The notes under the pieces are model-generated. The model had not been told where the DNA came from. It made no database searches and worked only from the letters and a program-made list of their open reading frames with translations. Both the position numbers and the translations under genes were made by a program. A DNA stretch of 39,541 bases, from positions 1 through 39,541 of the IMG/VR virus record IMGVR_UViG_3300025326_000108. One strand, given 5' to 3'. This document shows, in pieces, positions 1 through 39,541 of this stretch. Each line of letters opens with the position of its first letter. The stretch's first letter is position 1. Source of the stretch: a virus.

Positions 1-116
1 CTGCTCCGCCCGCATCTCGTGGCCCTGGCCGAAGCGCTCCGGGTGGAGCAGCGCGCCCCTGAGGGTCGCGCTCTCGACGCGGCAGCTGCGGCACCGGAAG
101 AGGCCCTGGAGGGTCA
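1..116 (-). CDS. Partial small Cys-containing protein running off the left edge
   Basis: A minus-strand frame reads LFRCRSCRV and then on to the window edge with no stop. The CxxC core resembles FRCYTCGQ in the gene just upstream, suggesting a tandem paralogue or a second zinc ribbon. No ATG, GTG or TTG is in frame near the upstream stop. A CTG about 7 nt after a GGGAGGGA purine run is the best candidate start. If the molecule is circular this frame would continue from position 39541. Function unknown, and the start is a guess. Confidence 0.35.
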
Positions 117-419
117 GTACGATCCCTCCCGGGTGAGCCGGCGCCGGATGGCCTTGGCGGCCGTTTCCTCCAGCTCGTACGCGCTGGTGCGGAGCGCGTC
201 CGCGTCCTCAAGGAGCTTCTGCTCGCCTGGCGTGGCCTTGACGACGATCCAGCCGCGCTGCACCAGTGCGAGGTCGTCGTTGCCGCGCGCCATGCGGGAA
301 AGCTGCCCGCAGGTGTAGCAGCGGAAGAGGGCGGACGCTCCGGCCATCTGCTTCCCGCCCTTGTGGTCGCACAGTTCCGCGGAGTCCGCCGCGCCGGTTT
401 TTTGGTTCGCCTGGTTCAT
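114..419 (-). CDS. Small zinc-ribbon-like protein, 101 aa
   Basis: The ATG start at 419 lies about 40 nt downstream of a TATA-like box on the same strand (455-466), the spacing expected for a short-leader archaeal transcript. The product has CDHKGG followed about 20 residues later by FRCYTCGQ, so two Cys pairs (one with His) could bind zinc. The C-terminal half is charged and probably helical. It is transcribed divergently from the DUF932 gene. No family recognised; a small DNA-binding or adaptor role is inference from the zinc-ribbon look. Confidence 0.65.
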   Translation of the reverse strand: MNQANQKTGAADSAELCDHKGGKQMAGASALFRCYTCGQLSRMARGNDDLALVQRGWIVVKATPGEQKLLEDADALRTSAYELEETAAKAIRRRLTREGSY

Positions 420-454
420 TGAGGTCGCCCTCGTTGTGGCATGGGCGGGGGTAG

Positions 455-466
455 CATATATAGCCT
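455..466 (-). promoter_or_regulatory. TATA-like box for the leftward gene starting at 419
   Basis: A CATATATAG run sits in otherwise GC-rich DNA, centred about 41 nt upstream of the ATG at 419. This fits an archaeal TATA box at about -26 with a short leader. Orientation is inferred from spacing to the start codon. Confidence 0.55.
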
Positions 467-486
467 GCCCCGAGCGCCCGGCGCGC

Positions 487-495
487 ATTATATTA
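487..495 (+). promoter_or_regulatory. TATA-like box for the DUF932 operon
   Basis: ATTATATTA lies about 64 nt upstream of the ATG at 555. The predicted transcript would start near 515-520 and carry a leader with a good Shine-Dalgarno (AGGAG at 542-546). It is divergent from the TATA box at 455-466. Confidence 0.5.
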
Positions 496-520
496 CCCCC
501 CGGGCTCCATGGCACGATAC

Positions 521-537
521 AGCGGGCTGAGCCCGCT
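521..537. promoter_or_regulatory. Perfect 8-bp inverted repeat, operator-like
   Basis: AGCGGGCT-G-AGCCCGCT: two 8-base arms around one base, placed between the predicted transcription start and the ribosome binding site of the DUF932 gene. It could be a dimeric repressor site or a 5' mRNA hairpin. Which one cannot be told from sequence. Confidence 0.45.
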
Positions 538-554
538 TACCAGGAGATAGGAAA

Positions 555-1781
555 ATGAGCCAAGGAACTGAGAACCACACGAGCCCCGCGGAAGGCGCGG
601 GAGAGCTTTTGAGAACGCAAGCGCAGGCCCTCGGAGCCCGCTTTGAGCGGCGCTTCCAGATCCCGGGCGGGCGAGAGGGCTACCTCTCGCGCATCGGGGA
701 GATGAACGCGAGGGTCGTCGAAGTCGTGCGCGAGCTGGAGCGCCAGCACGCCACGCGGCTCGACATCGGCGTGAGCGAGGGCGGCATCGTGGCCGACCCG
801 ACGAGCGGGCAGCTCCTCGTGAGCTTGCCGCCCGGCGGATCGAACCGCGTGCCCGAGACCGTCGTGACGGAGGCGGGGCCCTTCGGGCGCCTCGGCCTCT
901 CGCGCTACGCGGACGACCAGCTGGCCGACAAGACCGGCATCCCGCGGAAGTACTACCAGCGCATCCGGGGCTTGCCGAAGCTCTGGGCGGAGAACGTGAA
1001 CGCCTGGATCGACGAGGCGGAAAAGAACCGCCTCGTGCGCATCCAGGACGGGCAGGTCAGGGCGCTCCTGAGCGGCCACTACCGGATCGTGGACAACCTC
1101 GATCTGGCCGTGATGGCCATCAAGGAGAGCCGCGGGCTCGGGGCGACCCCCGTGCGCGCCGACCTGGGCGAGACGAAGATGCACCTCGCCTTCGTGAACG
1201 CGGCGCAAGCCGCGGAGCTCAAGGCGGGATCGGGCGACTTCCTTAGCCCGGCCTTCCTCATGACGAACTCCGAAGTCGGCGCTGGCGCGGTCAACCTGGA
1301 GATGATGCTCTTCCGCTACGGCTGCTCCAACGGCCTCATCGTTGGCGAGGCCATGCGGAAGATCCACCTCGGGGGCGAGCTCGCGCTGGGCGAGATCCTG
1401 AGCCAGGAGACCAAGGTGAAGCAGATGGACGCCATCCTGAGCGCCACGCGCGACTACCTGAAGGCGAGCCTCGACCCGGCGCGCTTCCAGGCCGCCATGG
1501 AGATCGCGCGCTCGGGCGCCCAGAAGGCGATCCCGAACCCGACCAAGGCCATCGAGGTCTTGGCCCAGGAGGGGCTCTTTTCCAAGCACGAGGCCGACCT
1601 CGTCTTGAAGGAGCTCCTGGAGGGCAAGGACTTCACGCTCTGGGGCCTCGTGAACGCCACGACGGCCGCAGGGCGCCAGGCCGACGCCGACCGCGGGACG
1701 GAGCTGGAGCGCTTGGGCGGGCAGATCGGGGGCTTCGTGCCCTCGACGCGCAAGCTCGAAACGCTCGTCATGGGGGCGTAG
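555..1781 (+). CDS. DUF932-family phage protein, 408 aa
   Basis: The ATG at 555 is preceded by AGGAGATAGGAAA. The sequence matches the DUF932 family common in phages and plasmids: a central YADDQLADKTGIPRKYYQRI helix pair, then ALLSGHYRIVDN and a C-terminal conserved block (FLMTNSEVGAGAVNLEMMLF, RYGCSNGLIV). The family's biochemical role is not established. Members often sit in early regions beside DNA-metabolism genes. It heads a two-gene operon with the Cys-rich gene at 1785 and is divergent from a small zinc-ribbon gene. Length is typical for the family. Family call firm, function unknown. Confidence 0.85.
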   Translation: MSQGTENHTSPAEGAGELLRTQAQALGARFERRFQIPGGREGYLSRIGEMNARVVEVVRELERQHATRLDIGVSEGGIVADPTSGQLLVSLPPGGSNRVPETVVTEAGPFGRLGLSRYADDQLADKTGIPRKYYQRIRGLPKLWAENVNAWIDEAEKNRLVRIQDGQVRALLSGHYRIVDNLDLAVMAIKESRGLGATPVRADLGETKMHLAFVNAAQAAELKAGSGDFLSPAFLMTNSEVGAGAVNLEMMLFRYGCSNGLIVGEAMRKIHLGGELALGEILSQETKVKQMDAILSATRDYLKASLDPARFQAAMEIARSGAQKAIPNPTKAIEVLAQEGLFSKHEADLVLKELLEGKDFTLWGLVNATTAAGRQADADRGTELERLGGQIGGFVPSTRKLETLVMGA

Positions 1782-1784
1782 AGC

Positions 1785-2048
1785 TTGCCCAGCGCTTCCG
1801 AGATCGCGGCAGGGCTGCTCCGCCTGGAGCAGCCGGCCCTGGAGCTCACGCAGGAGACCCCGAGCGCGCACGCGCTCCAGGCCCCCAGCGTGGCCATCCC
1901 GACCTGCCGCAGCTGCATCCACCTGCCCTGCTGCGCCTTCTTCCGCGAGACCGTCAAGGCCCTGCTGCCCTTTGCGCCCGCCAAGGGTGCGGCGCCCGTC
2001 GAGCCCTACGGGCTCGCGACGAGCTGCCAGCTCTTCCGCTCCAGCTGA
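1785..2048 (+). CDS. Cys-rich hypothetical protein, 87 aa
   Basis: The TTG start lies 3 nt after the DUF932 stop, so translation is probably coupled. A central CRSCIHLPCCAFFRE segment and a late Cys in TSCQLF give five cysteines, compatible with a metal site. The N-terminal half is Leu/Ala/Glu-rich. The gene ends just before a strong terminator hairpin and overlaps the convergent methyltransferase gene by 43 bp. Not recognised; no function proposed beyond possible partnership with the DUF932 protein. Confidence 0.6.
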   Translation: MPSASEIAAGLLRLEQPALELTQETPSAHALQAPSVAIPTCRSCIHLPCCAFFRETVKALLPFAPAKGAAPVEPYGLATSCQLFRSS

Positions 2049-2563
2049 GCGACCTTCCCGGGGGGCGCGAGCCCCCCGGCCTCTTTTTTCCGCAGCACAT
2101 TCAGCACGCGGATCGCGTTGTTCGGCCCGCAAAGCACCGCATGGAGCGCTACGCGCTCGACGCCGATCTCGTGGTAGGCCGGCACCACGATGATGTGCAG
2201 AATGGCCACATGGCCCCCCGGCTTGAGCACGCGCACGGCCTCGCGCAAGATCCGCTTGGGCTTTGGGAGCCCCTCGTCGTGTCGCGTCCAGGTATTCGAG
2301 AACCCCTTGTTGTAGGGCGGGTCGGCTATGACCCAATCGTAGGTATTGACCGGCATGGGCAGCGCGTCATAGGGCGCCACGTGGAGCGCGCCCGTCTCGG
2401 GCCGGATGTCCGTGGTCTCGCCCCAGGCCATGGAGCCGCTGAACATGTGGAGCACTTGGCCGAGGGCCTCTGGCCTTCCATACTCTCGATGGAAGTTGAA
2501 CCAGAACCGCCCGGGGTACCGCTGGCGCTGACCCGTCCTGGGGGGGGGGCCACAAAGCCACAC
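2006..2563 (-). CDS. DNA methyltransferase (class I SAM-dependent), 185 aa
   Basis: The protein carries MFSGSMAWGETTD, a degenerate SAM-binding motif I, then VIADPPYNKGF, the catalytic DPPY motif IV of amino-methylating DNA MTases (N6-adenine or N4-cytosine). RVLKPGGHVAILH completes the Rossmann core. I chose the GTG at 2563, just after the HNH stop; frames further upstream lie inside the HNH gene. At about 185 aa it is short, with no obvious target-recognition domain. It is directly downstream of an HNH gene, suggesting a self-modification or restriction-like pair. Base specificity cannot be read. Confidence 0.8.
   Translation of the reverse strand: MWLCGPPPRTGQRQRYPGRFWFNFHREYGRPEALGQVLHMFSGSMAWGETTDIRPETGALHVAPYDALPMPVNTYDWVIADPPYNKGFSNTWTRHDEGLPKPKRILREAVRVLKPGGHVAILHIIVVPAYHEIGVERVALHAVLCGPNNAIRVLNVLRKKEAGGLAPPGKVAQLERKSWQLVASP
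2058..2090 (+). terminator. Hairpin plus T-run terminator
   Basis: A GC stem (CCGGGGGGC / GCCCCCCGG, loop GCGA, 2058-2079) is followed by CTCTTTTTTC. It ends the DUF932 operon. A T-run is also the usual archaeal termination signal. It lies inside the 3' end of the convergent methyltransferase gene. Confidence 0.75.
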
Positions 2564-2571
2564 GTCGGTCT

Positions 2572-3252
2572 TCAGGCGAACTCCTCCAGCTGGCTCGTGC
2601 CCTCGGTCATGCGTGCGAGCCTCCGAGCCTTGGCGATGGCCCCAATGTCCTCGCGCGTCTTCTCCCGGTGGCACTTGGGGCAGAGCACCTGAAGGTTCTT
2701 AAGATCGTGCAGGCTGCCCCCGAGGGCCAGCGGGAGGATGTGGTCGACCTCGGGCTGCCTCGGGCCAAGGTGCTCGTCGTAATAGGCCTGGTTGGCCGCC
2801 CAGTCGTAGCTCCCGTCCTTGAGCCCGGGCCGAGGAGGCAGGCGGGCTCGCGCTTCGTCCTTGGAGCTCCCGCCGAGCAGGAGGAGGAGGCAGTTGACGC
2901 AGACCAGCGCGCCGTGGTTGGCCCGGCGGTTTGCGCGCATGGCCGCAGAGCGCACGCCGACCCCGCGCAGCCTGTTGAACTCCCGAACGCATTTTTGGCC
3001 GCACCACCGCCTGCGCCTCTTGTCCTTGAACTCGCCGTTGCACCAGACACAACGCCCCTGGGCGGGGGCTTCGGGGAAGCGCAGCTCGACCCAGACCGAG
3101 CGCTGAGGCTTAGGCGTGTAGGGCAGGTTGCTTCCCCTCCTGGATCTCCTGAAGACGCTGGGCCGCCCCACGCCAGGGGTCGGTTGGCCACTTGATCCCG
3201 GCCCAGCGGTGCCAGGTGCAAGCACATGATGGACGGCCGCGACATTCCCCAT
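2572..3252 (-). CDS. HNH endonuclease-like protein
   Basis: The C-terminal part has a clear HNH core: EVDHILPLALGG, then NLQVLCPKCHREKT, giving the His catalytic residue and the CxxC/CxxH zinc site. A further zinc-finger-like segment upstream reads CVWCNGEF and WCGQKC, and a third Cys pair occurs in ALVCVNC. The start is uncertain. The ATG at 3252 has a purine-rich GAGGG 7-11 nt upstream but lies far inside the preceding gene; a GTG at 3171 is the alternative, and the first ~45 residues look non-coding. Likely nicks or cuts DNA. Coupled to the methyltransferase gene. Confidence 0.8.
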   Translation of the reverse strand: MGNVAAVHHVLAPGTAGPGSSGQPTPGVGRPSVFRRSRRGSNLPYTPKPQRSVWVELRFPEAPAQGRCVWCNGEFKDKRRRRWCGQKCVREFNRLRGVGVRSAAMRANRRANHGALVCVNCLLLLLGGSSKDEARARLPPRPGLKDGSYDWAANQAYYDEHLGPRQPEVDHILPLALGGSLHDLKNLQVLCPKCHREKTREDIGAIAKARRLARMTEGTSQLEEFA

Positions 3253-3301
3253 GGCGGCCCTCTTTGCAGGCCCGGCACCGCGCGGTCTTGGCGACCCTCA
3301 C
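3110..3301 (-). CDS. Small Cys/His-rich protein, 63 aa
   Basis: The GTG start at 3301 lies right after a GGAGGAG Shine-Dalgarno that spans the end of the upstream gene. The N-terminus carries CRACKEGRHGEC and then CACTWH, giving six Cys and two His within about 25 residues, a probable zinc site. The second half is Trp/Gln-rich. Overlap with the HNH gene is long, which makes the HNH start doubtful rather than this one. Function unknown. Confidence 0.6.
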   Translation of the reverse strand: MRVAKTARCRACKEGRHGECRGRPSCACTWHRWAGIKWPTDPWRGAAQRLQEIQEGKQPALHA

Positions 3302-3610
3302 CTACTCCTCCTCCAGCCTGGCCTGCACGCCCTTGACCTTGCGGTTCTGAGCTCGACGCGCTCGGCTCCGCTCGCCCTGGAGGCGCCGCAGCACCTCTTG
3401 GGCGAGCTCGGAGCCGTCAAACCCCAGCTGATCGAGGAACAGGACGAGGTTGATGAAGCGGCCCGCCTGGTCGCGTAGATGCCCCTCACGCTGCGTGAGG
3501 AGCGCCCTGGTGGGCAAACGCTTGGGCCTTGAGCTCTGCTCCTGGTGGCGGAGGATCTCGCCCCACACGAGCGACAGGCCGCTTCCGTCGCCGGGCTTCA
3601 GCGCCACCAC
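3302..3610 (-). CDS. Hypothetical protein, 102 aa
   Basis: The GTG start at 3610 overlaps the previous gene by 13 bp and is preceded by AGGGG. The C-terminal half is highly basic and probably helical (RRLQGERSRARRAQNRKVKG), suggesting nucleic-acid contact. The stop abuts the next GTG start. No recognisable domain. Confidence 0.55.
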   Translation of the reverse strand: MVALKPGDGSGLSLVWGEILRHQEQSSRPKRLPTRALLTQREGHLRDQAGRFINLVLFLDQLGFDGSELAQEVLRRLQGERSRARRAQNRKVKGVQARLEEE

Positions 3611-3795
3611 CCCCTGAGGAGCGCGCAGCTGAAGTAGAACGCGATCCAGAGAGACTCCACGCGCCCCACAGAACTCCGGGTCTGCATGAGCTCGTAGTTG
3701 CCCCAGAAGCAGCGCCAGAGCGCGAAGGGCAGGGGACGGCGCCTCAGGCGCACCACGAGCCTGTCTCCCTGGCGCTCCACGTACGGCCCCCGCAT
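3598..3795 (-). CDS. Small basic protein, 65 aa
   Basis: The ATG at 3795 overlaps the stop of the zinc-ribbon gene as TGATG and follows GGGAGGTG. A TTG 18 nt upstream is a weaker start. The N-terminus is Arg-rich and the rest aromatic (WRCFWGNYEL, LWIAFYF). It may be membrane-peripheral or a small folded domain. Not recognised. Confidence 0.5.
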   Translation of the reverse strand: MRGPYVERQGDRLVVRLRRRPLPFALWRCFWGNYELMQTRSSVGRVESLWIAFYFSCALLRGWWR

Positions 3796-3914
3796 CACTC
3801 GCACCTCCCGCAAACCCGCCGGCCCGTGAAGCTATCGCGGCCCATGGTGGCGGAGCAGTTGGGGCAGCGCGAGCGGACGAGCCTCCCGGGCCCGGGCCCC
3901 CAGAAGCCCCTCAA
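3795..3914 (-). CDS. Mini zinc-ribbon protein, 39 aa
   Basis: The TTG start overlaps the Gp37/Gp68 stop as TTGA. The product is almost only a zinc ribbon: CPNC, 14 residues, then CGRC at the C-terminus. Such minimal CxxC-x14-CxxC proteins fold around one zinc ion. The next gene starts in a TGATG overlap, supporting a real gene between two coupled neighbours. Function unknown; transcription or ribosome-associated roles are known for similar folds but are not shown here. Confidence 0.6.
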   Translation of the reverse strand: MRGFWGPGPGRLVRSRCPNCSATMGRDSFTGRRVCGRCE

Positions 3915-4819
3915 GGCACCAGCTCCTGCTGGCCGCGAGCTCGGCCCGGGCGATGGAGCGCAAGGCAGAAGTGGCAGAGCCAGGAGCCCCAGGGCCGGCC
4001 CGCGCGCTCGAACGGGTAGAAGGTGAGCGGCAGCGCTCTCGGGTCTCGGCGCCCGCACTCGCCGCACGCGAGCTCGGGCCGCCAGTCCCGGGGGAACTCC
4101 TTGAGCTCGGCCCCCGAGGGCAGGATCTGGAGCAGGAGCTCGTTGCGCCGCCCGCTCTGCTGCTTCCCGAAGAAGGGTACGCTGGCCTTCGCGCATTGGC
4201 TCAGGAGCGAGCGCGCCCAGCTCCACTCCATGGGGCGGAAGTCCGGCCCGCTCTCCCCGCCCACGATCACCCACCCGAGGTTCTCGGCGCAGGTAGCCTG
4301 GAGGTATCGCGTGAGGTCGAGCCGGCCCAGCAGGGGCTCCGCGCTCACGAAGTGCAAGCGAGCCGGGATGTCGAGCAGCACGGGAAGGCGCCGGTCGGCC
4401 ATGAGCTGGTTCTCCACCGAGGCGCCGAGCCAGACATTGGGGTAGCCATCGTCCCAGTCCGGGGGCAGGCACGGCTCCAGGCGCTCGACGCGCTTGGTGA
4501 GGAGCTGCCAGGTGAGGTTGGGCGTCTCCCGGATGAGCTGCCAGACCTCGGGCCGCCAGGCGTCGGCCTCCTCGATGAAGAAGTCGCTGATGGAGCAGCT
4601 GAACACGAGCTCCTGGCGCCCAGCAGCTGCCGCGCGCTTCTGCCAGCGCCTTGGCTCGCTCCAGTCCTTCGAGCGCAGCACCACGCGGAAGTCCCGCTTC
4701 ATGCGCGTGCGCACGAGCTCCTCAGCGTAGCAGTTCGCGCAGCCCGGCGAGACCTTCTGGCAGCCGATCCAGGGGTTGAAGGTGTGGTCTGTCCAGGAGA
4801 TCCCGGTGCGCTCGCCCAT
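3911..4819 (-). CDS. Phage Gp37/Gp68 family (DUF5131) radical-SAM-like protein
   Basis: The N-terminus TGISWTDHTFNPWIGCQKVS followed by PGCANCYAE is diagnostic of the phage Gp37/Gp68 (DUF5131) family, with a CxxxxxxxCxxC arrangement resembling a radical-SAM [4Fe-4S] site. Further family blocks are WQLLTKR, GASVENQ, SAEPLLG and WVIVGGESGP. ATG 4819 is preferred over GTG 4825 because GGAGG lies 8 nt before it. A C-terminal extension adds CGECGRR and CHFC, a possible extra zinc ribbon. The substrate is unknown; a modification reaction on nucleic acid or nucleotide is inference. Confidence 0.85.
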   Translation of the reverse strand: MGERTGISWTDHTFNPWIGCQKVSPGCANCYAEELVRTRMKRDFRVVLRSKDWSEPRRWQKRAAAAGRQELVFSCSISDFFIEEADAWRPEVWQLIRETPNLTWQLLTKRVERLEPCLPPDWDDGYPNVWLGASVENQLMADRRLPVLLDIPARLHFVSAEPLLGRLDLTRYLQATCAENLGWVIVGGESGPDFRPMEWSWARSLLSQCAKASVPFFGKQQSGRRNELLLQILPSGAELKEFPRDWRPELACGECGRRDPRALPLTFYPFERAGRPWGSWLCHFCLALHRPGRARGQQELVP

Positions 4820-4821
4820 CC

Positions 4822-5091
4822 TCACGGCCTCCGCTCAAGCACCCACGAGAGGAAGGCCAGGTTGGCCACGTCAACGGCCTCCTGCGCGCGTTCTCGGCCA
4901 CGAGCTGCCGTCCATTCGATTACTTCCTCCAGGAGGTGCCGGGTGATGGCCTCGGCGTCGAGCCCGTTCTCCCAGTCGAAATCCGGGTGCGTAACGCTCG
5001 TGGCGCCGGGGTGCTTGAGCTCGCGGGCCACGAATTTGGCCCGCATGGCCCGCCCGAACTCCGCCAACAACAGGTCGAGGACATCGGCCAA
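4822..5091 (-). CDS. MazG-like all-alpha NTP pyrophosphohydrolase, 89 aa
   Basis: The TTG start at 5091 is preceded by GAGGAGGAG, giving an 89-residue protein. HLLEEVIEW provides an ExxE pair and EAVDVANLAF provides ExxDxxN, the metal-binding pattern of MazG/dUTPase-like all-alpha NTP pyrophosphatases. The family cleaves (d)NTPs to monophosphates and pyrophosphate. In viruses it can adjust nucleotide pools or lower alarmone levels. It ends in a GTGA overlap region with the Gp37/Gp68 gene. It is one of two such genes in this operon. Confidence 0.6.
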   Translation of the reverse strand: MADVLDLLLAEFGRAMRAKFVARELKHPGATSVTHPDFDWENGLDAEAITRHLLEEVIEWTAARGRERAQEAVDVANLAFLSWVLERRP

Positions 5092-5093
5092 GC

Positions 5094-5744
5094 CTACTCC
5101 TCCTCGGGAGGCTGGTGGGGCCCGCGGTGCGGGTGGGCGAGCCTGCAAGGGATCTCGCCCTCGCGCGCCAGGATCTGGGCCGACAGGTCGGGCCGGTTGT
5201 AGAAGCTCGCTGGGTAAGCCTGGAGCCCGGGGGGCAAGCCCCCCGGGTTGTCCCCAGCCCCGCTGCTACCAGGCGAAGGGTGCTTTGCCCCTCGTGGAGT
5301 CAAAGCCATTGAGGGGCTCGGGGCCGAGGACGAGGATGGGCAGGGAAGCCATTGAGCCGTAGAAGCGAAGAACTCCCTTATGAAGCCTCGGGGAAGGCGG
5401 TCGCCCTTCTGGGGCCGGCCCGCTCGGTAGCGCCAGAGCTCAAGGCTTACGCCTTGCTGCCAGAAGTCCAGGGCCAGCGCCTCGATCTTGCGCCGCCGCA
5501 CGATCACGTTGTCGTTGCCCGCGTCCATGCAGACCTGTACCCAGCGCTGCTGGCCCCTTTTGACGGCGATGAGGTCGAACGCGCCGAAAAAGTCGTGCGC
5601 CTGGCTAATGGGCCGGCGCTTGCCGCCCGGCCCCGGTATCCAGACGATCTTGGCGAGCGCGCGCTCCACCCGGTAGTGCTGGGCCTCCAGCTCGGCCTTG
5701 GCCTTGCGCTCCAGCTCGTTGCCCTTTTCGCGGGCCGAGGGCAT
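5094..5744 (-). CDS. PD-(D/E)XK nuclease-like protein (Hjc-like), 216 aa
   Basis: The ATG at 5744 overlaps the TOPRIM gene stop as TGATG. The N-terminus EKGNELERKAKAELE followed by AFDLIAVKRGQQRWVQV has the layout of archaeal resolvase-type or other PD-(D/E)XK nucleases: helix with Glu, Asp strand, then a strand where E/QxK is expected. Here the last motif reads QVC, lacking the usual Lys, so activity is uncertain. The C-terminal ~80 residues are Pro/Gly/Ser-rich, and their codons include the perfect hairpin at 5226-5247. Likely acts on recombination or packaging intermediates with the TOPRIM protein. Confidence 0.55.
   Translation of the reverse strand: MPSAREKGNELERKAKAELEAQHYRVERALAKIVWIPGPGGKRRPISQAHDFFGAFDLIAVKRGQQRWVQVCMDAGNDNVIVRRRKIEALALDFWQQGVSLELWRYRAGRPQKGDRLPRGFIREFFASTAQWLPCPSSSSAPSPSMALTPRGAKHPSPGSSGAGDNPGGLPPGLQAYPASFYNRPDLSAQILAREGEIPCRLAHPHRGPHQPPEEE
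5226..5247. repeat. Perfect 10-bp GC inverted repeat
   Basis: CCCGGGGGGC-AA-GCCCCCCGGG lies inside the nuclease coding region. It resembles the terminator stem at 2058-2079 but has no T-run after it on either strand. It may be an intragenic mRNA hairpin or a mobile palindrome. Confidence 0.6.
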
Positions 5745-6619
5745 CAGTCCCACCCCCGGGTGAGCTTCTTGATCGTCTTGCGAGCTTCGTCCTGCTCGCT
5801 CGGTTCGGCGCTCTCGGAGTCCGCGAGGATCTCCTCGTCGATGCACTCCCGGATGGCCTCTTCGACGAGCTGGGTGAGGAGCGTGGGTTCGAGGGCCTCC
5901 AGTTCGGCCTTGCCCTCGACGAACTTCCCGCTGATCGAGCTCTTAGGGTTGCAGGGCTCCAGCTCGATCCCCTGTTGCTCGACCAGCTCCTTGGTGAGCG
6001 CGAGCCTCACGGTCTCGATAGGCACGCCGAAGCTGGCCAGCGTCTCGTTGAGCGTCTGCTCGATCTGGAAGCCCTCGTCGTCGTAGTCCCCGAGGTAAAT
6101 CACGCGCAGCTCCTCGTGCTCCTGGAGCACGCGAATGGCCCAGGGGCGGAAGTTCGCGTGCAGGTGGCTCTTGCCGGCCTGCCCCTTGATGGGGTAGATC
6201 GAGACATCCCACTCCTGGGTCGTGGTCTCGAAGTAGGGGATCAGCCCCTCCTTTTCCGTGATGAGCACGGGCACGATAGGCTGGCCGCGCCACTTGGGCA
6301 CATAGTAGGCCTCGGCCAGCCGGACGAATTTGGCGCGCTCGCGCAGGATGAAGCTCTCGGGCGAGTCGTCGCGCAAGAGGGGGCTGAAATCCCGCGAGCT
6401 ATCCAGCACGGCGTTCCAGGGCAGCACGCCCTGTTCGCGCAGCTCCACCAGGATGCGGTTGACCTGGTTGAAGGTCGTGCGGCTCTTCTTCAGCACCTTG
6501 GCGGCCTCGGCTCGGTAGGCGTACTGGCGCGCGTTGAGCGCGCCGTACTTCTTGTAGACGGTCGGGAGGAAGAGGCGCAGCCGCTCGGCCAGGCTGCCCG
6601 CCGGAACCTTCGAGCTCAC
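5744..6619 (-). CDS. Topoisomerase VI A / Mini-A-like TOPRIM protein, 291 aa
   Basis: The GTG at 6619 overlaps the previous stop as GTGA. The N-terminal ~100 residues contain NARQYAYRAEAAKVL and a winged-helix-like stretch, the position of the 5Y-CAP tyrosine region in Spo11/topo VI A. The TOPRIM domain follows: LITEKEG (catalytic Glu, about residue 120) and YLGDYDDEGF (DxD, about residue 178). No B subunit (GHKL ATPase) gene is present. This fits the Mini-A type of topo VI A-like proteins known from mobile elements. Probable role: DNA cleavage or topology during replication or recombination. Confidence 0.75.
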   Translation of the reverse strand: MSSKVPAGSLAERLRLFLPTVYKKYGALNARQYAYRAEAAKVLKKSRTTFNQVNRILVELREQGVLPWNAVLDSSRDFSPLLRDDSPESFILRERAKFVRLAEAYYVPKWRGQPIVPVLITEKEGLIPYFETTTQEWDVSIYPIKGQAGKSHLHANFRPWAIRVLQEHEELRVIYLGDYDDEGFQIEQTLNETLASFGVPIETVRLALTKELVEQQGIELEPCNPKSSISGKFVEGKAELEALEPTLLTQLVEEAIRECIDEEILADSESAEPSEQDEARKTIKKLTRGWD

Positions 6620-6972
6620 AGGCGCGCCCCCTTCTGGCTCTCGGCCTCTTCCCACGCCTGCACGCTCAGGAGGAACTTGAGCGCCATGGCCCCCACCTGG
6701 ATGGCCTCCTTTTTGAGCTTGCGGCGCCGCTCGGTCTGATCGCCCAGGGTCTTGCCGCGCACCTCGTCCCAGAGCTCGTCCAGCTCCTCGTTGAGCACGG
6801 CAAAGCCCCAATGGGCGTTGCCGAAGACCCGCGCGTGGCCCGCGGCGTTCGACTTGTCGTACTCGGCCAGGAGGGCCTGAAGCGCTCGGACGACCTCCTT
6901 GCGGGCGCGTGTTTCCGCGCTTTGGGCGTTGGGCGTCGTGATGAACATCTCGACGTCCAGCTCGTCTTTCAC
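6616..6972 (-). CDS. MazG-like NTP pyrophosphohydrolase, 118 aa
   Basis: The GTG at 6972 lies 2 nt after the upstream stop. HWGFAVLNEELDELWDEV gives the ExxE-type first metal motif, and KEAIQVGAMALKFLLSV aligns with the second helix of phage MazG-like proteins, which are often annotated by this pattern. The second ExxD is not a textbook match, so I hold the call moderately. It is located before the TOPRIM gene with a GTGA overlap. A role in nucleotide pool control is likely. Confidence 0.6.
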   Translation of the reverse strand: MKDELDVEMFITTPNAQSAETRARKEVVRALQALLAEYDKSNAAGHARVFGNAHWGFAVLNEELDELWDEVRGKTLGDQTERRRKLKKEAIQVGAMALKFLLSVQAWEEAESQKGARL

Positions 6973-6974
6973 GC

Positions 6975-7859
6975 TCAGGCCTCCTTGCGGTCGCGCTCGC
7001 GGAGCCGGCCCGTCTCGGTGGCGAGCCCCACGGTGGACGCGAGCGCCTGGAAGTCCCGGCGCGGCAGCGCGCGCAGGAAGTGGGCGGCCTCGTCGGGCAG
7101 CAGCTTGGGCGCGGCGCTCGTGTGGTTCGGCATCCACCAGGGCACCTCCTCGAAGCCCAGATCGCGCAGCTTGCGCGTGCTGGCTACGATGTTGCCGTCC
7201 GCCTTGGGCCCGTGGTGCGCCCTGTCCCAGATCAGGTTGGCGTTGTGGAGCGTCTGCGCGTAGGCCCAGTCGGGCCCGGCGTCGGGCTGGAAACGACCCG
7301 TGTGGGGCTTGGCGGGGCTTTCCCACCCGGCCCCAGGCCCTGGGCCGTTCTGGTGGAGATCCAGGCCCACAGGGGCTCCGGAGGGCCGTGGCGGGGTCAT
7401 GTCGCGAGCGGGGGACGCGGGGGGGCGCCCGGCGGGCCCATCCCGGGCCGGCGGCTGGGGCGATGCAGCCGCGGCCTCCTCCTCCGGGGATGCATCCCGG
7501 TTCTCGGAAGGCTTGGCCGAGGAGCCTGGTTTAGCCCCTCCCGCGTCATGCTGGATCTCCACCTCGGCCTTCACGCCGGGGGGGAGTTGGTCATCGGCCT
7601 GGCGCTGCACGCGCTCTCGGGCCTTGAGAGCCTGGCGGAATTCCTCGATGAACTTGGGGTTGGCCGTCGCTTCCTCCAGGAAGAACAGGAAGGGCTGGCG
7701 CCGCGCACCGTAGAGGTCGCTCACCAGGCGCTCCGGCGCGTTGGGGTTGCGCGCTCGGATGCCAGTCCAGAGCGCGACCTGTTGGCTCTCCCAGTAGCGG
7801 TCGAGGTGCTTGATCTCCTCAGGGCTGAAGACCTGCCAGGGGTCGATGCGGGGCGCCAA
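6975..7859 (-). CDS. Hypothetical protein with disordered linker, 294 aa
   Basis: The TTG start at 7859 lies 5 nt past the stop of the 117-aa gene. Residues 1-85 look folded and helical (YWESQQVALWTGIRARNPN, FLFFLEEATANPKFIEEF). Residues ~100-185 are a low-complexity Pro/Ala/Gly/Ser linker. The C-terminal ~100 residues form a second folded unit (DWAYAQTLHNANLIWDRA, ending in a region rich in Arg and Lys). No family recognised. Two domains joined by a long linker suggest a scaffold or DNA-binding protein of the early operon. Confidence 0.6.
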   Translation of the reverse strand: MAPRIDPWQVFSPEEIKHLDRYWESQQVALWTGIRARNPNAPERLVSDLYGARRQPFLFFLEEATANPKFIEEFRQALKARERVQRQADDQLPPGVKAEVEIQHDAGGAKPGSSAKPSENRDASPEEEAAAASPQPPARDGPAGRPPASPARDMTPPRPSGAPVGLDLHQNGPGPGAGWESPAKPHTGRFQPDAGPDWAYAQTLHNANLIWDRAHHGPKADGNIVASTRKLRDLGFEEVPWWMPNHTSAAPKLLPDEAAHFLRALPRRDFQALASTVGLATETGRLRERDRKEA

Positions 7860-7864
7860 GGCGC

Positions 7865-8218
7865 TCAGTCCTCCTGGGGAAAGTCGCTGGGCTCCAGCAG
7901 CGGGCGCTCCTTGAAGCCTACCTCACTCGCCCACTCGTCCTTGAGCTCGGGCTGGTTGTCGAGGTCGAGCAGCCGGAGCTTCGTGGCAGGCGGCGCGCCC
8001 TCGATGCCGAGCAGGCACCCGCCCTCCACCCAGGCCTTGAGCTCCAGGGGCTTGCGCGCCGCTTCGAGCTGCGCGAGCAGCCAGGCGAAGGCCCGGACTT
8101 CCTTGGCGTACCAGGGCGTCCAGGCGTTCTCGTGCTTGAGCTGTTCCGCGCTCCACTCCTTGAGCGCGTTGAGGCGTTCGTCGTCGGGCAGGCTTTCCAG
8201 TTTTTCCGGCAGCTCCAT
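7865..8218 (-). CDS. Hypothetical protein, first gene of the early operon, 117 aa
   Basis: The ATG at 8218 lies about 37 nt downstream of the TATA-like box at 8251-8259, which fixes the start and the operon head. The protein is acidic and helical at the N-terminus (LPEKLESLPDDERLNALKEW), with a central KAWVEGGCLLGIEG segment. Not recognised. Its place as first gene read away from the candidate control region suggests an early regulator, but nothing in the sequence proves this. Confidence 0.65.
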   Translation of the reverse strand: MELPEKLESLPDDERLNALKEWSAEQLKHENAWTPWYAKEVRAFAWLLAQLEAARKPLELKAWVEGGCLLGIEGAPPATKLRLLDLDNQPELKDEWASEVGFKERPLLEPSDFPQED

Positions 8219-8250
8219 GGCTTTGACCCGGAGCGGGAAATGCGAGGGGC

Positions 8251-8259
8251 CTAATATAG
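8251..8259 (-). promoter_or_regulatory. TATA-like box of the leftward early operon
   Basis: On the coding strand this reads CTATATTAG and is followed directly by GCCCC. It is centred about 37 nt before the ATG at 8218. The same TATA-then-GGCCCC arrangement recurs upstream of other operons in the window. Confidence 0.6.
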
Positions 8260-8273
8260 TTGCGCCGGAGCCT

Positions 8274-8289
8274 TCGCGCGCACGCGCGA
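8274..8289. repeat. 7-bp inverted repeat in the control region
   Basis: TCGCGCG-CA-CGCGCGA lies between the leftward TATA box and the rightward replication operon. It could be a protein-binding palindrome or part of an origin. The 8219-8482 stretch holds no convincing gene. Confidence 0.4.
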
Positions 8290-8313
8290 GCCGGGGAGTC
8301 GAGCCGCAGGGCT

Positions 8314-8326
8314 CATTTAGGGGGGC
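8314..8326 (+). promoter_or_regulatory. Candidate promoter motif for the replication operon
   Basis: CATTTAGGGGGGC on the plus strand mirrors the AT-box-then-G-run pattern seen at the minus-strand promoters. A transcript from it would carry the structured segment 8348-8399 in its leader. A second candidate AT-rich box, GCTTAAAG at 8434-8441, lies about 45 nt before the ATG at 8483 and would give a short leader. I cannot decide between them. Confidence 0.35.
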
Positions 8327-8347
8327 AAGCCCTTTCCGGGGCTCGTT

Positions 8348-8399
8348 GCGGCGCCCCGCTTTCTCTCGCGGGGAGGCGGGCGCCGCAGCGCCCCGCGAG
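8348..8399. ncRNA. Interleaved inverted repeats, possible pseudoknot leader
   Basis: Two 9-bp inverted repeats interleave: GCGGCGCCC (8348-8356) pairs with GGGCGCCGC (8378-8386), and CTCGCGGGG (8365-8373) pairs with CCCCGCGAG (8391-8399). The order A-B-A'-B' is the topology of an H-type pseudoknot with loops of 8, 4 and 4 nt. The stems could alternatively form one at a time, as a switch or as transcription-stop hairpins. No known RNA family recognised. Confidence 0.45.
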
Positions 8400-8479
8400 G
8401 AACCAGGATGGATGCCAGGCGACCAGCCCGAACGCTTAAAGAGGAGACAGAACCGGCGAACACCACCACCACCACACCT

Positions 8480-8518
8480 CCTATGAGACATAGGATAGGA
8501 GGAGGAGGAGGAGGAGGA
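8480..8518 (+). promoter_or_regulatory. Start-codon hairpin and GGA microsatellite
   Basis: CCTATG (8480-8485) and CATAGG (8489-8494) form a 6-bp stem that contains the ATG at 8483. It is followed by about six GGA units (8498-8518) and preceded by CCA repeats (8461-8472). The GGA tract could act as an oversized ribosome binding site for a downstream non-AUG start (ACG at 8522), or simply encode poly-Gly. Confidence 0.45.
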
Positions 8519-8911
8519 GCGACGAACCGCAGCCTCCACCTGAGCGACCGGGTCTGGCGCTTGATCCAGGCCAGGGGTTCGGGCCGCTATGTGAGCCGGC
8601 TCGTCTTGGAGGACTCGCGGAACGCCGAGGAGCTCACGCGCCTGGAGGTCGAGGAGCTCAAGACCCGGCTCGCCCATAAGGAGGCCGAGCTCGCCCGGCT
8701 CGTGCAGATCGGAGAGCTGGATCTCACCGGGGCCTGGAACGACCTGCTGGCACGGAAACAGGGCTGGCGCAACGAGCTCCAATTCCTGGCTTGGCTCAAG
8801 AGCCCGGGCGGCAAGGAGTGGATGCAGCGCTGGGAGCTCCAGGAACCCTCGGGCATCGAGCTCTTCCGGCAGAAGCGCGGAGCCCTCCAGGCCCAGGGGG
8901 CGCGCGCATGA
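8483..8911 (+). CDS. RHH-like DNA-binding protein with coiled coil, 142 aa
   Basis: The N-terminus NRSLHLSDRVWRLIQ then YVSRLVLEDS has the strand-helix-helix pattern of ribbon-helix-helix proteins. A charged helix follows (LTRLEVEELKTRLAHKEAEL), probably a coiled coil, and then a Trp-rich C-terminal part. The start is uncertain: ATG 8483 (poly-Gly N-terminus), ATG 8408, or a non-canonical ACG at 8522 that would begin exactly at the RHH strand behind the GGA tract. It overlaps the MCM gene as ATGA. Likely role: repressor of the operon or origin-binding partner that positions MCM; this is inference. Confidence 0.65.
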   Translation: MRHRIGGGGGGGATNRSLHLSDRVWRLIQARGSGRYVSRLVLEDSRNAEELTRLEVEELKTRLAHKEAELARLVQIGELDLTGAWNDLLARKQGWRNELQFLAWLKSPGGKEWMQRWELQEPSGIELFRQKRGALQAQGARA

Positions 8912-11031
8912 CCAAGAGCTACACGCTGGAGTCGGCCAAGCTGCTCTGGATGGAGTTCTTCGGCCTCTACGGGCTCGGCCACGCGATCCGGGAGGTCGCA
9001 CAGGCATGGCCCGACCGCAGGAGCGTCCGCGTCCCTTTCCGCGAGCTCGCGCGCTTCAGCCCCGACTTGGCAGAGTTCCTGGTTGAGCGCCCGCATCAAG
9101 CCTGCTACTCCGCCGACCAGGCCGCCTTGGAGGGCCTGCCCGCCGCGCTGAAGGCGCCAATTCACGTGCGCTTCGAGGCCTTCCCCTCCAACCTGGCTGG
9201 GCACTCGCCCCGCATCCGGGATGTTCGAGCCGCGCACCTGGGCAGGCTCGTGGCCCTCAAGGGCGTGGTGCGCAGGCGCTCGGAGGTGCTGCCCCGGGTG
9301 AGCGAGGCCGTGTTCCAATGCGTGCGCTGCGGCGCCGCTATTGAGGTGCCCCAGGAGGGCACGACGCTCAAGGAACCTCTGGAGTGCTACGAGGATCAGG
9401 GGGGGTGCAAGCGCTCGGCAACCTCCACGAAGTTCCACCTCCTCATGGGGCCGGCCTCGCTCCAAGATCCGTTCGAGGAGCCGCGCGAAGGACGCACGCT
9501 GCGGTTCAGCGAAACCCTGGATTACCAGACGGCCGAGCTCGTGGAGCTCTCGGAGGGCCTGCGCGGAGGCGAGGAGCCCCAGCGCATCCAGCTCCAGCTG
9601 GAGGACGACCTCGTGGGCCGGCTCAAGCCCGGCGACCGCCTCGTGGCCAACGGGACGCTGCGCGAGCGCCAGCGCGGGCGCCAGAGCGCGATCTTCGACC
9701 TCTACCTCGACACGCTCAGCCTTGAGCTGGAGCTCGACGAGGATACCGAGGACGCCTTCACGCCGACTGAGGTGGAGCACTTCACGCGCTTTGGCCAGCA
9801 CCCCAATGTGGTGGAGCGGCTCGCCAGCTCCATCGCGCCCGCGCTCTACGGGCTCGGGCCGGAAAAGGAGGCGCTCGTGCTCCAGCTCTTCGGAGGCGTG
9901 ACCAAGTTGCTGCCGGATGGCACGCGCGTCCGCGGGGACTCGCACATTTTGCTAATTGGAGACCCCGGAACGGGAAAGAGCCAGCTGCTGCGCTACATGG
10001 CCGCGCTCAGCCCCAGGGGCGTGCTGGCTTCGGGCAAGAGCGCGAGCGCCGCAGGCCTCACGGCAGCAGCCGTCAAGGAGGATGACCATTGGGCTCTGGA
10101 GGCCGGCGCTCTCGTGCTCGCGGACAAGGGTCTGGCCGCGGTCGACGAGCTGGACAAGATGAGCCCGCAGGACAGGGACGCCATGCACGAGGCCATGGAG
10201 CAGCAGACGATATCGGTTAACAAGGCGGGCATCCAGGCCACGCTCCAGAGCCGGTGCTCCATCCTGGGCGCGGCCAACCCGAAGTTCGGGCGGTTCGACC
10301 CGCACCAGTATTTCGTGGAGCAGCTCGACCTCCCGCCAGCGCTCATCGGGCGCTTTGACCTCATCCTCGTGATGACGGACAAGCCCAACAGGGAGTTCGA
10401 CCAGGCGCTTGCGGCCCATGTGCTGCGCACGCACCACCTGGGCGAGCGCCTGGCCGCCGGGCAGGCGATCCCGCAGGCCACGCCCGACCTTGAGGGCGTG
10501 GGCCCGGAGTTCATCCGGCGCTACGTCAAGTTCGCCAAGGAGAGCTGCTTCCCCGAGCTCACGCAGGAGTCGGGCGCGCTGCTCGCCTCCTACTACACCA
10601 ACACGCGCAAGGCCGGCGAGGCCGAGGCCAGCGCCGTCCCGATCACCGCGCGGCAGCTTGAGGGGTTGATCCGCCTGAGCGAGGCGAGCGCGCGGGCCCG
10701 TCTCAGCCCCAAGATCGAGCGCCAGGACGCCGAGCGCGCCATCGCTCATGTGCAGCGCTTCCTCCGCAAGCTTGCCGGAGAGGGCGGGGCGCTCGACATC
10801 GACATCATCGCGGCGGGCACGAGCCGGAGCCAGCGCGAGGCCGCGCGCACCCTGCTGGAAATCGTGCGCGAGCTCGACGCAGGAGGCGGCGTGACCGAGG
10901 ACGACATCCTGGGCAAAGCCACGAGCCAGGGCGTGGAGCAGGGCCGAGCGCGCGAGATGCTCCAGCGGCTCCAGGAGCAGGGGCAGATTTACGCGCCCGA
11001 CCGCCGCCACTACAAGATCGCCAGCAGGTGA
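8908..11031 (+). CDS. mcm: MCM replicative DNA helicase, 707 aa
   Basis: This is a full-length archaeal-type MCM. An N-terminal OB/zinc region carries CVRCGAA and a later pair (ECYEDQGGC), about residues 135-170. The AAA+ core has Walker A GDPGTGKSQ (about 350), Walker B VDELDKM (about 415), sensor 1 GAANPKFGRFD and the arginine-finger segment IGRFDLI (about 480). The C-terminal ~70 residues look like the usual winged helix. ATG 8908 overlaps the upstream stop as ATGA. It should unwind DNA 3' to 5' as a hexamer at the viral origin. No virus-encoded DNA polymerase or primase was seen, so host enzymes are probably recruited. Confidence 0.97.
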   Translation: MTKSYTLESAKLLWMEFFGLYGLGHAIREVAQAWPDRRSVRVPFRELARFSPDLAEFLVERPHQACYSADQAALEGLPAALKAPIHVRFEAFPSNLAGHSPRIRDVRAAHLGRLVALKGVVRRRSEVLPRVSEAVFQCVRCGAAIEVPQEGTTLKEPLECYEDQGGCKRSATSTKFHLLMGPASLQDPFEEPREGRTLRFSETLDYQTAELVELSEGLRGGEEPQRIQLQLEDDLVGRLKPGDRLVANGTLRERQRGRQSAIFDLYLDTLSLELELDEDTEDAFTPTEVEHFTRFGQHPNVVERLASSIAPALYGLGPEKEALVLQLFGGVTKLLPDGTRVRGDSHILLIGDPGTGKSQLLRYMAALSPRGVLASGKSASAAGLTAAAVKEDDHWALEAGALVLADKGLAAVDELDKMSPQDRDAMHEAMEQQTISVNKAGIQATLQSRCSILGAANPKFGRFDPHQYFVEQLDLPPALIGRFDLILVMTDKPNREFDQALAAHVLRTHHLGERLAAGQAIPQATPDLEGVGPEFIRRYVKFAKESCFPELTQESGALLASYYTNTRKAGEAEASAVPITARQLEGLIRLSEASARARLSPKIERQDAERAIAHVQRFLRKLAGEGGALDIDIIAAGTSRSQREAARTLLEIVRELDAGGGVTEDDILGKATSQGVEQGRAREMLQRLQEQGQIYAPDRRHYKIASR

Positions 11032-11037
11032 GCCACC

Positions 11038-13227
11038 ATGAGAACCAAACCGACGATCCGCACCGAAACCGTAGAGCTTGAGAGCCTGAAGCCCGCCGAC
11101 TACAACCCGCGCGAGATGCCCCAGCACGAGATGGAGGCGCTGAAGACGTCCATGGCGCGCTGGGGCCTCGTGGAGCCCATCGTGGTGAACAAGGACAACA
11201 CCATCGTGGGCGGGCACCAGCGCTGGTTCGCGGCCAAGGAGCTCGGCTGGAAGAAGGTCGAGATCAAGCGCGTGTTCCTCAAGGAGGACGAGGCCCGGCT
11301 CCTCAACATCGCGCTCAACCGCATCCACGGGCGCTGGGACGAGGACAAGCTCACGGAGGTCTTGGAGGGCCTCCAGGCCGCGGGCGCCGACCTGGAGCTC
11401 ACGGGCATGACGGAGCGCGAGCTCGACTACCTCTTGGATGACCTGGCCAAGGGCTCGGAGCTCTTGGACGAGCTCGCGGGCGGCTCCGCGGGCCGGCTCC
11501 AGCAGCGCTTTGGCGCCCCGCCCTTCACCGTGCTGGACGCGCGCCAGGGATACTGGCGCGACCGGCGAGAGCGATGGCTCGCGCTCGGGATCGCCTCGCA
11601 CGAGGGGCGAGCGGAGAACCTGCTGCACATGAGCGAGACCGTCCTGGAGGGCGGCAAGGGCCCCAGGGAGTTCAGCGATCCCTACCAGGGCGGAGACGCC
11701 TGGGCCGGCAGGGGCACGAGCGTCTTTGACCCCGTGCTCACCGAGCTGGTGCTCAAGTGGTTCTGCCCGCCTGGCGGGATCGTGCACGACCCGTTCGCTG
11801 GCGGTTCCGTGCGGGGCGTGGTGAGCGCGCTGCTCGGCTACCGCTACTGGGGCTGGGACATCCGGCCCGAGCAGGTCGAGGCCAACCGCGCGCAATGGCA
11901 GGCCATCGTCAAGGCGGGCCCGCGCGTGGTGCGCTCGGGCCCCGAGCTCCCCGACCGCCTGGAGGAGACGCCTATCCAGCAGGTGCCCGGGAAGAAGCTC
12001 TGGCTCAAGCGCGACGACCTCTTCAGCGTGGCCGGCGTCGAGGGCGGCAAGGTGCGCACCTGCTGGTTCCTCGCGCAGGGCGCCAAGGGGCTCGTGACGG
12101 CAGGCTCCCGGAGCTCGCCCCAGGTGAACATCGTGGCGCACATCGCGCAGCGGCTGGGCTTGCCCTGCCGGGCCCATGTGCCCTCGGGCGAGCTCGGGCC
12201 CGAGCTCCTCGCGGCCCAAGACGCGGGCGCGGAAATCATCCAGCACGCTCCGGGCTACAATACGGTGATCGTGGCGCGGGCGCGTGAGGACGCGAAAGCC
12301 CGCGGCTGGACGGAAATCCCCTTTGGGATGGAGCACCTGGCCGCCGTGAGCCAGACGGCCTCCCAGGTGCCTGGCAAGCTCCCTAAGGGCGTCAAGCGCA
12401 TCGTGGTGCCCGTGGGCTCGGGGATGAGCCTCGCGGGCGTGCTCGCCGGCCTGAAGTTGCGCAAGCTCAAGGTGCCCGTGCTGGGCGTCCAGGTGGGTGC
12501 CGACCCCACCAAACGCCTGGATCGCTTCGCTGAGGGCTGGCGCGACATGGTGGAGCTCGTGCGCTCGAAGCAGAAGTACGAGGAGGCCGTGGAGGGCCGG
12601 CTCGGAGAGATCGAGCTCGACCCCATCTACGAGGCCAAGTGCCTGCCGTTCCTCAAGGCGGGCGACCTGCTCTGGATCGTGGGCCGGCGCCAGACCGGGC
12701 GCGAGGAGCAGGCCAGTAGCCTGGGCAGCGCGGACTGGAAGCTCGGGGATGCGGCGCTCCTGCCCTTGGAGGGCCAGAAAGCCGACCTGCTGTTCAGCTG
12801 CCCGCCCTACTGGAACCTGGAGCGCTACTCGGAGCTCGCGGGCGACATCTCGAACGCCAAGACATACAGGCAGTTCCTCGGGCACTACGAGGTCATTATG
12901 GGCCGCTGGGCCGCGCGGCTCAAGGACGGGGCGTTCGCCTGCTTCGTCGTGGCCAACTTCCGAGGCGAGGATGGCGAGCTGCACGACCTCGTGGGCGACA
13001 CCGTGCGGATCTTCCAGGAGCACGGGCTGGCCTTCTACAACGACGCCGTGCTGGTGCAGCCCATAGGCTCGCTGGCGCTGCGCGTCCAGCGCTTCTTCCT
13101 GGCCTCGCGCAAGCTGGGCAAGACCCACCAGAACGTGCTGGTGTTCTTCAAGGGCAAGCCCGAGGAGGCGCCAGCGCTGCCGCGCGACCTCGTGAGCTTC
13201 CCCGAGCTCAAGGACGAGGAGGAGTAG
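11038..13227 (+). CDS. ParB-domain / DNA methyltransferase with nested PLP-enzyme domain, 729 aa
   Basis: Residues ~5-130 are a ParB-like domain (LKPADYNPR, then GGHQRWFAAKELG). Residues ~210-295 hold the first half of a DNA methylase with SAM motif HDPFAGGSVRGVVSALLG and GWDIRPEQVEANR. Residues ~305-555 are a fold-type II PLP enzyme resembling ACC deaminase/D-cysteine desulfhydrase: LWLKRDDLF, GGKVRT (Schiff-base Lys), VPVGSGMSLAGVLAGL (phosphate loop), DPIYEAK. The methylase resumes at ~563 with motif IV FSCPPYWNLERYS and ends with FRGEDGEL and NVLVFFKG. The frame is continuous and the insertion falls between methylase motifs II and III/IV. Six nt after mcm. Probably a DNA-modifying enzyme; the PLP role is unknown. 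Confidence 0.9.
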   Translation: MRTKPTIRTETVELESLKPADYNPREMPQHEMEALKTSMARWGLVEPIVVNKDNTIVGGHQRWFAAKELGWKKVEIKRVFLKEDEARLLNIALNRIHGRWDEDKLTEVLEGLQAAGADLELTGMTERELDYLLDDLAKGSELLDELAGGSAGRLQQRFGAPPFTVLDARQGYWRDRRERWLALGIASHEGRAENLLHMSETVLEGGKGPREFSDPYQGGDAWAGRGTSVFDPVLTELVLKWFCPPGGIVHDPFAGGSVRGVVSALLGYRYWGWDIRPEQVEANRAQWQAIVKAGPRVVRSGPELPDRLEETPIQQVPGKKLWLKRDDLFSVAGVEGGKVRTCWFLAQGAKGLVTAGSRSSPQVNIVAHIAQRLGLPCRAHVPSGELGPELLAAQDAGAEIIQHAPGYNTVIVARAREDAKARGWTEIPFGMEHLAAVSQTASQVPGKLPKGVKRIVVPVGSGMSLAGVLAGLKLRKLKVPVLGVQVGADPTKRLDRFAEGWRDMVELVRSKQKYEEAVEGRLGEIELDPIYEAKCLPFLKAGDLLWIVGRRQTGREEQASSLGSADWKLGDAALLPLEGQKADLLFSCPPYWNLERYSELAGDISNAKTYRQFLGHYEVIMGRWAARLKDGAFACFVVANFRGEDGELHDLVGDTVRIFQEHGLAFYNDAVLVQPIGSLALRVQRFFLASRKLGKTHQNVLVFFKGKPEEAPALPRDLVSFPELKDEEE

Positions 13228-13228
13228 T

Positions 13229-14098
13229 TCAGACCCCGGCGAGGCCCGCGAGGTAGTGGGCCCGCACCTCGTCCGCCGTGAGCTCCCGGGCGTAGATCGC
13301 CACCTCATCCATCCAGCCGTCCAGGTGCCGCTGCTCGTCGTCCCCGCGGGCCCCGAGCTTGAGGGTTGTGGTCGAGTTCCCCACATTGCGCGTGATGTCC
13401 GTGCGCTCGCCATCCAGGACACCGTTTAGGTAGAGCCGGGCTCGCGTGGTCGAGCGCTTCCAGGTGATCGCGGCATGGACGCGCAGGCCCGTGGGCAACA
13501 CGCTGGAGCCGCCGAGCCCGTCGGCCCCTCCGGCCGTGTCGGTGATGATGTAGCCGTTGAGCTTGTTGTTCGGGAAGCCTGCCTCGGGCGTGCCAGCGCG
13601 CAAGGTGAAGGAGCCCGGAGGCCCCCCTCCACCCGGGTCGTACTGCTCGATGAAGCATTGCTGGTTCGCCACGGACACAAGTTTGAGCCAGCACTCCGCC
13701 GTGAGTTCCTGCACGCCGCTGAAGTCGAAATCTGCGTGATCGGGCACGCGGATCTGCCCGATGCCGGCGCCTCCAGCGTGGAGCCCGTCACCCTTGATAG
13801 AGGCGCCGCGCACGAGCTTGGGCTGGCCGGTGAGCACACCCGGCAGTACGGTGGCGTTGTGCCCGCGGCCTGTGAGATCCTGGAGCGAGCTCGCGCCCGC
13901 CGGCTCGTCCATGGGCCAGTAGGCCACGAGTCCAGGAGTGCGCAGGATGAGGTCGCGGTAGGGCTGCTGCGCGAACCGCGCGGCGCTCGCGGAGGGCGCG
14001 ACCTTGCGCGCCGCCGACGCGCTGGCTGCCCGCTTGCGCGCCGCCGACGCGCTGGCTGCCCGCTTGCGCGAGATCGTAGCGGTCGGGCTGGCGGGCAC
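13229..14098 (-). CDS. LamG-domain virion adhesion protein, 289 aa
   Basis: The GTG start at 14098 follows the stop of the repeat protein. Residues 1-45 contain a basic Ala/Ser repeat (RKRAASASAA units). Residues ~55-285 match a LamG/concanavalin-like jelly roll: LVAYWPMDEPAG, IKGDGLHAGG, TAECWLK, HAAITWKRS, LYLNGVLDGE and GWMDEVAIYARELTADEV. Such domains bind glycans or other surface ligands. As the last gene of the virion transcript it is probably part of the tail fibre or a capsid-surface spike for host attachment. It converges on the ParB-methylase gene with a 1-bp gap and no visible terminator. Confidence 0.85.
   Translation of the reverse strand: MPASPTATISRKRAASASAARKRAASASAARKVAPSASAARFAQQPYRDLILRTPGLVAYWPMDEPAGASSLQDLTGRGHNATVLPGVLTGQPKLVRGASIKGDGLHAGGAGIGQIRVPDHADFDFSGVQELTAECWLKLVSVANQQCFIEQYDPGGGGPPGSFTLRAGTPEAGFPNNKLNGYIITDTAGGADGLGGSSVLPTGLRVHAAITWKRSTTRARLYLNGVLDGERTDITRNVGNSTTTLKLGARGDDEQRHLDGWMDEVAIYARELTADEVRAHYLAGLAGV
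14011..14070. repeat. Two exact 30-bp tandem repeats
   Basis: The units 14011-14040 and 14041-14070 are identical. A diverged third copy occupies 13981-14010. They encode the RKRAASASAA-type units at the N-terminus of the LamG protein, so copy number could change without frameshift. Confidence 0.85.
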
Positions 14099-14099
14099 T

Positions 14100-15899
14100 T
14101 CAGAACCTCCCGATAGTCGCGCGAGGCCTCGGCTGGCGCGTGATCGTCACGGGCTTGTGCCCCTCGGACAACAACACGACGAAGCTGCCGACGATTTGGA
14201 AGCTGCCGGGGTCGGCGGCCAGCAGGTAGCGCACGAGCCCGGCGTCCAGGCCCGTCACCACGAAGGCGCCGGGCCCGGCCAGGAGCAGGCGGCCCGCGAA
14301 GAGCCCGGCGGTCGCGCCCGTGAGGACAAGCGCGCCGGGCGCGGCCACCAGGAGCCGCGCGGCCATCAGGCTGGCGGGCGAGCCCACAAGGGCGAAGCTG
14401 CCTGGCAAGGCTCGTAGCAGCCTGCCGGCCAGCAGCGTAGCGGGAGCGCCCGTGAGGGCGAAGCTGCCCGGCTGGGCATCCAGGGGGTAGTTGTGGTTCA
14501 GAAGCGCGGCCAGGCCGGTGAAGCTAAAGGCTCCAGGAGCCGCAATCAGCCGCAGGGCCCGCAGGGCCACGAGAGGCGCGCCGGAGACCGCATAGGCCCC
14601 GGGGCTCGCCTGGAGCTGCCGCGCTGCCAGGAGCCCCGCGGGAGCTCCGGCCAGCGCGAAGCTCCCGGGATCTGCCACCAGGATGAAGGCCGCCGGGCCC
14701 CCTCCCGACACCAGGTTGGCCGCGAAGCCCAGGAAGTCGAACGCCCCGGGGCCGGCCACGATGAAGAGCCCGCGGGGCAGGTTGGCCGGAGCCCCGGTGA
14801 GCGCGTAGGAGCCGGGCGAAGCGATGAGCCCCAAGGCCCTTAGGAGGCTCGTGGGCGCGCCGGAGACCGCGTAGGCTCCGGGGCCCGCAAAGAGCACGAA
14901 CGCCCCGTGTAGGCCCGCGGGCTGCCCCACAAGGGCATAAGAGCCGGGGCTGGCGACGAGCACCAGGCCGCGGGCGAGGTTCGCGGCCAGGCCCGTGAAG
15001 GCGAAAGCCCCTGGGGCGGCGTTGAGCCGCAGGGCCCGCAGGGCCGTGAGGGGAGCGCCCACGAGAGCGAAGCTCCCCGGGCTGGCGACGAGCGTGCGTC
15101 CGAACCTCAGCGCGGCAGCCACGCCCGTGAAGGCGAAGCTCCCAGGGCTCGCCGCCATGATGCGCGCGCCGGCCAGCGTGGCCGGCGCTCCTGTGAGCGC
15201 GTAGGAGCCCGGCGCCGCATTGAGGAAGTAACCGCTGAAGGGGTGAATTGCGATGGTTGCCGCAGCGTAGGTGTGGGAGACATCGTTGCCGAAAGTCCCC
15301 GGGTCTTGAGAGGAGGCGGTGACCGCTCGCTCGGCGGTCTCCAGGGAGACGTTCGTCGTGGCCGCACCGCCCACCGCGCTGGTCTTCTGCCTGGGCGGGC
15401 TCGGCGTAAAACTCGCTGGCGACGAGTTCCCCCAGGTATCGTCGTCGGCCTCTTCACCGTCGTTGGCGACGGCCGCGATGAAGAGATAATCCTTCGAGCC
15501 CCCCGTCGGCGTGATGGAGGGTGGGTCGGGGCTCGCGGTAGCTGCGCTCCCATCGACCGTTGTGGCCTCGGGCGCTTGCGTGGCGGGGTTCTCCGCGCCA
15601 GAGAGCGAGTAGACGATGGCGGCCCACTTTTCCGACGCGGTCGAGCTGATGGCGAAGCTCGTGCCCTCCGTCCCGTCCTCCAGGTGGTAGGCTCCATAGA
15701 GGGTGAAGCCCCCTCCGCGAGTCTGGCTGAAGAATTGGGTGTAGCCCGTAGGCCAGGTGAGCGTGGGGTTCCCGTCCACCCCGAAGATGGCGATGGTCAG
15801 GCGCCCGCTTACGCCCGCGGGTCGGCTCACCGTGTAGGGGCTGGCGTCGTCGCTGGTGGCGCTCGACTCTGAAACTGCCGCGACCGTGGGAGAGGCCGT
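14100..15899 (-). CDS. Repeat-rich virion fibre protein, about 599 aa, apparent ACG start
   Basis: The N-terminal ~200 residues form a phage-typical beta domain (LTIAIFGVDGNPTLTWPTGY and AAIVYSLSGAENPATQAP). After it come 16 repeats of 22-23 residues with core PGSFALTGAPAxLLxxRxL. Homology-style reading extends the protein upstream of the first ordinary start (GTG 15830) to ACG 15899, giving the natural N-terminus ACG-Ala-Ser-Pro-Thr-Val, immediately after an in-frame TGA and behind GGGGGGAT. Probably a tail fibre or capsid fibre. No enzymatic motif. Confidence 0.75.
   Translation of the reverse strand, partial: TASPTVAAVSESSATSDDASPYTVSRPAGVSGRLTIAIFGVDGNPTLTWPTGYTQFFSQTRGGGFTLYGAYHLEDGTEGTSFAISSTASEKWAAIVYSLSGAENPATQAPEATTVDGSAATASPDPPSITPTGGSKDYLFIAAVANDGEEADDDTWGNSSPASFTPSPPRQKTSAVGGAATTNVSLETAERAVTASSQDPGTFGNDVSHTYAAATIAIHPFSGYFLNAAPGSYALTGAPATLAGARIMAASPGSFAFTGVAAALRFGRTLVASPGSFALVGAPLTALRALRLNAAPGAFAFTGLAANLARGLVLVASPGSYALVGQPAGLHGAFVLFAGPGAYAVSGAPTSLLRALGLIASPGSYALTGAPANLPRGLFIVAGPGAFDFLGFAANLVSGGGPAAFILVADPGSFALAGAPAGLLAARQLQASPGAYAVSGAPLVALRALRLIAAPGAFSFTGLAALLNHNYPLDAQPGSFALTGAPATLLAGRLLRALPGSFALVGSPASLMAARLLVAAPGALVLTGATAGLFAGRLLLAGPGAFVVTGLDAGLVRYLLAADPGSFQIVGSFVVLLSEGHKPVTITRQPRPRATIGRF
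14160..15225 (-). repeat. 16-copy coding repeat of about 66-69 bp
   Basis: Sixteen PG[SA][FYL]xxxG-centred units follow one another without interruption except one longer spacer after unit 8 (VSGGGPA). Units 3-4 and 10-11 are especially alike (both pass through ALRALRLxAAPGAF), pointing to duplication of a multi-unit block. Confidence 0.8.
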
Positions 15900-15915
15900 T
15901 CAATCCCCCCAAGGG

Positions 15916-16092
15916 TCATCGGAGGGGCGCGAACTCCAGAGCGAAGCTGCCGGCGTCCAGCACGGCCATGAAGTGCCTGGCTCCACAGACCGTGCAGCGC
16001 TGGAGCGTCCGCCCCTGCTCATCCTGCTCTACCGGCCCGAGGGCCTCTGGGCGCAGGCGGTTCTTCTGGAGATCCCAGCAGCAGGCGTGCAT
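15916..16092 (-). CDS. Small Cys-rich protein, 58 aa
   Basis: ATG 16092 follows a GAGGTG Shine-Dalgarno right after the stop of the 151-aa gene. The N-terminus MHACCWDLQKNR and the later RCTVCGARHF give four Cys and two His in a zinc-knuckle-like layout. It ends in a strand-rich LDAGSFALEFAPLR tail. It lies between two virion genes, so a small structural or assembly role is possible. Not recognised. Confidence 0.65.
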   Translation of the reverse strand: MHACCWDLQKNRLRPEALGPVEQDEQGRTLQRCTVCGARHFMAVLDAGSFALEFAPLR

Positions 16093-16100
16093 CTTGCACC

Positions 16101-16556
16101 TCAGGCCAGCGTCAGGACTGTGCCATCGGCGGCCAGGTTGTTGAACTTGACCGTGAGGCTCTCGCCGTCCGCGAGCGTGAGGCCCGAGCCGTAGTCCCAC
16201 CAGCCCATGAGCGGGTCAACGGGCGAGACCGGCGTGTCGTTGTAGAGCACGACATAGCGGAATTGCGCGATGGAGCCGCCCGAGGCCGTGATGACGATCT
16301 GGTCGGAGTCCATGGTGAAGGTGCCCGTGGCCTCAACTCCGCCGTAGTTCACGAGCGCGATGGGCCCGGCGTAGCCGTTGCCGGTGGCGATCTCCGCGAG
16401 ATCGGCCTTCACGGAGTCGAGCGCCGCGTCGGGCGCAACGTTCGAGAGGTAGATCCGCACGGTGTCGCAATCCGTGGCGGGAACGGTGCCCAGGAGGTCG
16501 TGCACCTTGTCCGCGAGGTGGCGCACGAAGTCCTGGAACTTGTTGAACGCGACCAA
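16101..16556 (-). CDS. Conserved phage structural protein, 151 aa
   Basis: TTG 16556 is the first start after a promoter. The N-terminus FNKFQDFVRHLADKVHDL, the phrase IYLSNVAPD, the block VKADLAEIATGNGY and the ending GWWDYGSGLTLADGESLTV are a pattern seen in many siphovirus genomes next to fibre genes. Function is not assigned in those phages. Mostly beta after the first helix. Probably a small tail or fibre-associated virion protein. Confidence 0.8.
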   Translation of the reverse strand: MVAFNKFQDFVRHLADKVHDLLGTVPATDCDTVRIYLSNVAPDAALDSVKADLAEIATGNGYAGPIALVNYGGVEATGTFTMDSDQIVITASGGSIAQFRYVVLYNDTPVSPVDPLMGWWDYGSGLTLADGESLTVKFNNLAADGTVLTLA

Positions 16557-16573
16557 GCCCGCCCCTGCCCGGC

Positions 16574-16593
16574 GGCCCCCATTGCCGGGGGCC
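16574..16593. repeat. Inverted repeat next to a promoter
   Basis: GGCCCCC-ATTGCC-GGGGGCC (7-bp arms) lies between the stop of the 121-aa gene and the next start. It directly abuts the TATA-like box at 16595-16601 and could be a terminator stem or an operator. Confidence 0.45.
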
Positions 16594-16594
16594 C

Positions 16595-16601
16595 CTAATA
16601 G
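16595..16601 (-). promoter_or_regulatory. TATA-like box for the distal fibre operon
   Basis: On the coding strand it reads CTATTAG followed by GGGCCCC, centred about 42 nt before the TTG at 16556. It would separate fibre-gene expression from the terminase/tail transcript. Confidence 0.55.
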
Positions 16602-16612
16602 ACTTTACGCCC

Positions 16613-16978
16613 TCAGACCACCGCGGCCTGGTCGAGCACGAGGAATTTCCCCCGGGCCACCGTGGTGTCGCTGCCTCCGCCCGAGACCGAGTAGAAGAGC
16701 GCGTAGAAATACTGGCCTGGCGGCAGCGTGCTCTTGTCCGAGGCCGAGATCCGCACCGTGTAGGTGCCATCGGCCCCGACGGTTATTCCCCCGGCGGCCT
16801 TGGTCTTGACGAGCAGGATGGCCGCGTCCGTGAGCGAGCGCATGATGGCGAAGCTGAGCGAGACCGCCGCTGCCGTGAGGTCGATGGGCACGCCCGCGGC
16901 GTCCGACACGACCCCGCCCAGGTACTCGTCGTTCGCGTAAACGATCCGCAAATCTACTTCCTCGACTGGCTCGACCAT
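16613..16978 (-). CDS. Beta-rich phage structural protein, 121 aa
   Basis: ATG 16978 has the strong GAGGAGG site about 8 nt upstream. The protein is predicted all-beta: IVYANDEYLGGVV, then IDLTAAAVSLSFAIMR, and DGTYTVRISASDKSTLPPGQ. This is the pattern of Ig-like or baseplate/fibre N-terminal domains (BppU-like) that read 'polynomial' property tables in siphophages. No specific family asserted. It sits between the terminase block and the fibre genes. Confidence 0.65.
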   Translation of the reverse strand: MVEPVEEVDLRIVYANDEYLGGVVSDAAGVPIDLTAAAVSLSFAIMRSLTDAAILLVKTKAAGGITVGADGTYTVRISASDKSTLPPGQYFYALFYSVSGGGSDTTVARGKFLVLDQAAVV

Positions 16979-16982
16979 CCTT

Positions 16983-17471
16983 CTACCTCCTCAGGAACTG
17001 CCGCTCGCCCTTCCGCTCGTTGTCGTCGATGAAATCCCAGAACGCGGGCTTGCCCCGCGCCCAGGTGCGCACGGCGCTGGCCTCCTTGCGGCCCTCGCGG
17101 CCGTGCGCGCTCTTCCCGGGCGAGTAGTAGGTGGGCTTGCCGTTGGCCAGCCAGAGCTCGTAGTCCCGCAGGAGGAAGGCGCGCCTCGGGCCCGGCGGCT
17201 CGTGCGCGATCTGGCGCCGCATGGACTCGTCGATCTGGTCTTGGAGCAGCCGGCTCGTCCAGTCCGTCTTGGGGATGCGCGCCAGGCTGGTGTGGCGGAA
17301 GCCGGGCGGGATGAGCTTGTCCCCGAGCCACCGGGCCTTGCCCTGCTGGTGCGGCCCCCGGTAGGAGCGGAAGGAGGGCCACGATGGGCCTGTGGGGGCC
17401 ACACGCCGGCCTACGATGCGTGAGCGGTAGGCGGGCTGGGGCAACATCCCCGGCAGAAGATCGCGCACCAC
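16983..17471 (-). CDS. Hypothetical protein downstream of TerL, 162 aa
   Basis: GTG 17471 (two GTG codons in a row) is the closest start after the TerL stop at 17510; ATG 17447 is the alternative. The protein is basic, with GKARWLGDKLIPPGF, a helical DWTSRLLQDQIDESMRRQI and a C-terminal WARGKPAFWDFIDDNERK. No recognised domain. Its position after TerL and before small structural genes suggests a packaging- or virion-associated role, by context only. Confidence 0.6.
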   Translation of the reverse strand: MVRDLLPGMLPQPAYRSRIVGRRVAPTGPSWPSFRSYRGPHQQGKARWLGDKLIPPGFRHTSLARIPKTDWTSRLLQDQIDESMRRQIAHEPPGPRRAFLLRDYELWLANGKPTYYSPGKSAHGREGRKEASAVRTWARGKPAFWDFIDDNERKGERQFLRR

Positions 17472-17509
17472 AGGCCTCGAAACGCGCTGTGGCGCGATCC
17501 GCGCGGTCT

Positions 17510-18892
17510 TCAGAGCCAGCCCATCACCTCCCCCATGTGGTGGCTCGCGCCCTGGCGATCTGAGCGCCACGCGATCTCGAAGCTGTCGGCCCGGTCGTCG
17601 TGGGCCGCCTTCGGGAGCTGGAGGAGCTCGTAGATCAGGTCTCCTGAGTGCACGGGGTGCCATTTAACCGTTCCGTTCTCGACCCAGGGCGCCACCGAGC
17701 CGATCCGCTGGTACTTGTCCCGCCCGGGCGTGGGCCTCAGGGGCACGATGGGCAGCTCGGCAGCCAGCGGCCTGTAGGCCTGCCATTGAAACTGCACGTC
17801 CTCGATGGCGATGTGCCTTGGGCGCCACTTGGCGTTGAGGAGCCGCAGCTCCTCGAATTGGCGCGGCAGATCCCAGATGTCCGCCCGGGTCTCCAGGTGG
17901 TAGCAGAACTGGCGCGGCTTGTCGAACCCCAGCACGGTGGCAGCGAAGTAGTCCGAGCCCACGCCCTCCCCGATGGCGGGGTCGACGCCGGCCACGATGT
18001 CCAGCTCCTCCAGCTTGAGCTGCGCCGGGTCGTAGTAGTTGCGCTCAAACCACTTGCGCCGGAACATCTCGCCCTCGATGGCCGCGGGGTCGTTGAGGAA
18101 CTTCTGCGCGAACGCGCGCTCCCCCATGGAGGTGCGGCGCGCCGCGAGCACCGTAGGCGTGTAGACCTCGGGCCAGAGCGGGCTGCCGTCCTCAAGGTAG
18201 GCCTTGAAGACCACGCTCCGGTGGCCCGCGCGCTGCATGAGCTTCCCGTAGGTGTCCTCCATGTGCCAGCGCGTCCCGATGTAGTAGGCCCGGGCGCCTG
18301 GTTCAAGCCGCCCGTAGGCCGTCTCCAGGAGCCAGTCCCAGGTGCGCGTGCGCTCGACCTCGCTTAGCTCCGAGTCCTGGTCGCCAATGTCGTCGAAGAC
18401 CTCCCGGGTGAAGCGCTCGCCCTCGATGTTGGAGGCTCGCCCCGCCGCGAGCACGCTGGGCGTGCGCAGCGTGGAGTCGCGGCCCAGCACCTCGAATTGA
18501 GCGTCCGTCCACTTGAGCTCGGGCGAGTAGAAGGCGCCGAAGTCGGCCACCAGCCTGGGGTCTTCGAGCGCGCGCCGCACCGCGCGCACCTCGCCCTGCG
18601 CGCGGTCGGAGCTGCGCGACCCAATGAGGATGCGCTCGCGTCGGTCGCGCGTGAGCCACCAGCAGGGCAGGAGCAGCGCCAGCGTGCTCGTCTTGGTGTG
18701 GCCCACGGGCGCCATGAGCACGAGGTGATCCAACCCGGGCTGGAGGAAGAAGTCGAGCCAGGCCCGCGCGAACTGCGGGATCTTCGGCTTGTCGGGCGTG
18801 CTGAGGTAGAACTCGTAGAAGCGCTCGGGATCTTGGAGCGCGAGATGCCGCCTTGAAGCCCGCTGGAGGAGGTGCTGCGTGCGCTGCGTCAC
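17510..18892 (-). CDS. terL: Terminase large subunit, 460 aa
   Basis: GTG 18892 overlaps the upstream stop as GTGA. The ATPase half has a Walker A-like APVGHTKTST (about residue 60) and Walker B REVFDDIGDQD (about 165). The nuclease half has the RNase H-type acidic residues: VAGVDPAIGEG (about 302), IAIEDVQ (about 362) and HDDRADSFEIAW (about 434). It translocates DNA into the prohead and cuts it. The Walker A lacks the usual GK order (HTKTS), as in several phage terminases. It lies behind the tail genes instead of before portal. Confidence 0.95.
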   Translation of the reverse strand: MTQRTQHLLQRASRRHLALQDPERFYEFYLSTPDKPKIPQFARAWLDFFLQPGLDHLVLMAPVGHTKTSTLALLLPCWWLTRDRRERILIGSRSSDRAQGEVRAVRRALEDPRLVADFGAFYSPELKWTDAQFEVLGRDSTLRTPSVLAAGRASNIEGERFTREVFDDIGDQDSELSEVERTRTWDWLLETAYGRLEPGARAYYIGTRWHMEDTYGKLMQRAGHRSVVFKAYLEDGSPLWPEVYTPTVLAARRTSMGERAFAQKFLNDPAAIEGEMFRRKWFERNYYDPAQLKLEELDIVAGVDPAIGEGVGSDYFAATVLGFDKPRQFCYHLETRADIWDLPRQFEELRLLNAKWRPRHIAIEDVQFQWQAYRPLAAELPIVPLRPTPGRDKYQRIGSVAPWVENGTVKWHPVHSGDLIYELLQLPKAAHDDRADSFEIAWRSDRQGASHHMGEVMGWL

Positions 18893-19155
18893 CCGTAGAC
18901 CTCCTGGGCCTTCTGGATCACGACCCGGATGGTCGAGCGGTCGAGCTGGCACCCTGGGCACTCTCCCTGGTAGAGCCGGTGCCCGAGCTTCCTGGTCGCC
19001 AGCGCGACCAGCACCCGCACGGCGTGCGGGCGCAGGCTGTCGGGGATCTCGGCCCTCAACTGCTGGGAGTGGAAGGGACAGAAGCGTCCGGCGGGCTGGG
19101 CGATGCGCTCACCTCCTCCTGGTGCTCCAGGATGCGCTCGCGGCAGGGATCGCAC
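18889..19155 (-). CDS. Small Cys protein between TerS and TerL, 88 aa
   Basis: GTG 19155 overlaps the TerS 3' end by about 100 bp. The TerL start overlaps this stop as GTGA, which argues that it is translated. FCPFH and GECPGC provide three Cys/His pairs for a zinc site. A helical segment (SLRPHAVRVLVALATRK) lies between them. It may link TerS and TerL or bind DNA during packaging; this is inference from position. Confidence 0.55.
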   Translation of the reverse strand: MRSLPRAHPGAPGGGERIAQPAGRFCPFHSQQLRAEIPDSLRPHAVRVLVALATRKLGHRLYQGECPGCQLDRSTIRVVIQKAQEVYG

Positions 19156-19682
19156 ACCAGCTTGACCAGTTCGTCGGCCAGGGCCTCGGCGTCCGGCGCC
19201 GGCCCCTCGGGCGAGCTCGCGCTCACCACGGTGAACTCCGCCAGTTTGGGCTCGTGGAGCTCGTCCCGCCGGATCGCCTCGTAGATCTCGTTGCCCGAGC
19301 GGATCATTTGGGCCGCGATGTAGGCCGCGCCCCTGTGGTCGCCTCCGCTGCGGAGCTTTTCCGCCTGCTCGCTCAAGAGCCCGATACCGGCGAGCCGCAG
19401 CCTCCAGGCGCGGTCTTCGAGGTGCAGGCGGCTCTTCGCGTCCGCGGCCTGCCTGAGGCCCACACTTGCGTCACGAGCCGCGACCAGCCCCCGGCCCGGG
19501 CTCAGGGCCGTAGAGCCCTTAGGCTCGCCTTGGGGCCCGCGCAAGCGCTTGACGATCTTCTTGGCGTTGTCCGCGCTCTTCAGGCCGAACTTGCGCGCGA
19601 GCCGCCGGTAGGAGGCGCCCGCGAGGTGCTCCAGGTAGAGCTGGCGCTCCTGCTCGTCCCCCAGGAGCTTGGGTCGCGCCAT
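19056..19682 (-). CDS. terS: Terminase small subunit, 208 aa
   Basis: ATG 19682 overlaps the hub-gene stop as TAATG. The N-terminus LGDEQERQLYLEHLAGASYR followed by RLARKFGL is a helix-turn-helix of the TerS type. KIVKRLRGPQGEP follows, then long helices (WRLRLAGIGLLSEQAEKL, AAYIAAQMIRSGNEIYEAI) suited to oligomerisation. The C-terminus has an acidic tail. It recognises packaging sites and regulates TerL. Confidence 0.8.
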   Translation of the reverse strand: MARPKLLGDEQERQLYLEHLAGASYRRLARKFGLKSADNAKKIVKRLRGPQGEPKGSTALSPGRGLVAARDASVGLRQAADAKSRLHLEDRAWRLRLAGIGLLSEQAEKLRSGGDHRGAAYIAAQMIRSGNEIYEAIRRDELHEPKLAEFTVVSASSPEGPAPDAEALADELVKLVCDPCRERILEHQEEVSASPSPPDASVPSTPSS

Positions 19683-22015
19683 TAGCCCATCACCCGCCAG
19701 CGCTTCTTGTCGGCCTGCTTCAGGCCACGCAAGAGCAACTTGGGGCTCTCGGCTGGTGGGCGGAACTTGGTCGTGGCTGGGATGCCGCGGAAGAAGAACC
19801 CTGGGGGCTGGCCCTTGGGCGGAGGCCACTCTAGGCTCTTTTCCGTGCAGACCAGCTCATCGTCCAGCCCCCCCGTCGAGGCCTTGAGGTGGAAGAGCTC
19901 GCCCGGGTAGAGCTCGTGGAAGTCGGCAGCGTAGAAGAGCGCCTCCTTGACCACGCCCAGCATGATGGCTTTCAGGCCGTCCGCAACCCGCGTGGCGTCG
20001 GCGTTGACGCCCAGCCGCTCATCGACTTGCACGAACTCGCGCGTCCCGTAGGTGGCGATGCTCCCCGCATCGCTGCTGGAGCCCGAGACCCCCGCAGCTC
20101 CATAGACCGTGACCTTGTTGAACATCGCACTCAAGTCGCGCTGCGCTCGGGCCCCGTAGAGCTTGCCGCCCGCTTGGTCAGCCATGATGCCGTAGCGCCA
20201 GGTCTCGTAGAACGAGAGCATTTGGGGCCCGCTGAGCGCGGTGCCCGTGAGGATCGCCAGGTTGTTCATTGGCCCCGCAAAGGCGTAGCCGCCCCCCACG
20301 AGGTCGCCCACGCGCGCAATCCGCGAGCCCGAGGTAATGGTCACGGTTCCGGTGAAGCCCACGGAGGCTTTCTCGCTCCCATCCACATAGAGCTTGGCCG
20401 TGCTGCCATCCCAGGTTAGGCCGAGCAGATGGTCGACCCCGTCGTCAATGGTGAAGCCAGAATTGAACGGGATCACCGTAGAGGTCGCGCCCACATTGCG
20501 CAAGTAGGCCACGAGCTGGTGAGCGTTACCCCCGGTGGTCGTCGCGCCGACCTCCAGGTAGATCAGCGGGTCGCCGCTCGTGCCTGGGTCTTGCAGCTGG
20601 AGGATGCCGCGCCCGTCCGTGGTGGTTTTCATCGCCACCAGAATGGAGCAGCTCGTGAAGCTCTGGCTGAACGCCAAATTCAGGTAGTCATTCGAGCCGT
20701 CGAAGTTGAGCGCGCGCCGGTACTGGCCGCTGGCGTAGGTCGAGGGCTCGCCCGCGCCCTTCAATGTCCCGTGGTTGCCCAGCCCGCTGAAATCGACCGC
20801 CCGCAGGCCGCCGATGTCATCCAAGGGCCAGTAGCCCTTGAGGTTCGAGAGCGCGAGCGCTGCCTGGCGCAGCGGCAAGCACTCGCCCGCGACCTGGAAC
20901 CAGTCGTCGATCATCCACTCGCGCCTGCGGTTCACCCTGGAGTAGATCAGGCTCTCAAGGGCCAGGCCCTCGACGGCGTCCAGGGTGGGCCGGCCCTTGA
21001 ACGTGCGCGTGATCGCCGTGCCCACGGTCTTGACGCTGTATTTGGCCAACTGGGTGTAGCCAGAGCCAATGAGGTTCTCAATCACGGTCGAGAGTCCCAC
21101 GCCCGTGTAAGAGTCGGGCACGCTGGTGCGCAGGCCCTCGGAAAGGAAGTCGCGCGCCCACACATGCACGCTCTCGCCCTCCTGGGAGCGGTCTTCGACT
21201 TTCTCCACGATGCCCTGGAACTCGACGAAGCTCACGCCATCCTCGCGCTCCACCAGGAGCTCCAGCTCGTCGTTCTCAGCCCAGCGGTTGAACACCGCCG
21301 ACGCATCGTTGGCCGTGACAAACTCAAGCTCGCCCGAGCCATCGTGCATGGGCAGCCGGTACTTGACCGCTGAAAAGTAGTTGTCCGAGGGCCCGAGCAC
21401 GCGGAAATCGTCGACGCCGAACTTGTGCACGACGGCGTCCCGGTCGGCCATCAGGCCGATCTGCGTGCCCGAGGCCAAGGGCGAGCCGTCCGTCCCGCTC
21501 CAGGTGTTCTCGTACTTGCCCGCCCAGACGGAGCCGCGCTTCAGCTTGAAGAGCCCGCCCGAGGGGTTGAAGTAGACCTCGTAGTAGAGCTCCTGGCCAT
21601 GCGCTGCGCTCCAGCCCTGGTTGGTGATCAGGGTCGGCGTGCCAGCGTTGTAGCGCTTGAGCTGGAGGCTGCCCATATCCTGCTCCAGCACATAGCCCGT
21701 GAAGGCTCCAGCCCTCGGGTCGACGCCATTGGCGAAGAAGAAGAAGCGGAAGAGGCCGTAGGTCTGGAGCGCATCTCCCGTGAGCTCGCGCATCCTGAAG
21801 AGGAAGGTGCGGATCGCGTCCTGGGCGGGCGGGGTCGTGATGGTCATGCGGCCGTCCGTGCTGGCATCGACATTCTGCACCTTGCCGTAGCGCTCGACAA
21901 CGGGCGAGCCCGGCGCCTCGATCACGGTAATGCCCTGGGCGTTCGTCCACTTGGCTGGCGTGCCCCCCGAGGCCTCCTGAAAATTGTCCTTGAAGAGCAG
22001 CTTGCGCACCTTCAT
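19682..22015 (-). CDS. Tail hub/baseplate protein with inserted LamG domain, 777 aa
   Basis: ATG 22015 overlaps the previous stop as ATGA. The N-terminal ~200 residues are a LamG/DUF1080-like beta sandwich (LLFKDNFQEASGG, GLMADRDAVVHKFGVDDFRV). Residues ~225-385 resemble siphovirus tail-hub domains (FVTANDASAVFNRWAENDELELL, STVIENLIGSGYTQ). Residues ~400-620 are a full LamG jelly roll (LKGYWPLDDIGG, LNFDGSNDYLNL, KLYVDGSEKASVGF). The hub fold resumes to the C-terminus (NKVTVYGAAG, LYPGELFHLK). So the tail tip itself appears to carry ligand-binding domains. Likely receptor-binding. Confidence 0.75.
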   Translation of the reverse strand: MKVRKLLFKDNFQEASGGTPAKWTNAQGITVIEAPGSPVVERYGKVQNVDASTDGRMTITTPPAQDAIRTFLFRMRELTGDALQTYGLFRFFFFANGVDPRAGAFTGYVLEQDMGSLQLKRYNAGTPTLITNQGWSAAHGQELYYEVYFNPSGGLFKLKRGSVWAGKYENTWSGTDGSPLASGTQIGLMADRDAVVHKFGVDDFRVLGPSDNYFSAVKYRLPMHDGSGELEFVTANDASAVFNRWAENDELELLVEREDGVSFVEFQGIVEKVEDRSQEGESVHVWARDFLSEGLRTSVPDSYTGVGLSTVIENLIGSGYTQLAKYSVKTVGTAITRTFKGRPTLDAVEGLALESLIYSRVNRRREWMIDDWFQVAGECLPLRQAALALSNLKGYWPLDDIGGLRAVDFSGLGNHGTLKGAGEPSTYASGQYRRALNFDGSNDYLNLAFSQSFTSCSILVAMKTTTDGRGILQLQDPGTSGDPLIYLEVGATTTGGNAHQLVAYLRNVGATSTVIPFNSGFTIDDGVDHLLGLTWDGSTAKLYVDGSEKASVGFTGTVTITSGSRIARVGDLVGGGYAFAGPMNNLAILTGTALSGPQMLSFYETWRYGIMADQAGGKLYGARAQRDLSAMFNKVTVYGAAGVSGSSSDAGSIATYGTREFVQVDERLGVNADATRVADGLKAIMLGVVKEALFYAADFHELYPGELFHLKASTGGLDDELVCTEKSLEWPPPKGQPPGFFFRGIPATTKFRPPAESPKLLLRGLKQADKKRWRVMG

Positions 22016-22494
22016 GGGAACGAGATCACCCCGGCGTTCGCGCTCAGCAGCGACAGGATAGCGAGGTAGGCGCCCGGCAGGTCTTTCATTCCCTGGATCT
22101 TGAGGTCGAGGAAGCTCACCAGGCTCTCGTTGTCCGTGAGCGCCACCTGGGAGCCGTCAGCGCGCGTCACGACCCGCGCGTCCTCGGCCACGCCCTCCCA
22201 GGCGATCTTGATCTCGCCGTACGTCCACCAGTCCCGGAAGGCATCGTCAACCGCCTGGAGGTCGCTGGCCGAGCTCGCGCCGGAGAAAAGCACCTCGATG
22301 TTGAGCACCTGATACCAGGAGCCGATTTCGAGGCGCACGGGCGGAAAGACCCCGTCGGTCTTCGAGCTCGCGATAGGCGTCTCGCGGTTCTTCTTGGTGA
22401 GCTGGCTCTCGACGCGCGTGGCATTGAGCGTGAGGGGCGAGCCCGGCGCCCCCGCCCGCGTGAGCACAAGGGTCTCGGTCGCCAAGGCGCTCAT
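22012..22494 (-). CDS. Tail protein, 160 aa
   Basis: ATG 22494. The protein follows the tape measure by one gene and precedes the hub, the place of distal tail/tail-tip proteins. It has a beta-rich layout (VRLEIGSWYQVLNIEVLFSG), an acidic helix (LQAVDDAFRDWWTYGE) and a C-terminal DLPGAYLAILSLLSAN. No specific family recognised; the assignment rests mostly on position. Confidence 0.6.
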   Translation of the reverse strand: MSALATETLVLTRAGAPGSPLTLNATRVESQLTKKNRETPIASSKTDGVFPPVRLEIGSWYQVLNIEVLFSGASSASDLQAVDDAFRDWWTYGEIKIAWEGVAEDARVVTRADGSQVALTDNESLVSFLDLKIQGMKDLPGAYLAILSLLSANAGVISFP

Positions 22495-22500
22495 CCCCCC

Positions 22501-22890
22501 TCAGAATGTAAACCCTATGACCTCGGAAAACGCGAGCTCGCACGCCCAGGTGGGCTCACCCCCGACCTTGCGGTAGATGAAGTTGTCAAAGCTGACCGTC
22601 AGGGTATGGCCGCGCCAGGTCGCGGTGGTGCTGGCGAGCGTGTACCACCACTTGAAGGCCCAGATGAGGTCTTTGAGCTCCTTGAGCGCGGCGTCCGCGT
22701 TGACCCCGCGGATCACGAAGCTGGCCTGGAAGCGGCGCTCGAATTTCCCCGGCTCCCACACGATGGTCTCCTGTGGGCCGTCCGAGAACCCCGGCGGGCT
22801 CAAGGGCTTGGGGTCGCGCTTGGGGTTCTCGGCCACGCTCTCGCACCGCAGGAGGAACCCACGCTCTCCCGACCCGTTGGCCAGCACCAA
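22501..22890 (-). CDS. Tail protein, 129 aa
   Basis: TTG 22890, or the GTG 3 nt later; GAGGA lies upstream. The sequence FERRFQASFVIRGVNADAAL then LKELKDLIWAFKWWYTLAS looks like a small beta/alpha tail-tube-like or distal tail domain. It is the first gene after the tape measure, so a tail-completion role is likely. No named family. Confidence 0.6.
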   Translation of the reverse strand: MVLANGSGERGFLLRCESVAENPKRDPKPLSPPGFSDGPQETIVWEPGKFERRFQASFVIRGVNADAALKELKDLIWAFKWWYTLASTTATWRGHTLTVSFDNFIYRKVGGEPTWACELAFSEVIGFTF

Positions 22891-22898
22891 GTCCTCGA

Positions 22899-24527
22899 CT
22901 ATCCGAAGAACCCCCTGAGCTGCTGCGCGATCTGGAGGCCCGCGTCTCGGCCCATTCCGAACAGGCTGGCGTCCTCGCCCATCCCGATGTTGACCACGAC
23001 CTGCGCGTTCATGCTCTGGCTCGTGCTGCCGCCCCCACCCCCGCCGCCGTAGAACTGGAGCAGCCTTGCAATGCTTTGCGAGGTGCCCGCGGGCAGCACG
23101 AACTCTCCCGAGTGCAGGAGCGCAGGGCCGGTCGAGTAGACGGGCCCACCCTCCTGGAAGGGGTTGAGCCAGTCGAGGAACTCCCCGCCTTTTTCACCCA
23201 CCCAGCCGAGCGCGCCGCCAATGGCGTTACCGATCCCGACGAGCGCGTCCCAAACCCATTGGAGGAAGCCCGCCACCGTCTGCAAAATGCCGCTCAACCC
23301 CTGCCAGGCCCAGGAGAACGCGCCTCCGAGGGCGGCGCCCAGGCCACCGACGATGTCCCAAACGCCCTGGAGCGTGGCCGCCATGCCGGAGAAAAAGTTC
23401 CAGACGCCTCCCAGCACCCCCATGAGGCCCTGCCAGGCCCAGGAGAGCCCGCCCGCGATGTAGCTGCCGATGCCCGACAGGATCTGCCAGAGGGTCGTAG
23501 CCAGGCTGATGAACCCCTGGACGGCGCCGTTGGCCAAGTCCCAAAGCAAATGGCCAAAACCCGCGACCGCAGCGCCGATCTGCTGGAAGCCCTGCCAGGC
23601 GACATCGAGGCTGAGCCTCAACGCGCGGAACTTGTCGATGACGACCATCACGATCGCGACGAAGACCAAGATCGCCCCACCCACCAGCACGACCACGGCC
23701 AGGAGGACTTTAAGGATGAACTCCAGCCTGTCCCCCTGGGAGATCCAGTCGACAAAGCGCCCGATGATCTCCACGACCTTGACCACCAGCGGCGCCATCT
23801 TGAGCACGAGGTCGATGAGTTTGGGCGCGAGCTCCGCGACTTTCTCGGCCACCTGCCGCACGGCGTCCCCAAAGCCCGCGAAGGGCCCACGGGCTTTCTC
23901 GGGCCCCTCCTGCATCGACTGGGCGAACGCCAGCAGGAACTTGCCCAAGAGGAAGTCGATGAAATCCTGGAGGATGCCCCGGGCGAACTGCCAGACCTGG
24001 GTGGAGCGCAGGAAGTTGAAGATGGCCGAGACCACCGCCTTGGCCAGTTGCAGGAATTTCTCCACGACTTTGCCGACCACGAGCGCCACCAGCCCGAGCG
24101 CGATGAGCGGGCCGGCTCCTCCGAGCATGGCAGCGCCGAACCTTGAACCCGCGGCGCCAGCCTTGTTGGCGGCGCCGCCGAACGCTCCCATCTGGCCCGT
24201 GAGCCCCGGGAAGGCCTCCTGGGTCTTCTTCACCGCGTCCTCGGTGCTCTTGATGCTCGCGGAGGCTCGCCCCGCGCCGGGGATGAACCGCCCGAAACCG
24301 TCGAGCAGCGCCCTTATGGGGCTCTGGGCTTTCTCCGTCTCCTTGCCCAGCTGCTGGAACTGCTGGCTCGTCTGCCGCGTTGTCGTGATGGTCTTGCCGC
24401 CAACGCGCTCTACGGTCTTCTGGGTCTCGGAGACGCGCTGGCTCACGCGCTTGAGCGTGTCCTCCAACTGCTGGGCCTGGCCCTCGAACTTGACCGTGAG
24501 CGTGGCCGCGTTGATGTTCTCGCCCAT
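22899..24527 (-). CDS. Tape measure protein, 542 aa
   Basis: ATG 24527, 1 nt after the chaperone frame ends. N-terminal coiled coil (residues ~15-75, QQLEDTLKRVSQRVSETQKT), then hydrophobic segments (GPLIALGLVALVVGKVVEKF; ILKVLLAVVVLVGGAILVFV) and many Trp/Gly repeats of the type GGLSWAWQGLMGVLGGVW. The C-terminus has the tail-tip motif LLHSGEFVLPAGTSQ found in many tape measures. At about 1.5 angstrom per residue it would set a tail of roughly 80 nm. Confidence 0.9.
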   Translation of the reverse strand: MGENINAATLTVKFEGQAQQLEDTLKRVSQRVSETQKTVERVGGKTITTTRQTSQQFQQLGKETEKAQSPIRALLDGFGRFIPGAGRASASIKSTEDAVKKTQEAFPGLTGQMGAFGGAANKAGAAGSRFGAAMLGGAGPLIALGLVALVVGKVVEKFLQLAKAVVSAIFNFLRSTQVWQFARGILQDFIDFLLGKFLLAFAQSMQEGPEKARGPFAGFGDAVRQVAEKVAELAPKLIDLVLKMAPLVVKVVEIIGRFVDWISQGDRLEFILKVLLAVVVLVGGAILVFVAIVMVVIDKFRALRLSLDVAWQGFQQIGAAVAGFGHLLWDLANGAVQGFISLATTLWQILSGIGSYIAGGLSWAWQGLMGVLGGVWNFFSGMAATLQGVWDIVGGLGAALGGAFSWAWQGLSGILQTVAGFLQWVWDALVGIGNAIGGALGWVGEKGGEFLDWLNPFQEGGPVYSTGPALLHSGEFVLPAGTSQSIARLLQFYGGGGGGGSTSQSMNAQVVVNIGMGEDASLFGMGRDAGLQIAQQLRGFFG

Positions 24528-24528
24528 G

Positions 24529-24738
24529 TCAAGCCCCCTGCTGCCTGGCCTTCTGGATCTTCGCGACCTCGTCGAGCAGCGTGGCGCGCACCGAGACCTC
24601 GCGCACGCTCATGCGCCGGATGTCTCCGAGCTGGTAGCCGGCGTCGATGAGCGCCACCTCCTGGCTCAGGAGCGCCGCGAGCGGGTCGTGCGGGTTGAAC
24701 CCCGCGGCCCCGAGCCTCACGGCGCGCCGGAGTTTCCC
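24529..24738 (-). CDS. Tail chaperone T-like extension read by -1 frameshift
   Basis: This frame is -1 relative to the upstream chaperone gene and overlaps its end. It encodes LGAAGFNPHDPLAALLSQEV and a helical C-terminus (EVSVRATLLDEVAKIQKA). It has a possible own GTG start in a GTGA overlap, but the in-frame slippery heptamer just upstream indicates a fusion product as in lambda G/GT. Product of the shift: a longer chaperone that binds the tape measure protein. Confidence 0.75.
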   Translation of the reverse strand, partial: GKLRRAVRLGAAGFNPHDPLAALLSQEVALIDAGYQLGDIRRMSVREVSVRATLLDEVAKIQKARQQGA

Positions 24739-25106
24739 AGCACACCCTCCTGGACGCCGGTCTCGCTCATGACGGCCTCGGCCAGCTTGGCGCCGAGCTC
24801 GGGCCTGATCGAGACCCAGAAGGCATTGTCGGGCTTGCGCCCATCGACGAGCAGCGTGCACTTGCGCAAGGTCGCGATGGTCAGCTTGGGCCCGTCGACC
24901 TTGCCGTCCGGGCCCTGGCACTCCGAGGCCATCTGGAGGCTTTCAGCGAAGTTCACCTGGGCGATCCGCACGGTATGCCTCTTGCCCCCGTAGGCGAACT
25001 CTCGCACGGTCTCGCGCTCCTCGGGGCCGACTTCGAGGAGATCCTCGTAGCGGCCTCGCTCCTGCTCTCGGCCCGGCTCGGCCTCTTCTGCTGGTTTTTC
25101 TGCCAT
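24717..25106 (-). CDS. Tail assembly chaperone G-like protein, 129 aa
   Basis: ATG 25106. An acidic disordered N-terminus (EKPAEEAEPGREQERGRYED) is followed by a beta/alpha region (KRHTVRIAQVNFAESLQMA). It lies exactly between tail tube and tape measure, the universal site for frameshifted chaperones. The codons near its end contain G GGA AAC, so ribosomes can slip -1 into the 24529-24738 frame. Its role would be to keep the tape measure soluble during tail assembly. Confidence 0.8.
   Translation of the reverse strand: MAEKPAEEAEPGREQERGRYEDLLEVGPEERETVREFAYGGKRHTVRIAQVNFAESLQMASECQGPDGKVDGPKLTIATLRKCTLLVDGRKPDNAFWVSIRPELGAKLAEAVMSETGVQEGVLGNSGAP
24732..24738 (-). other. -1 ribosomal slippery heptamer GGGAAAC
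   Basis: On the coding strand the zero frame reads CTG GGA AAC, that is G_GGA_AAC, matching X_XXY_YYZ. Slipping -1 gives GGG AAA CTC and joins the chaperone to its T-like extension. Lambda uses GGGAAAG at the same place in its tail genes. Confidence 0.75.
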
Positions 25107-25161
25107 CTTGTTCCCTCGTGTGTCTGACGGACGGACGGGCCCTTCCGGGCCCTGGGTGAGC

Positions 25162-26589
25162 TCAAATGGCGGTGCCGATGTACCAGGGGGTCGAGTCGAC
25201 GACCGTGATGACGGTCGTCTTGACCATCCCCTGGATCTCCACCTCGACCGCGCCCTCCTCGGGGATCGGGTGCTTGGCCGAGTTCGTGCGCCAGCCGTTC
25301 ATGGCGATGCTGAGCGTGTCGTTCGCTCCGCGCGTGAACAGGATCGAGGCGTTGAGCTCGGCGCTCGTCTTGATGAGGTCGAAGAAGGTCGAGTCGATGG
25401 GGTTGGTCGTGAAGCGCGCTTCGTGGTGCCTCTTTCCCTCGATGGCGTCGAGCGGCAGCCTGCCGTCCACGGCGAGCGTCTGGATGTAGTGCGCGAGCTT
25501 GGCGCCGTTCCCGATCTTGTGGCTGAACTTCACGAGCTTGGCCACCGTGAACCCGTTGAAGGTCAGGAGCCCCTGGTCGAAGTAGTAGGGCCGCGTCGAG
25601 GGCACGGTCAGCACCGACGCTGAGGCCAGCCCCTTGGCGGTGTCGCGCGCCAGGACGCCCACGGAAGCCTTGAGCGGCCCCTCTTTCTCGCCCGAGACCG
25701 TGAGCTCGTTGAACTTGAGCCCGCGCGTGTGCAGGACGAGGTCGGCCACCGCTCGGAACACGCGCTCGACGCAGAGCGAGGGCAGCCTCGTGATGCCGCC
25801 GAAGGTGTGCGTGTAGGGCGCGACGACCTCATTGACGGCCTGGCCGGTGTCGTGGTCGAAGCTCAGGGGCGCATCCAAGGTGAGCGTGTTGGTGACCACC
25901 GCCGTGATCTTGCGCACCTCCGCGATGTTCTTGAGCGGGCTCACGGTGAAGTCGATGCCCGAGCTCACCTGGAAGTAGTCGTTGGTCAGATAGCCGGCGG
26001 CGCTGGCCAGCACGATCTTCTTGGCCCCGGCCTTGATGGCGCCGTTAAGCGTCGTGGCGTTCGAGGGCGAGCTCCCGACGGTAGCCTCTCCGCCAAGCGC
26101 GCACAAGATCACGCCACCCAGCAGCACGAGGAATTCCAGCGTCTCCTCGATCTTGTGCGCGCCTTCGACGCTCGTGAAGCGGTCGCGGCCCGCTGCGGCC
26201 GTGTAGAACTCCTTGACATCAATCTCCTCCTCAAGGCCCGGCGCGCTCTCGACGACCCCAAAGAACTTGTCGGTGGCCGCGGGCTTGATCCCATAGGTCG
26301 AGATGGCGATCTTGTCGTTGGCCCCGACGCCGTCCGCGCTGAAGGTGGCCGCATCGCAGGTGAGCACCGTGGAGGTGCTGTTGGTCAGCTGGTATTGGCG
26401 GCCCACGGCCGTCCCGCTCAAGATCCAGAGGTACTGGCCCTTGAGCCGCCCCGAGGCGCCGAAGTTCTGCGTGGCGTCCGTGATGGTCGTCGAGCCGATG
26501 GTCGCTCCCGAGAGCTCGTAGTATTCGTTCTCCTCGACCCCATAGCTCAGCGGCGTGCTGTCTCCCTTGTAAACCCCGACGGTTGGCAT
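25162..26589 (-). CDS. Major tail tube protein, 475 aa
   Basis: ATG 26589. It is a large beta-rich protein: TVGVYKGDSTPLSYGVEEN, repeated strand patterns, KIEETLEFLVLL, and a conserved-looking C-terminus (PIPEEGAVEVEIQGMVKTTV). It sits directly before the chaperones and tape measure, where the tube protein is expected in siphoviruses. At 475 aa it is long for a tube protein, leaving room for a surface domain (around residues 20-110, TATA-like beta insert with SGRLKGQYLWILSGTAVGR). No sheath gene follows, so the tail is non-contractile. Confidence 0.75.
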   Translation of the reverse strand: MPTVGVYKGDSTPLSYGVEENEYYELSGATIGSTTITDATQNFGASGRLKGQYLWILSGTAVGRQYQLTNSTSTVLTCDAATFSADGVGANDKIAISTYGIKPAATDKFFGVVESAPGLEEEIDVKEFYTAAAGRDRFTSVEGAHKIEETLEFLVLLGGVILCALGGEATVGSSPSNATTLNGAIKAGAKKIVLASAAGYLTNDYFQVSSGIDFTVSPLKNIAEVRKITAVVTNTLTLDAPLSFDHDTGQAVNEVVAPYTHTFGGITRLPSLCVERVFRAVADLVLHTRGLKFNELTVSGEKEGPLKASVGVLARDTAKGLASASVLTVPSTRPYYFDQGLLTFNGFTVAKLVKFSHKIGNGAKLAHYIQTLAVDGRLPLDAIEGKRHHEARFTTNPIDSTFFDLIKTSAELNASILFTRGANDTLSIAMNGWRTNSAKHPIPEEGAVEVEIQGMVKTTVITVVDSTPWYIGTAI

Positions 26590-26616
26590 TTGTAGGCCCT
26601 CCTGTTGCGCGATCTC

Positions 26617-27123
26617 TTAGACGATGGACTCCACATAGGTTCGGAGCCGAACCTCAAGCACGGCGCGCCAGAACCCCGCACCGCGCGAGCTGAAGTCCTG
26701 GCCACCTTGGAGGAGCTCAAGGGCATCGTAGCCCGGCGGGCCCACCGTCTCGCTCGCGCCCGTAAGGGTCGCGGGCGCCTTGCGGTTGGCCATGACGATG
26801 CGCTCCAGCTCGCCCAGCATCTTGCCGAAGTGCGCGCGGCTCACCGTCGTGCGGACATCCACGCTGACCTGGCCCGAGCGCTTGGCGTGCTCGTAGTTGA
26901 TGCCGTAGCGCTGGAACTGGCGCGGCGCGCTCTCGTACAGGATCAGGTCGTCTCCCGGGGCCCCGGAGGCGCTCGCCGCCGTCTTAAATGTACCGGGCAC
27001 GACCTTGATGTCCTCCGCTGTGTGGAAGTTGGGCTCGCGCTCGTCCGTGTTGGCCTTCGTCCAGCCGGCCTCCAGGAGGGCGCGCAGCGTCACCACGGGG
27101 TCGGGCACGAGCAGCGCGGCCAT
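26617..27123 (-). CDS. Tail terminator / head-tail joining protein, 168 aa
   Basis: ATG 27123 overlaps the previous stop as TGATG. Fold pattern: N-terminal helix (VVTLRALLEAGWTKANTDER), strands with YESAPRQFQRYGINYEHAKR, then SVDVRTTVSRAHFGKMLGEL. Its position between the connector and tail tube suggests tail terminator, but sequence similarity was not recognised directly. Confidence 0.55.
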   Translation of the reverse strand: MAALLVPDPVVTLRALLEAGWTKANTDEREPNFHTAEDIKVVPGTFKTAASASGAPGDDLILYESAPRQFQRYGINYEHAKRSGQVSVDVRTTVSRAHFGKMLGELERIVMANRKAPATLTGASETVGPPGYDALELLQGGQDFSSRGAGFWRAVLEVRLRTYVESIV

Positions 27124-27839
27124 CAACCCACCACCGTGAAGACCTCGATGTGCGGTGCCAGCAGCCTGTCAACCTTCGCGCCGAAGTCCCTTATCTTGCC
27201 CGGGATCGGGTTCGTGTTGATGTCGGGCCCGCCCGGGACATTCGAGGTGAAGAGGTCGGCCTGGAGCACCTGGATGGCCGCGAGCAGCGCCGTGGCCTGC
27301 CGGATGTCCGGCGGGATCTGCCAGTTGGGTGAGATGCCCCCGTACTGCTGGAGCCAGGGCCCTCCCCCGAAGCGGTAGGTCAGGCGCACCGCGCTGATCT
27401 TGTGACGCCGGTAGAAGCTCTTGAGGAACAGGATGCCCTTTTCAGGGTCGAGCCAATGGCGGCCCGAGTGCCCCCCGGTCTGGGTGACCGTCCAGTCCTC
27501 CCAGCTGGAGCCGTTCCAAATCTCTAGCTTGTCGCCCGCAGCCGTGCTGAGGATCTCCGTCCCGTCCGCAGCCGCCGTGAACAGGAGCTCGCGGTGCAGG
27601 AGCTTGAGCCGGATGCCGTCCAGCCAGTCCCGCGCGGTGTAGAGGTAGAGGGGGTAGTCGTGCCGCTCCTTGACGGCCGTGCGGGTCTGCCAGGCGTGGT
27701 GCGTGCGGCGCTCGACCTCTGCCTCGGCCCAGAGCAGGAAGTCGTTGACCTCGTCGCGCGTGGGCCTGGTGTCCGCGCTGAAGGCGAGCCCCAGCAGGGC
27801 CGCCACATTCTCCGCCTGCGCGTAGACCGCTTCAGCCAT
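27123..27839 (-). CDS. Head-tail connector (adaptor) protein, 238 aa
   Basis: ATG 27839. The N-terminal helices (AEAVYAQAENVAALLGLAFS, RDEVNDFLLWAEAEVERRTH) resemble gp6/gp15-like adaptor proteins that start with a helical bundle. A beta insert (TEILSTAAGDKLEIWNGSSW) and C-terminal helices (IRQATALLAAIQVLQADLF) follow. Likely the ring beneath the portal. The call rests on the helix pattern and position. Confidence 0.65.
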   Translation of the reverse strand: MAEAVYAQAENVAALLGLAFSADTRPTRDEVNDFLLWAEAEVERRTHHAWQTRTAVKERHDYPLYLYTARDWLDGIRLKLLHRELLFTAAADGTEILSTAAGDKLEIWNGSSWEDWTVTQTGGHSGRHWLDPEKGILFLKSFYRRHKISAVRLTYRFGGGPWLQQYGGISPNWQIPPDIRQATALLAAIQVLQADLFTSNVPGGPDINTNPIPGKIRDFGAKVDRLLAPHIEVFTVVG

Positions 27840-28131
27840 CTGGAGGAGCCTGCCCGCCGCCCTTGGCCAGATGCCGCTTGAGCGCCTTCCCGCCGTCGTT
27901 CAGGTAGGCGACCGCGCCCACCGTGACGAGCAGCTGCTCCGCCACACCGTACTCCAGGCCAAGGACGGACGAGAGGGCCCAGACGAGGGCCGCGAGGACT
28001 ACGGTGAGAGCGAACGCCCTGGGGTCGAGCTCCTCGGCCTTGCGGTTCTTGAGCCAGCCGATGAGCCCGCGCGAGCCTCCGGCGGCCAGCGCGATCACCA
28101 GGCTGGTTCCAAGCGCGTAGGGGTCGGGCAT
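27832..28131 (-). CDS. Small membrane protein, 99 aa
   Basis: ATG 28131; the 3' end overlaps the connector start by 8 bp. Two or three hydrophobic segments: about residues 5-20 (ALGTSLVIALAAGG), 38-58 (AFALTVVLAALVWALSSVLG) and a weaker one near 66-80 (EQLLVTVGAVAYL). The C-terminus is basic (KALKRHLAKGG). The topology resembles small holins, but holins of archaeal tailed viruses are poorly known and no lytic enzyme gene is nearby. Membrane protein is clear; function open. Confidence 0.65.
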   Translation of the reverse strand: MPDPYALGTSLVIALAAGGSRGLIGWLKNRKAEELDPRAFALTVVLAALVWALSSVLGLEYGVAEQLLVTVGAVAYLNDGGKALKRHLAKGGGQAPPDG

Positions 28132-28141
28132 AGCTGGCTCC

Positions 28142-28357
28142 TCAGAACAACACGGTGAGCGTGAGGGGCAGGATCGAGCCCACGACGGCCCAGATGCCCG
28201 CGAGCGACCAGCGGCGCAGCCGGTGGTCGCGCACGCTCTCGGTGGCCAGGTGCAGCGTGAGGTCGTAGAGCACGCCGAACTTGGCGTCCTGGTTGAGGCT
28301 CATGAACTTGGGCTTGGCTGGCACTTCCAGCCTGGGCAGCTTGATATCTGCGGCCAT
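28142..28357 (-). CDS. Small single-TM protein, 71 aa
   Basis: ATG 28357 with GGGAGG 8 nt upstream (a GTG 9 nt earlier is possible). The N-terminal half is soluble (LPRLEVPAKPKFMSLNQDAK); the C-terminus is one membrane segment (WSLAGIWAVVGSILPLTLTV). It is paired with the next membrane gene. Possibly a membrane partner in egress or entry. Not recognised. Confidence 0.55.
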   Translation of the reverse strand: MAADIKLPRLEVPAKPKFMSLNQDAKFGVLYDLTLHLATESVRDHRLRRWSLAGIWAVVGSILPLTLTVLF

Positions 28358-28379
28358 GTCGCTCACCTCCCTCCCCCCT

Positions 28380-28790
28380 TTAGCGGCTCCGCGCCGTCAG
28401 GCGCAGCTTGCCGACCGCGGCTGCCGCGGCGCCCTGGATCGTGACCTGCACCCAGCGCGTGCTGATTAGGTCTTGGACGAACCTGTCCGTCACGCCCGCA
28501 GCGCTCACGAGGTCGGAGCCGATCTGCTTCCGCTCTGCCGCGTCCTTGACCGGGCTGGAGTAGAGCCGCATGGTGAGGGCATCCACGCCGTCGTCGTTTA
28601 CCAGCACGATCTCGACCAGCGGGTGCTCGCGCAGGTCAAGCCAGCCTGCCGCGTCCGCCCCGTAAGCGATGGCGTTCTGGAGCGCGTCCGGCGTGTCCAG
28701 CGCGGCGTTCAGCTCGATCACGGAAACGCGCGTGCTGAGCTGCTGCCTGATCTGCTTCCCGGCGGGCGGGGCCCATGCGGAGTTGGCCAT
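28380..28790 (-). CDS. Hypothetical capsid-region protein, 136 aa
   Basis: ATG 28790 with AAGGAGG about 9 nt upstream. Mixed alpha/beta: VSVIELNAALDTPDALQNAI, HPLVEIVLVNDDGVDAL and VQDLISTRWVQVTIQGAAAA. It lies among capsid-associated genes downstream of the capsid gene. A minor head or decoration role is inferred from position only. Confidence 0.55.
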   Translation of the reverse strand: MANSAWAPPAGKQIRQQLSTRVSVIELNAALDTPDALQNAIAYGADAAGWLDLREHPLVEIVLVNDDGVDALTMRLYSSPVKDAAERKQIGSDLVSAAGVTDRFVQDLISTRWVQVTIQGAAAAAVGKLRLTARSR

Positions 28791-28836
28791 GCTGGTTTGC
28801 CTCCTTGGGAGAGCTCAGCCCGCTCTCCCTGCCTCC

Positions 28837-29400
28837 TCAGCCGCAGCGGTAGAGGAACCGCGCCAGCATGAGCTCGACGGTCGCGGCCACCGTGTCCACG
28901 CTGGCCAGCCGCATCACGCGGAGGTGCACCATCATGCCGGGCTTGAGCGCGTTGCCCGCATCGACGATGAGCCTGGTGCGCTCGGAGCGGTTGGCCACGC
29001 CCGGGACGGTCTTGGTCACGCCCGCGCCCGCGGTGGGCGCGGCGTCGAAGAGCTGCGTCCCATCGGCCTTCGAGCCACGCTGCTCGAAGTCGAAGTGGCA
29101 GGTGCCCGTGGTGGCGTTCACGCGCCAGTAGAGCTCCAGCACGCCCTCGCCCCAGTAGTCGTTGGGCACGAGGAAGTGGAGGTCGGCGTTGAGGTCGGAG
29201 GCGTCCGCGAACTGGAGCGCGTCGAACATGTTGTCCGCGTCCGTCCCCACCTTGGCGTTGACGGCCGGCGCCGTCGTGGGCAGCACGAAGTCGTCTGGGT
29301 TGAACTGGAGCTCGTGGTGGCTCGACCCGCCGAGCTCGGCGTTGGGGAACGCGCGGTCGAAAGGCTGGCCCTTCGGGGTCTCGTAGTTGTCGATCCGCAT
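28837..29400 (-). CDS. Candidate capsid decoration/fibre protein, 187 aa
   Basis: ATG 29400 with GGGAG upstream. Largely beta: HHELQFNPDDFVLPTTAP, LHFLVPNDYWGEGVLELYWR, TGTCHFDFEQRGSKADGTQL, MMVHLRVMRLASVD. The compact beta-sandwich pattern and position two genes after the capsid gene fit a head decoration or fibre subunit. No family match recognised. Confidence 0.55.
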   Translation of the reverse strand: MRIDNYETPKGQPFDRAFPNAELGGSSHHELQFNPDDFVLPTTAPAVNAKVGTDADNMFDALQFADASDLNADLHFLVPNDYWGEGVLELYWRVNATTGTCHFDFEQRGSKADGTQLFDAAPTAGAGVTKTVPGVANRSERTRLIVDAGNALKPGMMVHLRVMRLASVDTVAATVELMLARFLYRCG

Positions 29401-29403
29401 GGT

Positions 29404-29964
29404 CTACTCCCTCCTGGCGCCTCCCCTGGTCAAGGGAGGAGCGGGAGGCGCGGGAGGCGCGGGAGGCGCGGCAGTCTTGGGAGCTGGCGCAGGAGCCGGC
29501 GCGCGCACGAGCGCCCAGGTCTGGGGGTCGCGCCGCACCATCGAGAGCATCCAGTCCAGGCAGGTCTGGCAGCGCGGCGCCAGCTTGGTGTTGGGGCCCG
29601 CGTAGTATTCCTGGTGGAACCGGCAGGGCGAACGCAGCATGACGCCCGAGCCCGTGTAGAGTCGGAAGCGCTCGCGCGGTTGCGCCGGGGCCACGATCTT
29701 GACCCTCTCGGGCTCCAGGCGCGCGAGCTCGCGCAGGTGGATGTAGGTGGCCTGGCTCGCCACGAGCCGGCCCTTGAGCTCGTACTCCGGGTAGGCGCCC
29801 TCCTCGGGGTCGGGCCTGTCCGGTTGCGGAGGCCGCACCGTGAGGTTGCGGTCGCGCCCATCCGGGCCTGCGCTTGGCGCCGGCTGGTTGACGAGCGTCT
29901 GGGGGTCGCGCTGGGGCGGACTCAGGCCCTCGGGAGGCCTTGGCGTGCGGTCGGCGGTCGACAT
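29404..29964 (-). CDS. Hypothetical protein with Cys/His cluster, 186 aa
   Basis: ATG 29964, directly after the major capsid gene. The N-terminal ~55 residues are Pro/Arg/Asp-rich and disordered. The middle is folded, with SPCRFHQEYYAG and APRCQTCLDWM giving a possible C-H-C-C metal site. The C-terminus is a PA-rich tail with PPAPPAPPAPP, encoded by short DNA repeats near 29441-29468. Function unknown. Confidence 0.55.
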   Translation of the reverse strand: MSTADRTPRPPEGLSPPQRDPQTLVNQPAPSAGPDGRDRNLTVRPPQPDRPDPEEGAYPEYELKGRLVASQATYIHLRELARLEPERVKIVAPAQPRERFRLYTGSGVMLRSPCRFHQEYYAGPNTKLAPRCQTCLDWMLSMVRRDPQTWALVRAPAPAPAPKTAAPPAPPAPPAPPLTRGGARRE

Positions 29965-29988
29965 TCGCGTTTCCCTCGGGCGCCTGCC

Positions 29989-31176
29989 TCAGCTGAGGTC
30001 GCGCAGCTGGCCCGAGGCGCGGGGATACCAGCTGGTGAGCTCCGCAACGCCGTAGTAGACGATGCGGTGCACGAAGGCGTTGAGGTAGACGAAGTTGTCC
30101 CCGACGAGGCCGCCGAACTCGCGTCCCAGCACCTGCTTCAGGGTCTTCTGGTCGACCAGGTAGGCGCGCCCGATCCCGCCAGAGTCCTGGACGACGTTGT
30201 CGTCCATGACGATGGGCCGGCCCTCGTAGACCGCGCACTTGTAGCCTCCAGCCTGCCCCGGGACGGGCGTGACCCCGGCGATCCGGTTGGCCACCGTCTC
30301 GCTCGCGTAGCGCGTGCCCGAGCCCAGGATGTTGCCCAGGCGCTTGTGCGTGAGCGGGTCGGTGATGTAAATCTTCTCCCCGATGTCGTCGCCCCAGCGC
30401 GAGATCAGGTTGGCCGCCAGGTCGTCCCAGAGATCCTGGGTGAGCGGGCGCACGGCTCCGCCGTTGTTGAGGTTGAGCGAGTCGTACCAGCTCTCGGCGG
30501 AGCGGTCGACGCCGTGCAGGTCTTCGTCCCCGTCCGTGTAGCCCAGGTCGATGCGCGCCTGCGTCGTGGCCGTCACGCGGTCGAGGCTCTCTGGGTTGTT
30601 GACCGCCAGGGTGTTGAAATCCCGCAGGAGGTCGGTGTCGTAGGCCGCGAGGAAGTCCTCCAGGACTTCCTGCGCATTCCCGTTGAACGTGATGGTGTCG
30701 TCCTTGCCGGAGTAGATTTCGAGCCGGCTCGACATCTCGGTTGCGACGGCCTCCTCCTTGAGCCCTACCCCGATCTCGTAGTAGACGGGCTCGACCGGCG
30801 TGGGCACGGCTCCGCCCTCAGCGATCCCGGTGTTGCCCGTGATGCTGGCCGTCTTGACCGCGCGGTAGCCGAACTTCCTGTAGCCCTCGCGCCCGATGGC
30901 GCCCGCGGCGTTCTTCTGCCGCAGGTACTGGACGAAGGTGGCGGGGCCGAAGAGCGCGTTGAACGCCGCGGCGTCCGCCGAAGTGAGCGTGGCCTTCGTG
31001 AGGCGGTCGCCCTCGCCCTCGCTCATGGGCACGAGGTCGCTGGTGCCATCCTGGTTGCCCAGCACGGCGAGCGGTCGAGCGAGCCATGTGGCGATCCCTT
31101 CGGAGTCCATCCCGGCAAAGGGGAACTCGTCGGGGTGGCGCGCGATGTAGGCGTCTGTGTACCGGCGGCTTGGCAT
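29989..31176 (-). CDS. Major capsid protein, HK97 fold, 395 aa
   Basis: ATG 31176 behind GAGGAGACG. It follows the protease and scaffold genes, as the capsid gene does in HK97-like viruses. Sequence features fit: an N-terminal arm, an E-loop region (ITGNTGIAEGGAVPTPVEPV), a long spine-type helix (AQEVLEDFLAAYDTDLLRD) and a C-terminal P/A-domain half (GEKIYITDPLTHKRLGNILG, KCAVYEGRPIVMDDNVVQD). Confidence 0.85.
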   Translation of the reverse strand: MPSRRYTDAYIARHPDEFPFAGMDSEGIATWLARPLAVLGNQDGTSDLVPMSEGEGDRLTKATLTSADAAAFNALFGPATFVQYLRQKNAAGAIGREGYRKFGYRAVKTASITGNTGIAEGGAVPTPVEPVYYEIGVGLKEEAVATEMSSRLEIYSGKDDTITFNGNAQEVLEDFLAAYDTDLLRDFNTLAVNNPESLDRVTATTQARIDLGYTDGDEDLHGVDRSAESWYDSLNLNNGGAVRPLTQDLWDDLAANLISRWGDDIGEKIYITDPLTHKRLGNILGSGTRYASETVANRIAGVTPVPGQAGGYKCAVYEGRPIVMDDNVVQDSGGIGRAYLVDQKTLKQVLGREFGGLVGDNFVYLNAFVHRIVYYGVAELTSWYPRASGQLRDLS

Positions 31177-31203
31177 GGGCTTCGTCTCCTCGTTGAGGCC
31201 AGA

Positions 31204-31965
31204 TCAGCTCTGGCGGGGCTTGCCCGTGAGCTGCTCGACGTTGCGCTGGAAGCTCGACACCACGGGGTGCTCCTTGCGGAGCGGAGACCCGCTGGGCGTG
31301 CTGCCGGCGCTGCCGGGCTGCTGGGGCTTCCCGCCCTTGCCCCTGGCGCTCGGCGCGTCCGGGGTCTGGGCGAGCTTGACGCCGGCCACCTTGCCGGCCT
31401 TGACGAGCGCGAGCAGCTGCTCGGTCGTCATGGGCCCCTGGGCGCCGGGCACGGAGTAGCGCATCTCTTCGCGCTGCTCGCCAGGCTTGCCCTCGGGCTT
31501 CTCTTCTGGCTTGCCCTCGGGCTTCTTGTCCTCGGGCTTGTCCTCCTGGGGCTTGTTGGCCTCGTCGTTGGGCCGGCCCTCGTACTTGGCCATGCGCTGC
31601 TCGATGGACACGAGGCGCTGGAGGATCTCCGCAAGCGCCATGGCTTGCGGCTGGGCAGCTGGAGCTTCGGGTTTCGAGGCGGGCTTCTGGCCCTGCCCGT
31701 CCGCGGACTGGCCGCTCTGGGGCTTGTCTCCCTGGGGCGGCTGGCGCTGGAGCGTCGAGAGCGCGAGGTCGATGACGCGCTGGAGATCCCCGAGCGCGGC
31801 CTCGTCGCTGAGCCCGCCATCGCGGGCCTTTGTGAGGAAGAGCCCGGAGCTCGGGCAGAACCGCTGGAAGTTGGCCGCCTTCAGGTGGCTGCCGGCTGGC
31901 AGCTCCGAGATCGCGGCTACGGCGAGAACCTGGTCGACAACGGCCTGCTCGTGCGGGTTCGGCAA
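31204..31965 (-). CDS. Head scaffolding protein, 253 aa
   Basis: TTG 31965 lies about 40 nt after a TATA-like box, so this gene and the capsid gene may be transcribed from their own promoter. The N-terminal helical part (EQAVVDQVLAVAAISEL) and helix around AMALAEILQRLVSIEQRMAK are joined by disordered Gln/Pro/Lys/Glu-rich stretches, including KPEDKKPEGKPEEKPEGKPG. The position between protease and capsid and the composition are typical of scaffolds. High-level separate expression would match its stoichiometry with capsid protein. Confidence 0.7.
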   Translation of the reverse strand: MPNPHEQAVVDQVLAVAAISELPAGSHLKAANFQRFCPSSGLFLTKARDGGLSDEAALGDLQRVIDLALSTLQRQPPQGDKPQSGQSADGQGQKPASKPEAPAAQPQAMALAEILQRLVSIEQRMAKYEGRPNDEANKPQEDKPEDKKPEGKPEEKPEGKPGEQREEMRYSVPGAQGPMTTEQLLALVKAGKVAGVKLAQTPDAPSARGKGGKPQQPGSAGSTPSGSPLRKEHPVVSSFQRNVEQLTGKPRQS

Positions 31966-32000
31966 AACGGTGGCCCCGGAGGGCTAAAGCCCCGCAGCCC

Positions 32001-32010
32001 CTACATAATG
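32001..32010 (-). promoter_or_regulatory. TATA-like box before the scaffold/capsid genes
   Basis: On the coding strand CATTATGTAG is followed by GGGCTGC, centred about 40 nt before the TTG at 31965. It overlaps the region right after the protease stop. Confidence 0.5.
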
Positions 32011-32011
32011 G

Positions 32012-32680
32012 CTACGGATTTTCCCCAGGGTTCTTCCCCGGAAGGCGCAGCGGGACGAGTTGGCGCAGGGGGGCGCTCAGGGGGCCTGTGAGCTCGCCCG
32101 TTGAGCTCTGGAAGGCGAACGCCCGGAGCGCGGCCTGGGGCTCGCCCGGCAGAAGATCGCCCAGCTGGGCGCTCTTGGCCACGGCCACGGCCGTGACGCG
32201 CGCCCCGGGGTTGGCCGGCGAGGGCGTCCAGGCCACCTCGACGATGTCCACCTTGGTAATGCGGCAGTTCTTCCCCGCCTGGCAGATGCGCTGGAGCACC
32301 TGCCCGCCCACGCTGAAGCCCCCGTTGACCCCGAAGGGCGCGATCTCCGCGCTCCAGATGTCGTCGATGAGCTTGGAGCCGCGCACGATGCCCGCGCGGA
32401 TCTTGAGCTTGTCGCCCTCGCGCTTCCACGCCAGGATCTTCCCCAGGGGGACAAAACCCTTGCCGCCGTAGCCGTGCTTGTACGAGATGACGGCAAATTC
32501 CCCCACCCAGGGCATGACCTCCTCGATGGCGCCCAGCTCGATCACATCGCCGTGCGCGTCCCGGATCTCCTGCGTGATGAAGCCCTCAAGGAGCCGGTCG
32601 GTCGGCCAGGTTCGGGCGTGCGAGGTGAGCGTCCAGCCGCGGTGGTCGAACGCGCCTCCAGGGCCCTGCGGGGTGGGCAT
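32012..32680 (-). CDS. Prohead maturation protease, 222 aa
   Basis: ATG 32680. The sequence has the layout of the HK97/U35-type herpesvirus-like serine proteases: FAVISYKHGY (catalytic His), GFVPLGKILAWKREGDKL, and GGFSVGGQV (nucleophile Ser) followed by a strand VDIVEVAWTPSPANPGARV typical of the family. It cleaves scaffold and capsid arms during head maturation. It has its own TATA-like box just upstream. Confidence 0.85.
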   Translation of the reverse strand: MPTPQGPGGAFDHRGWTLTSHARTWPTDRLLEGFITQEIRDAHGDVIELGAIEEVMPWVGEFAVISYKHGYGGKGFVPLGKILAWKREGDKLKIRAGIVRGSKLIDDIWSAEIAPFGVNGGFSVGGQVLQRICQAGKNCRITKVDIVEVAWTPSPANPGARVTAVAVAKSAQLGDLLPGEPQAALRAFAFQSSTGELTGPLSAPLRQLVPLRLPGKNPGENP

Positions 32681-32704
32681 CGGGAGCCCAAGAGGGTTGA
32701 GGGG

Positions 32705-32714
32705 CCTATTTCTA
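32705..32714 (-). promoter_or_regulatory. TATA-like box before the protease gene
   Basis: On the coding strand TAGAAATAGG is followed by CCCC, centred about 30 nt before the ATG at 32680. It shares the AT-box-then-GGCCCC form with the other operon heads. Confidence 0.5.
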
Positions 32715-32715
32715 C

Positions 32716-33036
32716 CTACCGCAGCTGCACGCCCGGGCTCCCCGCGGCGTCCAGCTCGATCTTCCCCCCGGTAAGGTGCAGGTGCAGCTCCCAGTCCCGG
32801 CCCGCGAGCCTAAAGCGTGCGCGGTAGGAGGGCCGTAGGGTGGGAGCCTCGCGGTTGCCGTCCCAGCCCCAAATGCGGCGCTGCTCCCGCCCGGCGCCAC
32901 GCGCGAAGGGCTGGACGAGCTCCATGCTAAGCTCCGCGTGCTGGAACTCGTAGACGGCCAGGCCCTCGACGCCCTCGCCCCAGGGGTGCGGGGCCTCCAG
33001 GAACTCGACGCGCAGGAGCCTTAGCGTGGCACTCAT
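32716..33036 (-). CDS. DUF6527-like small protein, 106 aa
   Basis: ATG 33036 overlaps the gp10-like stop as ATGA. The core WGWDGNREAPTLRPSYRARF then ELHLHLTGGKIEL resembles the W-WDG-PTL-PS and H-x-GG/DG-x-I pattern of the DUF6527 family, common in phage genomes and of unknown function. The Cys pair of canonical members is not evident. Family call tentative. Confidence 0.55.
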   Translation of the reverse strand: MSATLRLLRVEFLEAPHPWGEGVEGLAVYEFQHAELSMELVQPFARGAGREQRRIWGWDGNREAPTLRPSYRARFRLAGRDWELHLHLTGGKIELDAAGSPGVQLR

Positions 33037-33578
33037 CTTCCCGGGTCTCCTATGCGCCTGTGGAAGCCCGCCATCCTGAGGTCGAAGACCTCTTGGGCGT
33101 CCTGGAGCGAGCGGTTGAAGGCCATGCGGAGGAACGGCCTGGGGTTGATCCCGTGGTGGTAGATTTTCCACCGCACGGCCTGCGCCACCCTGAGGGCCTC
33201 ACGGTCGCGCAGGGCGCGCGTGCCCGCCTTGCGCTTCGGCTTGACCAGCACCTCGCCCGAGCTGCTCTCTATGCGCAGGTTGCGCTTCACCCACGCGAGG
33301 ATCGGCGCCAGCGGGGGCATGTAGCGCCCGCGGCCCGCAGCCGGGCCCGTCCCGAACTCCACATAGGCCGCGTAGGGCGTGCCCACGATCACCAGCTTGC
33401 GCAGGAAGGTCTCGACATCGGCCTCGATGCTGGAGCGCAGCGTCCCAATATCCGAGATGCCCATGGCCTCGACGTTCTCGCCCGCGCGCTGCGCCACGAG
33501 GTCGGCCAGATCGCTCAGCGCACCGTCCAGCTCCAGCACGAGGAGCTGGCCCATGCTCTGGTCGATCTTGCCCTTCAC
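33033..33578 (-). CDS. HK97 gp10-like head-tail joining protein, 181 aa
   Basis: GTG 33578 overlaps the previous stop as GTGA. The pattern GTLRSSIEADVE, VIVGTPYAAYVEFGTGPAA and NPRPFLRMAFNRSLQDAQEV matches HK97-gp10 family neck/tail-completion proteins (GT-Y-A-x-YVEFGTG and a C-terminal PFLRPA-type helix). It should occupy the portal-to-tail interface. Its place between portal and protease, before capsid, is unusual. Confidence 0.85.
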   Translation of the reverse strand: MKGKIDQSMGQLLVLELDGALSDLADLVAQRAGENVEAMGISDIGTLRSSIEADVETFLRKLVIVGTPYAAYVEFGTGPAAGRGRYMPPLAPILAWVKRNLRIESSSGEVLVKPKRKAGTRALRDREALRVAQAVRWKIYHHGINPRPFLRMAFNRSLQDAQEVFDLRMAGFHRRIGDPGR

Positions 33579-33808
33579 CTTGACGCTGACCTTGATCTCG
33601 ACCGTGGCCTCGCCTCCTCGTGCGCCTCCAGGAGCGTGATGCCCTCGGCGGGCTGGGAGGCGCGATCCACGGTCATGCTGGAGCGCGCGATCTCCTCCCC
33701 GGTCTCGCTGAGCCGGAGCTCCACGATGCGCGCGACCCGCTCAGGCTTGTCCTTGGGCACGGGCTTCCCCTCGGCATCCAGGTAGTGGATCTCTATGCGG
33801 TCTGGCAT
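33575..33808 (-). CDS. Hypothetical protein, 77 aa
   Basis: ATG 33808 with AAGGAG about 8 nt upstream; GTG 33817 is possible. A charged small beta-rich domain (RIEIHYLDAEGKPVPKDKPE, RIVELRLSETGEEIARSSM) ends in an Arg/Ser-rich tail. It is one of three tiny genes between portal and gp10-like genes. Not recognised; perhaps a minor head-completion factor. Confidence 0.55.
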   Translation of the reverse strand: MPDRIEIHYLDAEGKPVPKDKPERVARIVELRLSETGEEIARSSMTVDRASQPAEGITLLEAHEEARPRSRSRSASR

Positions 33809-33813
33809 CGTGT

Positions 33814-34017
33814 TCACTCCTTGATGAGTTCGGCCTGGAGCTCGACGGTGCCAAAGGCGCCGCGCCGGGCTTGCACGACCCGCAGGCGCTCGGTGGAGAC
33901 CAGCTGGCCCTCAGCGTCCAGGCGCTCGTTCAGGATCTCCTTCGTGTCCTCCATGGCCTCCGGGCTGGAGGCGAGCCCCGCGGCTCTCTCGTACCGCACC
34001 CGGTAGGTGTCCGGCAT
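33814..34017 (-). CDS. Hypothetical protein, 67 aa
   Basis: ATG 34017, 3 nt after the upstream stop. It has strands at YRVRYERAAG and GAFGTVELQAELIKE and a helix around MEDTKEILNERLDAE. Pattern similar in size to its two neighbours. Function unknown. Confidence 0.55.
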   Translation of the reverse strand: MPDTYRVRYERAAGLASSPEAMEDTKEILNERLDAEGQLVSTERLRVVQARRGAFGTVELQAELIKE

Positions 34018-34020
34018 CGC

Positions 34021-34293
34021 CTACTCCTCCGGGGGCTCCTGGCCCTCGGGCATTTCGGGCAGGAACCGTTCGGGCGGCGCGCCCGCCTTGAACCCGATGG
34101 CCGAATAGATGAGCTCGCCCTCCAGGTTGTAGCGCCGCTGGTGGAACTCGTAGCCGTAGCGCTCGATGAGCTCGGGCACATCGGGCACGCGCTCACCATC
34201 GACGCTCAGCACCACGAGCTCCTCACGCTCGCCGGGCTTGAGCGGCCCCGGCTCCTCGTCCTCTTGCGGTTCAGATGTGCTCTCGTTTGTCAT
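34021..34293 (-). CDS. Hypothetical protein, 90 aa
   Basis: ATG 34293 overlaps the portal-fusion gene by 23 bp. An acidic disordered N-terminus precedes a small domain (LVVLSVDGERVPDVPELIER, YGYEFHQRRYNLEGELIYSA), and the tail is acidic and Pro-rich. Not recognised. Confidence 0.55.
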   Translation of the reverse strand: MTNESTSEPQEDEEPGPLKPGEREELVVLSVDGERVPDVPELIERYGYEFHQRRYNLEGELIYSAIGFKAGAPPERFLPEMPEGQEPPEE

Positions 34294-37200
34294 TTAGCCA
34301 CCAGGCCCGGAGCTTCTGGAATGCGGCCCAACTCTCCGGGAAGTCGGACTGCATCGTGCGCTGGAAGTCCGCGCCCTTGCCTTCGGGGCGCGCGATTAGC
34401 TGGCTCATCTCGGCAAAGTTCTCATTGGCGGCGTGAACTTCGCTGCCCACCTTGCCCGTGAGGTTGTCCCGCGCGTAGGCCGTCACGCCGCCTTCCTTCT
34501 TGGAAGCCTGCTCGAACTCCGAGAGCCAATGGAGCACCTCGACCTTGGGCGTCCAGCGCTCCATAACGGCATCGCGCTGCTCTTGGTAAGCCCTGGAGGG
34601 GTCGGTCTTGCGCTCCTCCTCGATGAACGCCTGCTCCTCCTGCCGGTGCTTCTGGACGATCCTGTCCTTGCGCGCGCCCCAGCGCCAGTAGTCCTGCTGC
34701 GCCGCCTTGAACCCCTCGGAGTCCTTAGGGGTCTCGCGCAGTTTGGCCGAACTCTCCCTGAAGCCCTTTTCGACCTCCAAAAGGCGCTTCATCGTGGGGT
34801 TGTTCTCGGAGTCGCCCCACTCGTGACGCCGCTTGATCGAGGCCTTGTCCCACGAGGCCTGCTCCATGAGGTCGGGCTTCTTGAGCCTGGCCAGCTCCTC
34901 GTTCAGGCCCTCGACGCCTTGGGCGCCGTGCAGCTGGAACTGTTGCCAGAGCGCATGAGCGGCCTCGTGGTGGATCACGCGGTGCGCGAGCTGCGCGCTG
35001 CCGAGGTTGACGTCCGCTTGGAACAGGCGCACGCGGCGCTTCGACGGCTCGGCCACCGGGAGGAAATGCCCCGCGGAGCGCTCGATGTTGCGCCCGCGTT
35101 CGTCCTTGAGCCAGGGCCCGATCTTCGTGTGGGCCTCGATGCCCTCCGGCAGAGCCTTCTGGATCGCGGGGTCGAGGCTCTCGAACGCGGCTTTGATGTA
35201 GCCCTTGGTGTGCGCGTAGAGCTTGGGGTCAAGCCGCAGCGTGCGCTTGCCGCCCTGGAACGCCACCTCGTGCTCCTCGAACCCCTTGGTCGGGTAGACG
35301 TTGGAGTAGCTGGTGGGCTCGATGGGCTTGAGCGGCGGCGGCTGCGGCGGCCCCGTTTGGCCGCGCTTCCACATGGGCTTCTTCAGCCCCTCGGTGTAGA
35401 GACTTTGCTTCTTGATCTGGCGCCTCCAGAACTCCAGGTCTTGCGTGCCCCAGACCTTCGGGTCGGGGTTGGCCCAATGGCCTTCGGGCCCCAGCGTCTC
35501 CAGCTCCTTGTAGTCGCTGAACCCCGGATCGCCCGGCTTGTTGAACCCGAGGCGATCCGCCCCCCAGAGGTTGGTGACATCCACGATGCCCATGAGCTCG
35601 CCTTGCTGCCCGCCCACATCCTGCTCCCCGCCCATGGAGTAGAGCGCCACCACATAGTGGGGCTTGCCGCCGAACTTGACCTTGGCCAGCTGGGCGTCTG
35701 CGCCGTTCGTGCGCAGCTGAGCGACGAGCAGCGCGCTCACGGGCCCGCTGGGCGAGACTCCGTGTTCGGCCACATAGTCGTCGTAGTTGGCCACGACCGC
35801 CCCCCAGGCGCCGCGGATCTGCCCCTTGCCGCGGCCCTTGAGATACCAGGGGAGACGCTCCAGGCTCTCGAAATCGAGCTTGTGACGCTCCCAGTCGACG
35901 CCCGGCTGGGCTGGCGCGGGCATCCGCTTGGAGCGCTCGCCCTCTGGGGCCTCGGGAGCCTGGAGCTCGTCCTCCGGGATGGCCTCTTCGCCCTCGTCGG
36001 GCTGGCCGACGGGCCCGGCGTGCTGCCCGGGCTTCGAGCCGAAGCGCCCGTCCGAGGCTCTAGGGTGCTTGCCCTCGAACTCCGGGTTCTGCACCCTGTT
36101 GAGCACTTCGAGCATGAGCAGCGGAGCCGAGGCCTGCGCCACGGCCGCCTGTCGCTGCAACAGCGGGCCTGTGGCGGGCTCAAGGGGCTCAAGGGCCCAA
36201 TCACCCGAGAGGGCCAACACGACGCGCCGTAGCCCATGGCGGCAGCTGAAGTGGGGGTGCCACTCCCGGTAGACCCACGGGGGGTAGTCGGCCATCTCCT
36301 TGAGCCCCTCCTCCTTGACGATGACGCCGAGCTCCTCAAGGGCCAGCCCGGCCTGCGGGACTCGCGCCTTGATGCGCTCACAACACTTGGTCGTGCGGAA
36401 GTCCGCTGGGCCTTCCCAGCGATAGCGGAACTGGCTCTCGGGGTCGCGCTTCGCGTACCCCATGGCGCGCCCCTGGTTGAGCACGACCTGCGTCTCGTTG
36501 CGCGCGATCCGCTCCAGCCTGAAGGTCTCAGCGTTCACCACCTCGCGCATCTGGCGCACCATGGTGCGGAGATCCAGGCCCAGCGGGCTGGTGAACGCGC
36601 GCTCGATCACGCCGTGGATCTCCACGGTGGCGCTCTGCTTCATGCCCGCGAACGCTTCCCAGAGCGGGCTCGCCTCGGTGAGCGCGCGCAGCGCGGGGCG
36701 CAGCAGCAGCGCCTCAGCTGGCGCAACGCCCGCCTCCTTGAACCCCGCGAGGAACGCCTCGGACATCCGGCCCTCGGCCACGCCCGCGAGCCTGTTGACA
36801 ACCTTGTCGATCAGCGCCTCAGCCGCGGCCTTTGCGGGCGCCGGGTCGCGCCATGTGACGGCCTGCCTTGAGAGCTCGGGGAGGAGGCGCTTCCACGTCT
36901 CGTCCAGCGCTTGTCGAAAAAAGGCTTCCCGCGCCGACTCCTTCTGGAGCTGCTTCTGCTCGGGCCTCTTGCCCATGTCCTCGCGGGCTTCGTCGCTGGG
37001 CTGCTGCGGCGCTTCACCTCCAGGCAGCCCCCCGCCAGGGCCCTCAGGGCCGCCGAACGGGCTCGTCTCGGGCTTCTGCATGAGCTCCTCGAAGTTCTCG
37101 ATAGAGAACTTCCAGTTGCCCTCGTCCTCAAGGCGGATCTGGCCGCCCATGCCGAGCACCGTGTTGATCATGTCGAGGTTGAGCTTGCGCTCGTTGAGCT

Positions 37201-38602
37201 CGACCTGCTCGTCCCGCTCGATGGCCTCGGGGAACCGGATGCGCCAGTCCGAGCAGCCCGCGGCCTCAGCGAGCGGGTCAAAGAAGCGCTCCTGGTGGTT
37301 GGAGTGCGCGCGCTGGGTCGTCCGGCCCGAGACCTCCAGCTGGAGCCTCTCGTTGTTCAGCCCTCCGCCCCCGCCTTCACCGCCGGCCTGGTTGAGCTGC
37401 ACGGGCGAGACTCCGTAGATGGCGGCCATCTCAAGGATCTTCTGCTTCGTCTGCTCGATGATCTGCTGCTCCGAGGCCGGCAAGGTGAAGGGCACCCATT
37501 GGACTCCGCCCTTGTCGCTCGTGCTCTCTACGGCCACCTTGGGGATGTGGTTCGGGTTGCGCCTCACCAGGTCGTCCTCGATGGCCAGCTGGTCGCGCAG
37601 CGACTTGTAGTTGGACGTGATGAACACCAGGATGCCCTTCGGCGGGCGCTGCTGCTCGGCCTCCCTGGAGACCTGGCGCGCGAAATTCACGAGCGTCTTG
37701 GCATTGTCCCAGTTCGAGAGCACGGGGCTGAAGCCGAACTTGGGCGAGGGCTTGTAGCGGCTCCAATGGATCACCTCCCAGTCGAAGTAGCCGATCTCGG
37801 GTCTTGAGGCCTCCTTGAACGCGACCCAGCGCACGGGCCTCGCGGCCTTGCCGCAAACGCGGCAGGGCTCGGGGCTCTCCGTGACGTTGTTCTCCCGGTG
37901 CAAGACGCAGGTGAACCAGCCCTGGCCGTCCCGGCTGAGCCAACGCCCTCGCCGGTCAGCCACCATGCCGAGCACGCTGGGCTCCAGCCGCTCGACCCGC
38001 ACGAGCGCCTGCGCCAGGATCTCGCCCTCGTGCTCGACCAGGTAGTCGAAGTGCAGGCAGACAAAGGCGTCGTCCAGGATGTTCAGGTCGTCCTCCAGCC
38101 ACTCAAGGAGCTCCAGGAAGCTGCGCGCCTCGTTCGAGGGCTTCTGGAGCAGCTGCTCCAGCCGCGCCTTCTGGAGCTCCGAAGGCTGGCGCGTCTCGCC
38201 CCCGCACTCTGGGCACGAAATCTCGACCTGCGCGCCCTCCCAGAGGCAGAGCGCGTTAAGGCACTTGGAGCCAAAGGCCGGCTCTACCTCGGGGGGGTGC
38301 CTCAAGACCTCGTTGCGCACGGCCTGCACGATGGCCGCGAGCGGCGCACAATGCATCGCCATGAGCTGGAGGTCGGCAACGAACTGCGGGTAGGGCTGGA
38401 TGTCGGGCTTTTCCGTCCCGATGTGCCCGCCCACCGCGGGGATCAAGAGGTCGGCCTGGCTCTTCGAGAGGATCGCGCGCAGGTTGAGCTCCTCGGGCGT
38501 GAGAGGCGGCTCCTCCTCCCGCGGCAGCGTCTGGATCGGCAGCACGACCGTCCGGGGCCGGCGCAGCCACGAGCTCGCCCTAGAGAGCAGGGAGGGCGCC
38601 AC
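34271..38602 (-). CDS. Portal / gpF-like / HExxH metalloprotease fusion, 1443 aa
   Basis: GTG 38602 lies about 30 nt after a TATA-like box. Residues ~1-540 are a portal protein (FARQVSREAEQQRPPKGILV, LEMAAIYGVSPVQLNQAGGE), with two zinc-ribbon-like inserts (about 112-135, ending CPECGGE; about 230-260, CVLH and CRVCG). Residues ~550-800 are Mu gpF/SPP1 gp7-like (RLERIARNETQVVLNQGRAM, HPHFSCRHG). After PRASDGRFG and a linker come unknown domains. A C-terminal region carries RVIHHEAAHALWQQF (HEAAH at 1212-1216) and NENFAEMSQLI, a plausible third zinc ligand (Glu 1394 or 1398). The frame is uninterrupted. Confidence 0.9.
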   Translation of the reverse strand: MAPSLLSRASSWLRRPRTVVLPIQTLPREEEPPLTPEELNLRAILSKSQADLLIPAVGGHIGTEKPDIQPYPQFVADLQLMAMHCAPLAAIVQAVRNEVLRHPPEVEPAFGSKCLNALCLWEGAQVEISCPECGGETRQPSELQKARLEQLLQKPSNEARSFLELLEWLEDDLNILDDAFVCLHFDYLVEHEGEILAQALVRVERLEPSVLGMVADRRGRWLSRDGQGWFTCVLHRENNVTESPEPCRVCGKAARPVRWVAFKEASRPEIGYFDWEVIHWSRYKPSPKFGFSPVLSNWDNAKTLVNFARQVSREAEQQRPPKGILVFITSNYKSLRDQLAIEDDLVRRNPNHIPKVAVESTSDKGGVQWVPFTLPASEQQIIEQTKQKILEMAAIYGVSPVQLNQAGGEGGGGGLNNERLQLEVSGRTTQRAHSNHQERFFDPLAEAAGCSDWRIRFPEAIERDEQVELNERKLNLDMINTVLGMGGQIRLEDEGNWKFSIENFEELMQKPETSPFGGPEGPGGGLPGGEAPQQPSDEAREDMGKRPEQKQLQKESAREAFFRQALDETWKRLLPELSRQAVTWRDPAPAKAAAEALIDKVVNRLAGVAEGRMSEAFLAGFKEAGVAPAEALLLRPALRALTEASPLWEAFAGMKQSATVEIHGVIERAFTSPLGLDLRTMVRQMREVVNAETFRLERIARNETQVVLNQGRAMGYAKRDPESQFRYRWEGPADFRTTKCCERIKARVPQAGLALEELGVIVKEEGLKEMADYPPWVYREWHPHFSCRHGLRRVVLALSGDWALEPLEPATGPLLQRQAAVAQASAPLLMLEVLNRVQNPEFEGKHPRASDGRFGSKPGQHAGPVGQPDEGEEAIPEDELQAPEAPEGERSKRMPAPAQPGVDWERHKLDFESLERLPWYLKGRGKGQIRGAWGAVVANYDDYVAEHGVSPSGPVSALLVAQLRTNGADAQLAKVKFGGKPHYVVALYSMGGEQDVGGQQGELMGIVDVTNLWGADRLGFNKPGDPGFSDYKELETLGPEGHWANPDPKVWGTQDLEFWRRQIKKQSLYTEGLKKPMWKRGQTGPPQPPPLKPIEPTSYSNVYPTKGFEEHEVAFQGGKRTLRLDPKLYAHTKGYIKAAFESLDPAIQKALPEGIEAHTKIGPWLKDERGRNIERSAGHFLPVAEPSKRRVRLFQADVNLGSAQLAHRVIHHEAAHALWQQFQLHGAQGVEGLNEELARLKKPDLMEQASWDKASIKRRHEWGDSENNPTMKRLLEVEKGFRESSAKLRETPKDSEGFKAAQQDYWRWGARKDRIVQKHRQEEQAFIEEERKTDPSRAYQEQRDAVMERWTPKVEVLHWLSEFEQASKKEGGVTAYARDNLTGKVGSEVHAANENFAEMSQLIARPEGKGADFQRTMQSDFPESWAAFQKLRAWWLNDKREHI

Positions 38603-38626
38603 GAGGCGCCCAAGGGACGAAGGGGC

Positions 38627-38635
38627 CCTATAAGG
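38627..38635 (-). promoter_or_regulatory. TATA-like box of the virion operon
   Basis: On the coding strand CCTTATAGG is followed by GCCCC, centred about 29 nt before the GTG at 38602. It should start the main head-tail transcript with an almost absent leader. Confidence 0.6.
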
Positions 38636-38646
38636 CTACCGCAAAG

Positions 38647-38658
38647 TCCCCCGGGGGA
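38647..38658. repeat. 12-bp perfect palindrome upstream of the virion promoter
   Basis: TCCCCCGGGGGA lies 12 bp upstream of the TATA-like box, in the 38603-38711 intergenic segment. It could be an operator for late-gene control or the remains of a terminator stem for the 60-aa gene. Confidence 0.45.
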
Positions 38659-38711
38659 GAAAGGGGGGAAGAACCTGGGGCAGGGGCCGGGCCCGAGCCC
38701 CAGGGAAGGCT

Positions 38712-38894
38712 TCAGCGCAACGCGAGCTCCAGGGCCTCGCGCGCCTTGACCGCCCGGCGCTCACCGTTCGACGCGCCGGCCTGGAGCCAGGCGCGGCAGC
38801 CCGCGCAGAAGAGCGTGAGGTCGCTCCGGTTCGAGACGCGCGTCTGGAAGACCTCGCGGCAGCGCAGGCAGGTCTCCAGGGCGATCTGGCACAA
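38712..38894 (-). CDS. Small zinc-ribbon protein, 60 aa
   Basis: TTG 38894 follows GGAGGG and the previous TAA. CLRC and FCAGC spaced about 20 residues give a clear two-knuckle zinc ribbon. The C-terminal half is a basic helix (GERRAVKAREALELAL). Such proteins can act as transcription or replication adaptors. It is immediately upstream of the late promoter region, so late-gene regulator is a fair but unproven guess. Confidence 0.65.
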   Translation of the reverse strand: MCQIALETCLRCREVFQTRVSNRSDLTLFCAGCRAWLQAGASNGERRAVKAREALELALR

Positions 38895-38900
38895 GGGTAA

Positions 38901-39541
38901 TTACCCTCCCCCGTGCGGGTAGTCGTCGTGCTGCTCGGCGGGCGGCCTCATGCGGCGCTTCTGGTTCTCCACCCAGGTCTGGAGGCCGGCCACGGCCTGG
39001 CGCAACCCGCCCGGCAGGTTGGTCTTGGCGGGGTCGGCGCGCCAGTTGACCTCCCCCAAGACCACGGTCTCCAGGGCTTGCAGCCGGGCGTGGAGCTCCC
39101 GGATGGCCTGGTCGGGCCCCCAGGGCTCGTCCTGCTGCTGGGGCTGCGCGATCTCGGGCGGGCCGAAGCTCAGCCTGTCCTGGGGCTCGGCGCGCCCTAC
39201 GGCCTCCTTGAGGGCCTTGCCGGGGCCTCGCGTGCGGCGCTCAAGTCCCAGTTGGCTCGTGGGGTGGGGCCGGCCCGGGCACAGGTAGGGCACCTCGCCC
39301 TCATGGGCCCGGGGCGGCTCGGGGTCATCCCAGCGGTGCGGCTCGTGGTTCTGCTCCAGCACGCGCTGGCACGGCAGCACGCGCCCGTCCCAGCGGTCGT
39401 GCAGGCTGCCAGCCAGCCAGTCCTCCACGCGCCTCATCTCGTCGGGCTCCAGCGCCCGCGGCGCAGCCGCGGGCCCGGGCGGCGCGCCCGGCGGCTCGGC
39501 CCGGGCCGGCCCGGAGTCCGGCGGGGGGGCCGGAGGGGGTG
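38901..39541 (-). CDS. Partial hypothetical protein entering from the right edge
   Basis: The reading frame is open to the window edge. An internal ATG at 39437 exists, but the codons upstream of it (Pro/Ala-rich, ending ALEPDE) continue without stop and flow naturally into MRRVEDWLAGSLHDRW, so the true start is probably outside. The visible part has single Cys in LPCQRVL and YLCPGRP, a helical segment (AIRELHARLQALETVVLGEV) and a basic C-terminus. Function unknown. Confidence 0.55.
   Translation of the reverse strand, partial: PPPAPPPDSGPARAEPPGAPPGPAAAPRALEPDEMRRVEDWLAGSLHDRWDGRVLPCQRVLEQNHEPHRWDDPEPPRAHEGEVPYLCPGRPHPTSQLGLERRTRGPGKALKEAVGRAEPQDRLSFGPPEIAQPQQQDEPWGPDQAIRELHARLQALETVVLGEVNWRADPAKTNLPGGLRQAVAGLQTWVENQKRRMRPPAEQHDDYPHGGG

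Follow-up and report, generated by a model that had tools for sequence, protein, structure and literature searches.

The gene studied here occupies positions 11038-13227 on the plus strand of a 39.5-kb virus contig (IMG/VR record IMGVR_UViG_3300025326_000108; its whole stretch of 39,541 nucleotides is hereafter the window), which also carries genes for portal, major head, tail-tube and tape-measure proteins. It is a single open frame of 729 codons that begins 6 bases past the end (11031) of an MCM-helicase gene, and its 729-aa product is composed, in this order, of a ParB-like domain, the N half of a methylase, a PLP enzyme and the C half of the methylase. GC content by codon position is 0.70/0.44/0.94 and even across all four parts; an antisense ORF of 1156 aa that overlaps the gene has values of 0.90/0.47/0.71, a non-coding pattern. 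A preliminary description of this DNA had already read a ParB domain, methylase motif I, a PLP enzyme and motif IV in the frame, and the Pfam and family HMM matches together with the uniform codon-position GC bear this out.

The ParB-like domain, presumed to be a DNA/CTP-binding module, covers residues 4-154 (11047..11499, plus strand as for all features of the gene) in the family HMM, with the Pfam ParB_N match (2.2e-8) at residues 10-76. The Pfam N6_N4_Mtase profile falls into two pieces on the chain, one of them at residues 234-282 (1.5e-8). The N half of the methylase (residues 220-297, 11695..11928) corresponds to the C-terminal half of that profile (profile 170-218) and holds motif I, DPFAGGSVRG (residues 251-260, 11788-11817), which is common to relatives with and without a PLP domain. 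The C half (family HMM, residues 579-708, 12772..13161) holds motif IV, SCPPY (C588-Y591, 12799-12810), whose CPPY is present in 33/33 relatives with a PLP domain and in 97/98 without one. Between the two halves lies the fold-type II PLP domain (residues 304-553, 11947..12696; 311-553 in the family HMM), which is matched by Pfam PALP (PF00291) at residues 310-490 (6.8e-17).

Two other genes of the window deserve mention. The MCM helicase (8908-11031) is complete, with OB, P-loop and AAA-lid domains (3.1e-85), which is unusual for tailed phages of bacteria and may point to an archaeal host or to an acquired gene. On the minus strand (3911-4825) lies a DUF5131 (Gp37/Gp68-like) gene with a Cys-rich motif that looks radical-SAM-like by eye; it was considered as a partner of the PLP-methylase and set aside, as it is found in only 3/25 records with PLP and methylase, compared to 0/21 PLP-free ones.

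Structure of the split methylase

When residues 297-562 were removed in silico, the remaining chain could be aligned along its whole length (~445 residues, 39-42% identity) to relatives without a PLP domain, and with phiFL3A gp36, HCTV-2 gp11 and the PLP-free relative L085 it gave one alignment piece instead of two. The PLP domain is therefore cleanly nested within the methylase, as had been claimed from the frame itself. phiFL3A gp36 and HCTV-2 gp11 belong to phrog_498 and share the ParB domain, DPFAGGSVRG and CPPY with the window protein, but have 10-29 residues at the site of its ~250-residue PLP domain. The same spacing of the two halves is seen in 79/80 PLP-free relatives that encode both in a single ORF. 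The order of the motifs is opposite to that of beta-class DNA methylases, with the N half resembling their C-terminal part and the C half their N-terminal part; the PLP domain thus sits at the position of beta-class methylase termini, likely a site tolerant of inserts.

The chain is a member of phrog_498 (2.3e-106 over the chain), with a ParB domain followed by a methylase in which motif I precedes motif IV. Its CPPY departs from the canonical (D/N/S)PP(Y/F/W) motif IV of N6A/N4C amino-methyltransferases, and for this reason methyl transfer by phrog_498-type proteins is not to be assumed. Comparison of 33 PLP-bearing with 98 PLP-free relatives revealed no PLP-specific changes in motifs I and IV. 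The nearest folds to a model of L085 (pTM 0.58) are the Trm11/TrmN N2-guanine tRNA methylases; as modelled, the methylase fold is still amino-methyltransferase-like, nearest to Trm11/TrmN.

Fold and active site of the PLP domain

In an AlphaFold2 model of the whole chain (mean pLDDT 79) the ParB domain, the PLP domain and both methylase halves are confident; pTM is 0.47, and the spacing between the two active sites is not fixed by the model. The matches listed by a whole-chain fold search were PLP enzymes. Modelled residues 304-562 matched an ACC deaminase homologue (1j0a) with Z 24.3 at 3.6 A over 258 residues and D-cysteine desulfhydrase with Z 24.0, and a profile search likewise gave these enzymes as the nearest solved relatives (E ~4e-18), in accordance with the kinship suggested earlier. 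The PLP domain shares with them (1j0a, 1f2d, 4d8t) fold-type II, the Schiff-base Lys, a Ser and the Tyr-Glu pair. K338 (12049..12051), S360 and Y531-E532 (12628..12633; DPVYEGK / DPIYEAK) are counterparts of Lys51, Ser78 and the catalytic Tyr-Glu 295/296 of ACC deaminase, with P361 in the place of Asn79. In the HMM alignment the S360-P361-Q362 loop (12115..12123) stands opposite S78-N79-Q80, Pro replacing Asn. The domain differs from ACC deaminase and D-cysteine desulfhydrase in this S-P-Q loop, where they have S-N-(Q/H), in being ~80 residues shorter (~250 compared to ~340 aa) and in lacking a free-amino-acid context.

The Schiff-base Lys and GSG phosphate loop (G460-S461-G462, 12415..12423) noted in the preliminary description are both present and strongly conserved. 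Among 46 phage PLP proteins K338, S461, R325 and D327 are found in all 46, Y531 and W546 in 44, and E or D follows the Tyr in 44; Pro stands at the P361 position in 35/46, including Vi01 and Vincenzo, which have the S-P-Q loop. Neither the Lys nor the SAM-site motif DPFAGGSVRG is lost in the homologues. An insert with only a structural or regulatory role would agree with the location of the PLP domain in an insert-tolerant methylase loop and with PLP-free homologues keeping all methylase motifs, but the invariance of K338, S461, R325 and D327 and the near invariance of Y531 across very divergent relatives makes such a non-catalytic domain highly improbable.

Recurrence and coupling to methylases

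The nested order, described earlier from this one virus, was found by tblastn and viral-contig scans in 27 further records, among them the isolates Pseudanabaena phage Pam4 and Erythrobacter phage ZS04, which rules out an assembly join or a frameshift. The tblastn match in R6L covers 95% of the chain. Scanning with a PLP-only profile gave 51 viral contigs, and the methylase of this family is encoded in 51/51, in the same ORF or in another gene of the contig (50 from domain HMMs on the fetched stretches, and L058 from a family search of the rest of the contig); the seeds of the scan were nested or fused relatives, and shared descent adds to this count. The stronger case for the coupling of PLP and methylase comes from the range of architectures. 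Over all loci we counted 27 nested, three methylase-then-PLP, one PLP-ParB-methylase, 18 with separate genes in the same stretch and five truncated. A divergent PLP gene also lies downstream in 6/80 methylase loci that were picked regardless of PLP. Of the matches in bacterial genomes, L159 has the nested order, L158 carries PLP as a C-terminal fusion and L160 has a different methylase beside the PLP gene; a search for plasmid carriage of PLP-methylase gave no match. A literature search, whose coverage did not extend to Lee et al. 2018/2021 and Iyer et al. 2013, gave no earlier account of such a nested protein.

The survey of neighbouring genes showed mainly terminase-like recurrent genes (identified from sequence and annotated records), no recurrent third enzyme and no recurrent sulfur gene. 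The sulfur chemistry envisaged in the preliminary description has no support, and with no recurrent sulfur gene a link to phosphorothioation was set aside. It is conceivable that the PLP domain serves auxiliary metabolism, in the catabolism of D-cysteine, ACC or threonine or in supplying sulfide to phosphorothioation, and became fused by chance. Its ACC deaminase / D-cysteine desulfhydrase fold family would agree with this, as would a PAPS-reductase-like feature (1-939 of the ZS04 record) close to the nested gene of that phage. We consider it very improbable in view of the coupling to a DNA methylase in every contig of the scan, the several types of fusion, the repeated nesting and the result of the neighbour survey.

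Relationship to PLP enzymes of thymidine-hypermodifying phages

The nested PLP domain matches phrog_3650 with 2.9e-37 and phrog_7093 with 7.1e-10. The former, which includes Vi01_182 (2.5e-241), is the family to which the PLP proteins of Ackermannviridae such as Vi01 belong, and the latter includes M6 gp052 (2.2e-159). A Vibrio Ackermannviridae member used as query gave 346 phage records, mostly ViI-like. In a tree of 52 rows (LG+C20 PMSF) all phage PLP proteins, Vi01_182 and M6 gp052 among them, lie on one side of a branch (98/90) that separates them from bacterial PALP enzymes, including one that is ACC-deaminase/D-Cys-desulfhydrase-like. Vincenzo gp2, which is encoded next to a ParB-methylase, falls together with the proteins of Vi01 and Montesquieu (100/100). 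The main PLP clade mixes nested, C-terminal and separate forms. The nested PLP of ZS04 groups with PLP proteins encoded downstream of methylases (100/99), apart from the main nested clade (98/94), from which it follows that nesting at the methylase site arose at least twice. M6 gp052 is a neighbour of this ZS04/downstream-gene group (98/78), on a long branch that makes its position unsure. As judged from sequence, the PLP domain is kin to the PLP enzymes of the thymidine-hypermodifying phages ViI/Vi01, M6 and Montesquieu. It shares with the Vi01 and M6 enzymes the Lys, Tyr-Glu/Asp-x-Lys and a C-terminal FW(I)VG, and with Vi01 also the S-P-Q loop.

It is known that ViI-type DNA bears 5-(2-aminoethoxy)methyl-dU (5-NeOmdU) (PMC11721090). 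The M6-like cassette of SN1 consists of a pyrimidine hydroxymethylase, Nmad5, aGPT-Pplase1, a kinase, a radical SAM enzyme (rSAM), a PLP enzyme and aGPT-Pplase2, the PLP gene lying between those of the radical SAM enzyme and aGPT-Pplase2 (PMC9476957). In Montesquieu the PLP gene is immediately downstream of the aGPT-Pplase2 gene.

The genes around the two kinds of PLP enzyme differ. The Vi01 and M6 enzymes stand alone and are accompanied by a thymidylate-synthase homologue, HMUDK and aGPT-PPlase, whereas the window domain lies inside a SAM methylase without those genes. Among the hmU phages, aGPT-PPlase2 (phrog_3271) is present in Vi01, Vibrio 207E48.1 and Montesquieu and thymidylate synthase in Vi01, M6 and Montesquieu, and HMUDK_hel is found in 4/4 of those with a related PLP. 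In records with PLP and methylase, phrog_3271 is present in 0/25 and HMUDK_hel in 1/25 (the L050 contig, G013 25964-26788), and a thymidylate-synthase fold is absent from the six that were examined. Most viral contigs are fragments, in which the absence of a gene is weak evidence; in the window as well as in the complete phages Pam4, ZS04, Vincenzo and Alsa_1 we found none of dUMP hydroxymethylase, 5hmU kinase and aGPT-PPlase. Conversely, M6, Vi01 and Montesquieu have no phrog_498 methylase. The 5hmU route is thus essentially absent where the methylase is present.

Membership in the ViI/M6/Montesquieu clade and the constant presence of a methylase strengthen the link to DNA modification that had been proposed earlier. 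The part of that proposal in which the PLP domain attaches a group to the base fares less well. For the ViI and M6 pathways, Lee et al. reportedly described the PLP enzymes as decarboxylases that act on amino acids already joined to DNA. Since these relatives would act after the amino acid is on the base, trimming of a group already on the base is a likelier role for the PLP domain than attachment. In an alternative scheme, along the lines of the preliminary description, the protein is an ordinary N6/N4 (or N2) DNA methylase and the PLP domain makes a small molecule (ammonia, aminoacrylate or similar) from a free amino acid for the same base. The nearest solved relatives do use free amino acids and the methylase motifs are identical with and without PLP, yet the closest phage kin belong to pathways with the amino acid already on DNA, and the substrate-loop Asn of ACC deaminase and D-cysteine desulfhydrase is Pro in most of the phage proteins. 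We therefore regard this scheme as possible but rather unlikely.

A possible route to an amine-bearing base

From the results above we consider it somewhat probable that this one chain is a two-step DNA-hypermodification enzyme of a tailed phage, in which the SAM domain loads an amino-acid group and the PLP domain processes it. We build on the observed architecture, recurrence, coupling, homology, conserved active sites and absence of the 5hmU pathway, and from these we infer that the PLP substrate is DNA-attached and installed by the methylase domain, as well as the decarboxylation and the target base. The ParB domain would bring the enzyme to DNA, and the SAM-dependent domain of amino-methyltransferase type would load a base with a group that bears an amino acid. 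Still linked to the base, this amino acid would be the substrate of the PLP domain, with alpha-decarboxylation to a primary amine as the most likely reaction. Repeated fusion of the PLP domain to a SAM enzyme, with the 5hmU route missing, is most simply read as the SAM enzyme supplying the base-linked amino acid.

SAM can itself give up an amino acid in the form of its 3-amino-3-carboxypropyl group, and transfer of this group to RNA is known for class I SAM enzymes such as TYW2. In the most specific form of the two-step reading, an exocyclic amine of the base would receive 3-amino-3-carboxypropyl instead of methyl from SAM through the methylase fold, and decarboxylation by the nested PLP domain would then give a 3-aminopropyl base, independently of 5hmU and for the first time in DNA. 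We offer this form tentatively, as one possibility. Other phages bear aminoethyl, aminoethoxymethyl and putrescinyl bases, with which an aminopropyl base would be in keeping. Against the two-step reading speak the PLP-free methylases with the same motifs, which are much more numerous (567 or more candidate loci in the methylase scan); this type of methylase has no need of PLP and may do no more than methylate.

The same abundance, and the ViI and M6 relatives that lack such a methylase, also weigh against a further scheme in which the PLP domain itself loads the aminocarboxypropyl group of SAM by gamma-replacement, with SAM supply and base flipping as the main tasks of the methylase fold. Having two domains on one chain with one likely cofactor pool would suit it, and PLP enzymes that use SAM as a substrate exist, but we find it quite improbable.

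Returning to the reading of a SAM domain that loads and a PLP domain that trims, a parallel in principle is the CmoX/CmoA/CmoY system for 5-carboxymethylcytosine, in which a reactive handle set on the base by a SAM-derived enzyme is elaborated by a second enzyme and close to which ParB proteins often lie (PMC12783734). That system uses a C5-methylase with separate CmoA and ligase (PMC12783734). A Cx-SAM route was rejected for the proteins studied here, as CmoA (TIGR00740) is present in 0/25 records with PLP and methylase, although viral contigs may be fragments.

All phage aminoalkyl bases that we know of start from 5-hydroxymethyluracil and need several enzymes. A last-step PLP enzyme repeatedly joined to a SAM enzyme, with the 5hmU pathway missing, suggests that a single protein can produce an amine-bearing base, and the combination of ParB, methylase-type and B6 enzyme in one gene points to a compact, undescribed route for an amino-acid-derived DNA group. 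This gives a hint of function for phrog_3650, for the unlabelled phrog_12517 and for the very common CPPY ParB-methylases, and the carriers include cultivable phages (Pam4, ZS04/R6L and Vincenzo).

Variant architectures

Several loci depart from the nested form. Mycobacterium phage Vincenzo has the same ParB-methylase and PLP pair in two adjacent genes (gp1-gp2) and not in one nested chain. In L007/L031 (818-3162) ParB and methylase-PLP lie in two overlapping frames, perhaps by a sequencing frameshift or as a true split. L066 (5512-7779) has the reversed order PLP-ParB-methylase with an SPPY-type methylase. The ORF 6927-9908 of L040 (IMGVR_UViG_3300037264_006128) carries a second, Cys-rich insert after PLP, within the same methylase junction; it matches DUF3109 weakly and looks YkgJ-like by eye. 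L158 (8754-9641) and L046 (the C-terminal part of ORF 3636-5744) share a homologous domain of ~300 aa after PLP, which appeared amidoligase-like by eye, found no match in Pfam or PHROGs and was excluded from the evidence. In L160 (Bradyrhizobium sp. SRS-191, 5672-8735) the PLP gene adjoins an N6 methylase of Eco57I/TaqI type, a third type of partner for this PLP family, on an element that carries an integrase-like gene.

What the first reader, a model, noticed from the sequence alone, without database searches (positions are those of the whole stretch)
34271..38602. Portal, gpF and HExxH metalloprotease-like domain fused in one 1443-residue protein
Seen: portal features, then RNET/CRHG-type gpF features, then HEAAH and a distal NENFAEM in a single frame. 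Known: portal-gpF neighbours and occasional fusions exist, and HExxH is a zincin signature. Inference: twelve portal copies would each carry a protease-like domain, either cleaved off and packaged, or acting at DNA entry or maturation. The virus also encodes a normal serine maturation protease, so this domain probably has a different target.
Basis: partly seen in the sequence, partly recalled or inferred. Interest (0 to 1): 0.8.

Follow-up and report, generated by a model that had tools for sequence, protein, structure and literature searches.

The report
Viral portal protein carrying zinc-protease cargo
One gene of an archaeal-type tailed virus makes a single 1443-residue protein that joins the DNA-entry ring of the virus shell, an inner-shell docking protein and what looks like a zinc-dependent protease; joining such cargo to the docking protein is known from other viruses, but putting it on the entry ring itself is an unusual variant.

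Summary
One uninterrupted minus-strand frame (34271-38602, 1443 aa) encodes a portal (residues ~68-543), a gpF/MuF domain (~640-797), a linker, an unassigned domain and a C-terminal HExxH region. Portal and capsid protein match archaeal tailed viruses best. Portal-gpF fusion itself is ordinary: it is annotated in HCTV-2 and HHTV-2, and I found it in vir519 and nine metagenomic relatives, all ending where gpF ends. What is special is the extra ~640 residues. Sequence supports a zincin: His1212, Glu1213, His1216, Tyr1376 and Glu1394 align with five other viral zincin-like sequences, and a profile of the six ranks lethal factor (a zincin) first among 177,635 PDB sequences, weakly (E 0.027). The fold is not shown: both AlphaFold models failed. 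Four related settings hold a separate zincin-like gene near gpF, and one phage contig has gpF fused to one. Best explanation: a virion-borne protease cargo anchored through portal-gpF, probably cut loose in its disordered linker and ejected; a role limited to virion processing is the main rival. It is a new variant of the known MuF-effector/polyvalent-protein kind. Close homologues, target and activity are unknown.

The parts
34271..38602 (-). Complete ORF, 1443 aa (GTG start, stop included): portal - gpF - linker - unassigned domain - zincin-like domain
   Evidence: uniform GC3
36983..38602 (-). Portal part, residues 1-540
   Evidence: PHROG 18178 E 7e-35, residues 68-543; Pfam Phage_portal 5.9e-6, below cut-off; 25-31% identity to archaeal-virus portals
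38204..38263 (-). First Cys cluster of the portal, C114/C119/C130/C133
   Evidence: invariant in 9 portals
37853..37909 (-). Second Cys cluster of the portal, C232/C247/C250
   Evidence: invariant in 9 portals
36212..36685 (-). gpF/MuF domain, residues ~640-797 (RNET 701, W729-GP-D, C741, CRH 787-789)
   Evidence: TIGR01641 and PF04233 below cut-off; BLAST to gpF of haloviruses 3e-18 and of metagenomic viruses 1e-26
35888..36211 (-). Linker, residues ~798-905, Pro/Glu-rich in its second half, with NPEFEGKHPRASDGRF (HPR at 846); proposed cleavage and release region (inference)
   Evidence: same NP..HPR..DG[RK]F..[KR]P motif in HHTV-1 gp13; disorder and cleavage not tested
35333..35887 (-). Unassigned domain, residues ~906-1090
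   Evidence: no Pfam match at E up to 10
34274..35320 (-). Zincin-like domain, residues ~1095-1443
   Evidence: alignment A6; A6 profile against PDB
34955..34969 (-). HEAAH, residues 1212-1216 (two Zn ligands and the general base, predicted)
34493..34915 (-). Long insert between the two active-site helices, residues ~1230-1370, mostly helix in the models
   Evidence: low overall confidence; the insert itself is the best-scored part
34409..34483 (-). TAYARDN...NENFAE, residues 1374-1398, with Tyr1376 and predicted third ligand Glu1394

Best explanation
The protein is the portal of an archaeal-type tailed virus, extended first by a gpF/MuF domain (usual in this lineage) and then by ~640 residues of virion cargo ending in a zincin metallopeptidase that looks catalytically competent. 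Portal-gpF acts as the address label: each portal subunit that enters a procapsid carries the C-terminal part with it, presumably inside the shell where gpF sits. Because a portal ring cannot itself be ejected, the cargo is probably released by a cut in the ~100-residue linker after gpF, made by the S78-type prohead protease or by the zincin itself, and then leaves with the genome to cut a host (or defence) protein early in infection. SHOWN: single frame, domain order, homology of portal and gpF, alignment of zincin active-site residues. INFERRED: enzymatic activity, orientation into the shell, cleavage, ejection, host target.
For: Active-site residues aligned in six sequences. A6 profile ranks a zincin first in PDB (E 0.027) with both motifs aligned; without the window row seven of the eight best hits still include only lethal factor and astacins, i.e. 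all eight are zincins (E 0.1-2.2). Zincin-like proteins encoded beside gpF: HHTV-1 gp13, two genes before gpF; L292/L274; L136 and L122. A phage contig has gpF (PHROG 241, 2e-25) fused to a zincin-like region (L150). Other cargo in the same place: gpF-ADP-ribosyltransferase in L304 (9e-20); ADP-ribosyltransferase gene between portal and gpF in HCTV-5. Literature: 20% of 191 putative MuF toxins carry a metallopeptidase (PMC5576092); zincins are the commonest domain of polyvalent proteins (PMC5512222); 2H and PBECR domains occur fused to MuF or portal domains (PMC5512222).
Against: No fold evidence: AlphaFold pLDDT 52 and 47, Foldseek no zincin. No family library recognises the C-terminus and tblastn finds no relative in 50,697 phage or 72,556 plasmid records, so conservation of the active site is only shown against distant sequences. 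Alignment of the distal Glu helix depends on which sequences are included (A6 finds it; A7 and A9 do not), and that helix alone does not score above shuffles. No release site or target is known.
Confidence: 0.5

Rival explanations
1. The zincin is a processing enzyme of the virion only: it cuts its own polypeptide (or neighbouring head proteins) during assembly or maturation and has no host target.
For: Polyvalent zincins are proposed to self-process: phage P1 DdrB is cut before packaging (PMC5512222). Being fused to the portal puts 12 copies at the right place. The encoded S78-type protease matches only weakly.
Against: The S78-type protease, scaffold and capsid genes are in the usual order, and relatives mature with portal-gpF alone, without the extension. 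N4 virion RNA polymerase keeps its zincin uncut (PMC5512222).
Confidence: 0.28
2. The C-terminal part is structural or catalytically dead; HExxH is a coincidence or relic.
For: HExxH occurs in 5.5% of shuffles; no fold evidence; no family match.
Against: Composite motif is rare (1e-5, post hoc); window protein outscores 1000 shuffles against a profile made without it (8.9 bits versus 7.7 for the best shuffle); neighbourhood pattern of zincins near gpF.
Confidence: 0.14
3. Two genes joined by an assembly or sequencing error: a normal portal-gpF gene followed by a separate zincin-bearing gene, as in L292 or HHTV-1, with the intervening stop lost.
For: All other portal-gpF proteins seen end at gpF or within ~130-150 aa of it; zincin genes are separate elsewhere.
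Against: Frame and GC3 are unbroken across the junction; no candidate start codon between residues 795 and 900 has a Shine-Dalgarno-like sequence close in front, whereas several window genes do.
Confidence: 0.08

Closest known systems
Portal-gpF fusion proteins of haloarchaeal viruses (HCTV-2 gp23, HHTV-2 gp32; PHROG 2662)
   Same: Portal and gpF in one polypeptide, colinear
   Different: They end at gpF (786-797 aa); no zincin extension; portal of another subgroup
Portals of Druskaviridae (HVTV-1, HCTV-5) and marine archaeal-virus relatives (PHROG 18178)
   Same: Same portal type with two Cys clusters
   Different: Portal stands alone, gpF is a separate gene or not found
MuF polymorphic toxins (PMC5576092)
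   Same: gpF/MuF domain with a C-terminal enzymatic extension, metallopeptidase in 20% of putative toxins
   Different: There MuF is a separate gene behind portal; here it is fused to portal; no immunity gene was looked for
Zincin-like MPTase domains of polyvalent proteins, e.g. phage P1 DdrB and N4 virion RNA polymerase (PMC5512222)
   Same: HExxH, distal Glu helix, variable insert between the two, packaged virion proteins
   Different: Other partner domains; insert here is unusually long (~180 residues between motifs); clade membership not tested
HHTV-1 gp13 and the L292, L136, L122 proteins
   Same: Zincin-like domain encoded near gpF; HHTV-1 gp13 shares the NP..HPR..DG[RK]F linker motif
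   Different: Separate gene; sequence similarity restricted to active-site motifs

Membership tests
Archaeal-tailed-virus portal (PHROG 18178) | Profile match over the portal core | tested here: met
   E 7e-35, profile positions 47-564 of 613
gpF/MuF | MuF domain | tested here: met
   By homology to annotated gpF (E 3e-18; 1e-26 to L263); Pfam and NCBIfam models hit below their cut-offs
Zincin-like metallopeptidase | HExxH motif | tested here: met
   HEAAH 1212-1216
Zincin-like metallopeptidase | Third ligand (Glu) on a downstream helix | tested here: inconclusive
   Glu1394 aligned in A6 and predicted helical, but alignments A7 and A9 place it differently
Zincin-like metallopeptidase | Three-stranded sheet plus helices fold | tested here: inconclusive
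   AlphaFold pLDDT 52 and 47; Foldseek nothing
Zincin-like metallopeptidase | Match to a curated zincin family model | tested here: not met
   No Pfam, NCBIfam or PHROG zincin model; six-sequence profile reaches a PDB zincin at E 0.027
MuF polymorphic toxin | MuF with C-terminal enzymatic or toxin domain | tested here: inconclusive
   Depends on the zincin assignment
MuF polymorphic toxin | Cognate immunity gene or toxicity | not tested
   -
Polyvalent protein | Several unrelated effector domains delivered during invasion | tested here: inconclusive
   Structural domains plus one putative enzyme; residues 906-1090 unassigned; delivery not testable here

The most novel reading that the evidence does not exclude
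The portal ring itself is the carrier: up to twelve zinc proteases are loaded per virion as covalent extensions of the portal, released by proteolysis next to the DNA exit channel, giving a fixed, high dose of an injected archaeal-virus effector.
Probability: 0.25. Interest if true: 0.68.

Novelty: new variant of a known kind. Interest (0 to 1): 0.46.

Why it matters
MuF-linked effectors are described mainly from bacterial phages, where gpF is present in one or two copies per capsid in SPP1 (PMC5576092). Fusion to the portal would fix the dose at the portal copy number and demands a release cut, so a portal-borne protease is a directly testable system for how tailed viruses load and free injected proteins. 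The survey also points to a little-noticed set of zincin-like proteins near gpF in archaeal-type viruses, including the cultivated HHTV-1, which can be studied at the bench.

Tried and rejected
Single-protein scans of viral contigs with the whole protein and the C-terminus: nothing. NENFAEM back-translated: 17 contigs, none with HExxH. C-terminus against phage and plasmid records: nothing. Linker peptide against phages: only chance-level hits. C-terminus against the full records of 30 relatives: nothing. Profile of the four separate zincins did not pick out the window protein above background in a database of all ORFs. AlphaFold with one and with four sequences: unusable. Considered and rejected: hidden frameshift (GC3). 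Portal tree: long branches, fused portals cluster but one origin is not established. The window's host is not determined.

Full report
What is there. The window is a 39,541-base linear record of IMG/VR. On its minus strand, 34271-38602 is one open frame of 1443 codons. GC at the third codon position is 0.83-0.97 along all of it, which argues against a frameshift, although a point error that removed a stop cannot be excluded without reads. Order of genes on the strand: portal-gpF-zincin, a 90-codon ORF overlapping its end, an HK97-gp10-like gene (33033-33578), a weak S78-type prohead protease (32012-32680), a scaffold-like ORF, and the capsid gene (29989-31176).

Portal and gpF. The portal belongs to PHROG 18178 (E 7e-35). 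Its best named relatives are haloarchaeal viruses. The capsid protein hits only HCTV-1, HCTV-16 and the Methanofastidiosa virus vir519. Portal and capsid protein are reported to be rather specific markers of archaeal tailed viruses (PMC8651126), so the head module is archaeal-type; the terminase, in contrast, is most like bacteriophage ones, and the host is not known. Hundreds of mostly marine contigs encode this portal as a separate protein. Portal-gpF fusion is nevertheless common: HCTV-2 and HHTV-2, many haloarchaeal-type contigs, vir519 and nine contigs with the window's own portal type (L309, L267, L303, L278, L289, L302, L301, L130, L291). In the nine, the protein ends 63-70 residues after the start of the searched gpF motif, i.e. 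where gpF ends. Some halovirus-type fusions add 130-150 residues of two other kinds. So the fusion is ordinary and the 640-residue extension is the unusual part.

The C-terminal part. No Pfam, NCBIfam or PHROG zincin model matches. The case for a zincin is: (i) HEAAH 1212-1216 and the TAYARDN...NENFAE segment 1374-1398; (ii) alignment A6 with five other viral sequences, in which H1212, E1213, H1216, Y1376 and E1394 are invariant; (iii) a profile of A6 ranks lethal factor, a zincin, first in the PDB with both motifs aligned (E 0.027), and the profile without the window row returns zincins only (lethal factor, astacins; E 0.1-2.2); (iv) the window protein outscores 1000 shuffled versions against a profile built without it, narrowly; (v) composite motif in 1e-5 of shuffles, chosen after the fact. 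Weak points: the distal motif alone is not significant, alignments A7 and A9 do not keep it, and two structure predictions have no confidence around the active site, so Foldseek results say nothing. I rate a true zincin at about 0.8.

Context. Zincin-like genes stand near gpF in HHTV-1 (gp13, two genes before gpF gp15), in L292/L274, in L136 and in L122. HHTV-1 gp13 carries two HExxH regions and the same linker motif NP..HPR..DG[RK]F as the window protein; among 318 loci only the window and HHTV-1 have it. L150 is a phage contig with gpF (PHROG 241, 2e-25) followed in the same ORF by a zincin-like region (PHROG 16681, 8e-6). L304 has gpF fused to an ADP-ribosyltransferase. The place after portal-gpF is thus used for exchangeable enzymatic cargo.

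Mechanism. Literature gives the frame: MuF proteins with metallopeptidase extensions are proposed to be virion-delivered toxins (PMC5576092), and zincins of polyvalent proteins are proposed to self-process, as in P1 DdrB, or to act after injection; N4 virion RNA polymerase is packaged uncut (PMC5512222). I favour packaged cargo with release in the linker and action in the host (0.5), over virion processing only (0.28), a dead or structural domain (0.14), or an artefact (0.08). The shown part ends at domain order and active-site alignment; activity, cleavage, copy number and target are inference.

Novelty. The pieces are known kinds. A portal-gpF-zincin chain I did not find in any of the records searched, and the archaeal-virus survey PMC8651126 mentions neither MuF, polyvalent nor metalloprotease in its main text; that is absence in what I could search, not proof. 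New variant of a known kind.

Noticed in passing
window 37853-38263 (portal residues 114-250): Two Cys clusters in the portal, invariant in nine archaeal-type portals and partly in vir519 and L130; look like zinc-binding knuckles.
   Followed up: partly
L318:2391-5693 (HHTV-1 gp13): 1100-residue protein of a cultivated haloarchaeal virus, annotated hypothetical, with two HExxH regions and the HPR..DGKF linker, encoded two genes before gpF.
   Followed up: partly
L292:258-2651, L274, L136:2-1444, L122:1172-2761: A divergent set of zincin-like proteins near gpF with no Pfam match.
   Followed up: partly
L304:4052-5428 minus: gpF fused to an ADP-ribosyltransferase (PF03496, 9e-20).
   Followed up: no
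L132, L119, L135, L121, L124, L136; and L128: Halovirus-type portal-gpF or gpF proteins with C-terminal extensions of two kinds; the first matches PHROG 37024 in L132.
   Followed up: no
window 17510-18961 minus: Large terminase, most like bacteriophage ones and some 15 kb from the portal gene, whereas portal and capsid are archaeal-type: a mosaic genome.
   Followed up: partly
window 3911-4825 minus: DUF5131 / PHROG 2045 gene; vir519 has a PHROG 2045 gene too.
   Followed up: no
window 5744-6811 minus: Topoisomerase-like protein (PHROG 6247, 2e-35).
   Followed up: no
window 19682-22015 minus: 777-aa ORF with a concanavalin-A-like lectin domain (PF13385), next to tail genes.
   Followed up: no
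L113, L114: Archaeal-type portals in contigs binned as Maricaulis and Cytophagaceae MAGs; perhaps binning errors.
   Followed up: no
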